Origin: Sipunculus nudus
Lineage: Eukaryota; Annelida; Sipuncula; Golfingiida; Sipunculidae
DNA length: 64,000 nt
Reading direction: 5' to 3'
Assembly: GCA_026874595.1 (NCBI GenBank)
Contig: CM049314.1
Location: forward strand, 24,935,729 to 24,999,728
Shown here: positions 1 to 64,000 of the stretch, in pieces
Layout: every line of letters begins with the position of its first letter
Position numbering within the stretch: position 1 is the stretch's first letter
The notes under the pieces: generated by a model
Database searches by the model: none
Told to the model about the DNA's origin: nothing
What the model saw: the letters and a program-made list of their open reading frames with translations, nothing else
Translations under genes and position numbers: made by a program

Positions 1-76
1 TGCAATAAGAGAAGTTAAAGGTATATTGTACGTGTTGTGACTTTGTGCAAGTCCCCCACATCTCTTGAATACTGGG

Positions 77-1708
77 TCACCTTTTCTTGTCTCTGTCTCC
101 TATCGTCCTTTTGCTGATTCTCTCGTTGTTATAATCCACCAATAGGAGAGCCCCAGAAGCAGAGGCAAGGCCAGTCCGATGTGGTACTTTTGCATATGGT
201 GCCCATTTGTCTTCCTTAATACTGTACAACCATATATCGTCTTCTGTGGCCTGCAAGTGTTCTCGACCCAGTGATAATACGGCTTCCTGGAAGTACAAGA
301 AGTGGCCGACAGAACGGCCAGCTAGGGTTGATGCCAATACTGTCCACTGTTCCGTCTCAATGCTGTAATACTCCATTGGCATCTGTGATTGCTGGTGGTA
401 GCTCTGGACACCGATTCCTCCGACGACATAAATCTGTTTTTCCACTGACACCATGTCATGTAAGCGTCGGGCAAAATGCATTTCAGTCTTGGTTTCCCAG
501 CTGTTGTCTGCTGGGTTCAGCTTCCACAAGTTGGCCGTTGGAAGTCTCTCTTGCCCTGATATCCCACCACTGAGGTAGATCTGCCCATCACAGTATACGG
601 AGGACAACGCCTGGGCAGGCATCGGTAGACGGTCTACGTCCTGCCATCTGTTGGCCACAGCGTCGTAGCATTCTACCCCATCCAGCAAAACATGATGCTC
701 ACTCATACCCCCAAGTATGTACAATTTGTTGCCACTTGCAACAAGAGCTGGATCAATCCTGATCCACTTGCAAGGTTGCAATGTTTGAAGCTCAAGCTGT
801 GTGGGGTCAAACCTCACCATCGAGTTCATGAGGGCACCACCGCCACAATCAACCACACGACAAATATATAAAAAATTATCAATAACTGCTACCCTGCAGT
901 CCCTGCTCCCGCAAATATCACTTACAAGCTGGTAGAATTTTCCTGTTTCATGGTTGTAAGCGGTGATTTCAAAAGGCCTGTATGACGATCCCTGATGTAC
1001 CAGAACTAGAGATTTTTCTTTTGCACGAGGTAGGGCCATCTTTTTGGCGGCTGGAAGCCTGCCTTTAGACTCCCGCCGATACTGGAGTGCTTCTGTGAGG
1101 TAGCGGACTATATTCGGTAGTTTAGCACCCCATAATTGCTGAATCTGGACAAGTTCAAAGTCTGCCAGCAAGCAGAACCTGACCTCTTCTAAAATCTTAC
1201 CAAGTGAATCGTCCGATACTTTGTTATTCAAATACCACCTGCCGATACATTCAATGAGCACCCGATCGGACGGAATCTTGAGATCATCACTAGAGATGTA
1301 CTTCAGCACTTTCTCCTCAGGTAAACTGTAATAAAGTTCAGACCTGCTGAATTCAACAAAATCTTGCAAAACCATATTATCAAAGTACGAGGTCACTTTG
1401 GTCAGTGAATACATGTCAGCCACTTCCAGGAAATCTTCAGCGTTACTGAAGCTGATCTGTGCATTTATGTAGTCACTGCACAGATCCACTGCTGCTGGGA
1501 TCTGCAGATGGCTGGCGGCATTAAGGATTTCCGTAAGGTTCTCCAACGTTACCTCCATCTCACTGCTGTATATAAAATCTATAAGCTGTTCCAGTCCTGA
1601 CCCTGTGACTCCTTTCAGGTCAACCAGCTTTTCTTGATTTTCTTTGGTGGGACTGGTCAACATGGCCCGGAAGTAGTCACTTGTGGCTGCAAGGAGGACT
1701 CTGTGGAC
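77..1708 (-). CDS. KLHL-type BTB-BACK-Kelch protein, large last coding exon
   Basis: This exon encodes the last 543 residues of a Kelch-like protein; joined to the exon at 9141-9281 it makes a 590-residue protein, a normal KLHL length. Seen: the exon opens with VHRVLLAATSDYFRAML, the second half of a BTB fold, followed by a BACK-like helical region (DFLEVADMYSL to about LLADFELVQ) and then Kelch blades with GG doublets (YILGGM, YLSGGI, YVVGGI) and conserved W residues at blade ends. Minus-strand sequence before V is TTTTCTCAG, a good acceptor, so the open frame above 1708 is intron; its apparent start is GTG and is not used. The stop is at 77-79; 3' UTR and poly(A) site lie outside the window. 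Known of the family: most are substrate adaptors of Cullin-3 ubiquitin ligases, with BTB binding CUL3 and Kelch binding substrate. I cannot assign an orthologue. The BTB position usually forming the phi-X-E CUL3 contact reads T-K-E. Confidence 0.95.
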   Translation of the reverse strand, partial: VHRVLLAATSDYFRAMLTSPTKENQEKLVDLKGVTGSGLEQLIDFIYSSEMEVTLENLTEILNAASHLQIPAAVDLCSDYINAQISFSNAEDFLEVADMYSLTKVTSYFDNMVLQDFVEFSRSELYYSLPEEKVLKYISSDDLKIPSDRVLIECIGRWYLNNKVSDDSLGKILEEVRFCLLADFELVQIQQLWGAKLPNIVRYLTEALQYRRESKGRLPAAKKMALPRAKEKSLVLVHQGSSYRPFEITAYNHETGKFYQLVSDICGSRDCRVAVIDNFLYICRVVDCGGGALMNSMVRFDPTQLELQTLQPCKWIRIDPALVASGNKLYILGGMSEHHVLLDGVECYDAVANRWQDVDRLPMPAQALSSVYCDGQIYLSGGISGQERLPTANLWKLNPADNSWETKTEMHFARRLHDMVSVEKQIYVVGGIGVQSYHQQSQMPMEYYSIETEQWTVLASTLAGRSVGHFLYFQEAVLSLGREHLQATEDDIWLYSIKEDKWAPYAKVPHRTGLASASGALLLVDYNNERISKRTIGDRDKKR

Positions 1709-2236
1709 CTGAGAAAATAAAGTAAAACAAATCATGAATGGTAATTCCACCTGAAAATATGAATATTGAATATGAAAATTTAAAGCGGTCTAAGATCTCT
1801 GAACATGCAAAATTTAAGGTCAATAAATCAAACCACTTTTGAGACAACAGGACAGAGGTCACATCAAAAGGACCAGGCATGAGGTCATACATCACCTTGT
1901 AGTGATGTAAAGTTTTGGAAAGTTCTATCTAGCAATTCTAGGAGCAGTGGCCTGTAAATGACAGGAAACCTAGCCAGATATATAGTATCTGTAAAACTCT
2001 GCTTGGCGGATACTCCAATCAATCTAATCTCAATCTGGAATTCTCATCTGGAAATTATATATTTGCTTTGAATCTAATACTTTTATACTTTCAATGTGCA
2101 TTTTCATACTTCCAAAATACTTTTTTTTTTGTTTATGATGCCTGTTACGAAGTTAGAGTGCAAGCCTGGTGCACCAATTTCAAAGATTTGAAAGAGATAT
2201 GATATTCAAATTTAAGGATTATAAAATTATCTTTAA
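1709..2236 (-). other. KLHL intron, part next to the last exon
   Basis: AT-rich intron sequence between the acceptor at 1709 and the first repeat. I see no gene or structured repeat in it. Confidence 0.6.
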
Positions 2237-4690
2237 ACAAGGGACCCATGGGTCACGGCGCTCAGCTGATCGTGATTGGACTATAAATGTTTCTCCACTG
2301 TGATACTATATCGAGTCGATAAAGCTTATGAATATCATGGACATGTTGGGCTATTATAAAGGAATGTAATGTAATATGTCAGTAAATGATAAATGAAATT
2401 ACCTGACTGATGGATTAATAGAGTCAAATATAGTGGTTTCTTTTTTATTTATTTAGGAGGGGTTGAAAACTGTGATATATTTGAGCAAATATGAATGCAA
2501 TGACAGCAGTAATAAGCAGTAGCAGAATGATGATAAGGCTATTTGTTGAAGGATCTAAAGTGTATGGTAGTCTGCAAGCTTTCAATTTGACAGATATGAT
2601 GTTATGATTAACTATGCTGATGAAGTGATTTATGAATTTGTGACTGTATGACGCAATATCTCTTTAGTCTTGACAAGGTACATTATTGTGATGCCCACTA
2701 TGTCTACATATTACACAATATTGACATAATTTCTGGCATGTACATAGGTTCCTATGGACGAATAGTTATATAAAATATTAAAGTATATATATCTGATTCA
2801 TCTTGTTCTTGCTTACTGAGGCTGACTTTGGGATGGGGTTCGGAGAAGGGAAAAGTGAGGGCAGCACGAAGGTGGATGCAGAAATATTCTATTGTAATGT
2901 TTTTCATTTATATAAGAATATGAAACTAAGAGGAAAGGGGCCCTCCAACTTGGTTATAGTAAAGTTCTAAATATATGATTGCAAACTAATACTCTGACAA
3001 GACTGTCATGAAGAAAAACAGTAAAAGTTTTGAGATACTGTGATGCATATGAAAATTTACAGATGGACAGGCAATTGGACAGAATGGACTAATATCTTTA
3101 TTTCACTTTCAAGGGAATAATGCATTTAAGTTTATATATAATCCTATTTTTTTAAGCATATCCACTTTTTCCATTAAGAAGTTTTCATCTGAACCATTTT
3201 TTTTATTTACAGGTTTTATAAATTTTTAATAAAAACAAGGGACACATGGGTCACGGCGCTCAGCTGATCGTGATTGGACTATTAATGTTTCTCCACTGTG
3301 ATACTATATCGAGTCGATAAAGCTTATGAATATCATGGACATGTTGGGCTATGATAAAGGAATGTAATGTAATATGTAAGTAAATGATAAATGAATTAAC
3401 CTGACTGATGGATTAATAGAGTCAAATATAGTGGTTTATTTTTTATTTATTTAGGAGGGGTTGAAAATTTTGATATATTTGAGCAAATATGAATGCAATG
3501 ACGGCAGTAATAAGCAGTAGTAGAATGATGATAAGGCTATTTGTTGAAGGATCTTAAGTGTATGGTAGTCTGCAAGCTTTCAATTTGGCAGATATGATGT
3601 TATGATTAACTTTGCTGATGAAGTGATTTATGAATTTGTGACTGTATGACACAATATCTCTTTAGTCTTGACAAGGTACATTATTGTGATGCCCACTATG
3701 TCTACATATTACACAATATTGACATAATTTCTGGCATGTACATAGGTACCTATGGATGAATAGTCATACAAAATATTAAAGTATGAATATACCTGTTTCA
3801 TCTTGTTCTTGCTTACTGAGGCTGACTTTGGGATGGGGTTCAGAGAAGGGAAAAGTGAGGGCAGCTCGAAGGTGGATGTAGAAATATTCTATTGTAATGT
3901 TTTTCATTTATATAAGAATATGAAAAGCTAAGAGGAAAGGGGCCCTCCTACTTGGTTATAGTAAAGTTCTAAATATATGATTGCAACTAATACTCTGACA
4001 AGACTGTCATGAAGAAAAACAGTAAATGCAAGCTTTCAATTTGACAGATATGATGTTATGATTAACTATGCTGATGAAGTGATTTATGAATTTGTGACTG
4101 TATGACACAATATCTCTTTAGTCTTGACAAGGTACATTATTGTGATGCCCACTATGTCTACATATTACACAATATTGACATAATTTCTGGCATGTACAAA
4201 GGTACCTATGGACCAATAGTTATACAAAATATTAAAGTATGAATATATCTGATTCATCTTGTTCTTGCTTACTGAGGCTGACTTTGGGATGGGGTTCGGA
4301 GAAGGGAAAAGTGAGGGCAGCACGAAGGTGGATGCAGAAATATTCTATTGTAATGTTTTTCATTTTTATAAGAATATGAAAAGCTAAGAGGAAAGGGGCC
4401 CTCCTACTTGGTTGTAGTAAAGTTCTAAATATATGATTGCAAACTAATACTCTGACAAGACTGTCATGAAGAAAAACAGTAAAAGTTTTGAGATACTGTA
4501 ATGCATATGAAAATTTACAGATGGACAGGCAAGTGTACAGAATGGACTAATACCTTTATTTCACTTTCAAGGGAATAATGCATTTAAGTTTATATATAAG
4601 CCTATTTTTTTAAAGCATATTCACTTTTTCCATTAAGAAGTTTTTATCTGAATCATTTTTTTTATTTACAGGTTTTATAAATTTTTAATA
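2237..4690. repeat. Roughly 1-kb tandem duplication, two and two-thirds copies
   Basis: Copy 1 runs about 2237-3234 and copy 2 starts at 3235 with a period of 998 bases; both begin near AACAAGGGAC followed by CATGGGTCACGGCGCTCAGC. Copy 2 stops short at about 4026 (after GAAAAACAGTAAA) and jumps back to TGCAAGCTTTCAATTTGACA, so copy 3 (4027-4690) lacks the first third. Copies differ by scattered substitutions and small indels. No open reading frame of note occurs inside. The unit sits in the KLHL intron and may be a dispersed repeat duplicated in place. Confidence 0.9.
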
Positions 4691-4963
4691 AAAAAAACCT
4701 GAAAATATAAGTTAAAATATTAGAATTGTTGCAAATTGCAATCATTATATATACAGAGTAAAAAACTGAAACTATAAGTTAAAATATTAGAATTGTTGCA
4801 AAAGTTGCAATCATCATATATCCAGAGTGTGGCTCATATAGGGTCTAGGTGGGCTAGATGTAAACAACACTTGACATGGTGTATGAAAACATGAATAAAA
4901 GCTATTCTTTCCAATCAATTTCTTTGAAATTTCAGATTTTAAAAGATTAAATCCTTATGTATA
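4691..4963. repeat. Short tandem duplication and flank of a dispersed repeat
   Basis: Two copies of a segment of about 70 bases occur at about 4700-4765 and 4767-4830, both containing AAGTTAAAATATTAGAATTG then GTTGCAAT. From about 4915 the sequence is the left half of a dispersed repeat (TTTCAGATTTTAAAAGATTA) interrupted at 4964 by the pogo-like element; the continuation resumes at 6395. Confidence 0.7.
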
Positions 4964-5133
4964 CAGTAAAACCTGAGAGTTAAGACCACCTGACGTGCCA
5001 CACCAAAAGCGGTCTTAAGTCACAGGTGGTCTTAAGTCTCAGGTGGTCTAAGTCTCAGCATGAAGCGAACAAAGAATATAAAGGCATATATGTCTACGTA
5101 AACATTTATTTATTTATTATAAAAATAGATACT

Positions 5134-5166
<33 letters not shown>

Positions 5167-6394
5167 CAAAATATTCACAACAATATTTACAAATTAACAA
5201 CAATATTTACTTAAAACACTGAATCAATCTTGTTCTACTTAACAAAGAGAATCTTATTTATAATTATCGAAGAAAGCTGGTCCTTTTATAACTTTATTAA
5301 ACAAACCTTTGTCAAAGGCTTTGAATAGATTGTTTGTCATATTGCACAAACACAAACCGCTAATTAATGATGTACCATGAGTACTCACTGAGTCACTTTG
5401 TTGATCACTGACTTGTGCTCACCGTAATAAGAAGCAGACCCCATTAACATCTCAATAAACTTCAAAGCAGGTATGAAGGGATCGATCATTAGATTACAGG
5501 TGACTGCTCACGTTATCAAACTGTCTCTCTATATTGGTACTATGGTAGTAAGCATTGAGTCCTATTGCCTTATTGATGAATATTCTATTGATGTTATCGA
5601 AGCAGGTCGTCAGTTTGTCGTCGTCATGAACTGACATGTTGTCAAGTCAAAATGTGTGTGATAAGCAATGACAGTTGATCGCTTAAATTAAGCAATGACA
5701 AACTTACTTTCATGACTCAAATTAAAATTAAATCCGCGCAAATGTTATTTACACATCGCTAAGACTAGCTATGAACTCCGGTCAACTGGTCAACGACCGC
5801 AGCGTGCCAGAAATACAACGGGAGTTCTATTCGATGAATATTAATGAGGGATTTCCCTTAGAGCACGTGATCCTTACCGGTTTACCGTAAAGATGTTTTA
5901 GAGAATCGTTAAACAAATTCGATGTGTTCAAAGATAGGCTGTGCTAAAAAAAAGTAATGGTACACAGAATTAAAGAATTGGGTCGTTTTACATGTTCCCT
6001 CGCAATATTCGCGGAACTTTCATTTTTCGAGAAAGATTAAAACCACGCGGGCCCTGGGCCATTGACACCTGGAGGGGGTATTCTGAATTGATGTCCAATT
6101 CACCGCGGGAAAAGTAGGTCACCATTGCCACCTGTACATTCACGAGACGGTCAATGGCACGGTCGTTTTAGTCTTAACTTAGGACGCCAGGTGCCACTAC
6201 CGCTTCACCAGGCGGTCGCTTAACGGAGGTAAAGACCAGCGACCGGTCACATTTGAGCGGTCGGTGGTCGCGTACCACAAACGGTCGCTCAACACAGGGG
6301 CATTAAAGAGTGATTAAGCTCGGTGCATTCATTTTTGGGTCGTAAGTCACAGACGGTCGCTGGCGGCAGTGGTCGCTTGGTTCAGGTTTCACTG
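4964..6394. mobile_element. Pogo/Tigger-like non-autonomous DNA transposon (1.43 kb)
   Basis: The left end reads CAGTAAAACCTGAG and the right end, on the other strand, CAGTGAAACCTGAAC, so the termini are inverted repeats. Both ends are flanked by TA (4962-4963 and 6395-6396), the target duplication of Tc1/mariner/pogo elements. Subterminal motifs built on GGTCGC and GGTCTTAAG repeat near both ends (about 4981-5055 and 6120-6390), a usual place for transposase binding. No transposase frame is present; a (TA)n run lies at 5137-5163. The surrounding repeat is also present uninterrupted near 6700-6790, supporting the boundaries. The pogo/Tigger label rests on TA and the CAGT ends only. Confidence 0.8.
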
Positions 6395-6950
6395 TATATG
6401 CTGTGAAAATTAAATCAACAGTGCCAAAGTTGGACAAAATTTAAGGTATTGATTTTTTATTTATGCTAATAACTTGAAAAATTTGCAAAATTCAGATCTA
6501 ATTTTGGGTAAACAATTGAATCTTGATTAAATAAAGTTATATTCCTGGGGACATCTAAAATTATGCCAACAGCCTGGGGAGCATAGAGATGTGCACTGAA
6601 TGACCTACAGTCATCAAAGTGGACTGCTGGACAATGTAAGGGAATACAACAAGAGCCTCCAAAAAAATTCAATAACTAGCCTAATTTTGCAGCTTTTATT
6701 TTCAAATTTCAGATTTTAACAGATTGAATCCTTATGTATACATGCTGTGAAAATTAAATCCACAGTAATTATAGGAAAAAAACTTGCCGTGGCCAAAGTT
6801 GGGTAAAAAATTTAAGGTACCACTTTTATATTTTTGCCAATATTTAAAAAAATGTAACAGATATTGATCTAATTTTTGGTATACAATTAAATTTTGATTA
6901 ATTAAAGTTGTATTACTGGAAAAAAGTCCCTACCTTTAACACTTTTGGTC
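6395..6950. repeat. Two diverged copies of a dispersed/tandem repeat
   Basis: Sequence after the DNA element (GCTGTGAAAATTAAATC, then GCCAAAGTTGG, then TTTAAGGTA) recurs at about 6748-6930 with the same order of blocks, giving a diverged tandem pair with a spacing near 340 bases. The second copy carries the uninterrupted version of the insertion site. Noncoding. Confidence 0.7.
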
Positions 6951-7410
6951 TTAAGTGACCAAATATCTTCCTGATTTTTTTACAAAGTCCATTATGTTTG
7001 GGCCCATAACTTTTTTAAATTATATAATACTGACTTAATATCTGGCATGTACATAAAAACTATATAGAGGAATATTTATGGTAAATATGAAGAAAACCAG
7101 ATGAGTGGTTTTGATATTAGGCAGTCCTGAAGAGTGAAAATAGATTTCTAATAAAAAATTGAGGTTTTTCCTTAATATCTCGAAGGAACGAAGTCCTATT
7201 GACCCAATTTTCGGCATGTTAGGAGATTTTGGGGACATCTATATGTATGCCAAATTTCAGATTCGTAGGTCCAACTGTGTCGAAACGTGCCAGTCTTACG
7301 GACGGACGGACGACGGACAATGGACCACGACTATAGCTCAGATGACTTATAGTCAGCTGAGCTAAAAAGCACTGACACTGTTTTGACCCCCCCCCCCCCC
7401 CCCCCCCCCC
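6951..7410. repeat. Dispersed repeat ending GAGCTAAAAA, then a 24-base C run
   Basis: The segment around 7170-7375 ends with CGGACGGACGGACGACGG followed by ATAGCTCAGATGACTTATAG and CAGCTGAGCTAAAAA. The same terminal motif occurs in reverse at 38027-38065 (TTAGCTCAGCTGACTGAAAG). Such ends are common in dispersed repeats I associate with mollusc genomes. A pure C run of 24 bases follows at 7387-7410. Short open frames here are not coding. Confidence 0.6.
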
Positions 7411-8852
7411 GGTTAACATGGTTTTTCTAGGAGTACAATATGATCTGAGTTAATATTACTTCTAAGGGGAAAATACATAAAGATTTTATACCATCAGACT
7501 TCTGACCAGTTGCCATTATGCTTAACACAGACTTAATGAATTAATCATATATTATCCATGTCACTGGATCTGTGACTATCTTTGTCTACTGATATATCTG
7601 AAATGTAGGGGTGTAACAAAGCATCAAAGTATCCATGCACTGACTTGCAAGCCCTCAAATTTAAATCGAATATCAACCTATGAATTGATTCATTTTGATT
7701 TTTTGTTGGCATGTACCATCCCAAACTCCTCTGTGAGCTCTGGAATCTGACAGAGCAGATTGAGAAAGTTCTTTACCGTGCATGTGAAATCTATAATAAA
7801 CATTTGCTTGTGGACCACTCCACTTGGAATAGAAACATATTTAGCAGCCTTTTTTTATTTAATGGAATTTACTTACATCCATTTGCTAAAATTGCTTTCA
7901 TTTTTTTTAATTCTGAAATTTACTACTCAAGTAAGAATTGAATCGAGAATTGAATTAAAGGAAAAGAATCAAAAATTGAATTGATTCTGAGGGCCCTCAC
8001 AGTTCACAGGCCTACAGAAATGCATGCAGAAAATTTCACGCTAAAAGTAGGCAAACGGTAATGACCACACAAACAATGCATGCTGGGAGTGCCAAAAAAT
8101 CAACTGCTGATTTCAATCATTGAAACAACAATGCCGTTTCCACTCACATGCCTGGATATTGACGACTGCTTACACCAGGAGGGTATTCATTCATCTGTGT
8201 TTGTGTGTTTGTTCACAACATAACTCGCACAATTTTGAACAGACTCATGAAATTTTCAGGGCCTTTCAGGAATGGGCCAATGAAGAATCAACTAGATTTT
8301 GGCTTGGATCTGGCACATGACTCTGTTCAGGAACATCAACAAGGAACATTCACAAATGTACAATCACTTATGCAGGAAAGAACCTTGGAAAATGGACCAA
8401 ACAAGTGATTTCAAACATGACCCGGGGAGCATCCAACAATAGGAACAACCCTCCCCCCACCCCAATGTCAGAGGCTTACATTCTTCAGATTTCTGGTTTT
8501 ATATGATTGTTTAAGTGGTTCTTAGTAATGGGGTATTTTAACTGTGAGACTGTCAATGCAAAGAAACAATGGAAAGTAGGTGGTGAATTGATCTAGATAT
8601 CCCTGCATATTCTTATAACAGAAAATCTCAATCTGGATCATTCAAGTGAGATCATGAAAAGCCTAATAAATTAAATAACTCAAAAGAGTCCCAGAAAGTT
8701 CATGCTTTATGTTTATGTTCATGTTTTTTCTCATATGCACTCTATTTCTGCTTCCCAGCGAGTTAGTGTACCATTAACATGGGATACACAAAAGCTTCAA
8801 TGAATCACATCATCTCTACTCCTCACGCATAGGTTATATGCTTCAGTTGTTA
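7411..8852 (-). other. KLHL intron, unremarkable
   Basis: AT-rich intron DNA. The short open frames near 7711-7984 and 8120-8408 have no recognisable protein features or splice context. I see nothing else. Confidence 0.5.
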
Positions 8853-9089
8853 CAGATCTCCCTTGTTGTAACCGCTGCTTTGTATACAGCTAGTACCTCA
8901 ATTCTGGCACAGGGCCAAGAATCTGACAAACGAGAGCAGGTGTGGCATATTGTAAATTTAGAGTTGGACGCACAATGCGATACCATGCTCTCATTGGTCC
9001 GATCACAATTCTCTTCTCTGTGCCGGGCTCCATGGTGAGACCTAGAGAATCTTGCTATATAAAGTAGCGGTTACAACAAGGGAGATCTG
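8853..9089. mobile_element. Palindromic foldback MITE (about 237 bp)
   Basis: The outer arms are inverted copies: CAGATCTCCCTTGTTGTAAC then CGCTGCTTT on the left (8853-8882) and its near-perfect reverse complement at 9055-9089. The inner arms also pair: ACAAACGAGAGCAGGTGTGG (8925-8945) against the reverse complement of the stretch containing ATACCATGCTCTCATTGGTC (8981-9000). The unpaired loop is only about 17 bases around 8955-8970. There is no coding capacity and no clear target-site duplication. The element ends about 50 bases from the splice donor of the first KLHL coding exon. Its inner arm matches the 32-bp unit of the array at 61208-64000. Confidence 0.8.
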
Positions 9090-9140
9090 AGACGATTGGA
9101 GGAGGAGTCCGCATCTCAACAAGACCCAGACACCTCTCAC

Positions 9141-9281
9141 CTTGAACTGCCTGCCCTCAGCAGACACGGTGAAGTCTGTCAGCTCATCTTTGTTATACAG
9201 CTCCCTCAGGTTCGTCACCAGGTGACTGCCGTATAACGGAGACTTCCACTTCCTGCTGTTTGGTGAGTCCCGGTCTGCCAT
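9141..9281 (-). CDS. KLHL-type protein, first coding exon
   Basis: Encodes residues 1-47, beginning MADRDSPNSRKWKSPLYG and ending FTVSAEGRQFK, the first half of a BTB domain. The frame continues past 9141 in unspliced DNA, but minus-strand sequence there is TTCAAG followed by GTGAGAGG, a strong splice donor. Joining to the exon ending at 1708 (phase 0) restores the classical BTB order D-F-T-V, G-R-x-F-K then V-H-R-V-L-L-A-A. The ATG at 9279-9281 is preceded on the minus strand by only seven bases (GGGCGCT) and then ATTTTAG, which looks like an acceptor (exon boundary at 9288). The 5' UTR therefore probably continues in a distal exon. The intron to the last exon is 7.4 kb and full of repeats. 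Confidence 0.92.
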
Positions 9282-9612
9282 AGCGCCCCTAAAATTTCAC
9301 AATAACAAGGTAAAATCAAGCTACCATTCCTGCTTCATCCTGTTTTACATATAGATCCCATGGGCATGGTCAATCAACGAAAGAGAGAAAGAAAGAAAAA
9401 GAGACAGACGGAGAGATCATGAGCATGAGAGGGAGAGAGTGAACAGTAAATAGGGAAATCAGAATGAAAGAGAAAAAGAGAAAGAGAGGGAGACAGAATA
9501 AATATAATACTCAATTTAACCAAATTACACTAAATCAATAATGTAAATGCAACATTACATGTTCGATTGGTTATTTATGTTTTATTTCACTGGACATACT
9601 GGATCAACTCTT
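9282..9612. other. KLHL 5' intron start with purine-rich tract
   Basis: Bases 9282-9288 are the putative residual 5' UTR. From about 9385 to 9500 the plus strand is a long purine-rich tract of GAAAGA and GAGAGAGG words. Nothing else is evident. Confidence 0.5.
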
Positions 9613-10450
9613 TAATACCAAGAGGTGCTAAATAATTATGAGATCATTTGTATTTAGACATTCTGTTCCAAAGTTCAGCATCATTATTTAGTAATATAAA
9701 GATTGCCATTAGGTTTTGTGTTTTTAATTGATGTAATATCCTACTGTATACACTGCTTGTGTAAACATGTATTTTACTATAAATATGTATTTCATTTAGA
9801 ATGTATTACTGTTTTTTCAGTTTTGTTTAATAGGAAGTGGTGCTAAATAATTATGAGATCATTTGTATTTAGACATTCCGTTCATAAGTTCAGCATCATT
9901 ATTCAGTAATATAAAGATTGGCATTAGGTTTTGTGTTTTTAATTTATGTGAAATTCTGCTGTATATATTGCTTGTGTAAACATGTATTTTATTATAAATA
10001 TGTATTTCATTTAGAATGTATAACTGTTTTTTTTTCAGTTTTGTTTAATAGGAAGTGGTGCTAAATAATTATGAGATCATTTGTATTTAGACATTCCGTT
10101 CATAATTTCAGCATCATTATTCAGTAATATAAAGATTGGCATTAGGTTTTGTGTTTCTAATTTTTGTAAAATTCTGCAGTATATATTGCTCTTGTAAACA
10201 TGTATTTTATTATAAATATGTATTTCATTTTGAATGTACTACTGTGATTTTTCAGTTTTGTTTAATACCTAGAGGTGCTTAATAATTGAGATCATTTGTA
10301 TTTAGATTTTCCGTTCGAAAGTTCAGCATCATTATTCAGTAGTATCTAGATTAGCCTAAGGGTTTTGCATATTTAATTGATGTATAATACTGCTTTATAT
10401 ATTGCTTGTGTAAATATGTATTTCATTAAAAATAGGTTTAAAACCCCTTT
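9613..10450. repeat. Four-copy tandem repeat, about 215-218 bp unit
   Basis: The word GGTGCTAAATAATTATGAGA starts at 9624, 9839 and 10057, and a diverged form at 10274, giving periods of 215, 218 and 217. Each unit then carries ATCATTTGTATTTAGA, GTTCAGCATCATTATT, a TTTTGTGTTT block, TAAACATGTATTT and TTTCAGTTTTGTTTAATA. The last copy is the most diverged and fades at about 10440. It lies in the large 5' intron of the KLHL gene and is noncoding. Confidence 0.92.
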
Positions 10451-11236
10451 CTATTTTAGTCTCATTATAATCATAACCACCAGTTTCATAACATGAACAA
10501 GGCCAATAAAGTTTAACCTGCATAGTAAATATCAGGACAATTCATGCTTCTATAATTTGTTTATTACCTTGTTTGGTTGATTCACAATGATCTTTACCAC
10601 ATAGATGGAATCACATTTAACTAGGTTTTGAGATGTCTTTGACGTATTTGTTAATTTTTTCTATCCGTCAAAGATGTATATTATATATATATATGACTAC
10701 TGATGTCACCTGTTATGAACCTCGGGCATGCTATGTATATTCACATTGGTAACAATGATGTTATATGAGCAATAATAGTTGAAATAATAGAAAATAGGCT
10801 CAGCCATAACATTTTCCTGAAATCAACTTGTTATTAAGCTAATGTCTCTGGTTACTTAAAGAAAAGGATTTTTTTCTATATTAATCACGTTTTTTTAAAG
10901 GATTTACTAAAAATATAATAATGATAGTTATAAAGTATTAAAGTAAGATTAAATAAGCGAAATATTCAAGTAATTCACTTCACATTTTATATTCTTACAG
11001 TATCCAAATAACTTATATAAAATGGCCATTTTTTGTAAAGAAATAAAACAATGACAATAGACCTTGATGCACTTCTAACATTCAAATCTTAAGAAATACA
11101 GTAATAGGCTTTCTCTACTCTAATCTTTCCTTACTTCATCCTTCAGTCCCCCCTCCCCTTTCTCATTGTTCCTTTCCTATTTCATTCTTGTACTTACCCT
11201 TTTTCTCTTTCTCTAATATTCATTTTAAAAATCTTT

Positions 11237-11287
<51 letters not shown>

Positions 11288-14200
11288 GTTTTTGGATCTG
11301 CTCAATTAGCACAAGCAATGAAGACACCATGCAATCCAGGTCACTGTTATGGCAGGACTTATCTCATCAATAGCTTAACAAAGAATGTAGAGGGCCTTTG
11401 ATCAGAGGTAAATTAGTAGTTTATTGGTGGTAAATTTATAGAATAAGCCAGGTTTTAAAGAATATAAATTAAAATACATTCACACATATTTTTCACATTA
11501 TATTTTTCAGTTGAGGATACACATCAATGAATAGATATGCAAAAAATAACCTAAAATAACAAACATACGTGTAAATGTATAGAATAGTTAAACGTGCTTT
11601 CGTTGCTTGTTTTGTTGGGCCAGGGCTCAAGTACAAAGGCCTTTTATTAGTATTAACATTATACAAAATCATGAATCAAATAGTCACACAACATCTAACT
11701 TACTTCAAGAATGCATGTGTGAAATGTCATCAAGGCGAGATGTTGTCAAACCCGAAATCGTCCACCTGGAATAATCTGGCCTGTCAGTTAGGCAATACCA
11801 ATTATATTCTGTTTGTTTTGGATATTAATGGGATTAATTTATAAAATTTAAAATATCCCCCCATAAGTGAATAAATAGGTAGATTGCGCATATTTGTTTG
11901 AAGCAGCAGGTCAATGATGCATGTCTATCAGAAGTATCAGAAGCTTTTGAATTACTCCTGTGAAATCATCAATATTCGGGCATTTTTTCCCTTTGGTCAC
12001 AAGTGATGACCATTTCATACATCTACAAATTGTAAAGACTGGACAAATTATAGTTTTACACATTTATACTAATGAATTGAGCAATTATCATCCTACTAGT
12101 AATGGACATGTGATAATGCTGTGCCTGGGTTATGTCTCAATGGGCACGGCCTTGAATGACATGGTGGCGCATCTCACCGAGCTGTGTCGAAACGAGCAGT
12201 GAAATCAGCAATATGTTCTATCAGGATGCGTCATACTGGGTAGACCCTATCAGCACATGATGCTGGTTCCTTGTCATCACAAAATGGTGGAATGTTCAAC
12301 TCCCTCTACACCGTCACAAGATCATGTAGCTAACCTGAATCTATTGAGCCTGACTTATTATCAAAACACTTAGCCACAGTGGCTTGTCACTTTCAGGCTC
12401 AACTGTCTACCCTGTGCATGCATTACATCATCACTGATGACATCCAGTCAAATGCCCCATCCAACTCAAAATGTAATACATGCACCTGGCAGGCTGAAAT
12501 ACCTGTAACCAATGAGTGAAAATAGTAGATCCCTGCGTGGGTCCCAACCTTTCCTACAGGCTGACTTTTTAATGATTTTGTGGCCAGGGCCAACCAAAAA
12601 AAAATACCGGGGGGGGGGGGGGGGGGGGGGGGCAGGGCAGTTGCGGGCTGAAAGCTGGGATATGCAGGGCTGGCTTCATGATATTTTAGTGCAGGTTTCT
12701 GTGGGCCAAAAAACATGTTTATAGCAAGGAGATGTTTACATTTACTAAGGTACTGCAGCTCTGTTTAAATTCCTTCGGTTGTTCCATTTTCTGAATTAGT
12801 ATACTGCAGTTGCGAAATATAAAATTCCTGAGTTTTGAAACTGATTCTTCTTTGCAGGGACCACTGGTCATAATATTGTACAAATGTACCTAGCAATAGT
12901 GTTGTATATTTAGACAGCTCCGTAGACCTGTATTTGTGGCCAGTCTCAGATATTACATAATAATACTTTCTTTAAGTCACTGCATAGGTTGCATCTGGCT
13001 CTGTCAACAGCTGGATATAGCTTTAATACATAACTCACGAAGACAGGTGTGCTCATCATGGATGGGCCAAAGAGCACTGGCTAGTTATGAATGCATTGGC
13101 AAAGCAGAATGAGATAAAGAGCATGATGCTCATTTAAGACCATGACATAGAGTTGACTCCCTCTGGATTTCCAAAGCCTTCCTCCCTTTCACTTAGCTGA
13201 TCATCACTGAACAGGATTAATCTCTTTGTCAAATAAAAGGTGTGAACTGTAGTGAGCAAATACTGTCCTCCAGCTAGTGAAGCTAGTGACCAGTAGTGTA
13301 ACTTACTGTATTTGTCTTAAGTATGTGTATACTAGGCATACATATTTAATAGAAATTGATTGTTTTATGCTGAAGAAATTACGTTTAAATTTTAATTATA
13401 TAAATTATGTTAGCTAAACATCTGAATAGGTTGACTTTATTATTACTTTAAATATTTAAAGGAAACACAAAGGCAGTATTTGTTTAGTGTGTCTGACATT
13501 TCAACTTACTGTCCAGTAAAAAATTGTATTTTGTAAAGTGGAAATTCTTAAAAATAAAAAAAATTCTAATTCTGTGACACACTGTCCTTTAAGAGCCCCC
13601 AGGAGTGTGTTGCACACGATACACAAATATAACCTAGTGTTTTGCACTCAGGACATATGAAAGGTCCATGGGGACATCATATCTAACTGACCTATTTCAA
13701 TGAAAGTTGTAAAGCGGCCCTGTATTGCCGGGTCTGAAATTTCTGCTTTGTCCTACACGGATTGTTGTTTTCTCAAGCACATACTAACCATGTTTTAAAT
13801 AGCCATTCAAAATGGCAAAGTTTATGGTAAATGCCAATAATCCTGTCTTACACCTGGTTCGAATTTTAGCATACCAGTTTCAATTTCACGACAAATATGT
13901 CAGAAACATGTTTTTCTAGCGGAGCTGAATAAAACAAGACACCTTTAATAGGTATGTTTTATTCTCACTACAAACCAAATTAATTCTGTGGACATAATTA
14001 AACCAGAGTACATCAATGTTATTATTTTATTACAAATGCAACCCTGGAATTGCAGATAACAAGAGTTGGTAATGGCATTGACAGTACAAAACTCAAAGTT
14101 ATAAAATGAACAGATTATATCATTATCATCACTATTTAATAGTATAGATTTTTAGGAGTGATCACGGTTTGATATGTGACAAGTTGAGTAATTATAATCA

Positions 14201-14333
14201 CCGCCACCCTATCATTTCTCGCCCACACCCTTAAATGATACCCGCCACTCTTTCATCTGTCACCCCCACTCTTTCTCTGTCCTTGCCAGACATACAGACA
14301 TACAGGGATCAAATTTGTCAGGGGTAGTATTAA
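10451..14333. other. Intronic DNA with simple repeats, no gene seen
   Basis: AT-rich DNA containing a (CT)n run at 11241-11283 and a 24-base G run at 12609-12632. Frames at 11575-11844, 11960-12202 and 12423-12724 have no family features, and the last two cross the G run. No splice-bounded exon was found. Confidence 0.5.
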
Positions 14334-14747
14334 TAGCCAGATTTTATCGGACTCAATATTATAAGGCCCTGCCATATATTGAGTCTGACAGCCATACAGA
14401 GAGTGTTTCTACAATATAAGCCACCGAAGATGCAATGGATCTGTTGTTCAGTAGGGACAGAGAAGTACAGTCAAATAGGTGCACTTGATGACCTCACTGA
14501 TAGCCTGGCTAACTCGGGTCATTGACAGCAAAAATTCTGTTACATTTTGTTTCAACGGGCCCAGCTCTGAAGAGCTGGCACAGGGTTATAAACACCTGTT
14601 GACACTGGTTACAAGGGCATTGGGTGGTGTGTAGTCTGAGGCTTATATTGTAGAAACTCTCACTGTATAGCTATGGGACTCAATATATGGCGGGGGGGGG
14701 GGGGGGGGGGGGGGGCTAATAATACTGAGTCTAATTAAATCAGGCTA
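14334..14747. mobile_element. Foldback element with arms of about 90-108 bases
   Basis: The left arm at 14334-14422 (AGCCAGATTTTATCGGACTC through GTTTCTACAATATAAGCC) is the imperfect reverse complement of the right arm at 14640-14747 (GGCTTATATTGTAGAAACTC through AATTAAATCAGGCTA). About 217 bases lie between the arms. The right arm contains a pure G run of 24 bases (14692-14715) where the left arm has only a short GGCCCTGCC. This fits a MITE or foldback element, though I see no clean target duplication. Confidence 0.75.
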
Positions 14748-15553
14748 GGGTAGCAAGGACTGGCTTTACAGACCGACCCTGCAGGGGGTCTTACTGAGTG
14801 ACTGATAGCCTGGAGTAATTAAGCTGGTGTAGGTGTTGGGATCTTATCATCAAAGCCCAGACATCAGGTTTCTGGCTGGGTAGAAAGCAGCCAACTGTTG
14901 TAGAGTAAGAGAAGCCACAACTCCCTGGTTCCCTAACTGCTTTTTAATTACACAATTCCTGTTGGCATGGGTATATTGGTTAACATTGATACATATTCTG
15001 ACTGTGGCTTCTATGAAGGTATATTCACTCAGTGTGCTGCCATAACAGCTGGTCTTTAAGAGTGGATGATACAATAAATTTCTATATTTGCATTTTATTG
15101 GTTGTTCTTATGACAACATGACAAACACATTACACACACCCTTCCTCTTGCTCTTAATGTTCTTCGATGCATAAAAAGGCCATGCAGATTAAATTTAAAT
15201 CAGACAAAAAAAAATGCATGACGCACAACATGTAAGCACCAGGCCAGGTTCGATCACGCTTACCCCCACACTATCAGAATTCCTAGTGGAGAACACTGTA
15301 TATATATATAGTAAGAGACATGATAAAATATATAGAGTACAGGTGTCAATGTATCCACTGTCATACTGGACAAAACGTCAGTAGAGAACGCACTTCACAG
15401 GACCCATGACGTATAACCCCCCCCCCCCCCCATGGTGCGATGATTAAGACATAAACCAGGCGTCCGGAAAGCCGACAGACAGAGCGAACATGTCAGGCCA
15501 CGAATACGCATATATTTCTCCATTGATAAGGACTGTCATGCGATAATACTTAC
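14748..15553. other. Probable start of KLHL 5' intron
   Basis: No gene-like signal. It contains a C run at 15417-15431 and a short (TA)n at 15299-15310. GC content rises toward the putative promoter. Confidence 0.4.
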
Positions 15554-15720
15554 GTATCGGACTCATTAAGGATTTATGCAGGTTTTGGCAATGCCAGTGT
15601 AGGTCTGCTCGATGTAAACACCGCGTATTTCAAAGGCACATTCTAAGTTGTCGTCCCAGACACGTCCATGTCTGGAAATTCGAATATGGCGGCAGCTGCC
15701 AGACGTCACGTGCAGAGTTC
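15554..15720 (-). promoter_or_regulatory. Candidate KLHL promoter and non-coding first exon
   Basis: On the minus strand CCGATAC is followed by GTAAGTATT, a consensus splice donor (intron starting at 15553). It could join the acceptor beside 9288 to give a spliced 5' UTR. Just upstream, in a GC-richer, CpG-containing patch, lie AATATGGCGGC (15683-15693, resembling a YY1 core), GACGTCACGTG (15702-15712, overlapping CRE and E-box cores) and the inverted pair CCAGACA/TGTCTGG (15656-15662 and 15669-15675). Motif matches of this length are weak alone; their clustering next to a good donor is the argument. No TATA box is obvious. Confidence 0.45.
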
Positions 15721-17794
15721 ATCTGGGGTTATTGAGTGCAAAAACTCGCTTTCCCATCCACGACACCAGGTCATGTAGCCTGGTTCCCCGTGTGCCAAAC
15801 GCGAGCGCCATCTGGACCGCCCATGCGGCACTTCATTTCGATTAAATGCAATGGGACTAGTAGTTCCACCTTCTTTTCAATTTTAGTGTCAGGATCAGCC
15901 TACAGATGGCTCGGAACTCAACTTTATTACATTTCTGATCCATGAAAAACCTATAGTCTTAATACAGAGGAACATTTTCATTTAAATTTAATAATTATAA
16001 TTGCCCTTTGATAACGAGAAAAATATTAATAATAAAACGTAACTCTGTGTATAATTAAAGGGGCATTCTACGAAAAACTGCCCATTTAAGCCGGTACAAC
16101 ATCTGAAAAATAACTTATTTATTTTATAGTCTCATATGGAAATAAAAAAATGAAAGCTATCTGAACTTAATATCAGCAGTGTTCTTAGTCCATGAAAAGT
16201 TATAGTTGTCATTAATTTAATGCCCGAAATTTATCATCAATTTCAACACCGTTACAGACTTAATTAATAAGCAGTGCCTGGAAATTATTATGAAAATCTG
16301 AGTTGGATATTTTCTTGCCAATTTCATGGCTCCACATAATAAATGTTTTAACCCTGCAAAATGCATATTTTTAATTTTATAAGAAAAATTTCAATCCTGA
16401 AACAAAATTCAGCCGCACTCCACAAAAGGCTTATTGCAATAAATGGAAGGAAAATATAGCAATCTACCTCGGTTAATAGGAATGTGGGAGATAAAAGTAT
16501 TTTTTTTTTATATGTTTTAAGTCATTTTTTGTTGTTGAAATGATGCCCATTTTCAAAATATAACGGTGTTGAGGAAGGAAAACGGTGTTGAAATATATGT
16601 AATATATGTAACCATTGGCAAAAATTATTACTTAAAGGATGCAGACTTCTTTTATAATTTTTTTTAAAGTTTAATATTTAAAAATTCATAACATGTAGAA
16701 TCAAGACATTAAAATCATTCTGTGACTTTGTTTCTAAACCGGTCATCGACATTTACCACTGTTAAAAGTGAAAAGTATTATAACGCTGTTGATATATAAT
16801 GGTGTTGAAAAAAGGTATGATATTTATTCCAAGAAAATTAATTTCTCCTTTTACCTTTCTAGTACTCAGTATATTTGAGTGTTGAAAGTGTGAGTTATAT
16901 TCTAAAACTACGAAAAGCATTCCCACTTCTATTGTTTTGGGGGAAATATAGGTATCAAAGTTGAAGAGAAATATATATTCAGACGGACATTTTTACACAA
17001 TTATGGAATTTTGTTGTTGTTTTAAAATGACACAATACATACCGATAACGATTTTTTTTGGAGTCATTCAGTGACTATACTTCAACCTAGGTGGGTTTTG
17101 AACAAGGAGTAATCAATCAACACCATGTAATGACGATCAAATCGTCTTTGTATCTGTCTTGAAAATAAATCTTGGGACACGCATTTTCATCGCAATATAA
17201 GTGAAAAATATAGAGGGATGTCAAGAAACTTGTGAAATTTTTAATTTTTTTTATATATAAATGGTGAAAAAAATCCTAGGGCTAAAAATTAGAGGATAAT
17301 CAGTTATTTATTGAAATGACCTATGAATAAAAATCTTTAATACATTAATGACACTCCGAATAAAGAAAATTGTATCATTTAAAATAAATAAGCCTCACTT
17401 CACATAGTGTGGGATCATGCAAGCAAAACGAAATGGATGGTAAACGCTACATATAAATATCAACAAAAAAACTGAAACATGAGTGAACTTTATCCATAAT
17501 TTGACTCCTTTAAACATTTTAAAATTATGAATTGGAAACTTATGATTGTTTAATCTGAATTTAAACAATGGAGTTTTTGATGGTTTTAATAGTAAAAGAA
17601 TATAAATATAAAATTGTGGTACTTTTTTAACGTTCCATAATTCATACAGATTTGACATGTAGCTACATATAGCCAATGCATTCCGATAAAACAATTGTTA
17701 GGAGTGATTTTGAGATTGTCTAAATTGTCATTTATTTTGCCCTAACCAGTATGATTACATCCAACATACATTAAGTATGTATTGACAGATAAAT
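15721..17794. other. Intergenic, with recurring GGTGTTGA words
   Basis: AT-rich DNA with no supported exon. The word AACGGTGTTGA or a close form recurs near 16563, 16581, 16782 and 16799, and inverted (CAACACCGTTA) near 16242, suggesting a decayed repeat. The open frame at 17395-17694 is low-complexity and not convincing. Confidence 0.45.
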
Positions 17795-18125
17795 ATTACC
17801 CACGGAGAGGGCTCAGGGCTCAAAGTCGAGAGATCGTGAGTTGGAATCTTAGTCGAGGCTGTGAGATATTACACGGTCGGCCCCCACCCAGGTTGAGCGC
17901 ACTGCTGACTTAATGGGAAGGCCGTGCCAAAAGGGTGCCTCACAAACGAGTGCGCCTTTCGGGGGGGGGGGTTCACGATGATATGACCCAGCCATGGGGA
18001 CGATTCCAGGCCCCGGGTCCGCAGGTGCAGAAGTCACCAGGCCTGATTAACGCAAAGATAGCGAGCTTGCCAAAAAAAAAAAAATTGGAGAAAGTTACAC
18101 GCAACCAAGGAGGTTACCCCCTTGA
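17795..18125 (+). mobile_element. tRNA-derived SINE, copy 1
   Basis: The 5' part has tRNA-promoter-like words (GGGCTCAGGGCTC as an A-box-like stretch, GAGTTGGAATCTTAG as a B-box-like stretch). It is followed by a body containing CACGGTC, GAGCGCACTGCTGAC, GGAAGGCCGTGCC, GAGTGCGCCTT and ATGGGGACGATT. The same order of blocks appears in reverse at 38945-39225, which defines a family. A G run at 17959-17970 sits inside, and an A-rich stretch at about 18072-18085 lies near the 3' end. Confidence 0.75.
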
Positions 18126-18339
18126 ATAGAGTATATGTTTATTTTACTTAGCTGACAATTTCTCTTACAAATTAACTTGGCCAATTATGAAATTACATGT
18201 TAACGGCATTTGACTTGCAAGGCGCACCTCCCCTATTCAGCAACTACCATGTGCCTTTATGTCTGGTGCGAAACTGTTAACGTTAAATATAAGTCAACAA
18301 ACCTATAAATGGATCCTTTATATACACAATCTATATCTG

Positions 18340-18532
18340 CAGTACCCCGAGAAAACATTGTCTTAAGATGGTTTATGTTTATTTATAAGATTGTTTAATT
18401 TTTAAAATAATGTGAAATGCATATATTTGTTTAAAAAAACTGAATTATTTTGTATATTGTAAAATGTTCAAATTGATGAAAATTTTGGCCTAAGGCCTCA
18501 TTTCAAGAATAAAAAATTCATTCATTCATTCA
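18340..18532 (+). mobile_element. Probable LINE or SINE 3' end with (ATTC)n tail
   Basis: The sequence ends TTTTGGCCTAAGGCCTCATT, then TTCAAGAATAAAAAATTC followed by ATTCATTCATTC. A GGCCTNAGGCC hairpin before short tandem tail repeats resembles CR1/L2-type retroposon 3' ends. No reverse-transcriptase frame is visible upstream, so it is a truncated copy or a derived SINE. Confidence 0.5.
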
Positions 18533-18675
18533 ACCTTGCCTTTACATCTTTCTCACAAATATGTTGTTTTAACAAATTTAAAATAACCATGGCACTTAAT
18601 ATCTATGACCATATATATTTCAAACAGCGCTTACCATTGCTTTTAATATCTGGAAACATTATGGAAGCATGCAAC

Positions 18676-18677
<2 letters not shown>

Positions 18678-18734
<57 letters not shown>
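18678..18734. repeat. (TA)n microsatellite
   Basis: Nearly pure TA dinucleotide run. Confidence 0.97.
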
Positions 18735-18735
<1 letters not shown>

Positions 18736-18989
18736 CTTTTGGTGTGTATAAATGGTGAACGTCTTCATTAAACAATACGTCTTAATGCAACTATTTGTTA
18801 ACATGATAAAGGTTATTTTTTACAAAAAAAATCATTTATATTTGGTAAAATTTCGATTATTCCTGATCCGAAACAAATTTTCTGGATTCACCCTTTTATT
18901 CAAAATTTAGTCACTGCAAGTGAAGAACATACGTTTTAAGAATATTCTAAACAAATCTAAAAGCACGAATTAACACACATACACACACA

Positions 18990-18992
<3 letters not shown>

Positions 18993-19049
<57 letters not shown>
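18993..19049. repeat. (TA)n microsatellite
   Basis: Pure TA run preceded by a short ACACAC stretch. Confidence 0.97.
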
Positions 19050-19054
<5 letters not shown>

Positions 19055-19393
19055 CCTCACATGTTTTAATTTCAATTAGAAATATCAGTTGTACAAGACG
19101 ATAAAAAAATTATTTCATATCTGAGTATCAAACCGAAAGAAATGTAGAATTATAAATAAACAATACATTAATTACTGCATGTATAATGTCTGTGAATATG
19201 CCTGGCTAGGTATACATGTGAAGACTTGAATCATTTATTTAGAATAATTCTGCATTTATAATATATAAGGTCAGGAAGTTTTTAATTTGGAGTTGCATTA
19301 TTGCCCTCTTTGAAATAAGGATCGGCATTAAAATAACATGTGAAGGATGATTAATGGACATGGATTTGAAGGGATTTCTGATATTCATTAGTC

Positions 19394-19408
19394 GGGGGGG
19401 GGGGGGGG
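19394..19408. repeat. Poly-G run, 15 bases
   Basis: Uninterrupted G run in AT-rich DNA. Confidence 0.95.
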
Positions 19409-19559
19409 TGCATTTTTTATAGCATACAAATTATGAAGTAGATAAAAAGGGAACATATTTTTGTAAGCCAATGGATAATTTCGGCAAGGGAAACAGCTAT
19501 GGCGTATACTCATGTATATATAGTATGTCAATCACGAGTTTACATTATATTGTTGGTTG

Positions 19560-19561
<2 letters not shown>

Positions 19562-19618
<57 letters not shown>
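19562..19618. repeat. (TA)n microsatellite
   Basis: Pure TA run. The frames crossing it encode only Tyr-Ile repeats and are not genes. Confidence 0.97.
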
Positions 19619-19621
<3 letters not shown>

Positions 19622-20479
19622 GGCTGTATCATAATACCAATATATTGGTACATATCGATACGCCACGTCGATACGGTTACCGATACGCTTTGCATGCATG
19701 TATTGTCGTATCGATGAAACACAATGACTGCTGACTAAAGCTTTAGCTATCCTTTTGTTTCTTATGTTGGCCATTTAGACTGAAATTAGATCACATGTAA
19801 TGTATTATATGACTGACTGAATGAGGGATGTTTATACTGTATTATACTCTTGTCGGTGCTTCCATGACAGGTGGGCCTGTGTGGGCGATGATAGGCGGAT
19901 ATTGCGAACGGTACTCGTTAGTGTTGAAATTTGTGCTCCATTTTGTGCCCTCAGTTGGCCATTTTTATTACTTTATATTTTATCTCTGATTGTTTTAAAT
20001 GTATGCGAGGCAATATCTCGAGGTAACCTGCATGTATATTCTGAACTACGTGTTCGACAACAAGTGAAGCTAGTGGTTAAAGCCTTCGGGAAATCAAATA
20101 CTATTTTACTAAAGGGGAATTACTGCGAATTAGTAGATTCCCAGAAACTCATGAAAACTGTACATTTTCATTACACATAAAATATGACCTATATGATCTT
20201 CCTAATAATATGTAAACATAATTTGGAAGGGGTGTGGAAAAGACTAAAAAAACATATCGTCATTTTTATACCTAATATTTGAATATCCTATTAAGCATAT
20301 TATAGATTAAGGAAAATAAGACATTATTCTAGATGTTACGTATATCTTATACCATATATAAAGCGAAAGAGTTGGCCTATCATTTGAAATTGCGCATGTG
20401 CCAATTAACCCCCAAAGGATAACTATACATGTATTATATTCATACATCTTTATATATAATTAAAATTATATATAATATC
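19619..20479. other. Intergenic, no supported gene
   Basis: A 119-codon plus-strand frame lies at 19821-20180 but has no recognisable domain or splice context. I treat it as chance. Confidence 0.4.
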
Positions 20480-20685
20480 CGGGGGGGGGGGTGTCCAGGG
20501 GGTCCGGACCCCCTAACCTTTTATACCAGAAACGTTTTGTTAAGGACTTCAGTCATAATTTTGCCGCCTGGACCCCCCCCCCTCTTTTTCAGACCTGAGG
20601 ACCTTTTTTTAGGGTTTTCATTTGTCCTCCTGGGTTTGCATGGACTCCCCCTTTTCCTAAATCCTGGATCCGCCCCTGCATATAC
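20480..20685. mobile_element. MITE-like element with GGGGCGGATCC terminus
   Basis: The right end, read on the minus strand, is TGCAGGGGCGGATCCAGGAT followed by TTAGGAAAAGG; the left end is G-rich (TCCGGGGGGGGGGGTGTCC). Internal blocks GACCTGAGG, TTTTTTAGGGTTTTC and CCTAAATCC recur at 36975-37120. Related single termini occur at 24256 (CAGGGGCGGATTTAGG) and 21433-21446 (CTGGATCCGCCACT). No coding capacity. The superfamily is not resolved. Confidence 0.6.
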
Positions 20686-20761
20686 ATATTTATATATAAA
20701 ACCTGATAGATGACATAATTCGCCAGTCGGCTAGCCGAGCGGATATGTTTATGTATTTATG

Positions 20762-20763
20762 TA

Positions 20764-20830
<67 letters not shown>

Positions 20831-20831
20831 C
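20762..20831. repeat. (TA)n microsatellite
   Basis: TA run with GTATAT interruptions at both ends. Confidence 0.95.
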
Positions 20832-23070
20832 TTGTGTGCAATAAACTTCTGCAAATCCTTTGTACACTCCCCGTGATAACAAGTGTGAATTTTTTTTTAA
20901 GTTTAAGAAGGCTAAAGACATATTTTAGGGGCCCCTGTAATGGGAAAAATAGGCCTGAGGGTAAGCGGGTCGACGATGATGCACATCCATTGTGAAAAAA
21001 AAAAACTATCGACAAAGAGCTAGGCCATCATCTGTGTCTTTGCAAGAAAGCATCCTCGGAGAATGTATTTGGTGGATATTTACTTCAGTTGACTCTGATG
21101 ATAAATATTTGTAGGACTTAAATTGTCAACATGGTGCACGGTCTGAAGAAATACATCAAAATGAAGGCCTGAGTTATATTCTAAAACTTCTGTTTTGTAT
21201 CCAACTTCCCAGTAACGAATATGTCTGGTTTAAGTGTCTGAATAAATGGTTAAATTTGATTTTTTAATCATCATATCTTCGTAAATTTTCGCACCCTGTC
21301 AGGGGGACACCCCCTCCCACATCCTCCCCCCTCACCGGACGATACGCGCCCTCGACCATCATGCATGATTGACTCTGAACCGTAAGAATTAACCCCTCCC
21401 CCTTACACACACACACACACACACATTTTGTGCTGGATCCGCCACTGGGACTAATCCCTTCTCAAACCCAATAAGGACGTGCATTGGGTATCGGATCTAA
21501 ACGGACCCGGTGCCCAGTTTAAAAAATCCTAGGTTCGCCCTTGGTATGGTACATACATGTGCGGCAAATCTATCTTTTCAAATAGGCCTACACTCCATTG
21601 TGTGCATGTGTATATTGCCACTTTGCCAGTGCATTCATGACGGTGACGTGATACGAGACCCGTAGTCCCGTAAAATGCCATATTCCTGAAGAGTGCTCGA
21701 GGGTGGCAGAATGGGGACCAAGCTACATTTCCTGCTAAGCGAATTCTCTGCGGTATTCTTTTTCTTGTGTGAAACGTGGATGGATAAAGGAACCAGTCTA
21801 TGCCACCTGCCATCCTCAGACTTAGTTTCTTACACAAACACACGATGGCGCTTTTCTACCCAACAGTTTCTTGACTTGATGAGCCTTTTGGGAACACGAG
21901 AATGAATTTCTCATATGCCAATGTCACATTCAGGGCCGTATTTTCAGCAGTTTACCTGGATGGCAGTTAATGAAATCGGTGGAGGGGGAGGGGGGTTTTG
22001 CCGTGCCTGTGTCCGTGCCTGTGTCTCGCCATACGACAATATAAAGAGATTCGGAATATCGATTTTATCGATATCTGAATACCTTTATATAGCACATTTG
22101 CCTATACAAACATTATTTTCGAGTTTGCAAAAACTGGACAAAGGAAAAACTGGTTGTGTAATTTGTTTTAAAGCTTCCGAAAACTTTTAACTACACGGAC
22201 GACCGTATAACGCCTATATTAGAGTTCCATATACAAAGACGCCAAAATAAACATCCAGTATATAGTATGTGAAATATTGAATTGCAAGGATAGTTATCAT
22301 TGCAATCAGTATAAACGTTTGTAAATCTGGCATCAATATAAAATACATTTCCTTCCTATCATGCACCGCGTAGGACCATATGTATCCGGGCACGGCAAAT
22401 GTATTCCGAATCTCTTTATATATATATTTATTATCATATAGATATATATATTAGCCAATACAAAACAATATACAACAGGTTTTGCAACTGACGGAAATAA
22501 AATGCTTTTTTCATATTATGCACAAAAAATTAGGTTGTGTGAAATGTTAAAAAGTTATCGAATACCTTAACTATACATATTAATAATAACGCCCGTATAT
22601 CGCCTAGAATAGTGTGCAGCATACAAATAAACGTCAACATAAACACCCAGTATTTTGTATGTGAAAGCCGGCATCTTATGGACGGGTTTCATGGAAAACA
22701 GAATAAAAATTTAGTTAAATCTGGTAGAAATATATAAAATACATCTAAGTTTAAATATGAATATCCGTATACCCTGTTATTTTAAACAGATTTTCCCTCG
22801 ACCATTATACTATATGGAAACAGGAGACCAATAAATATATGAGTACCCACGTGGAAATAATTAGGCCTAGTGCTACCTGGCAATGTCAGGAAACCATCGG
22901 CGTTACGGTTATATATTGCTGACAGTTGACCGCTATTTGCGTTCCTGATTGTCCTAAACGGCACGAATGATTGAAAATATGGGTAATCAACTGGCACCAT
23001 TTCGTGATCTCCGAATCAAATAATCAATTAAACAACCGTTTCTGTTTTCATAACTATATACAAACACACA
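20832..23070. other. Intergenic, no supported gene
   Basis: Short frames at 21529-21905 and 21915-22190 show no family features. (AC)n occurs at 21403-21425. Short AT palindromes such as TATATATATTTATTATCATA lie near 22420-22450. Confidence 0.4.
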
Positions 23071-23071
23071 T

Positions 23072-23158
<87 letters not shown>
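23072..23158. repeat. Compound (AC)n-(TA)n microsatellite
   Basis: ACAC run to about 23108 passing directly into a pure TA run to 23158. Confidence 0.97.
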
Positions 23159-23161
<3 letters not shown>

Positions 23162-24255
23162 CTTCATGACGCATTACAAATTTATTACTGTTAAGTCAAG
23201 TTTTTTTTTAAAAATAAGGTATTGTGTTTTCAGAAAAGAATATTTCTAAGCCAGGTTCGCCTATATAATGTATATATTATTTATGTATATATATATGTGG
23301 GTGTATATATATAATTTAATATAATATTATATATTTATAATATATATATATGATGTTTAAAATTTTATATCCAATATATTAATCTTATTCTCTGAATAGC
23401 AGGGGGACGATATTACATTGCTCATCCCCTGTAGCTGTTATTTCGGGGGGGGGGGGGGGGCGGTGCATATACCCACATCCCCTTGTATACTTATATCCTA
23501 TGAAAAGGGTCCATATATTAAAGCTGCACTTAAAATTCTAAAGGAGTTCAGGGAAAACCAATAAACTTGACATTCACAGAACTCGAGTGAGGAAGAAACC
23601 TTATCACAACTTCCTGCATGGGCCCATGGAGCTACTGGCTGGGCAGCACAGTTTTTGGCCTTACTTTCAAGTAAGCCATGACAGGAATTTTATGACTGAT
23701 TTTGTTTCTTCAGATTATAAAGGATCTAGGTGATGATACTCTGTCATGCTTGCTCGTTGTTCTATATATATAAGGATCCAAAAAGAGAATATTTGAATAT
23801 TGATCAGTTTGTTATTTGTACAACTGTTGGTAGCTATAGGGTTTATCTTTATGTACAAGTATGTTCATAACTTCCCCTATTCAGATATAGATAATATTAT
23901 TCTACAAATGATATTATTCAAGAGTCAAGATAAAAGGCACTGATATACACTAGAAGAAAGCAATTTTATTTGAGCGGAAAGAAACAATGAAATCTACAGC
24001 TATCCCTTGAAAATATAGTTTGATGACTTTTTAATGTATTTTCGTTTTAACATCACAATTTATATAAACACAATTAAAGGTGCCACACTTGCCTAACAAA
24101 CATTAAGTCTATATTTATAGACCACAACAACTTTGAACTATGATACTTTGGACTTTGATAGCAGGAAGCTAAGAGCTCTTGACGCTAATATTGCATGTTG
24201 AGTTACCTTAAGGCCAGATATTCACCTGCCATTTCTGTAGAATGTATATGAATGT
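23159..24255. other. Intergenic, no gene seen
   Basis: AT-palindromic DNA around 23266-23360 and a 16-base G run at 23445-23460. No exon signal. Confidence 0.4.
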
Positions 24256-24610
24256 CAGGGGCGGATTTAGGGGGGGGGGGGGCTTTTTTCGACCTAACCA
24301 AAAATATAAGGAAAAAAACTCATGGTACATCAAGTGAATAGAAAAGTTACAACGTATGTTTTGCTTATAATGCTTTTAAGCGACCCCAGATTGCACGATT
24401 ACAACCTTAATTTTCAAATAATTTCTACACCTGCATGGGCCATCCTCCGAACCCCCCCCCCCCCTCCCCTCCTACTGTCCAGCCCCCCCCCCCCCCCCCC
24501 CCAAACGAGAGCGTCATTAGGAGGTTCTTCGGTATTATAACCAAGGAATGGGGATGATTGCACACCCAGGACCCGCAAGTGCTGTAGTAACCGTGCCTGG
24601 TTAACAAGTA
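24256..24610 (+). mobile_element. MITE terminus plus SINE 3' fragment
   Basis: CAGGGGCGGATTTAGG followed by an 11-12 base G run at 24256-24281 is an isolated terminus of the MITE family at 20480-20685. C runs lie at about 24455-24466 and 24483-24502. From about 24530 the sequence matches the 3' half of the SINE family: AACCAAGGAATGGGGATGAT, then GCACACCCAGGACCCGCA, then CCGTGCCTGGTTAAC. Confidence 0.5.
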
Positions 24611-26496
24611 TATAAGAGGAGAAGAAGCGTGTAATACTGCCCTGTCACGTATTCCGAAGCCGAAACGGAATTTTGCGGTTGTATATATACTTAGTTAAGC
24701 AAGCATTAAAAATGGAGGCGGTTATCTGCGACAAAACAATATATAAAAAGCCATAGTATCCTAATTTTGGATTACCACAGAAGTCCTGCATGGATCTTTC
24801 AACATGTGACTTATGATGAGCCATTCGGTAATGATTTGTGCCCTAGTCACTCAGTGAAATCGTTGACGGACAAGTCCTATATGACCGTAGTGCAGATGGC
24901 TTTCAGTAAGCTGAGCTATTAGACATGATGCAAACAATTCTGGCAAATCTCATCGCTTTTTTGCGTCTACCTTTGTATCCACGACGCAAATTGCACAATT
25001 TCTACGGAAAAGAATTTTCTGCACACTCTCATAATGTCTTATCACCAAACAGACACTGACAAAAAGCTGCATGTAAGTTTTAGGAGTCTTGTTTTATTTG
25101 TGAAGAAATAAATATATGTTTATAAAAAAAGTTGTCTTAACTTTGATTACCCTAACCCCCCCCTGCTTTAAGATAAATTGACGCCGCATTTATACCTGAC
25201 AAAGATACTTATCATAAATATTTCACAATACTATTATGATTGATCTGACTATATATTCATCCTAACCACTATATGATATAAAACAGGCTTATAACAATAA
25301 AGTAAATCTAATTAAGCTCCTCACAAGTAGAGAATAACACGTTTGTAATTTTTTTGGTCATAACTGCATGGTCTCGGTGAGGGTGTCAGTGCTGCAGTGT
25401 CTCTCTCCTTCTCCCTCTCCGTCTTCTCGGTCTCCGGTGTGGACAACGACGGCGGTCTGTTGCGGCTCCCTGCTTCGCTTGTGTTGCATTACGTCTATCG
25501 GCTCAATAAAATTTACGCTTAAGTTGCGCACAGGGCTGAAGTCTCAGACTCCAGTAATCTGTAGCTGCTCTAGAAAGCAAAACATCTTCAGTCAGTCATA
25601 TTTATTATTCCACAGATCCTGCAAATATAGTACATGTGGTATATCAACAGTTCGGTCCTTGTGTACTTTTTGAGGGAACACCAGGTTGAATTAAATTTCC
25701 TATATATTAATGTCATATTCAGGGTCAAAGTCTTAGCTGATATCCTTGGTAACAGTTAATGAAGTCGGCAGGGAATCAACAATTAAATCATTTGGACTTC
25801 ATGAGGTAAAGCATCTCCATGACCTAAAACGCAGGGCTACCCCGGAGTTCCTAACTTTACTCTTAACACATATCAATCGTGCACGACTGCATCCTGACTC
25901 ATCTACCATCCTGTCAACCAATCAGAATTAAGTTTATTTGACAAAAAATAATAGTAACAGTTACAAGAGAAGTTATCTTAAACTTTCATTAGTTTGAGTA
26001 ATAATATATTATAAAAAACTTGGTAAGTAACAAAGCCACGCTTGGCATCTAATCGCCCCGAATTAATATAAATGTGACACGTAACAATAACCTGTCATCT
26101 TCAATTGCTCACTGTTCATCGTGTGTTGAATTTATGTACGGATAAGTATTTCGTAACATACGGAGAATACAAGAAGCACAGTAATTCCAATAATGATTGT
26201 GGCAATTAATGTCATGCAACCAATTAAAATGGTTCAAGACATGTAAACGTGTTACTTAAAATATCCAGATTGCAATAATAACAACACTATTAAATTGATT
26301 ATGCTGACATGTGATATATGCGCAGTAAACTTGTTATGAATCATCAGATTATCCTTACTACTCTACACACAGATCCAAGAATGAATATTTTGTTACAAGT
26401 GTTTAGTCGTTAAAATTACAGTAGACAGAACAAGAAAAGTATTTTCTCAGTAAACAGGGTAACCTTCTACCCTCGGATACGGCCATACACGATAGG
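24611..26496. other. Intergenic with a GC-richer patch near 25.37-25.50 kb
   Basis: The patch 25368-25500 is clearly GC-richer than its surroundings and contains a 43-codon minus-strand ATG frame (25368-25497) with a Glu/Gly-rich middle. I found no splice partner or family resemblance, so it is only a weak exon or promoter candidate. The remainder is AT-rich and featureless. Confidence 0.25.
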
Positions 26497-26624
26497 TGTC
26501 TATAGGTCTTTACCACATGTCTATCACGTGTCTATAGGTCTTTACCATTGGTCTAACAATTGTTTATAGGTTTTTACCTTAGGTCTACCACGTGTCTATA
26601 GGTCTTTACCATAGGTCTACCAAG
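26497..26624. repeat. Four-unit 32-bp minisatellite
   Basis: The word TGTCTATAGGTCTTTACC (or TGTTTATAGG) starts at 26497, 26529, 26561 and 26593, exactly 32 bases apart. Each unit continues with a GGTCTANCA block ending in ACG, AAT or AAG. Noncoding. Confidence 0.93.
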
Positions 26625-26874
26625 GGATTAAGTACCCTAAGTCATCTTTGCAAACACTAAAGGAACTTTTTTTTATAACGGAACAACTGTTAGTAAGATT
26701 TTTGATGGAATGTATTACCCATATGCGTGCTATCAGTAATGTTTAATATATGTAGTTGTTGAGCTAAAACCGTGACCTAATCGCTCCTTGTCAGTCTCAA
26801 AATAAGTATCAGATAAGCGACAGACTGAGATCGAAATTTCTTTATGTTCTAGGTCGATTCTTTCGAAATATCAC

Positions 26875-27010
26875 AGCAGAAACAGACTTATGGAACCTAT
26901 AAGAGGTTCTGAGAAGAACCCTCCAAGGTTTTTCACGATGGACTGAGTGGGGAACCTTAAAAGGTTCTTGGTGGAACCCACGTGTAGGGTTCTTTTTTAG
27001 AACTTCAATG
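26875..27010. mobile_element. GGTTCTT/AAGAACC inverted-repeat element
   Basis: Alternating inverted words GGAACCTATAAGAGGTTCT, GAAGAACCCTCCAAGG, GGAACCTTAAAAGGTTCTTG and TAGGGTTCTTTTTTAGAAC make a set of short palindromes. The same vocabulary occurs in the larger cluster at 55625-55925. This resembles non-autonomous DNA transposon debris. No coding potential. Confidence 0.5.
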
Positions 27011-27629
27011 CAGTTTTATTTCAGAAAACAGTCTAGGATATCCATTTATACGTTTAGGATAAATTAATAACGTCATATGTCCATTCATATTCGATAGAGT
27101 GTTGATAGATATGAAAAATTATAAAAGCATTTATCAAAGAAGGTGGGTAACTACAAGGATCATAGCTGAAAATCATATTTATACTTGTTTCCTTTAAATA
27201 TGATGAAACCTTCGAGGCGAAATGAAAACATGTCCTTTCTAAGGAAACACATTTTTATTTAGTTGTAAAGATCAGGCTCTGAAAAAAGAGCAATTACAAA
27301 AAGCATTAGCTAATATATGCACGTAAATGGTCAAACTGACATTCGCTATACAGAGTTCGTGAATACCTCGTTCCGATTCGTTTTCTCAAGATTAAATAAA
27401 TTCCCTTGTAACAATCCAGCGTAGAGTTTTGATAATTCAGGCAAATGTTGTGTTTTGCCTGCAAGATTTCAGTTTTCTTGGTATATACCAACAATGAAAT
27501 TTGAATACCTGGACTCGTCTATCTTATCTGCACACACCAAAAATGCCTATCAGAATAGAACATCCATGCACGATTCGCAGAGTGTTCTGTTTTTTGTCGG
27601 TTTAATTACTGTCATATGAACGTCGAGAA

Positions 27630-27715
27630 TTTTTTTTGATACGATCGACCGCCTTGGCTGAGATTTGAACTCCTGACCTCCCGGTCTGGTGCACGACCCC
27701 TGAGCCACAGAAGCT
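27630..27715 (-). mobile_element. tRNA-like SINE head fragment
   Basis: On the minus strand the sequence has TGGCTCAGGGGTCGTGC (A-box-like) and, about 30 bases on, GAGTTCAAATCTCAGCC (B-box-like), followed by AAGGCGGT as in the SINE at 38945-39225. The SINE body does not follow, so this is a head-only fragment. A complete tRNA fold is not evident. Confidence 0.55.
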
Positions 27716-30458
27716 GGTAACAATTCCGCTGATAGTTAAGTTTGGTTGAATACAAAAGTTTTCTGGCGAAACCATCCCGGCTTACAGGACCACTGTCTCT
27801 TATCAACTATACTAGTATTCTTTTGATTCTTTGTATTTGCTGAATACAATTCAAGTGTGTTTGTTTACTATAAAAAGACCGCATGCCAGAAGATGCGATA
27901 TTGCGCATGCGCGAAAACATGCAAGGAAGATGAACTTGTAATTACGTACAAATAAATGAGATTTGTTTTCCGTTGGTAGCTATCTTGAATTATGTGAACT
28001 CCCCTCTGTCCGCTGATGGCACCCGATGCAAGTTCATCTCTAATATGTATAAGCATACGGAATTGGTTTCAGAAGGAAATCTTGGCAATTAATATTATAT
28101 TTCCAGGAGAGATAAATGCGTGTGATATGTATATCTAACATTTATAGTAATAAAAAGGGCACATTTAATAGTTCTGTTTCTGAACGTTTTATGCTCATGG
28201 GAAAAACTTGAATTCGTTTTCTAACCTCGGATGTATCAATGGCGCAGCCATATTACGCTTAAATGTAGTTCGAGAGAGAAAGTCAAGGCCGAGTTATCGG
28301 TGCGATTAAAACAACCCAACATTTAAAGAGACGCGCTCCGGATGTAATTGATATTATTGATTATGCTTAAGAAATATATAGCGAGAGACTCGTAGTTTTC
28401 TAGTACTTTTGATATTTTTGTCCTCCGCTTCCGCTGTCTTTCTGTCCGTCTGTCTGTCCTTCCGCCTGTCCGTCCGTCAGGTTTTCGTTTCCGGGCGAAA
28501 ACTCTCTTAGATAACATCCGATTTCATTCACATTTCGGTCAGTGATTGCTTTCATGCATACCTTAGTGTGGAATAGTTTTGGAGTGTCAGTCTGAAAATT
28601 TATAATCATCAAATCCAAAAACAAAAACAAAAAATTCCCTGTTACTCCCAATTCACAACAAAAAATTATGACACGTGGAGACATCTTGAGGGGACATTGA
28701 AAACTAAAAGACAGGCACTATGACGTGTGGAGACATCTTCAGGAGAAAATAAAACAAAAACATTTTGAGAAGGCAAGCATAAAAGGGGCGGGAGCGGAGG
28801 AAATAAATTCCAGAAATATACTTGTTTGCATTGCGGTAGATTCGGCAGTTTTTTGGGTTTTTTTTGGTGCATCAGGATAAAGTTGACGCCAGCTGGTACG
28901 CTTGTTGGCGTCAACATTACTTTCGTTCTGTTTCACTCTACGCTTTTTGCCATGACATACCTAGAATCGCCTTGCGGCAAGATGAAATACCGAATTATAG
29001 CGCATATATATATATAAAGCATTTTAACATTTTTTGTGAATGTTCAAATTTTCTTGTTTAATCAATGCTTGTGGTGAAGTTTATTAGGGATTATTTAGTT
29101 ATAAACCGTGGTTGTTGTTCGCCGGAAGTGCAGAAAATACTCATGCCGTGAGCATATCCTAATATCGAGTGTCTCGATTAGGCGAGATGCTCATGGGGCT
29201 CGATCACTCAGTTAGTGATCTAATGTTCATTCTGTGGAATGTTATGCAAGGTAGTACGTGATCAATCGATAGAACAGTGAAAATAAAAATACAATTTCAG
29301 CAGTAATCGGCATGGGCGGCACCATCGATGGGTTACATCAATTGCCTATCACATAATCAATATTTGCAGTTATTCAAGGGATATCTAATGAAATTCAATA
29401 CACTATTCATGCGATCAAATAAATTTATGAAATCTAAACTTCCGTATTTTGTAATTTCAAAACAAAACAAAATTGAAAAGTAAACTCTATTAGCTACTCA
29501 TTTCGTTTGATTTGTTACAGGGAACTGCATAACAAGATAAGCAGGATGTATTAATTTTTTTGTAAATGTCCATTTAAATTGGACAGGATCATGCATGCTA
29601 GCAAGCAGAACATGGTTCTTATTAAAATGTGACACATGATACTTATAGCTACAGCTATCATTGAAATATTTTGTAAAAGATTTTAAACCGCACATGCAAA
29701 CACATCAGTTTGCTTAATATTGTGATCTACTAAATTTCAGGTTCAGTAAAGTCCTATTGAAAATAATTCCATTCATATACTTATTTAATTTCTTTTCCTC
29801 CACGAACTTACCTATCATAACATGATATTGTTTTAACAAAGAAAGTTAAAGGTGTTGCCACCTATAGCTAAACAAAAATTGCTTGCACATGAACAATATT
29901 CTAATGAAATCCCGAGTTTAAAGGCGCAGCCATTCTTGAGATAGTCTTATTATCAAATTTCCCGTAAAATTAATTTTTGTGCTGAAATTCTTTTTTCCCC
30001 TTCCTTTGATGTTTGATACACGTTAGCAAGAGTACCAACTTATCAGATTTTGCGAATGACCAAATATCCTTAAAGACGCCTTTTTTTATTTATTCCACTG
30101 AATTTATACTCGGTTTATTTCCTGTAAAGAATTGTTCACTACGAACCGAAACTCAAAATGTTTATACCTTTAACTTATCCGAACAATGTAGTTGGCGCTA
30201 CATAAAACTTTCTTTGTTGTTGAAGGCGGCGTACAGTGCAAAATTCACAGTAAACCAACAGTTGCCAGTGCAGTCTCATTACAGTGTCTTACGCACACCA
30301 TGTCTGTGATAATCATTGTTTATTTTATTTATATATTTATTTTTTTTTTGCTGAGACTGGCCAAGTGAGGGCGATACCAATCGTTGGACAATTCGTAACA
30401 AGAGTTGTAATTGGCTAACTGACAAGCTGATCCAGTTTGTTGATCCAGAAACACTTAC
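27716..30458. other. Intergenic, no supported gene
   Basis: AT-rich. CCGTCTGTCTGTCC-type simple sequence lies near 28440-28480. Frames at 28323-28936 are low complexity or unremarkable. Confidence 0.4.
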
Positions 30459-30655
30459 TTGTCGGATATGTAATCGATGAAGCTGAAAGCCTTCGCGTAG
30501 CCGGGGGGCATTCTGAAGCAGATGCATTTCAGTGAATGCCTCCCACGCCCCTTCGTCCCGTGTCAAATCCCACCCAACCTCAGTAAAACTGGCAGCGAAT
30601 TGATGGAGCAACATATGCGGTCTTTTCGCTGTTTCGGGATCGTGGACGTGGATCG
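30459..30655 (-). other. Candidate exon with consensus donor
   Basis: The region is distinctly GC-richer than its AT-rich flanks. The minus strand has GACAA followed by GTAAGTGT at 30458, a consensus donor. One reading frame starts at an ATG at 30509-30511 and gives MPPGYAKAFSFIDYISD up to the donor; it would be a short first coding exon. Another minus frame is open through the whole block. I recognise no family and see no downstream exon, so this is a hypothesis. Confidence 0.28.
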
Positions 30656-31559
30656 CCTTAATAAGGACACACACACACACTCACACACACACACACTCTT
30701 CTAACGACCGGGAGAACAAAAATATGGTGCGAATAAGCAATTAAAAAAATATGTTGAAATGTTTAGGCCGACAAAGACACGATACATGAAATCTTGCAAG
30801 CTAGGATAAATTTATGCTTTCGCTTGTATTCTTTATTTGGTGCACAAAAAAAAAAAATAGTGAGTTAGCACTCACGGCTAGCATCCGCTATGGCTGAATA
30901 CTATGTCTAAAAATAGTGCCAGTCCTGGTTGCATATGGTCAGGTCGCAATTGTTCTGGTAAATACATAAAACACTTAAAAACCAAAGCGAGATATGCAAT
31001 CATAAAAGTTTTATTCATCACGCATGTCGCACACAAAGCAGATGCAATGTCAGATAAATGAAAGAAATATTGATGCCTTTATCATGAATATCAATTGCGA
31101 TCAAATATAAATGTGTTCCAAAAATAATTTCTTTTAAGCAAAATAAAGCTCAAGCTGAATAAAGCGATAAACAAAAATATATTTGAAATAAAAAATGTAA
31201 ATTTTACTTGGAATACAACGAAATATGCATATTATTTGTGTATTAATTTTAAAAATATTAATAAAATAATAATCTCCCCCTTTTTATGCATTTTGACATT
31301 GATTTCATTCTTTAAATATAAAAATCACAAAGTTATGACATTTTTTTAATTGTTCAATATTTGTCACCAATATATCCATGGCTGTCATGGAAGCAGTCTC
31401 AAATCTATCGAAAAGCTACCACTCTCATACTGCTGCCATGCACTTTTGTAACCGATATATTAATGGCTTAAAAAATCAATGATAGCAATTTGGCCCTCTC
31501 TTGGTAGTTTTTTTGGTACACGCTTTTGTTTTAATGTGTTGACTGATAGACTATTACAG
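30656..31559. other. 3' flank of the GPCR gene
   Basis: Contains an (AC)n run at 30667-30696. On the minus strand, AATAAAA words around 31010-31016 could serve as a poly(A) signal about 550 bases after the GPCR stop. No other gene signal. Confidence 0.35.
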
Positions 31560-32806
31560 TTATTGATTATTTGGTATTTCAGGATTTTGTGGAGCAACAG
31601 CTGCATTCTGGGTAATATTTGTACAATCAGAAGTGAAAAACAAACGTATCACTCTCAGCTTTTCAAGAATGATGATTTTCAGTCCCCGTCGGAAAACCTT
31701 GATGTTCCAGGCGTAAATCACTGGGTTCACAGCACTTTGAAGGGTGAGAAGAGCACTTGTAAACTCCAGAAGAGCGTAAGTTTCGGACTGATCGATAGCA
31801 CCAGACAAATTAAATGCAGTAACGATCCATGGCGGACACAGAGTGACTACAAATAGCACCGCAACAGCTGCGCCCACGCGAGCGGTCATAATCGTCTTCT
31901 TTTGATGTGTGGACGGTCCCGTTTCTGGATGGACCATTGTGTTTATCATATGTATATGCCGAACGCAGCATAGAATGTAACATATAAGTGTTATGGATAG
32001 GCATATGCACATCAATCCTCCTTGATAGAACCAGCCTTGCAACCAAGGAGGCCAGTCGCTTCTTCTGTCATCCGTAATCATCAAGCAAGCTTTGAAATCG
32101 TCGGAGTTTGGGTCCATTCTTAGCGAAGCTACTGTGACGCTACCACAAAACGCTACGCATCCCACAATGCACACTTCCGTCTTCGTCACCTTCCGTACAT
32201 GCACACTGGAGATTGCCAACAGACGCAGGATTGACACAGAGGCGATACAGATAACAGAGCAGTTGACAGATGTGATAGCAAAAAATTGTTCCAAGCCGCA
32301 CAAAACTACACTTATCGGCAAATGTTTGTGAACATTTGTCAAACGAATTAAATTCAAAGGAACCGCCAGGTGGCACATCAAAATATCACTGGCGGCCATG
32401 ATGACGACCACTGCGTTAAATGGTTTATGAAGCTCCTTTCTCGCTGCCACACACCATATCGCTAACCAGTTACCAAAGCCACCAAGCATCACAATAGCGT
32501 AGATTCCAAACGCCAATCCGACCGTCGTAGGGAACAGCTGATTCTGGTTACTCTCCCTTACTCCTTGTGGAGTGGTACCATTTGCTGGCCATTCAGTCGA
32601 GTTGATCATGGTAGTGGTCATGGTGAAGTTTTCCACAGGTATCTGTATATAAAGTGACAATGATGTTATATCAATGTTTGTTATCATAGTTATATTCACT
32701 AACATATTACCTTTTGTTGGGGCATATATGGGGGGCTTCTCGCGGGACAGCCTTTCCACGGGTCGAGTGGAGATGGGCCGAGTTCACTGGTGATCCGATA
32801 TGTCAT
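31560..32806 (-). CDS. Rhodopsin-like (class A) GPCR, orphan
   Basis: Seven-transmembrane receptor expected at the plasma membrane, coupling to G proteins. My model has two exons: 32711-32806 (32 residues, ATG at 32804-32806, in-frame TGA just upstream) and 31560-32642, split by a 68-bp AT-rich intron (GTAATAT...TATACAG), giving 392 residues. Seen, in that numbering: GN of TM1 at 89-90, D118 in MAASD of TM2, C147 before TM3, C218 in extracellular loop 2, CPPW in TM6 at 301-304 and NPVIY of TM7 at 338-342. Glycosylation-like NFT, NST and NGT sites lie in the N-terminus. The TM3 end reads L-R-L where most relatives have D-R-Y, and TM6 has CPPW rather than CWxP. If the intron is retained, an ATG at 32703-32705 gives a 381-residue single-exon form. 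Ligand and subfamily are not recognisable. Confidence 0.88.
32643..32710 (-). other. Predicted 68-bp intron in the GPCR gene
   Basis: Minus-strand sequence AACAAAAG precedes GTAATATG and CTTTATATACAG precedes ATACCTGTGG. The segment is much more AT-rich than the DNA on both sides. Removing it joins the exon-1 frame (phase 0) to the receptor frame. The polypyrimidine tract is weak, so retention remains possible. Confidence 0.55.
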
Positions 32807-34263
32807 GATGAAAATTCATTTCTGATACGAGTTAACACGAGTTTCTGGTTTATATGGCGCTCTGATAGCCCCTTCGTGAAATAATTTTGAAGTTTCTAGA
32901 AATATATTGTGGAAATATTTAAACCAACCCTTAGAGACACATTTGCATCGTTCTCCACAGTTCGAATAAGAAATAAAAAACGGGAAAAACTACCAGGTGT
33001 TGCCAGTGTATTATTTATTGAAATTGGATACCAATATGTATTACTTTGTCTGCAATAGATCGGGCAAACATTTCATTTAATTATTTTTCAAACATTTCTT
33101 TTACTGTGTAAAAACTCTTTACTCCAAATTTAGCTTAAAAATCATATTAAAATTATTTTATTTTCAACAATGATTTATACATATTTGATATCTTTAGAAT
33201 ATTCTGTGTTAGATGATATATATGAAATATATATATGAAAAGTGTCTCAACCTTTGCTTTAAAGATTTTAATTTTTAAATATTTTTTTTTATTTAAAAAA
33301 GAGGTTTAGCTCACATTAGGCAAATAGTATATGTATAAGTAAATTAGTATCATATGAAAGTTCATACAAATATCTCCACGCTTTTTCTGATAATATATTA
33401 ATTTTTTAATATTGAACTTTAGATTAAAAAATAATTGATGATAGAAACAATGAATATTTATTTTAAATGGCGTATAACTTCTAAACTACAACAGATAAAA
33501 CAGTAAAAGAGTAAAATAGTCCACTCTCTCGTTATAGAAAACATCAGGGATAACAATGAAAATTAATGATTCCAACTGTGATTGTGTCATTTTTTGCAGT
33601 TTTCTCATGTTCAACAATTCTAAAATATATTTAATCTTTATTTATTTCAAGTTGTAGCAAGGGGCGTCAAAACAGGGGTGGGAGTATATACCCCCCCCCC
33701 ACACACACACACACTTTTATGCAAGGGGTGATGGTCAATGTAATCACCCCCTCCCGATATTCAGATAAATATATTTATTGAACGGAAATTAAATATATAA
33801 ATAATAAAAAAATTGAATTATAATTGAATTCCATTCTAAGTTTATTATGAAATATTATATATCTACTAATGGTTTAGAATTAATATTTTTGGAAACATAA
33901 TACCTAGAGTTCTTCCCAACATGAGAGAATGAGAAAATCGGGAATTAAATCCTGGTCGCCAGCAGAGAGAGCCAAGCGGTTTCCCATCCCCACACGTTTA
34001 TTGATAGCTATTGCACTGGAAGCTGTCACACCTGTTTGTCTTGTCGCATCAGATAAACGCGTGAGTTAAATGATTGTTCCCTTATCGTGATGAACATTCA
34101 AAGTCCGTAGCTTTGTGTCAAGAATGAAGATTTTATTAAATTAAACTGACCTGTTACAATATACAAGAAAAATGGAAACGCATAAAAGCCACAAAACCAG
34201 TTTTTATTACGTCCGGAAATACTAGTTATTTCATACAATGCCTTTTTGTCATTTTACACATTG
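32807..34263. other. 5' flank of the GPCR gene
   Basis: Very AT-rich with no exon signal. A short C run and (AC)n occur at about 33692-33715. A donor-like minus-strand CAGCAG/GTAAGG at 36474-36475 might mark a distal 5' UTR exon, but nothing else supports it. Confidence 0.3.
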
Positions 34264-34268
34264 ACTGT

Positions 34269-34270
<2 letters not shown>

Positions 34271-34340
<70 letters not shown>
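34271..34340. repeat. (TA)n microsatellite
   Basis: TA run with one TTTATA interruption near 34305. Confidence 0.96.
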
Positions 34341-34343
<3 letters not shown>

Positions 34344-34399
34344 TTGTATGTAGTCATAATTTGTTGCACAAACTGATGGCAGAGTGCTGAATGGTTGAC

Positions 34400-35957
34400 C
34401 AGAGCAAATAGAAAACATAAAAAAAAGACATCGGGGCCATATTCAAGAGCCATAACCTGAGAATATATAACAATTGAAGCAAACAAGAAAATCGTCAACT
34501 TCCTCGACGTCACATTAAACCTCCCGACTGGAAAATACGCGAAATACAACAAGCCCAACAACACACCATTATATGTACATCTCAAATCGAACCACCCACC
34601 GAGAGGAATAAAGAACATACAAGATTCCATCAACAACAGACTAAGCGAAATATCATGTGATGAAGAAACTTTCAAACAAGCAACATCCCCATATCAAGAG
34701 GCACTAAAAAGAAGTGGATACAAGAACCGACTGAAATTTACATAAAAAAAGAGACAGTAACAGCAGTCAAAAGAAAAGAAAAACGACAGCGAAACATCAT
34801 ATGGTTTAATCCACCATACATTAAAAATGTCGCCACCAACATCGGCCGAAATTTCTTAAAAATGCTCGATGGAAAATTTCCCCAAAACCATGTACTACAC
34901 AAGCTGTTCAACCGCAGCACAATCAAAATCAGCTACAGCTGCATGACCAACCTAAAACAGAACATCGATGGGCACAATAAAAGTATCATCTCCAAAAACA
35001 GCGAAACACCACCAGCCAAAAAAAAGAAACTGTAGAAATCCCGCAGACTGCCCCATACCCGGACAATGCCTTACAGAGTCAGTGATATATCAGGCAACAG
35101 TTACCACTGAAGACAATTAACAGTAAAGCCCCGGTCACAACCGACCGTGCGTGTGTTTAGTCCGTACGTTTTTTGGGGAGGCCACGGCCGCCACGTTTTT
35201 CTGATAACGTGGTGAGTGAGTGGCAAGAGTGGGGATGGAGTGCATCAAAGCACGGTTGCACGTGGCCCGTGGGCGTTTGCGTGCATCGTGCGATGCGCAC
35301 GTGGTGAGTTGTACGTGCTTGTAACGTACGATCTCCGTGCGTTTGCCACGGTGTCGTAAGGAGGCAGTACTTACACGTGCTGCTCACGTACGGTGCCCTT
35401 ACTCACTCGCATGTTGTACGTAAGTGCGTGCAAGTGCGATGGACGTGAGTTTTTCCGCCCAATGTCGGGAATAAATCCGTAGCCCGAACGCAGCCCGAAC
35501 GCAGGGAAAGTTCCTCCTTCACTAAAAGTGCTACGGCGTGTCTGCGTGATCCCAAATCCGTACTGAGGCGGTACTCACCACGTTTTTGCAAGTAAACGGC
35601 ACGCACTTGCAAGTACGGCGGGTTGGGACCACGGCTTTACAAAGCAAATCAGATATACGTCGGCTCAACACAGAATTAATCCCTTTATAACCAGATTTAA
35701 TAACCACAAAACTTCGTTCAAGAATGCAGCCAGCAAACAAAGCACAGAGCTTGGTAAATACATCTGGGAACTTAAAGATAACAATGTGCGCCACAACATA
35801 ACATGGAAAATTCTCAAACGTGCAAAACCCTACTCTCCGGCAAGAACAGATGTAATTTGTGCCTTTGGGAGAAATACTTCATTATATGTCAACCCCAACT
35901 CGCAACTCTAAACAAAAGAAATTAACTTGTGACGGCATGTAAACACGCACATAAATT
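34400..35957 (+). pseudogene. Dead retroelement C-terminus with GIY-YIG endonuclease
   Basis: Decayed plus-strand coding DNA lacking its 5' part. Blocks in order: [14 protein letters not shown] and [20 protein letters not shown] (about 34490-34630), then after a stop and frameshift at the A-run near 34741-34748, RNIIWFNPPYIKNV and KLFNRSTIKISYSCM (about 34790-34940), then ESVIYQATVT (about 35075-35105). A TIR element interrupts at 35123-35640. Afterwards come YVGSTQ, RFNNHKTSFKNA and [13 protein letters not shown] (35655-35790). VIY and YVG correspond to the GIY and YIG signatures. A GIY-YIG domain behind reverse-transcriptase sequence is typical of Penelope-like elements; the exact clade is uncertain because the RT core is missing. 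Several frameshifts and stops show it is inactive. Confidence 0.8.
35123..35640. mobile_element. CpG-rich TIR element nested in the GIY-YIG pseudogene
   Basis: Ends are inverted: GTAAAGCCCCGGTCACAACC on the left and, on the other strand at the right, GTAAAGCCGTGGTCCCAACC (17 of 20 match). The interior is rich in ACGTG, CACGTAC and GTGCG words, unlike its AT-rich surroundings. It interrupts the pseudogene between VTTEDN and the YVGST block. No transposase frame. No clear target duplication is seen, so the superfamily is open. Confidence 0.78.
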
Positions 35958-36256
35958 TATGTTGCGGAATATATAACAACAACACCAAACAAGCGACAAC
36001 TAACAGACCAGCACAATATTAATCTCGGGTTTCCTTATACGCAGCCCCCAGCACTCGGACCACTGAAAATACCAGATGCCGGCCCCAACAAAGATGGATG
36101 TAACCACACAGCTGATCCTGACCCCAGTGACTTTTCAATAGAACACCGCAACTGATATTCACAGCACTATTAGGCTACAACATCAGTGTGGTACGAAACT
36201 ATTTAGTCATGAAATGCCTGCAGACCAACTAGTTAAGTTCTTTCTGTACAACACAC

Positions 36257-36323
<67 letters not shown>

Positions 36324-36969
36324 CATCATTATCGAATCGAAAGAACTTTTTGCTTATGTGAGAGTACTTATTAAAAAATTGAAGAATTTATCACAGATAC
36401 AGAATTTATTACATTTTTCACAAAAATATGCTGCGAATGCTGTGTTGAGTTGTTAACTAGAAACGCTTCCTTACCTGCTGGCTGTTCTCCTGTCCTCTGT
36501 AACGATGTCCTGTAATTAGACATATAAGCGATGCCATGTGCTATATTATTTCTAAGTAATTTGAACCCGTGTTGGAGTAATGAAGCCCGGCTAAATATGG
36601 ACCACCGGTAACCAGGGCAACTAAATAGTGGGGTTTACGTCCGTATCTCCGATGACTTGCGCAGTATTAGAATATATTTTTATTTTATATTTCCCCCTAA
36701 TTGGTTTTACTTGTGGAGGTTTAGGGCGCCACTCAATGAACAAGGTTAAAATTTGAAAAAGTATTCTGAATCACAAACGGGTATTTCTAATTCAACGGGA
36801 GATGCCACTGCCATTCCTTGGTATTAAGGCGTTACGGCTAATCGAAGAGCCGTGTCATTGAGCTGTAAAACTGTGTAGACATATGAAATTTCATTCTCCG
36901 CGTACATCTCTAGTTATGTGTGTGGTTTATGTCGTATGCAAGTGTCTATAATGTATATTACTACAATTG
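35958..36969. other. Intergenic with (TA)n at 36260-36321
   Basis: The TA run is nearly pure. A consensus-like minus-strand donor (CAGCAG then GTAAGGAAG) lies at 36474, unsupported otherwise. No gene seen. Confidence 0.4.
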
Positions 36970-37120
36970 GACTGAGAAGCGGATCAAAGGTTTGGGGGGG
37001 GGGGGGGTATACAAAATTTTGCGGCCTGAACCACCCCCCCCCCCACCCCTCTTCCGGACCTGAGGGCATTTTTTAAGGTTTTCCATTAGCCTTTTTCCTA
37101 AATTCTCGATACACCCCTAT
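36970..37120. mobile_element. MITE-like element, second copy
   Basis: Shares GCGGATCAAAGG, poly-G, GCGGCCTGAACC, poly-C, GACCTGAGG, TTTTTTAAGGTTTTCC and CCTAAATTC with the element at 20480-20685. It carries a 13-base G run and an 11-base C run close together. Confidence 0.55.
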
Positions 37121-37720
37121 TACTTTTCTTACGGAATCCCTCTGTGGCAACGCCTCGGAAATGACCGTTTACGCCTTGAACTGTCGGAAACGATGCCGAG
37201 TTTTTCCTAAGAGGGGGTCTCATTCTCATTTCCCAGATTATTTCACACCATGAGATATTTCACATTATTTTGCGAAGGGGCTTTTGCAGCCTCATTCACC
37301 ATAAACCATATGAAATACACAGAGGCAGGTTAATATACGCCAGTAGTCTAAACACCACCTCAGCCAAGGACATTTTACTTATTACTTTTTTTTTATTTTT
37401 GCCAAAAATTGCATCATGAGTCTTGACAAGGTTCACAAGCACACATAGAGGGTATGTTCGCAGTCTTCTTTCTGTGCAGCTTTAAATGCAAAATAAAATA
37501 GTCATAATCCTGTATTTGTTTGAAAATGTCATGTGATGATCTTGTTGCCGACTGAAATAACAGTTTAAAGCCCACGTGTAAGGCCAAAAAAGGGGGAAAG
37601 GTTCTTAGGCACCGCACGCGTCAATTTAACCTTAATTGATATTTTTATATTTCAATAGACGCCGGTTTAATACTTTTATTACGAAAAAAGGGAGGACATT
37701 TTTCTCTATTTTTGAGACCT
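37121..37720. other. Intergenic, no gene seen
   Basis: No convincing exon or repeat; short frames only. Confidence 0.4.
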
Positions 37721-38865
37721 CTTAAGATGCGGTCATCTGTTAACAGGGCACAAATTATAACAACTCGACCTAGAGTCTTCTCGGTTGACATGCAGGGAGG
37801 CCCATGAAAAGTCTCCTTGGAAACCTGAAATTAGGTCTCTGTTACCCATAAACTCTGAGCTATGGGGCTCCGAAGTACCCCCCAGAATAATGGAAAATTT
37901 GATACAAAAGCTCAAGTACCTGAACAACTATTGCATTAATCACCATGATTCTTTGCATGGATATTGATCATGGAATGTTTCATCAGTTTCTGCAGTCTGG
38001 TGGTGCCACCTGTATTTTTTCGATTTTTAGCTCAGCTGACTGAAAGTCATCTGAGCTATAGCGATTACCCTTTGTCCGGCATCAGTCCGGCCGTTAACAG
38101 GGCACAAATCGTAAACGTTAGACCTAGAACCTTCTAAATGTACATCCAGGGAGATCCTAGGCAAATCTCCTTGTTTCAGACCTGCAATGAAACTGTCATC
38201 TGTTAACAGGGTACAAATCGTAACCGCTGGACCTGGAATCTTCTATCTTGACATCAAGAAAGGTCCATTGAAAGTCTCTGTGGATACGTGAAATCAGGTC
38301 TCTGTTACCCATATCCTCCGAGCTATGGGGCTCGTAAATACCCCCTTAGAATAATTAAAAATGTGATAGAAAAGCTGCAGTATCTGAATAACTAATGTAC
38401 TGATGGCCATGATTTTTTGCATGCATATTGATCATGGAGTGTTTCATCAGTTCCTGCAGACTTGTGGCGCCACCCATATTTCTTTTTAATTTGTACGCAC
38501 TTTTTTCTCTTTTTTGAGACTTTCAAATAAAGCCTCTTCTTGTAACAGGGCACAAATCGTAACCACTTGACCTAGAATCTTTATACGTGACATTTAGGGA
38601 GGTCCATGAAAAGTCTTCATGGAAATTTGAAATTAGGTCTCTATTACCCATATCCTCTGAGCTATAGGGCTCGTAAATACCCCCAAGAATAATAAAAAAA
38701 TTGATACAAACAAAAGCTCCAGTATCTGAATAACTAATGCCTTGATAGCCATGATTCTTTGGATATATATTGATCATGGGGTGTTTCATCAGTTCCTGCA
38801 GACTGGTGGCACTACCTGTATTTTTTTCAAATTTTTACGCATTTTTCTTTCTATTTATGAGACCT
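37721..38865. repeat. Irregular tandem repeat, four to five units
   Basis: The phrase GTTAACAGGGCACAAAT (or close) occurs at 37739, 38093 and 38202, and as GTAACAGGGCACAAATCG at 38542. It is followed in full units by GACCTAGA, GGAGGCCCATGAAAAGTC, TTAGGTCTCTGTTACCCATA, GAGCTATGGGGCTC, GATCATGGAATGTTTCATCA and GGTGCCACC. Unit length is about 340 bases where complete. A reversed TTAGCTCAGCTGACTGAAAG motif sits between units at 38027. Noncoding. Confidence 0.88.
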
Positions 38866-38944
38866 TCAAATGAAGTTGTCATCTGTCCAAAAGCCCATTC
38901 CTTGAATTCAGCTGAGCGTCATGGCCCATGGGCCATTAGTTTAT

Positions 38945-39225
38945 CCTGGTGTTAACCAGGTTCCCGTGACCACTGCACCTGTTGGCCCAGGCTGTGTAAT
39001 CGTCCCCATTACTTGGCCATGCCACCGAGGAACCCTCATAAGGCGCACTCGTATGTGAGTGATGCACGGTCGTTGGGCACGACCTTCCTATTTAGCCTGC
39101 AGAGCGCTCACGCTGGGTAGGGACAGACCGTGAAAAATCTCACCGCCTTGGCTCAGATTCGAACTCACGATCTCCCGGTTTTCATCCCAAGGCCAAGGTC
39201 TTGTTTGCCGAGAGCCCTCCCTCGG
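38945..39225 (-). mobile_element. tRNA-derived SINE, copy 2
   Basis: On the minus strand: GAGATCGTGAGTTCGAATCT (B-box-like), AAGGCGGTGAGATTTTTCAC, GGTCTGTCCCTACCCAGC, GAGCGCTCTGCAGGC, GGAAGGTCGTGCCC, GAGTGCGCCTTATGAGGG, AAGTAATGGGGACGATTACA and GGGAACCTGGTTAACACC. The order matches copy 1 at 17795-18125 and the fragment at 24530-24605. This copy is the cleaner of the two. Confidence 0.8.
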
Positions 39226-40984
39226 AATCCCTCCCTCATTATTTCGTAATTATCTACGCTCCAAATCATATTATAAAATATAAAGGGTGACTAAAAATCC
39301 GCCACGTGTTTTGACGGGTAATATCTCAGGGATAAATCTTCCAATTCCATTGAAATCACTCATGGTGTAACATGTGGATATTAAATAAAGGTTTGAAAAT
39401 AATAAAGAAATCAGATGTATTTTTCCGAGTATCCTTGAATTCAAAATAGCATACCGCAAAAGGCAATCTCAGAGAACAATTAACTTATTTCTACCTGAGC
39501 TCAGTAGCGTCTCTTTCTTCCTCTTTCCTCTACATCTGAACACAGGTTTTTTTTTACGCAGAAATGTTTTTTTCTTCTGGATGTCTTTTAACAAAATTTC
39601 CTCCCACTACTAAGTGTCCTATTTTTAACTCCTGCTATTTAAAGTTTCCCCTCATACCTCTATAAACCTTCCCTATTACCAAAATCCGAAATTGCACACT
39701 CAATCGGATTACAATCAGGACTTTGATGCCAGGGGCGTGTCAGGGTAGTGCTGCAGGGAGGAATGCCCCCCATCCCTCTTCCAAGGCCGGCGTTGCATGA
39801 TATACTTTCCAGACAACATTTACCTATACTTATATACCTATACCTATATAAAAGGTACACATGAAAATGTTGGTAATGTATGTCATCTGGATTATCTGCT
39901 GTATATTTACTCATTTTCAATTTACATTTATGGAATGGCAATTTTTTTCTCCTTTTTATTCAATATTAATAATAATTCATTAATATTGCAATTCAAGGCA
40001 GATTTTTATCAGAATCTAAATTTTTCATCGATTTTAAACTCGACAGGCTTAAACATTTCTTATGTTACAAAATGAGAAATATAAATGAAATCGGCACATT
40101 TACAACCAAGTTATTATAAACGGAGCGCTTTTTTTCTGGGACACCCGATGTTAATTTCATTATATGAAAATATCTTTTGTTCAATTTTCAGAAGTTTATT
40201 ATTTATAATTTTTATTAGATTTGAACCATCACAACATTTATACCATTTTATTGAGGCAGTTGCCACCTGTGAAATCCCATATGATCTCATTATGGTATGC
40301 ATAATCGAAATATTGAGGAAACGTTATGAAACTATAAACTGATTCATGGAATTATCTAAAAATTGTAAAAATGTGTTTTTTTCCCCTAAAATGTGAAGCA
40401 GAACAAAGGTTTTTTGCCCCGTCGATTTAAAGGACATGTACCGCCAACTTCATGCAAGGCAAATTAACGTTTATATATAGGTCGAGCGGGATGTCACTGG
40501 TGATCGCTGGTGGTCACGAACATTTGCAGGAGGACTATCTGTCGTAAGGAGGTGTTGATCCTGAAAAAAAAAAAAAAAAAAAAAACCTTCCACTGGTATG
40601 GTCCTCTGGTAGTGGTAGCTTATCAGAAGTTGTCTTTGAACGAACACTGATTATCGTATGACCGTCTTACGACAGTCTTACCCAGTCGTAAGTAGTCACA
40701 TGCCCCTGTGTGTCCATCAGAATATTCTTTCAGACTTAGAATCGTATAGGATCTAATGTAAGATGACCTCAGGACAGTCCATCGTACGACCACATATGAC
40801 TAGTCAAAAGATAGTGATGGGTGGTTCACGCTGGTGGTAAGTAAAGTCGCAACGAGTCGTAGGTGATCACGGGTGGTCGTGCGATAGTCTTATCCCGATG
40901 TGACTGCATCTGTTTAATGCCGAATAGTCGCAGTCAAGCGCAGACCGTCTGTTTCTGTGACAATTCGAGGACGCACGGGATCGC
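39226..40984. other. Intergenic, no supported gene
   Basis: AGGGTGACTAAAAATCCGCC at 39283 resembles a mariner-type end, but no partner was found. A poly-A run lies at 40564-40586. Between 40600 and 40930 the words TCGTACGAC, GTCTTACGAC and GGTGATCACG recur, hinting at a decayed CpG-containing repeat. Confidence 0.35.
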
Positions 40985-41085
40985 GCAGCACAGGTGTGAC
41001 AGATCCCTAAGATGAAACAGAGGGCCTTGTTCTGAATTCCGATGACTTAACCACTGTACCACGTGACATCCCTGGGGTGGCGCAT
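40985..41085 (-). mobile_element. Possible tRNA-like SINE head
   Basis: The minus strand reads CACGTGGTACAGTGGTTAAG, an A-box-like word, followed by TCATCGGAATTCAGAACAAG. No clear B box follows, so the assignment is weak. Confidence 0.3.
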
Positions 41086-41689
41086 GTTGTCCTTTGGCAT
41101 TCCAGAGCTTCGCATAAACCTTATTGAACGCATATTTCCATACTGTCTTCTGTTCGTTAGTCATTCATGTTCCAGTAAGGTTTTCGCCTGCCTGGACATT
41201 GTCCCTTCCAATTTGAAATGTTGGATAAACTAAGGTCTGCAGTATTGGTATTTATCACATTGTCTCCTGTGATTTTAGTTCAAATTTGTTCAAATGAAAT
41301 GCAAGCCTACCTAGATTTTATCCCTTCCCATGTTGATGTTCGGATTAAGGAGACTTTACTGTATCAATATTGACCACATTATATTCTGTGATTTAAGTTC
41401 ACATCTAAGCAAATATTAAAAGATGATGCACACTCACCTGGCTGTTGTTCCTTCAACGTGAATATTTCCTTTGCAAAGCAAATAATATAGGATCTGCGAC
41501 ATCACTTTCAACGTAATTTCTTATCAGTCTCGAGCTTTCAGAGCCTCTAGCTTAATAAGGCGTATCTAAATGTGTCTTACCTTAAAAAAATCGTACGCCT
41601 TTTTAACAGATGTCAAATATAAACTAAATAATAAAAAGATATACACTCAGGATAAATCAATAAACAAAAACGTCACAGAAAGCGTGGCC

Positions 41690-41832
41690 ATTATATATAT
41701 ATATATATATATAATGGGGGGGGGGGTTTATTAGTATTCGCGCTGATCCGAGTCGTCACGTTCCGTTAGTTGGCCAGGCTTGTCATTTCAGTGGTGATGG
41801 TGGCGGGAGACATTAAAAGGTAAAAAGTTTAG

Positions 41833-41886
<54 letters not shown>
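41690..41886. repeat. Two (TA)n microsatellites
   Basis: TA runs at 41691-41713 and 41837-41885, with an 11-base G run at about 41716-41726 just after the first. Confidence 0.93.
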
Positions 41887-41888
<2 letters not shown>

Positions 41889-42195
41889 GAAATCAAAGGA
41901 AATAGACGTCACTGAAATCTTAGCAATTTGTATGTTTTGTTGAAGAAGAGAGATGAACAACATTTTATAAACCTTGTTTTAAATAAATGAACATTTCCGC
42001 AAATGTCAAGAAAGAAAGAAACACGTGATAAAACCCTTACGCCTGCAGCCAGGATTTACACTCTGCCCTCAGACTTGAGGAACGAGTGCGCTGACAACTA
42101 GCCAAGTCTTGCGAACGACGGAGCTATACTTTACCATAGAACAATGGAGCTAAGATATAGTCTTTTTTCGAAAAGGTAAAGGGGGATCATTAGAG

Positions 42196-42694
42196 TGTAA
42201 CATTCTTGCCCTTTGACCTGGACCTCAGTTGGTCATGCAGGGGTGGGGCATAAACACTGATTGTCAGTAAACATAGAGATGCCCCATAGCCAATCACAGG
42301 CAGCTAAGGACTTCGCCTTCTGCCCCTCAGAGATAAAACCCCCTTGCCCTGGCAATTCCGGTCTCTCTTGGATCATCGAGCAGTGGAACCCTATGCCTGC
42401 CCTCTGTGGCAGGCAGAGGGTATATGGCTTCTTTTTCACCTTGGGGTTGGTTTTACGACAATGTCGGCTACCCAGGTGAAGAGCCACCCACAACCAAAGA
42501 GCAGTCCTTTTATCTAGTCTGGTAAGTACCTTTCTGTTTCAATTATAAGTTTAGATAATAATATGCAGTCCTGATATTTTGAAGGTTTAGGCTTAAGTTT
42601 TATTCCAGTAAGAAAGTGTTATTTTATCTCTTTAAATTGTGCGAGTGCATGCTGCCCAAGCCCAATTTCCTCCCAGAATAAATAAGCAGCTACA
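42196..42694 (+). repeat. 5' LTR
   Basis: 499 bp, TG...CA ends. A TATA-like GATAAAA lies at 42332-42338, a consensus splice donor CTG/GTAAGTACC at about 42522, and AATAAA at 42677-42682, twelve bases before the LTR end. The frames inside it are not coding. Confidence 0.95.
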
Positions 42695-42696
42695 TC

Positions 42697-42709
42697 TGGC
42701 GAGCGATGC
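42697..42709 (+). other. Putative primer binding site
   Basis: TGGCGAGCGATGC, two bases downstream of the 5' LTR. The initial TGG fits pairing with a tRNA CCA end; I cannot name the tRNA. Confidence 0.6.
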
Positions 42710-45699
42710 TTTTTTAAGCTGTTATTAACAGCTAGGAGACGAATTCTGGTAAATAAATTGCTTATTTTGAGTTAATTCTGGGATTTTAGCATCAGTATAT
42801 ACTTATAAAAAGGGGCTTAGGTTGTAAAATTCTGCTAAATAAGTGATCTATTCAAATAGAAACATAGTAACAGCTTTAAAAATGCCTGAGTTTCATTTCT
42901 TAAGGAAAATTATTTTATTTTGTGCATTTATTACGTGAACCAGAATAGGGGATTTTTATAAATGTAGGCCCATCTCTGTTTAAAGAACAATGCGCATTAT
43001 TTTATTTGGAAAGGCTAGAACTACTTTAGATTACTATTGACAAACCATTATAGTAATTTGCCCTTCCTTGGCTATCAAGCGGCGTATACATTATAAAACA
43101 GTGTCTGCTTCAAAAATCAGCTGCAAAAATTCAAAATCATTGGTAGGTGTACAGTATTCCCACAGTATTGATCCTTTTATTTGTACAATTTACAGTTAAT
43201 ACTACGGTTATTGGGAATTTTCATTGTGGATAAACCAGTCATATTAGTTTTTCATTCTTATAAAATGAAAGCCGTAATATTATTATATTTCTAATTACCT
43301 CAGTCCTTGTTTGAAATTAAATCCCTCAGTGTTACACTTGAATTGCGTGTTCTCACTAGGTTATAGAACAAAAATAAAAAAAAAGTGTATAATAATTATT
43401 TATATACAAAAATGTGTGACTTTATAAGATGTAAAAGCAAGAGAAATAACATGTGCTTATGTACCATTGTGTGATGTGTGAAAAAACTGTGACACGCATC
43501 TTCTTATTACAATGGGCATAAGCTTAATCCGCAAATATTTAATGCCCCCCATGTAAACATGCAGCCAGGCAACTTGTGCCTGCAATTGTATATATGTCAT
43601 ATTTTACTTTTAATGAATTACCTTTTCTTTGCAAAATTAATCAGTTGATCAGATTTTATGTATATAACAACTTTCAGGACTTGATCTAAATTAGCTGGAT
43701 TATACTGAAATAAGAGTAACAGCTCAACCTTTCATTATACGTAGCTGTCTCCTTAATAAGAGTAACATAGCTTCTAGTTTGTACATATGTATAGATGCTG
43801 TAGAATGGAACAACTGTTACGTTATGCATGTACATATTGAATGAATACCACTGAACTGGTTATTGTGAATGTATTTTGATAGAAACATCAATTAAATATC
43901 TTATTATTCCATCTAGATTGTCAGTTCAAAATATTTTATAATCCTGATGTACATTCAAATGTTTTTGTAAAAACATGAAATTCAGTGATCTTTATGTTTA
44001 AACCAAATGGGTTTCTTGAATAAAGAAATTTAGCCAACATGCTGTTCTTTAAAACAAAGCTTTAAATCCTTAAATTACCGTACCTGGTACGTGGTCTATT
44101 GTTTGGCCAATTTTAAATTACAGAAAGGGCACAAACATCAGTATCCACTGCCTGGTAGATACATTTTAGTGTGTCATTCAAACAACTTGACCGATGGTCA
44201 AGTTTCATCCCCTGGTCACAGGTTATTGCATAATCCCCAGGTGTGTAAACATCACCATAGGGTTTCAAAGTTAGCTGTGTCTCACAGGGCCTGCTGGTAA
44301 TCCCATTATCTGGCAGGTCAGATTAATAATCCAGGTGCATTCTTTGCCCCATATGGGGTTATATCATACTGAGTAGGATAAGTTGAGATTTGCTATCAAC
44401 ACTTAAACTCTGTCGAAAGAGCCCAGACAAGTTACCTAACACACCACAAGTATTTAGATACACCTGTTACCTGGTGTGATGTCATGTGAACCCATGTCAT
44501 GTGTCATGTACCTTATACCCAACCTAAAAATTTGTACCTTTAACAATAATGTACAAGTAACCCACTTCAAATTATAATAATAATAAATCATAAAACTAGT
44601 AAACTAATTACACCAATAGAAATAACATTCAAATAAAATATTATTTAATAATTGGGCCTATCTTCCTGTTGGTCTCTCTTACATGTCCAACTGATATAAG
44701 CAGATACTTTTAAGGTGTTTAGCCCTTGCCTTTAGATAATCCTAATAACTTGTTACAATTAATAATGAATTATGATGTTAAAAAAAATATAACAATAAAA
44801 ACAGATCAGTACTTAATAATCTAGATCAATCTTTTAAATGAAAATTTAGTAATTCTCAGCGGATTACCTCTGAGGCATGCTCATATTTTATTTACACTTT
44901 GACTAAATTCATTTGTTGATTTTGGATTTTGTATTTGCATTTAACTTTAACATACATGTAGACTATTAGCTCAAAGCTATTTAAACTCTTCATAAACATT
45001 TTATTATTAATTACATTTGATTATAAAATTCTTTTTTTAAAATGAAATTTTTACAAACTTAGTCATTTCCAATGATAGTGAGTAACATTTATAACTCTAC
45101 TTGATTAGACAAATTCAAAAGTAAATAGTATGATACTTATCAATTTAATAAAGGCAGTTTATTCTGTCTGCCTCACATACTGCTGGACTTGATATGCATG
45201 AGTATAACTTTGAATTTCTCTGGTGAAATTAACTTCCTATAGGCTGGATGTAACATGTCTGACACGCGTGGAAGGTTTTTATTGGTATTCTATTTGCCTA
45301 GATCTCAGTATCTGGCATAGTACCATTTAATTCTGCCTCAACCTTGAGACATTTACTAGTTGCTTTTTAGGGTTAATATCCCGGCATAGTATGTGCTTTT
45401 CCTGGTTGAGTTTTTATTTAGTTTAGCATATAAGGGCATAAAATTTATACCAGTTGCCTTGGGTGATACCCGGCGTGGTTGTCCCTTCTTATGCAGTGTT
45501 TTATTGCTGGCAAGGTTCCCAGTCGCTTTTTTAGGAGATGTTCTCCGGCATGGAAACAATTTTTGCCTAGTGATATAGGTGTCTGACGTGGCTGCATGTC
45601 TGCCCTGTGGGTTTTGTGTGTCGCCTTGAGAGTTCTCGATTTTTGCAGGGTACCACCTTTCACCTAGAGTATTTTGTATCTGGTATGGTGGCGCCACTT

Positions 45700-45775
45700 G
45701 CATAGGATTGTACCTGTCATCATATCTAAACCTAGCTGCATAGGATTGTACCTGTCATCATATCTAAACCTAGCT
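45700..45775. repeat. 38-bp tandem duplication inside the LTR element
   Basis: Two identical units, each beginning GCATAGGATTGTACCTGTCA. Just upstream (45360-45700) looser repeats share words such as CCCGGCATAG, CCCGGCGTGG and CTCCGGCATGG. Confidence 0.9.
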
Positions 45776-46689
45776 ATAACATCAACCAGCATAAATTTTT
45801 CTCTCTTAAGTATTGGGAGTAATTAAAATAAATTAGACCAGCGTGCATACTTACCACACCAGTTAAACTGGCATCACTCATTTAGAAGCTTAACTTGTTT
45901 AATTAGGTTAATTTCAGTGAAATCCTATCAATAATATTAATAGGTGAGCAACACACCAAAATACTAAATAAGTTGAATCAATAAACGAATGAAATGAACA
46001 AATAAGCTGACTTAAAGTTTATGTCTACTCTATATTGCATTTGAGAGTAATGATATTTAAAATAAATAACAAACCAAATATACATTGCTTGATGGGTAAA
46101 ACTTTTTTTTGTTACCAAAATACATATTTCACTGCGGATTCGAGTTTAGAAACGTTAATGTTGTGGTGTAAATTTGAGTACTACAAACTAACTTAGCTAT
46201 TACACATAATCTGAATCTACAGATTTTAATAAGAAGAAATAGATAATGATAAAAATCAGAATGATAATATTCTTGATGATAAAATAATGATTTATAAAAA
46301 TATAAACAATAAACTGTAAAGGCTAGACACAGATTAAAAAGGAAATTCTCGTTATGCAAATAAACTAATGAATAGGTAACTAACCCTGATATCTAATTTG
46401 AATGTTATATTCATAGATACCTGTAGGGTAATAAATAACTTTGATGTTACAAATTCTTGGGCAGCACTGCTTACCATTTTCCCTCAATTAAAGTCATGTA
46501 TAGGTGTTGTATATTACAGGTAGACTTTCTTTAACTGATTAAAACTACTGTGCAATCATTGAATTATCTGGTAATATTATTTGATGTATTACTATGCTTA
46601 AGTTCACATGTAAATATATAAGGAGATCTTACATTTAGCGAGAAATCTCGCTGTTATTTGATTATTATTACTTGGTCAGTTGTAGTTCG

Positions 46690-47195
46690 TATTTTAGCCC
46701 AGTGAGAGGGCATATTTCAGCCGAGCGGGGCTTAAAAAAACCGTCTAGATTTTGAGGCCAAACAGGGCACAGAATAAATACTGTTTATGAAAAGCTTACC
46801 TGAGGGTAACGCATATACGTCTAAACACTGATCAGATGATGATACAGTGTGCGAGTGAATCTCGCTAGATAAGTCGACCAATGGACTTATTATTTCACCC
46901 CAGTGAGAGGGCATGTTTCGGCCGTGCGGGGCCTAAAATACCGTCTGTATTTTGAGGCCAAACAGGGCACAGAATAAATACTGTTTATGAAAAGCTTACC
47001 CGAGGGTAAAGCATATACGTCTAAACACTGATCAGATGATGATACAGTGTGCGAGCGAATCTCGCTGTATTAGTAGACCAGTGGTCGAAATATTAATTAG
47101 CCCAATGAGGGGGCATGTTTCAGCCAGACGGGGCTCTAAATAAATTCCGTTACAGTCGTGAGGCCTGACAGGGCACAAAGAAAATACTGTCCATT
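46690..47195. repeat. Threefold 200-bp tandem repeat inside the LTR element
   Basis: AGCCCAGTGAGAGGGCAT occurs at about 46695, a close form at about 46898 and AGCCCAATGAGGGGGCATG at about 47098, giving a period near 200. The first two units share GAGGCCAAACAGGGCACAG, AATACTGTTTATGAAAAGC, CTAAACACTGATCAGATGAT and GTGCGAGNGAATCTCGCT. The third is truncated and diverged. Confidence 0.88.
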
Positions 47196-48187
47196 AAATC
47201 TGATACGTTGGTGACTTTTGCCAATCTTGTATCTTCGGGCTATACAACTTTTGGGGACCATAGTTACCCCTAGTTTTATATACTCCATATAAAACGGAGA
47301 AATGAGCCCAGATTATGCCTATTGGAGGGTCCCTTTATGTAACCGCTGTCAATTTTATTTAATAATGTATAGTTGAAAACTTAGATCAAGTGTTTAACTG
47401 TTTTAATGTTTTACCAAGGGGCCGCTTATCATCATTCTTTATGTTTGATTATGTATAATTTTTTGTGAGAGCTATTTTTTTTAAATAGTCATGTCTAGGT
47501 TATTGCCGCAAAAATTATACTTGTGTCATAAGGACAGATACTGCGCTCTTGTATTTTATTTTCAGAGGCTCCATTTTCGCATGAACCAGTTGTCAGCCAT
47601 CAGTGCAGCCTTTCCAGTGTGGTCCGGCTCAGCTCTTCTGCTACAGCAAGCTGCAACCTGAGCCAACATTCCACTACAGCCAGATATTGGACGCTTTTTT
47701 AAATGCAGAACACCTTGAGTTAATACTGAGGCCTGTGGCGCCACCAACTGGACTGATATGTTATTAAATCCTTTATGGCCACCTGGCTCACTAATGGACT
47801 GTAACATGTAACAACTTATTGTACCTGGTGCATGTTGAATATCATTGATGTGTCTTTGAATGTTTTATATTGTTTTTGAATGTGCAATAAAAATTACACA
47901 ATCCCTGAACTTTCAAAACAACTATCAGACTGCAAAGTCCCTAAACACTGGGGGTACTGTGTGGGGAGAGAACACTCCCTACCCGGTGTTGTAGCATTGG
48001 ATAAACCTACCTCCCCCCTCCCAACATGGGAGTTAGGGGTTGTGTAGCCGGCTAACAGCCTATACACAGCCTGCCAGCCATGTTTTGGTCATACAACAAA
48101 CAAACAAAAACAATCCCTCCTTTCCAAAGGCTAGATATTATGACTGCTATTGCAAAATTTTCCACTGAAGTGTAAAATTTTCCCTAT

Positions 48188-48199
48188 AGGGGGGAAGGA
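48188..48199 (+). other. Polypurine tract
   Basis: AGGGGGGAAGGA lies directly before the 3' LTR, the expected site of plus-strand priming. Confidence 0.8.
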
Positions 48200-48698
48200 T
48201 GTAACATTCTTGCCCTTTGACCTGGACCTCAGTTGGTCATGCAGGGGTGGGGCATAAACACTGATTGACAGTAAACATAGAGATGCCCCATAGCCAATCA
48301 CAGGCAGCTAAGGACTTCGCCTTCTGCCCCTCAGAGATAAAACCCCCTTGCCCTGGCAATTCCGGTCTCTCTTGGATCATCGAGCAGTGGAACCCTATGC
48401 CTGCCCTCTGTGGCAGGCAGAGGGTATATGGCTTCTTTTTCACCTTGGGGTTGGTTTTACGACAATGTCGGCTACCCAGGTGAAGAGCCACCCACAACCA
48501 AAGAGCAGTCCTTTTATCTAGTCTGGTAAGTACCTTTCTGTTTCAATTATAAGTTTAGATAATAATATGCAGTCCTGATATTTTGAAGGTTTAGGCTTAA
48601 GTTTTATTCCAGTAAGAAAGTGTTATTTTATCTCTTTAAATTGTGCGAGTGCATGCTGCCCAAGCCCAATTTCCTCCCAGAATAAATAAGCAGCTACA
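48200..48698 (+). repeat. 3' LTR
   Basis: 499 bp, identical by eye to the 5' LTR except A at 48268. Followed by the AGAG target duplication. Confidence 0.95.
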
Positions 48699-48799
48699 AG
48701 AGGTTACTAAAGGAATAGCCGTGACTACACGACTCAGGAGGCATTTCAATTAAACTTATAGACGTATTTGATTCATGATACAAGTGTTGATGAAAATTG

Positions 48800-49495
48800 C
48801 ACTGCAACTGCCATCCATCCTCTTGTATCGACAACCTATTGTTTTTGGTTAACATAGGTCAAAGGTCTAGCCGTCTAGGTCAAGGTTATAAAAAAAGTTC
48901 AAAATTTTATTTTTTATTCATAACTTCGTATATCATTATTCCATCTACAGAAACTATAGCTCATTTTGTTCCTCTAGGCTTTTTCCAGTCAAATGTTACC
49001 TCCAATGTGTCAGTGTGTCAGTATATCTGTCTGTTTTGCAGTTGTCCTCAATTTCGCCTGCTTGTTGGTTCTTGTGCCTTACATACACCATTCTAAAGGC
49101 CACAGATTTCCAGAAACCTCTTGGAAACTAGTACACGTATGTCTTACACTGTCTCAAAAGTGATTTTTCCATTTTCGGAAAATAGGCTCTAGGGGGCGCT
49201 GCACACGAAACACTACAAGATATCATGTTTTGATTATATCTCCAAAACTATAAACCTTAACTATATAAACTATAGCTAAATTTGTTTCTCTATGCTTTCC
49301 TCAAAATGTGCTTAAGTCAACTGTCATCTCGGATGTTTGAGTGTGTCAGTATGTCTGTCTGGTTCAGTTGTCCTCAATTTCGCCTTTTTGTTGGTTATTG
49401 TGTCTTACGTATACCATTCCATAGGCCACAGTTTTGCAGGAATCCTTTGGAAACTGGTACATCTTATGTCTTCCACTTATATCTCGAAATCGCCG
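48800..49495. repeat. Two diverged tandem units, about 316 bp
   Basis: CTATAGCTCATTTTGTTCCT at about 48954 and CTATAGCTAAATTTGTTTCT at about 49270 begin parallel stretches sharing GTGTGTCAGTATNTCTGTCT, AGTTGTCCTCAATTTCGCCT, TTGTTGGTTNTTGTG and ACCATTC. A CTAGGGGGCG word ends both. Diverged pieces of the same repeat recur at 52800-53360. The frames crossing it are not coding. Confidence 0.75.
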
Positions 49496-52400
49496 CTAGG
49501 GGGCGAAACACTTCAAGATATCATTTTTAGCGAACCTGTGAGCTTATGCGATGGCGCGGCGTCGTCCGTCCGCAGTCCCCTGTCCGCCGTCCTTGGCTGC
49601 CCGTCCGCCGTCCATGGTAGTAAGTCAGAAAACGTCGGAGCTAGCAGCTCAAAATTACATGTAAGAATTAGTCACATGTGAGACTTGGTGCCCTAGAACT
49701 TATTATTAGGTATGTTAACATGATTTCTGTTCAATGACTTTTAGCCGAGTTATGGGAAGCTGATTATAATCAAATGTTATAGCAGCCCATATCTGCTCAG
49801 TGGCTACAAAGATTTTCTTCTCAAAAACCACTAGGTCAAATCCTTTAATCGCACACATGAATGATCCTTAGATGTTGATGTCAAATTTGTTCAAATGGTT
49901 TTAATTGAGGGATTTTCATAGATTTTATACAGGAAAAGTTAAACAGATATAAAAATTTTCTTCTCCGAAACTGTCCAGCCAAATTGTTCAATATTACCAG
50001 AAATGATTCCTAGAACAATCTTTCGCAAATTTATTTGAATGACTCCAGTTCGGTGATTTTTGGCCGAGTTACAGGAGGTTTAACTTAGTCATCTGTGCAG
50101 AAAAAAGCACACTAAACTAAATCTCAAAAAAGCTGGAGCTGTCATCATCAAGTTTTATGCCAAGTTTTGTCACATGAGTTACATCTGAATTGCCATCAGA
50201 TTTGGCAGCATGGCAAGTGTCAACATGACAAGTCAAGAGGTTAATCAGTGCACCCAGGTGCAGTCCAGACATCACCATGGCAACTGACACATCGTCTGGA
50301 CGTCTAAACCCTGCCAACTGTGTCAGATTTTACAATAGGTCAAGTTACGCTCTGTATCTATAAATAACTTTGGCAGACTGCCAACCATTTCAGATTTTCC
50401 AACAGGTAAAGTTTCAGTCTGTAAGGGCCAATGGTAAGTTTTAGTCTGTAAAAGCCAGTGGTCCGGTTACATGTGGCACATTAGGTACCCTTGACCAGGT
50501 GGAAAGCTGATCGAGCCTTCATTGCCAGGATGCTTGAATAAAGGTGACTCAATACCAAGGCTAAAAGAGGAACTTGTTAGCTCCCTGGGAATATAATAGG
50601 TAGATGTATAGTCATTACAGTACAGTTACATACAATTGTGTTGATATGCTTACATTATGAGATGGTTCTGTAATCGGATTTAGCACCCAGTAAGCATTCG
50701 ATATTCGTTTGACAAGCGGAAGCCCTATAATGATTACCATGTTGGTCCATCTGTTAGTCCGTCATTTGATCAGTTTGTCAGTTATGCTTATTTTCATGCA
50801 TGTTGTCTCAATAGCAGCACAATGGATCTTTCTCAGAATCACAGGGATGATTCAAGATTGGTACCTATGAGGACTCCATCCCTTAAAAGTTTCAGACCCG
50901 CCAAAAATTCAATGATTTTCTTTCTCTTGTAATATCGCAGAGAGAATACAACAGACTTTTTTTTTAAATTCACAGGGATGATTGGTAGCTTTTAGGGTTC
51001 CGTTCCTATCAAATATCAGACCCACCAAAAGTTCAATATGGCCACAATAAGTGATTTTCTTTCACATGTGACATTCCAAAGAGAATGCCCCCCCCCTTCC
51101 CCGCCCGGTACTGTCTGAGGCCAGTTGACAAGGCATTTATGAGCCAAATGTCTGATTTTTGCATACATTGTCTTTAAAAATATACGGAGACCATCTGTTC
51201 CTTTAAAATTCAAAGTTATAGTTATTGTAAGCCTTGCAGTCAGTACATAAGATGAACTGAAAGTACATCTGCTTGATGTACACCACCTATGGATGCAGCA
51301 AGTGGCCAGGATGAAACTGAAAAAGTGTGAAATTTGAAAACAGTTGATTAAAACCTGTAGCCTTTATTGAAGGTTAAAGACCACGGGTTGTTTTTTTAGG
51401 CAAAAAAAGTTTAGGTTCTCAAACACCTTTTAGCAAACCTGTGAGCTTATGCGATTGCGCAGCGTCGTCCGCCCGCCGTCCAGCGTCCGCCGTCCACGGT
51501 TGTGAGTAGGTTAACCCATGCTATTTCAGAAACCGTCAAAGTTAGCAGGTCCTAATTGCATGTAAGAATCAGTCACATTTCAGACTTTTTCGGATAAAGC
51601 TAATTATTTTAAATTCTGCATCAACTTAGATTTTATAGGGAAAAAGCTTAAAAAATTTTTAAAATCTTCTTCTCCGAAACCGTCCAGCCAAATTGTCCAA
51701 TATTGCACAGAAATAATTAAAAAAATAATCTTTTTCAAGTTTTTTTCGAATGGTTCCATTTCGGCGATTTTTGGCCGAGTTATAGGAATTTAAACTTGGT
51801 CATTTGTCCAAAAATAAGCATACTAAAATCAAAATTTCAGAAACGGCTGATGCTATCATCACCAAATGTTATGCCAATATTTGTCACATCAGTCATATCT
51901 GAAATTGAGGTATTGGTGGCACCACCTACATTGATATGTTTTTTTACAAGCAAAAATGTAAGTTTAGACTCTTTTAGCTTATACACTGTTTTATGCTGAA
52001 ACTGTTAAGCTGATTCGTTTAAACTTTATAAGAATTATTCTGTGGTGGGGTTCTGCCAGTTTAACAAGAATAGTTTGGGTAAATGTACTTTTAAAAAAGC
52101 AGTGTAGCCAATTGAAAAAGGTTTTCAGTGTTTGAAAACAGATTTGACAACATGCTAAGTTTCAACAATCCAAGTCAAGAGGTTACTCAATTCAACCGGG
52201 TAAAGTCTAGACATCACCCAAGCAACTGACCTTGCTCTGTCTGGCGTCTAGACGCAGAATGCCCTGATTAGAACTAGTGGACATATCTTTTATCTTTCAA
52301 CTGAAAAAAAAACTTGCTTTGCATTTTTAGCGAATCTGTGAGCTTATGCGATGGCGTGGCGTCGTACGTCGTGCATCATAGCTATCTCAAAAAGGGCAGG

Positions 52401-52780
52401 AGCTAGCAACGCCAAATTCTTTGAAAAAAATTAGTCATCTAAAAAATTCTATTGGATTTTGCTTATTTCATGACTAACTGCATTTTATTAGATTTTATAG
52501 GGAAAAAGCTAAAAATTTTAAAATGTTCTTCCCCGAAACCATGCTACCAAATTGTCTGTTCATCTGTCCAAATATTCCTCCCTGGCAAAAAGAACATATC
52601 TGAAATATCCTGACTGATACATCCTAGTTTTAAAATGTCCTAGTCTGAAACGTGCATGTCCGAAACGTCCATTTTGCTGAAATCATAATGACTAAGGTAG
52701 ATACGCAGGATATAAGAGGATCAATATTAAATTTTAAAATTAAACCTCCATTCATACTCCCTAACTTTGCACAGGTTTGC
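49496..52780. repeat. Dispersed repeat family, three copies
   Basis: The phrase GTGAGCTTATGCGATGGCG or close occurs at about 49538, 51441 and 52338, each time preceded by TTTAGCGAA or TTTAGCAAA. The first two are followed by CGTCCGCCGTCC-type simple sequence, and all three by GGAGCTAGCA-like and TTAGTCA blocks. Later blocks also repeat: CCGAAACNGTCCAGCCAAAT and CGGNGATTTTTGGCCGAGTT at about 49968-50070 and 51675-51785. A separate diverged pair sharing CACAGGGATGATT lies at 50838 and 50970. Confidence 0.75.
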
Positions 52781-53600
52781 ATTAGGCCTGTAGGCCTTGT
52801 TTGACCATATATCCAAAACTATTAACCTTAGCTACATTAACTTTACATAAACTCAATATGTTCCTCTATTTTAAAGTTTATGATCTAGTCAATTTTAATC
52901 TCGTAGGTGTAAAAAATGTAGGTCATTTTACTCGCCATTCATTGGTCCTTAAGGACTTCGCTTCTTCTGATGTGTATTTGTCTAAATCTGCTGTTACCAT
53001 GGTTATCATTTTATGGTATTTCCAAAATATATGGTCTCATTTATCTAACATCATGTTTAAAGCTAGAGAGTTCTTCAGGCACCATTGGATCACTTTTACT
53101 GGATTTTATACCAAATCTCGGGAAATCTCGTAGCGTTTCTCGTCTAATTTTTCATTTAAATTTTTGTTTGCTCTACAGGCAACAGACCCAAACATTTGCT
53201 CTGAAAGTTATACAGTTCATAGAAAAACGAAACGTATGCAAGTCTTTTATTTTTAGTGGAGATAGGTCAAAGATCAAGGCCAAAGCACCTAAAAAAAATA
53301 TTTTGCTCATAATGTCGTCAAAAATTGTCCTATACATATAAATTATAGCTCATTTTATTAGTCTTTGCATTTCCCATTCTGTCTGTCTTATTTCAATTTT
53401 GAAATAGTTTTAGGTTTGACCAGTTTTTTTTTGCAGGAGAAGTTTTCAAATGATAGATGTAATAATGCTTAAGCTATAATTTTGTAGTTTCCACATCGAA
53501 CACAGCGCAGAAGTATCAGCTCAAAAATATCAGGATTCAGCGTAGTTGTAGCCAGTGTCGTCAATTTATCTTCCAGGGAGGGGGGGACTGGCAGACACAC
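52781..53600. repeat. Diverged copies of the 316-bp repeat
   Basis: ATATCCAAAACTATTAACCT (52809) and AATTATAGCTCATTTTATTA (53340) match blocks of 48950-49275. The intervening 100-120 codon frames lack family features and lie in this repeat, so I do not call them genes. Confidence 0.5.
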
Positions 53601-53622
53601 AGACACACCCATACCCATATAT

Positions 53623-53625
<3 letters not shown>

Positions 53626-53669
<44 letters not shown>
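53626..53669. repeat. (TA)n microsatellite
   Basis: Pure TA run. Confidence 0.95.
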
Positions 53670-53671
<2 letters not shown>

Positions 53672-55080
53672 CTGAAAGGGTTTGGTTGTCATTCCAGAGT
53701 CAAAGTGCTTGATTACATAAAAGTAGAGCTGAAAGAGAGCTGGCACCTGATGAGTGCCACAGATCGAGCACGAAACCTGCGGGTAGTGAAGGTTATGCAT
53801 TAAGTTATTTATAAAATTATCTATGTATAAATATATATATATATATGTCTGTATATACTTAATCACCTATCATATATATTACAAATTAGTATAGGCTCTA
53901 GAAAATAAGGTATTATGTAACCATTATAAGTTATTTCTTAACCAGGTTAAGATATAATATATCATAGTAAATTCATAAGTGGAACCAAAAGCTTTATACA
54001 TCTATTTATTAAAATATTTCATTTGCAATATATACATATTATTTTCTGTATAGTTTTTTTTTTTTTTTTGGGGGGGGGGGGGGAGTGATTTCATTGACAA
54101 TTCCCGCTTGCTAAAAGTTTGGTTTTTTTTGGGGGGGGGATATATCCCCATCCCCCCATATTTACGCCCCCAGCTTCAGCCCCCTCACCTTGATCCAAAG
54201 CGAGAATTTAGATGAGCCACAAGAGAAGCAGTTTCCAAATTGGAACAATTTGATGGGACGAGGGGACACGACCTCCACCCCCACTTTTTATATAACATAA
54301 TATGCCCCCCCCCCCCCCCCACGTTTTACAAATCAGATGAACGAAGTGTGTCATTAAATATAGGCTCCAACTGCAATTAGTAAAATTTAAAAGTTGTCAA
54401 CAAAAATGTGACACAATGTCGCAATTTCCTTAATTATCAATAAAATGCAATATTTCAGAAATTAATAAAATAGGGAAATGACTTTATAATATGATATGAT
54501 CCCTAAGTTGCCACGACACTGTGGAACTAAGCCAATAAACGGGCAAATGAAAAAAATCATGCAGGTTTTATTGATGAGAATCTTTAGAAGAAAGTTTTTA
54601 TTTTTTTTTTTCTGGTTTCTTAATCAATATTGTTCTCTCTTATTCAATTCTCAAATCGCTTCAATATTTCTTAAAATTTGTCAACATTTTTAAAAATTCA
54701 AATACCGCATTAGGAGGAAACCCATCCAAGGCCCTACCTAGTCCATCCCCAACCCACAAAACTGGATTCTGGATCTACCGCTGATAACATGATTATTATA
54801 ATTGAAAAGATGGGGTGGTAGTATGGGATTCCCCCTCCCACATCCCACATTCCGAAAGGAAAATATATAAACCCGGTAGTGTATGATTTCTGGACGAATC
54901 GTACATTTTTGTTCTAATGCTAAGAGTTGATGCACATAATTTATAATGACAAATGGTCAAGCGCACACCTCCGAGAAAGATCCCAAGTGGAAACTGGAAT
55001 CTCTGCCCTGAAGAAAAGTTTCATTGTTGGGTCAGCTGGGGCATTTCCGTGACTGTGGAGAGCGAAGGTTGGTTTCTGAG
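53670..55080. other. Intergenic, G and C runs, no gene
   Basis: A T run followed by a 14-base G run at about 54057-54083 and a C run at about 54305-54320. CTGGATTCTGGATCTACCGC at 54762 looks like a degraded end of the 20480-type MITE. Confidence 0.4.
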
Positions 55081-55560
55081 TAAATTTGTCTTTGATGAAG
55101 GTTGATTAAAATATTTTGCGAGGGTGTCCCTCGTGAAAGTGTGGGCGGAATCCGTGAGAGCCCAAAGTCCTAAATGGCCGCCACCCGCCATTTTGAAATA
55201 ATTTTTTTCAATGTTTTGGCCAACAGTACTGTTCAGTATATGGATAATAGTTTCAAATTTGTGATTTGACCTATTTTACCTTACAATCTGAGATAGCTGC
55301 CGACTTAAGCTAAGAAATTCTTTTCTCTCAAACTTGCCATATGACATCCATAATAAGGTTTAGTGGTTCATTAATCCATGGATTTTGTTTCTCTGAATAT
55401 TAATTTGAAAATATGGTGAGGGTGTCTCCCCCATAGGTGTGAGTTGAACCCGAAAAAGCCCGAAATCCAAGATGGCCGCTTTAATACATTTGAAAAATAC
55501 GGTTTCAATGGTTTTCCTTGCAGTACTCTTCAGTTTAAAGATATTTGGGTTTGTAGGATC
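55081..55560. repeat. Two diverged tandem units, about 300 bp
   Basis: GAGGGTGTCCCTCGTGAAAG (about 55119) and GAGGGTGTCTCCCCCATAGG (about 55419) start parallel stretches sharing a GTGNG, CCGNNANAGCCC and AANATGGCCGC order, followed by TTTCAATGNTTT and a CAGTACT-CTTCAGT block. Confidence 0.65.
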
Positions 55561-55624
55561 GAGAATTTTAATGTCAAGGAATTTAATGTCAAATTTAATG
55601 CCAAGTTAGTAATTTTCCCGATTT

Positions 55625-55925
55625 TAAACCTACACTCTAAGAACGAAAGGTGCTTCAAAGAACTCAATAGGGTTCTTTAAGTTGTCACAAATATGGAACC
55701 CTATTTGGCTATTTAAAGAACCGTAGGTAGGGTTCATTCAAAGAACCCTATGATAGGTTTCTTTAAAACAACCTTAGGTTTCTTTTATTGAACTCTATCA
55801 TAGGGTTCTTTAAAACACCCCAACGGTTCTTAAATAGAACCCTTTGATAGGGTTCTTTAAAACCCTTTCAGGGTTTTTTAATAGAACCTTATAATAGGGT
55901 TCTTTAAAAAACCTACAGTTCTGAA
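55625..55925. mobile_element. Cluster of AAGAACCC/GGGTTCTT inverted words
   Basis: About ten alternating copies of GGGTTCTTTAAA and GAACCCTATNATAGG-type words form overlapping small palindromes; the cluster begins ACACTCTAAGAACGAAAGG. The same vocabulary appears at 26875-27010. Likely debris of a non-autonomous DNA transposon that expanded internally. No coding capacity. Confidence 0.65.
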
Positions 55926-56323
55926 TAATTTTCTCAGATTATGGCATATCTGTATTCATCAGGTGGAACGCATATGCTCATCCGGTGTGGGGGGGGGGGG
56001 GGTTCGTTCGACCCCATCGAACCCCCCCCCCCCCCCCGCCCAGCCTACGGGCCTGTAGGTCCTGTGTATTTTCCATGCTCTGTATACAAGTGCACTGAAC
56101 ACTTAAATGATATAATAAAACATCTGTGTTACAAATAATTCATACTGATTGTGTATCGTCAAAAACATAGACTGCGCATTTTTTTTATTGCAATGCATCC
56201 CGAGATTTTTCCAACTTTAAAGCTCATTTAAGTGTTCTAACTCATGTAAATGATATACAGCATTTCTTTCCAGATAGAGTAAAAAAATATTTAGTGGGGA
56301 AAATAATACATTCATAAGCTTAC
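55926..56323. other. Intergenic, paired G and C runs
   Basis: A G run at about 55987-56002 and a C run at about 56023-56037 lie about 20 bases apart and could pair as a hairpin. No gene seen. Confidence 0.5.
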
Positions 56324-56405
56324 CCTATAGTCTTCACTGTCTGTTTGTGACGTTATACTAGCTTTCAGTCTGTTCATTACTTCAGCTGAACCTTCATCTG
56401 TCTCC
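56324..56405 (-). other. Candidate first exon with donor
   Basis: The minus strand has an ATG at 56375-56377 followed by an 18-codon frame reading MNRLKASITSQTDSEDYR, then GTAAGC at 56323, a donor in phase 0. The frame also extends upstream as TDEGSAEV before the ATG. Composition looks protein-like and CpG-bearing DNA lies upstream near 56450-56510. No downstream exon was found to the left, so this stays a hypothesis. Confidence 0.25.
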
Positions 56406-58314
56406 ACTGGTCAGCACTTGTCAGCACACTGATCTAAATACCCTGCAGACAGGCGCGAACGCGTATCAATTTACGATTAAGCAATGCCAGTGAAAGTCGT
56501 CGCCTCGTTCGTACATGAATTTTGTTGTCCCATTTAGAATATCGGACAAACGAAATTTCAGAGAAAGAGCGTTCTACTATATTAAAATATATTTAAAATT
56601 ACTTTAGGCACCGTGACATTTTAGACAATAACATCATAATACCTTATTTACCTTTAGCCGCATCATGATAATAACAAGTAATAGTATTACATTTTGTGTG
56701 AACAAAGATAGTCGTGTCCCTTGAAAATAAAGATAAAGGTAGAGGTAGTGGGGGTTTACAGTCTGATATCACCGACGATGTAAGTCTCACCCGATTTATT
56801 CTACACTTTGCCTTTTTGGTCTTTCGGGCCTTACTGTCGCACTAACCATTTTTGAATATTCAATTATGAAAATTGTGAGAATAATAAGAGTCAATGCTTA
56901 TATAAACAATGGTTGAAACAGACTGGCGATGAACTCTTAATTCCGACATGCTGCTTGGAACATCCGGGTTTAGTCAGTGTGCAATACAGCCATGTTTGGT
57001 TTGGTATTTTTGCGAGGTCAGGGTTTGAAAATAACACGGAAATACGAGAGGAATGTTCTCCGTGTATAGTATCAAGGTGGGAATCTATGTGCGATAAAAG
57101 ACTGGTTGCCATTAGTCCCGTATATTCCAAATAGATGACAGAGGAGTGCTCGGAGAGGGGGAGGGGTGACTCCGCCCTCATTAAGAAATTATCGTAGGAT
57201 CTTTGAGTACGACAGAGCATCCTCTTCAAAGAATTTTAGTGTCCAATCCATTTGTCTTTCGCCAATGTAATTTGTGATAACTTAGCCGGGAGAAAGCTTT
57301 CACGTTAATTAACTCAGGCCAACGGCAACTGTCGACCAGGCATACTTGTAGAACAGCTTAGGACAGGACACGCTTGCAATCAAACTTTTTCCGTCCCCAT
57401 AGAATAAGACATACATATATGCAAGGCCGAACGATAAGTCACTTGAAAGTCAATTTTAGGAAGCCATACAGAGCATCGTCAGGAGAGTCCTTTTAATTTT
57501 AAAGGTTGAAACATTGGCGTTTGTTATCCGGTCTGTATATATAACTTATGTATATTTTGAATTAATATATATCGGGTGATTCAGAAAAAAGGTAGTCTCA
57601 AATTTTTTGGGTTAATAATTTCACAAATACAATAGGTTGTTGATACTTGGTGTGTAGAACGATGTATATAATTTGAACGTCTTTAAAATTTCATTGCGCC
57701 AGGAGTTCAACTTTCTGATTTACAACAAGAATAAATAAGCATAGTGAAAATTGTTATATCCAGTGCTGGGTACTGCATGATATCCCCTGTGGTCTGTGTC
57801 AAGAGACATCCAGGTCAAGCAAGGGCCGACGGGGATAACATTGGAGAAACAAGGGGGAATAGGCGGAGATCAGTGACTGTCGTACAAGAAGTCTCATTTG
57901 CTGTAACATAATACTGACCCCCAGGCGCAAAATCATTAGTTACCCATAATCAAAGCATGATCGTATCACGTGCCGACCACTCGGAACTGTGAGTGCGAAT
58001 AATGCCACCTTATTGATTAATTTAGAGTCACCTTTTAGCCTTGGTATTTCATTCCGTGATGGACATTGTCTAAAAGTTATTAGGTCCTCGGGCAACCACT
58101 GTGATAGGTGGGTGAGCGTGGGCAAGTCACTGGAATAGGCCCATGAATTAGCCGCAACTGAACGAGCGAGTTTGCTGCTATGCATCAGGATCTATATATT
58201 TTTTCATATATTTTTTCAGTCATTCAGTTGGAAACCCCAAGTTGGGACATGTCATTCTTGAAGTGAAATAAGATATCACTTTTTGCTAATGACGATTTTG
58301 GGTTTCAAACAACT
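56406..58314. other. Intergenic, no supported gene
   Basis: Frames on both strands at 56891-57229 and one at 57940-58185 lack features. ATCGGGTGATTCAGAAAAAA at 57571 resembles a mariner-type end without a partner. Confidence 0.35.
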
Positions 58315-58690
58315 GACATATGGCATTAAGTAATGACAAATAGCGTCAAACAGCTGATAACTTGAGTCAAACAACTGACATATGGCGTCAAATACCTTAC
58401 ATCTGGCGTCAAACTACTGATCTCTGGCGTCAAACAACTGAGATGTGGCGTCCAACATCTAAAATATGGCGTCAAACATCAGACATATGGCGTCGAACAG
58501 CTGACATCCGCTGACAACAACTAAAATATGGCGTAAAAACTGACATATGGTATCAAACAACTGACATAAGCTGTCAAACAATTGACATAAAACGTTAAAA
58601 TATCTATATCTGGAGTAAAACAACTGACATATGGCGTAAAACAATTGACATCAAGCGTGAAACAAATTACATCCAGCTTCATACAACTAT
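58315..58690. repeat. Degenerate 21-bp tandem repeat
   Basis: Variants of TCAAACAACTGACATATGGC plus G recur with a 21-base step and small indels, for example from 58362 through 58500 and again 58550-58640; about 16-18 units in all. Because 21 is a multiple of three, minus-strand frames crossing it show a seven-residue periodicity, which is a by-product rather than evidence of coding. Confidence 0.85.
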
Positions 58691-58733
58691 CATCCGGGGA
58701 GAGGGGGGGTGATACCGGTTTAATCGATACCGT

Positions 58734-58773
<40 letters not shown>

Positions 58774-59835
58774 ATGATCTGATCTTAATGTTTCTAAAAA
58801 TGGATGGAAACGGATTCGATTATAAACAGTAATTAAATCAATAATCATTGGTGTTGAATACATGTATCTTTAACTCTAATTTCATAGTTATCTCATGACA
58901 ACATCAGAAATAGTTTTTCTTGGATAGATATCCTTCGATCTAGAACATGCTGCAAATGGAGAAACACTCATGAAACCGCATGTTCCCACAACTCTCTTTT
59001 CTTTTTGATTATAACACAAAACATATTTATAAAAGTCATTTTTCCCATCAGATGTTAAGTGTCTTCAGTTTGAGAAAAACAAATATAAGGGCGTGTGCGA
59101 ACTCAACAATACCTCCGTGTTTTCAAAACCGTTTATCTCTTGTCATAAGGCATGGCCAATGTACAAGCTTACGATTGGAATTTCATGTTATTTTATCACT
59201 TCGACTTCTCCAGACTTAAGTGCTCCTCACATGGCTAGATCATCTTTTTCTAGAGCATGTACTTTGAGGATGTGAAGTGGAATCAATATTTAGTAATTTA
59301 GCATCGGGATTTTTAAGCCATGGGGATCATTGTTGCCATCCGGTTTAATCTGCTGGCAATATAACACAATGATGGCATAATGTTTTAGGTTTACCATCAA
59401 TGATGATTGATAAATATGGATTACGTTCAGTATTAAAACTGAATTATAGATTCCTTCATACTATCAATAAAATATATATATCCATTTATTTTATTTTGCA
59501 TTGACACCTTCTTGTATAAGCTGGATGGTTATGCCCCGCCCTACATAAACTTTACCAAACCCTGTAGGCCCTAACCCTCAAAATGAGAATCAGCATTCTA
59601 AAATACCTCTATCTCGGTACAAAAATAATCATAATCAGCCAATACGTTCCTGAGATGTGATCCTAAATTGGTTCTGCAGGCCTCATTTTGAAAAAGGACC
59701 CGTAAAAGAGGAAGGGTGGCCCGAAAAATTTGAAACATTTTCCATTATTAATACTCCTTTTAGTGTCAAATCTGCATAAGAATCAATATCGGCACAAAAA
59801 TCCTACGTAACGTTGTTTTTGTACATATCATCCTG
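58691..59835. other. (AC)n run then featureless DNA
   Basis: CGCGCGCACAC followed by (AC)n at about 58732-58770. No gene signal in the rest. Confidence 0.45.
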
Positions 59836-60087
59836 CACTAAGAAGTTGCCGATCTGGTGGCCCGCTCGTCTACGGACCTTCTTTGCAGTGAGCTGCTGTC
59901 TGCCGGGGACTTCCTCAACCGTGATGCTGCAGCCCCGCCGCCAGAGGAGCTGAATGATGACTGGGAGGAAGACCTGGTAGCCGATTTCCTGCATTAGCAG
60001 AGACCAGAGGAAGAAGCCAATTGTGTTCCGGACTCCGACGATGAGGAGGGTGCCCCTGTACCACCTTAGCTACAGATCAAGTCGGTA
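59836..60087 (+). pseudogene. Unidentified acidic ORF remnant
   Basis: A plus-strand frame from about 59845 reads VADLVARSSTDLLCSELL then AGDFLN, AAAPPPEELNDDWEEDL and VADFLH to a TAG at 59993, and continues as PEEEANCVPDSDDEEGAPVP to another TAG at about 60067. GC content is higher than its surroundings. The acidic, proline-bearing composition followed by a VKWAEQLC-like motif in the adjacent repeat recalls the C-terminal tail of pogo/Tigger-type transposases, but I cannot confirm this. The minus frame at 59803-59994 is likely its shadow. Confidence 0.35.
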
Positions 60088-60545
60088 CGGAAGCTGTCAA
60101 GTGGGCTGAGCAGCTCTGTCGGAAGCTGTCAAGTGGGCTGAGCAGCTCTGTCGGAAGCTGTCAAGTGGGCTGAGCAGCTCTGTCGGAAGCTGTCAAGTGG
60201 GCTGAGCAGCTCTGTCGGAAGCTGTCAAGTGGGCTGAGCAGCTCTGCCGGAAGCTGTCAAGTGGGCTGAGCAGCTCTGCCGGAAGCTATCAAGTGGGCTG
60301 AGCAGCTCTGTCGGAAGCTGTCAAGTGGGCTTAGCACCTCTGCCGGAAAACTGTCAAGTGGGCTGAGCAGCTCTGTCAGAAGCTGTCAAGTGGGCTGAGC
60401 AGCTCTGTCGGAAGCTGTCATGTGGGCTGAGCAGCTTTGTCGGAAGCTGTCACGTGGGCTGAGCAGCTTTGTCGGAAGCTATCAAGTGGGCTGAGCAGCT
60501 CTGTTGGAAGCTGTCACATGGGGCTGAGCAGCTCATGTTGTTCTT
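60088..60545. repeat. 32-bp minisatellite, about 14 units
   Basis: Unit CGGAAGCTGTCAAGTGGGCT plus GAGCAGCTCTGT, starting at 60088, 60120, 60152, 60184 and onward. Early units are identical; later ones carry substitutions and one- or two-base indels (for example near 60342). The first unit is continuous with the ORF remnant before it, and one frame reads AVKWAEQLCRK, so the array probably amplified the end of that ORF. The period is not a multiple of three, so it is not a protein repeat. Confidence 0.95.
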
Positions 60546-61207
60546 CCATGAAAATAAATAGCGAGCTTGTTGACCCCTTCGCTATTGGAGAGACTCTTTC
60601 TTCTCGCAAGCATGTGCGTGTTAACTGTCATAACAGGAAGTCTGCCCTTGAATTCTTTTTTATCCCCCAGTAGAACTTGTAATAAAGACTCTTTCAGATT
60701 CAGTGTTTGATATAAATGCGATCAGATTATGAAACTATATTTGATATGATGCATAAGTGTATACTGGAAATGTGTTATTCATGAAACATGAAAAGAAAAA
60801 CATTCTGACACATTGTATGCAAATTCATTTCATTTATTTACCATCACATCAAATTACACATGTAAATACATTCGGGGGTTATTACAAACTACATGTAACA
60901 CACAGATCTTACTATGATGCAATTTATATTTTTATTTGATAGGCATAAAGATGGTCTAATATGTATACTCCCGTCATACATGTCTTCTAGGTTTGTACAG
61001 TTCTTAAAATTTCAGAACATGTCTAATAAGACCAACTGTTAATAACGACCCCTTGAGCCCAGTACCTTGGGTGGTAGCATGAGACAGGTTCGACTGTACC
61101 CCGAGAAAGGTCTTCTGAGCACGTATCTCACTCAGCTGCTGAACACGGCAGTCTGACTACATCAAGATACCCTCTCTAGTTTGTCTGATTTTAGCCCTGT
61201 TCCCAAA
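60546..61207. other. Spacer between two arrays
   Basis: Begins with an ATG-less continuation of the preceding frame (ending before 60674) and then AT-rich DNA. From about 61030 GC rises and words such as TTGTCTGATTTTAGCC (61180) resemble the array junction at about 62462-62474. Confidence 0.4.
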
Positions 61208-64000
61208 CCGATGTAATCGGACTTACGAAAGCGGGTGTCCTAGTGTAACCAGACCAACGAAAGCGGGGGTCCTAGTGTAATCAGACCAACAAGAGCGGGT
61301 GTCCTGGTGTAATCAGACCAACGAGAGCGGGTGTCCTGGTGTAATCAGACCAAAGAGAGCGGATGTCTCTGTGTAATCAGACTAACGAGAGCGGGTGTCC
61401 TGGTGTAATCAGACTAACGACAGCGGGTGTCCAGGTGTAATCGGACTAACGACAGCGGGTGTCCTGGTGTAATCAGAGCAACGAGAGCGGGTGTCCTGGT
61501 GTAACCTGACCAACGAGAGCGGATGTCTCGGTGTAAGCAGTCCAACGAGAGCGGGTGTCTCTTTTTAATCAGACTAACGAGAGCGGGTGTCTCTTTGTAA
61601 TCAGACTATCGAGAGCGGGTGTCCTGGTGTTATCAGACCAACGAGAGCAGGTGTCCTGGTGTAACCAGGCCAACGAAAGCGGGTGTCCTAGTGTTATCAG
61701 ACCAACAAGAGCGGGTGTCCTGGTGTAATCAGACCAACAAGAGCGGGTGTCCTGGTGTAAGCAGACCAACGAGAGCGGGTGTCCTAATGTAATCAGACCA
61801 ACGAGAGCGGATGTCTCTGTGTAATCAGACTAACGAGAGCGGTTGTCTCTGTGTAATCAGACTAACGAGAGCGGGTGTCTCTGTGTAATCAGACTAACGA
61901 GAGCGGATGTCTCTTTGTAATCAGACTAACGAGACCGGATGTCTCTGTGTAATCAGACCAACGAGAGCGGATGTCTCTGTGTAATCAGACTAACGAGAGC
62001 GGGTGTCTCTGCGAATCAGACCATCGAGAGCGGGTGTCTCGGTGTATAAGCAGTCCAACGAGAGCGGATGTCCTGGTGTAATCAGACGAACTAGCGGGTG
62101 TCCTGGTGTAATCAGACCAACGAGAGCGGCTGTCTCTGTGTAATCAGACTAACGAGAGCGGGTGTCTCTGTGTAATCTAACCATCGAGAGCGGGTGTGTC
62201 GGTGTATAAGCAGTCCAACGAGAGCGGATGTCCTGGTGTAATCAGACGAACTAGCGGGTGTCCTGGTGTAATTAGACCAACGAGAGCGGCTGTCTCTGTG
62301 TAATCAGACTAACCTTAGCGAATGTCTCTGTGTTATCAGACTAACAAGGGCGGGTGTCTCGGTGCAAACAGACCAACCAGAGCGGGTGTGACAATTTGGA
62401 ACTGGATGCACAATGTTATACCACGCTCTTTATTGGCCTGATTACAATTTTCTGCTACGTGTCTGATTTTAATCAGACCAACGAGAGCGGGTGTCCTTGT
62501 GTAATCAGACCAACGAGAGCGGATGTCTCGGTGTAAGCAGTCCAACGAGAGCGGGTGCATCTTTTTAATCAGACTAACGAGAGCGGGTGTCTCTTTGTTA
62601 TCAGACTATCGAGATCGGGTGTCCTGGTGTAATAAGACCAACGAGAGCGGGTGTCCTGGTCTAATAAGACCAACGAGAGCAAATGTCTCGGTGTGAGCAG
62701 TCAAACGAGAGCGGATGTTTTGGTCTAATCAGACCAACAAGAGCGGGTGTCCTAGTGCAATCAGAACAACGAGAGCGGTTGTCTATGTGTAATCAGACTA
62801 ACGAGAGCGGGTGTCTCTGTGTAATGTGACTTACGAAAACGGGTTTCTCTGTGTAATCAGATTAACGAGAGCGAGTGTCTCTGTGTAATCAGACTACCGA
62901 GAGCGGGTGTCTCTGTGTAATCAGACTAACGAGAGCGGGTGTCTGTATAATCAGACCAACGAGAGCGGGTGTCTCTGTGTAATCAGACTAACGAGAGCGG
63001 TTGTTTATGTGTAATCAGACTAACGAGAGCGGGTGTCTCTGTGTAATGTGACTAACGATAGCGGGTGTCTCTGTGTAATCAGACTAACGAGAGCGAGTGT
63101 CTCTGTGTAATCAGACTACCGAGAGCGGGTGTCTCTGTATAATCAGACCAACGAGAGCGGGTGTCTCTGTGTAATCAGACCAACGAGAGCGGATGTCTCG
63201 GTGTGAGCAGTCAAACGAGAGCGGATGTTTTGGTCTAATCAGACCAACGAGAGCGGGTGTCCTAGTGCAATCAGAACAACGAGAGCGGTTGTCTATGTGT
63301 AATCAGACTAACGAGAGCGGGTGTCTCTGTGTAATGTGACTTACGAAAACGGGTTTCTCTGTGTAATCAGATTAACGAGAGCGAGTGTCTCTGTGTAATC
63401 AGACTACCGAGAGCGGATGTCTCTGTGTAATCAGACTACCGAGAGCGGGTGTCTCTGTGTAATCAGACCAACGAGAGCGGATTTCTCGGTGTAAGCAGTC
63501 CAACGAGAGCGGGTGTCCTGGTGTAATCAGACCATCGAGAGCGGATGTCTCTGTGTAATCAGACTAACGAGAGCGGATGTCTCGGTGTGAGCAGTCAAAC
63601 GAGAGCGGATGTTTTGGTCTAATCAGACCAACGAGAGCGGGTGTCCTAGTGCAATCAGAACAACGAGAGCGGTTGTCTATGTGTAATCAGACTAACGAGA
63701 GCGGGTGTCTCTGTGTAATGTGACTTACGAAAACGGGTTTCTCTGTGTAATCAGATTAACGAGAGCGAGTGTCTCTGTGTAATCAGACTACCGAGAGCGG
63801 ATGTCTCTGTGTAATCAGACTACCGAGAGCGGATGTCTCTGTGTAATCAGACCATCGAGAGCGGATGTCTCTGTGTAATCAGTCCAACGAGAGCGGGTGT
63901 CCTGGTGTAATCAGACCATCGAGAGCGGATGTCTCTGTGTAATCAGACTAACGAGGGCGGGTGTCTCGGTGTAAGCAGTCCAACGAGAGCGGGTGTCCTG
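61208..64000. repeat. Large 32-bp satellite array, runs off the window
   Basis: Unit near AATCAGACCAACGAGAGCGG plus GTGTCCTGGTGT, 32 bases, repeated about 85 times by length. Two main subtypes exist: one with TCCTGGTGTAATCAGACCAA and one with TCTCTGTGTAATCAGACTAA. Rarer variants such as GTGTGAGCAGTCAAAC, GTAATGTGACTTACGAAAAC and GTATAAGCAGTCC mark longer duplicated blocks. All units share one strand orientation except the island at 62385-62475. The unit matches an arm of the MITE at 8853-9089. All frames crossing it are period artefacts. Confidence 0.97.
62385..62475. mobile_element. MITE centre retained inside the satellite
   Basis: After a normal AGAGCGGGTGT the sequence leaves the 32-bp pattern: ATTTGGAACTGGATGCACAA, TTATACCACGCTCTTTATTG and GCCTGATTACAATTTTCTGC. 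This parallels 8939-9020 in the intronic MITE block for block (ATTTAGAGTTGGACGCACAA, CGATACCATGCTCTCATTGG, TCCGATCACAATTCTC). It is thus the loop plus opposite arm of the palindrome; the satellite pattern resumes at about 62472. Confidence 0.85.

Follow-up and report, generated by a model that had tools for sequence, protein, structure and literature searches.

A 32-bp tandem array in Sipunculus nudus is probably the expanded stem arm of a non-autonomous foldback DNA transposon

The FB elements of Drosophila are foldback elements with short direct repeats inside their inverted repeats. In Xenopus, the MITE Xstir was reportedly described by Hikosaka and Kawahara in 2004, and miDNA4 is said to go back to Scalvenzi and Pollet in 2014. 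According to the excerpted text of a source on these elements, Xstir occurs as a MITE, as a tandem array, and as MITE-array composites, with repeats that possibly derive from internal MITE sequence; miDNA4 is a MITE holding either one monomer or a variable-length array, and in the model given there, the arrays become satellites as the ends decay (PMC12628747). Tetris/TIR-220 of Drosophila virilis, as far as the excerpt on it goes, is a non-autonomous foldback element with tandem repeats inside its inverted repeat. These repeats share a 37-bp stretch with the outer part of the inverted repeat, vary in copy number (3 versus 4 between alleles), and form arrays of up to 66 copies that have arisen inside the element; target-site repeats are 8 to 10 bp long, a Mutator affiliation is suggested, and unequal crossing-over is proposed (PMC4079207). 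A bacterial MITE with an internal minisatellite is also described, again in excerpted text (PMC4596501). Satellite DNA typically forms long arrays that stand free of other elements and lie in heterochromatin, and the start of a satellite is usually argued from end products.

The window analyzed here is a stretch of 64,000 nucleotides of the S. nudus genome (G000:C9:24935729-24999728), and all genome searches were run against the assembly of 1.43 Gb in 153 contigs. Tandem Repeats Finder placed a 32-bp tandem array from 61212 up to the window end. Sequence beyond that end came from a flanking piece, L009, for which the window position equals 60271 plus the L009 position; coordinates past the window end are termed virtual. 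Inside the window (61212 to 64000), this home array comprises 85 units and a 3-nt start piece (86 pieces), in agreement with the original prediction of about 85 units. The array was also predicted to run to 64000, and it does fill the window to that point, but it continues to virtual 64346 (L009 4075) and holds 96 units (97 pieces) as a whole.

Far to the left in the same window lies a one-unit copy of a foldback/MITE family, with the following parts:

8815-9101, plus strand: one-unit foldback/MITE copy, from alignment, module mapping, and folding
8818-8886, plus strand: left terminal inverted repeat (TIR)
8902-8921, plus strand: spacer S1
8920-8943, plus strand: arm+
8945-8984, plus strand: loop
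8987-9007, plus strand: arm−
9008-9053, plus strand: spacer S2
9054-9101, plus strand: right TIR, positions 1 to 48 of 74 only

The segment 8815-9105 folds back at −68.1 kcal/mol versus −32.0 kcal/mol for shuffles (z = −9.7). A foldback of 237 bp at 8853-9089 had been proposed, and strong folding bears it out, but the element is longer (about 8815-9101) and its right TIR is cut. It had also been taken for an intact parent copy, whereas we find a diverged one-unit relative. The array unit is homologous to an internal part of this element. Its consensus aligned to the MITE with a score of 33 (best of 1000 dinucleotide shuffles, 23), and the segment 62365-62475, inside the array, aligned to 8853-9089 with a score of 61, far better than shuffled sequence (best of 1000 dinucleotide shuffles, 28). 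These scores uphold the proposed core match between the 32-bp unit and the MITE arm, and the 32-mer core is present in MITE copies elsewhere in the genome. The loop and opposite arm that were predicted inside the array are likewise there, in the right order and orientation; about 62390-62461 aligns to the window element over 94 columns at 72% identity. By sequence homology, the 32-bp unit can be identified as the stem arm of a foldback/MITE family that is dispersed in the genome.

The anatomy of this family was read from 39 aligned and mapped copies, namely, the window copy and the 38 loci nearest to the window MITE. The longest copies (e.g., L004, L012, and L029) show, in part or whole, the order TIR, S2′, arm+, loop, arm−, S1, arm+, loop, arm−, S2, TIR, and S1 is present in both orientations among the mapped copies. 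As read from these copies, the 32-bp register consists of CCGG (the end of S1 in minus orientation), the 27-bp arm TGTAATCAGACCAACGAGAGCGGGTGT, and C (the first loop base). The commonest linkers are CTCGG, CTCTG, CTCAG, CACGG, and CCTGG, which we read as decay of CCCGG. The family is short, dispersed, and present in many copies, with 2162, 5348, and 3732 first-look candidates in three genome searches, of which 40 were scored in each. A right TIR was found in 38 of the 39 one-unit copies, a left TIR in 17, and TIRs at both ends in 17. Among the two-ended copies, 12 end pairs with both TIRs (287 to 481 bp) were inspected for flanking repeats: three had exact repeats of 7 to 9 bp, three had 9-bp repeats with one mismatch, three had 7- to 8-bp repeats with one mismatch, and three had none. 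At least 8/9 identity was reached by 4 of the 12 pairs, versus 1.15% of random pairs. The array at C9:20406 had no target-site repeat (best match, 6/9). Given the long TIRs and end repeats of about 8 to 9 bp, the superfamily is probably Mutator-like.

A left TIR was absent from 22 of the 39 one-unit copies and 16 of the 20 two-unit copies (L001-L041 and L072-L091), the two-unit pieces being only about 500 bp, so that some left ends may be cut off. Many half elements start near S1 with unrelated sequence upstream, which may point to a hot spot of deletion or to a left end of an alternative kind. A plain cut-and-paste element leaves the missing left TIR in 22 of 39 copies unexplained, and this counts against a foldback-transposon account.

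The same modules surround the home array. To its right, with no gap, follow the loop, the opposite arm, spacer S2, a GCTATATAAGCAGCG stretch that closely resembles that of the window MITE, and the right end. The home element is about 3.4 kb long (61120 to virtual 64503), and its contiguous center and right end, from virtual 64337 onwards, lie outside the window:

61111-61119, plus strand: left direct repeat TCTTCTGAG; partner TCTTTTGAG at virtual 64504-64512; 8/9 identical
61120-61165, minus strand: degenerate left TIR of the home element; best match, 61127-61153
61166-61190, minus strand: single minus-strand arm unit, left of spacer S1
61189-61214, minus strand: spacer S1 in minus orientation, immediately to the left of the array
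61212-62389, plus strand: array block a, with 37 units of 32 bp, of which the last is truncated at the loop
62390-62461, plus strand: duplicated center (loop, opposite arm, first bases of S2)
62470-64000 and on to virtual 64346, plus strand: array block b, 59 units in all
After block b, up to virtual 64503, outside the window: contiguous loop, opposite arm, S2, and right end

The left TIR is weak (score, 30; 5 of 1000 shuffles as good), and the right TIR scored 40 (0 of 1000 shuffles as good); S1 left of the array scored 29, versus 23 for the best of 1000 shuffles. The repeat at the element ends was first spotted by eye and has one mismatch; matches of at least 8/9 arise by chance in 1.15% of random window pairs when all 81 offsets tried are allowed, and in 0.05% when a single offset is used. 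Since TIRs, S1, a minus arm, the loop, S2, and end repeats all stand around the array, we conclude that the home array makes up the interior of a single element about 3.4 kb long.

Several further features occur in the neighborhood. A second array with a 32-bp period and another unit, CGGAAGCTGTCAAGTGGGCTGAGCAGCTCTGT, occupies 60088-60534 (13.9 copies, 93% matches; Tandem Repeats Finder) and ends about 0.6 kb short of the array-bearing element, on its left side. At 26496-26622, four copies of yet another 32-bp unit form a third such tandem repeat, and the unit of a short array at 55715-55914, AAAGAACCCTATATAGGGTTCTTTA, looks palindromic. About 2.2 kb right of the array-bearing element stands a 363-amino-acid open frame with a rhodopsin-type 7TM receptor domain (minus strand, L009:6430-7518; virtual 66701-67789). 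The window also holds a second rhodopsin-type 7TM receptor frame of 399 amino acids (31560-32759, minus strand) and a BTB-BACK-Kelch frame of 557 amino acids (77-1750, minus strand).

The original prediction treated 62385-62475 as the fossil center left behind when one arm expanded. It is one of two centers, however, and the contiguous one still stands at the right edge of the array. Of 102 positions, 98 are the same in both centers, and the same 8 bp are deleted in both relative to the MITE. The six units that follow the interior segment (62470-62659) find their best match at 61468-61657, at an edit distance of 13, compared with 26 for the next best place elsewhere and a median of 35.5. A tandem duplication of about 1 kb, from near 61468 through the center, explains these correspondences, and we reject the leftover fossil. 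The units flanking this segment had also been expected to lie closest to the MITE arm; in closeness to the family arm, however, the five units beside it are outranked by 83, 75, 75, 6, and 75 of the 94 complete units, so that four of the five have at least 75 units ahead of them. An element center inside an array can thus be a duplicated edge, which corrects a tempting misreading of such segments as fossils.

Elsewhere in the genome, 25 other array loci were found among the matches listed (of 449), which with the home array gives 26 arrays; the query behind this list contains the loop, so loop-bearing arrays may be over-represented. In the pieces read, 21 of the 26 arrays have element modules at their edges, and in eight the modules stand on both sides. 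At C1:45046 and C5:88342, the loop and opposite arm appear in four-unit-query alignments that were not read base by base, which raises the count to 23 of 26. C12:68527 had no module at either end in the flanks read; at C15:22228 and C1:34278, one end was reached and carried no module. As a control, 81 window pieces of 620 bp contained one chance module. The eight arrays read at length are dispersed and span 0.6 to 3.9 kb. Each of the seven other than the home array has an element module right at an edge: S1 lies directly left of the array at C2, C3 (by eye), C5, C8, and C13b, and the loop lies directly right of it at C12, C13a, C2, and C3; the C12 array read at length has both TIRs. An exact junction pattern had 56 matches in 8 arrays (reversed control, 0).

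Within two of the long arrays, G000:C3:57624573-57628090 and G000:C13:36742326-36747283, matches come in pairs with a fixed spacing of about 1.57 kb and about 1.13 kb, respectively, which suggest large recent tandem duplications inside these arrays.

Between the one-unit MITE and the long arrays, copies with intermediate unit numbers were recovered. At the threshold used, tandem units were absent from all 39 copies closest to the window MITE. A query composed of two units, the loop, the opposite arm, and S2 (best 40 of 5348 candidates scored) aligned to both units at 28 of the 40 scored places, one of which is the long C13:36428 array. Twenty of these 28 places were fetched: 18 have two units, L082 has four, and L091 has one, with a degenerate second unit visible by eye. 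From a four-unit query (best 40 of 3732 candidates scored), nine new places were chosen and about 350 nt of each was read. Three units each were counted in L132 and L133, about five in L126, about eight in L131, and at least 10 each in L125, L127, L128, L129, and L130, each with its own unit variant. With cut units included, the arrays hold 20 units at C8:13168, 36 at C13:36428, 38 at C5:75503, 39 at C12:30035, 44 at C2, 96 at the home locus, 112 at C3, and at least 121 at C13:36742. MITEs with two, three, and four arm repeats, which the idea of an arm-derived satellite had led one to look for, are therefore found together with higher numbers. A single family in one chromosome-scale assembly shows 1, 2, 3, 4, about 5, about 8, at least 10, 20, about 40, 96, and about 120 units, a ladder that lets the birth of satellite DNA be traced stepwise.

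One three-unit copy, L132 (G000:C3:39948540-39948890), also has two tandem minus units across S1; the mirror-image arm can evidently duplicate too.

Unit relationships were examined in 493 complete units from eight loci, cut by wraparound alignment. The nearest neighbor of a unit lay in its own locus in 87% of cases versus 17% with permuted labels (maximum of 200 permutations, 22%). In two arrays, the units are almost uniform (mean edits, 0.94 and 1.80), and the others are mixed (up to 6.1). Unit variants in the family are thus specific to their locus, and young uniform arrays exist alongside old mixed ones. Block duplications are visible in the home array, where unit distances are lowest at lags of 12 and 28 in block b and at a lag of 5 in block a. 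Two-unit copies were compared separately in 19 copies, with L082 left out; the fixed 25-nt slices used misalign copies with indels. The distance within a copy was 6.6 of 25, versus 7.1 to 7.7 between copies (41 of 5000 permutations as low). We rejected a separate duplication in each two-unit copy, as within-copy and between-copy distances are about the same, with a slight within-copy excess remaining. Since units differ nearly as much within a copy as between copies, we read the two-unit state as an old duplication. The first duplication is probably also older than the home insertion, since the home array and the dispersed two-unit copies have the 32-bp register in common.

A tree of the loop-to-TIR region (126 columns) was poorly resolved, with 4 of 76 inner branches well supported. 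No single clade of array-bearing elements was recovered on this tree: six rows from five loci were scattered and required five changes, a number that 65 of 500 shuffles matched or undercut. With three more array-locus rows included, seven changes were needed.

We consider it very probable that the array arose by expansion of a stem arm within a non-autonomous foldback DNA transposon, which spread in few-unit form and was then enlarged locus by locus. The arm between S1 and the loop was duplicated in tandem in the 32-bp register, as read from the copies, with hairpin stalling as a possible trigger of the first duplication. Two- or few-unit copies are dispersed, most likely through transposition. 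At single loci, the run of units would then have grown to 20 to 121, each locus in its own way, as shown by own-locus likeness and block duplications, and the growth process may have been unequal exchange or slippage. In the home element, exchange would have duplicated the center as well, producing the interior "fossil." Modules on one side only, as observed at some arrays, may mark a step toward a free-standing satellite. The register in common and the separate local unit variants both fit a history in which an early duplication was followed by the spread of few-unit copies and by repeated expansion at individual loci, and the explanation implies no host function.

A bolder extension, which we regard as possible rather than likely, is that the stem of a foldback element is an engine of satellite birth, such that hairpin-driven tandem duplication would be recurrent in the family and not one accident. 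This reading draws on the duplicated segment, which runs almost exactly from hairpin base to tip, and on the expansion of the same arm position at separate loci with their own variants. On visual inspection, the stem extends a few bases beyond the 3′ end of the unit, so the borders of the duplication and the ends of the stem are close, if inexact.

Other histories have to be weighed against expansion of the arm within a spreading transposon. In the version originally predicted, a one-unit palindromic MITE inserted at the home locus and one of its arms grew, leaving the center at 62385-62475 as a fossil. The homology of array and center to the MITE agrees with this, as does the real growth at single loci. 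It is nevertheless quite unlikely, given the contiguous center and right end at virtual 64337 onwards with the interior copy in a duplication of about 1 kb, the dispersed two-unit copies with the same register, and the units flanking the interior segment, which are not closest to the MITE arm. An arm did expand here, but a one-step birth of the array at this locus is not supported. A reversed course, in which an ancestral element had a long array and the one- to five-unit copies are deletion products, strikes us as unlikely. Shrinkage of an internal array is described for DTC84 of Donax in the excerpted text of PMC5139131, the units of two-unit copies are old and diverged, and some contraction is likely in any case, yet two young, uniform arrays show growth, and at the other arm positions only one arm is present. 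With the linker being a piece of S1, this last observation is also why we favor growth over shrinkage, although the loop-to-TIR tree and the present data alone are compatible with both.

The single, inverted arm at other arm positions and the origin of the linker in the element's own spacer S1 also weigh against a pre-existing 32-bp repeat that was captured by the MITE and gave rise to its arms, as does the finding that 0 of the 39 nearest copies have tandem units. We judge such a satellite-first order very improbable, even though one array lacks modules in the flanks read and capture is proposed for miDNA4 of Xenopus in the excerpted part of PMC12628747. Hardly credible at all is a carrier of the Helitron or Helentron type with a central tandem array, as in oysters. 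Carriers of this kind are known in bivalves (PMC7492417, from an excerpt), and many copies here do miss the left TIR (22/39); however, a Helitron or Helentron would have no TIRs and no target-site duplication, whereas 17 of the 39 copies have TIRs at both ends, plus flanking direct repeats. A non-autonomous foldback transposon with an expanded arm is thus the reading we retain, and its ladder of unit numbers would allow a direct test of which step is limiting: first duplication, transposition, local expansion, or end loss.

Precedents for the passage from transposon to satellite exist in Tetris, Xstir, and miDNA4, and the ladder found here is unusually full. By description, the Drosophila FB elements resemble the present family in combining a foldback structure with short direct repeats. 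The pearl family and DTC84 of bivalves can also be set beside it by description, with arrays that are, in the excerpted account, much shorter than those found here (PMC5139131). Xstir, as excerpted, is alike in comprising a MITE, an array, and composites of the two, in a different host and a different element. For miDNA4, which is of the Tc1/mariner type, the available excerpt proposes capture of a pre-existing repeat, whereas the unit described here is native to its element. The nearest precedent is Tetris, likened here by its excerpted description, which shares the foldback carrier, the internal tandem repeats, and their variable number. Its unit is 220 bp long, compared to 32 bp here, and unlike in Tetris as so described, the unit in S. 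nudus consists of a hairpin arm plus a spacer edge and occurs in runs of 1 to about 121 within one assembly.
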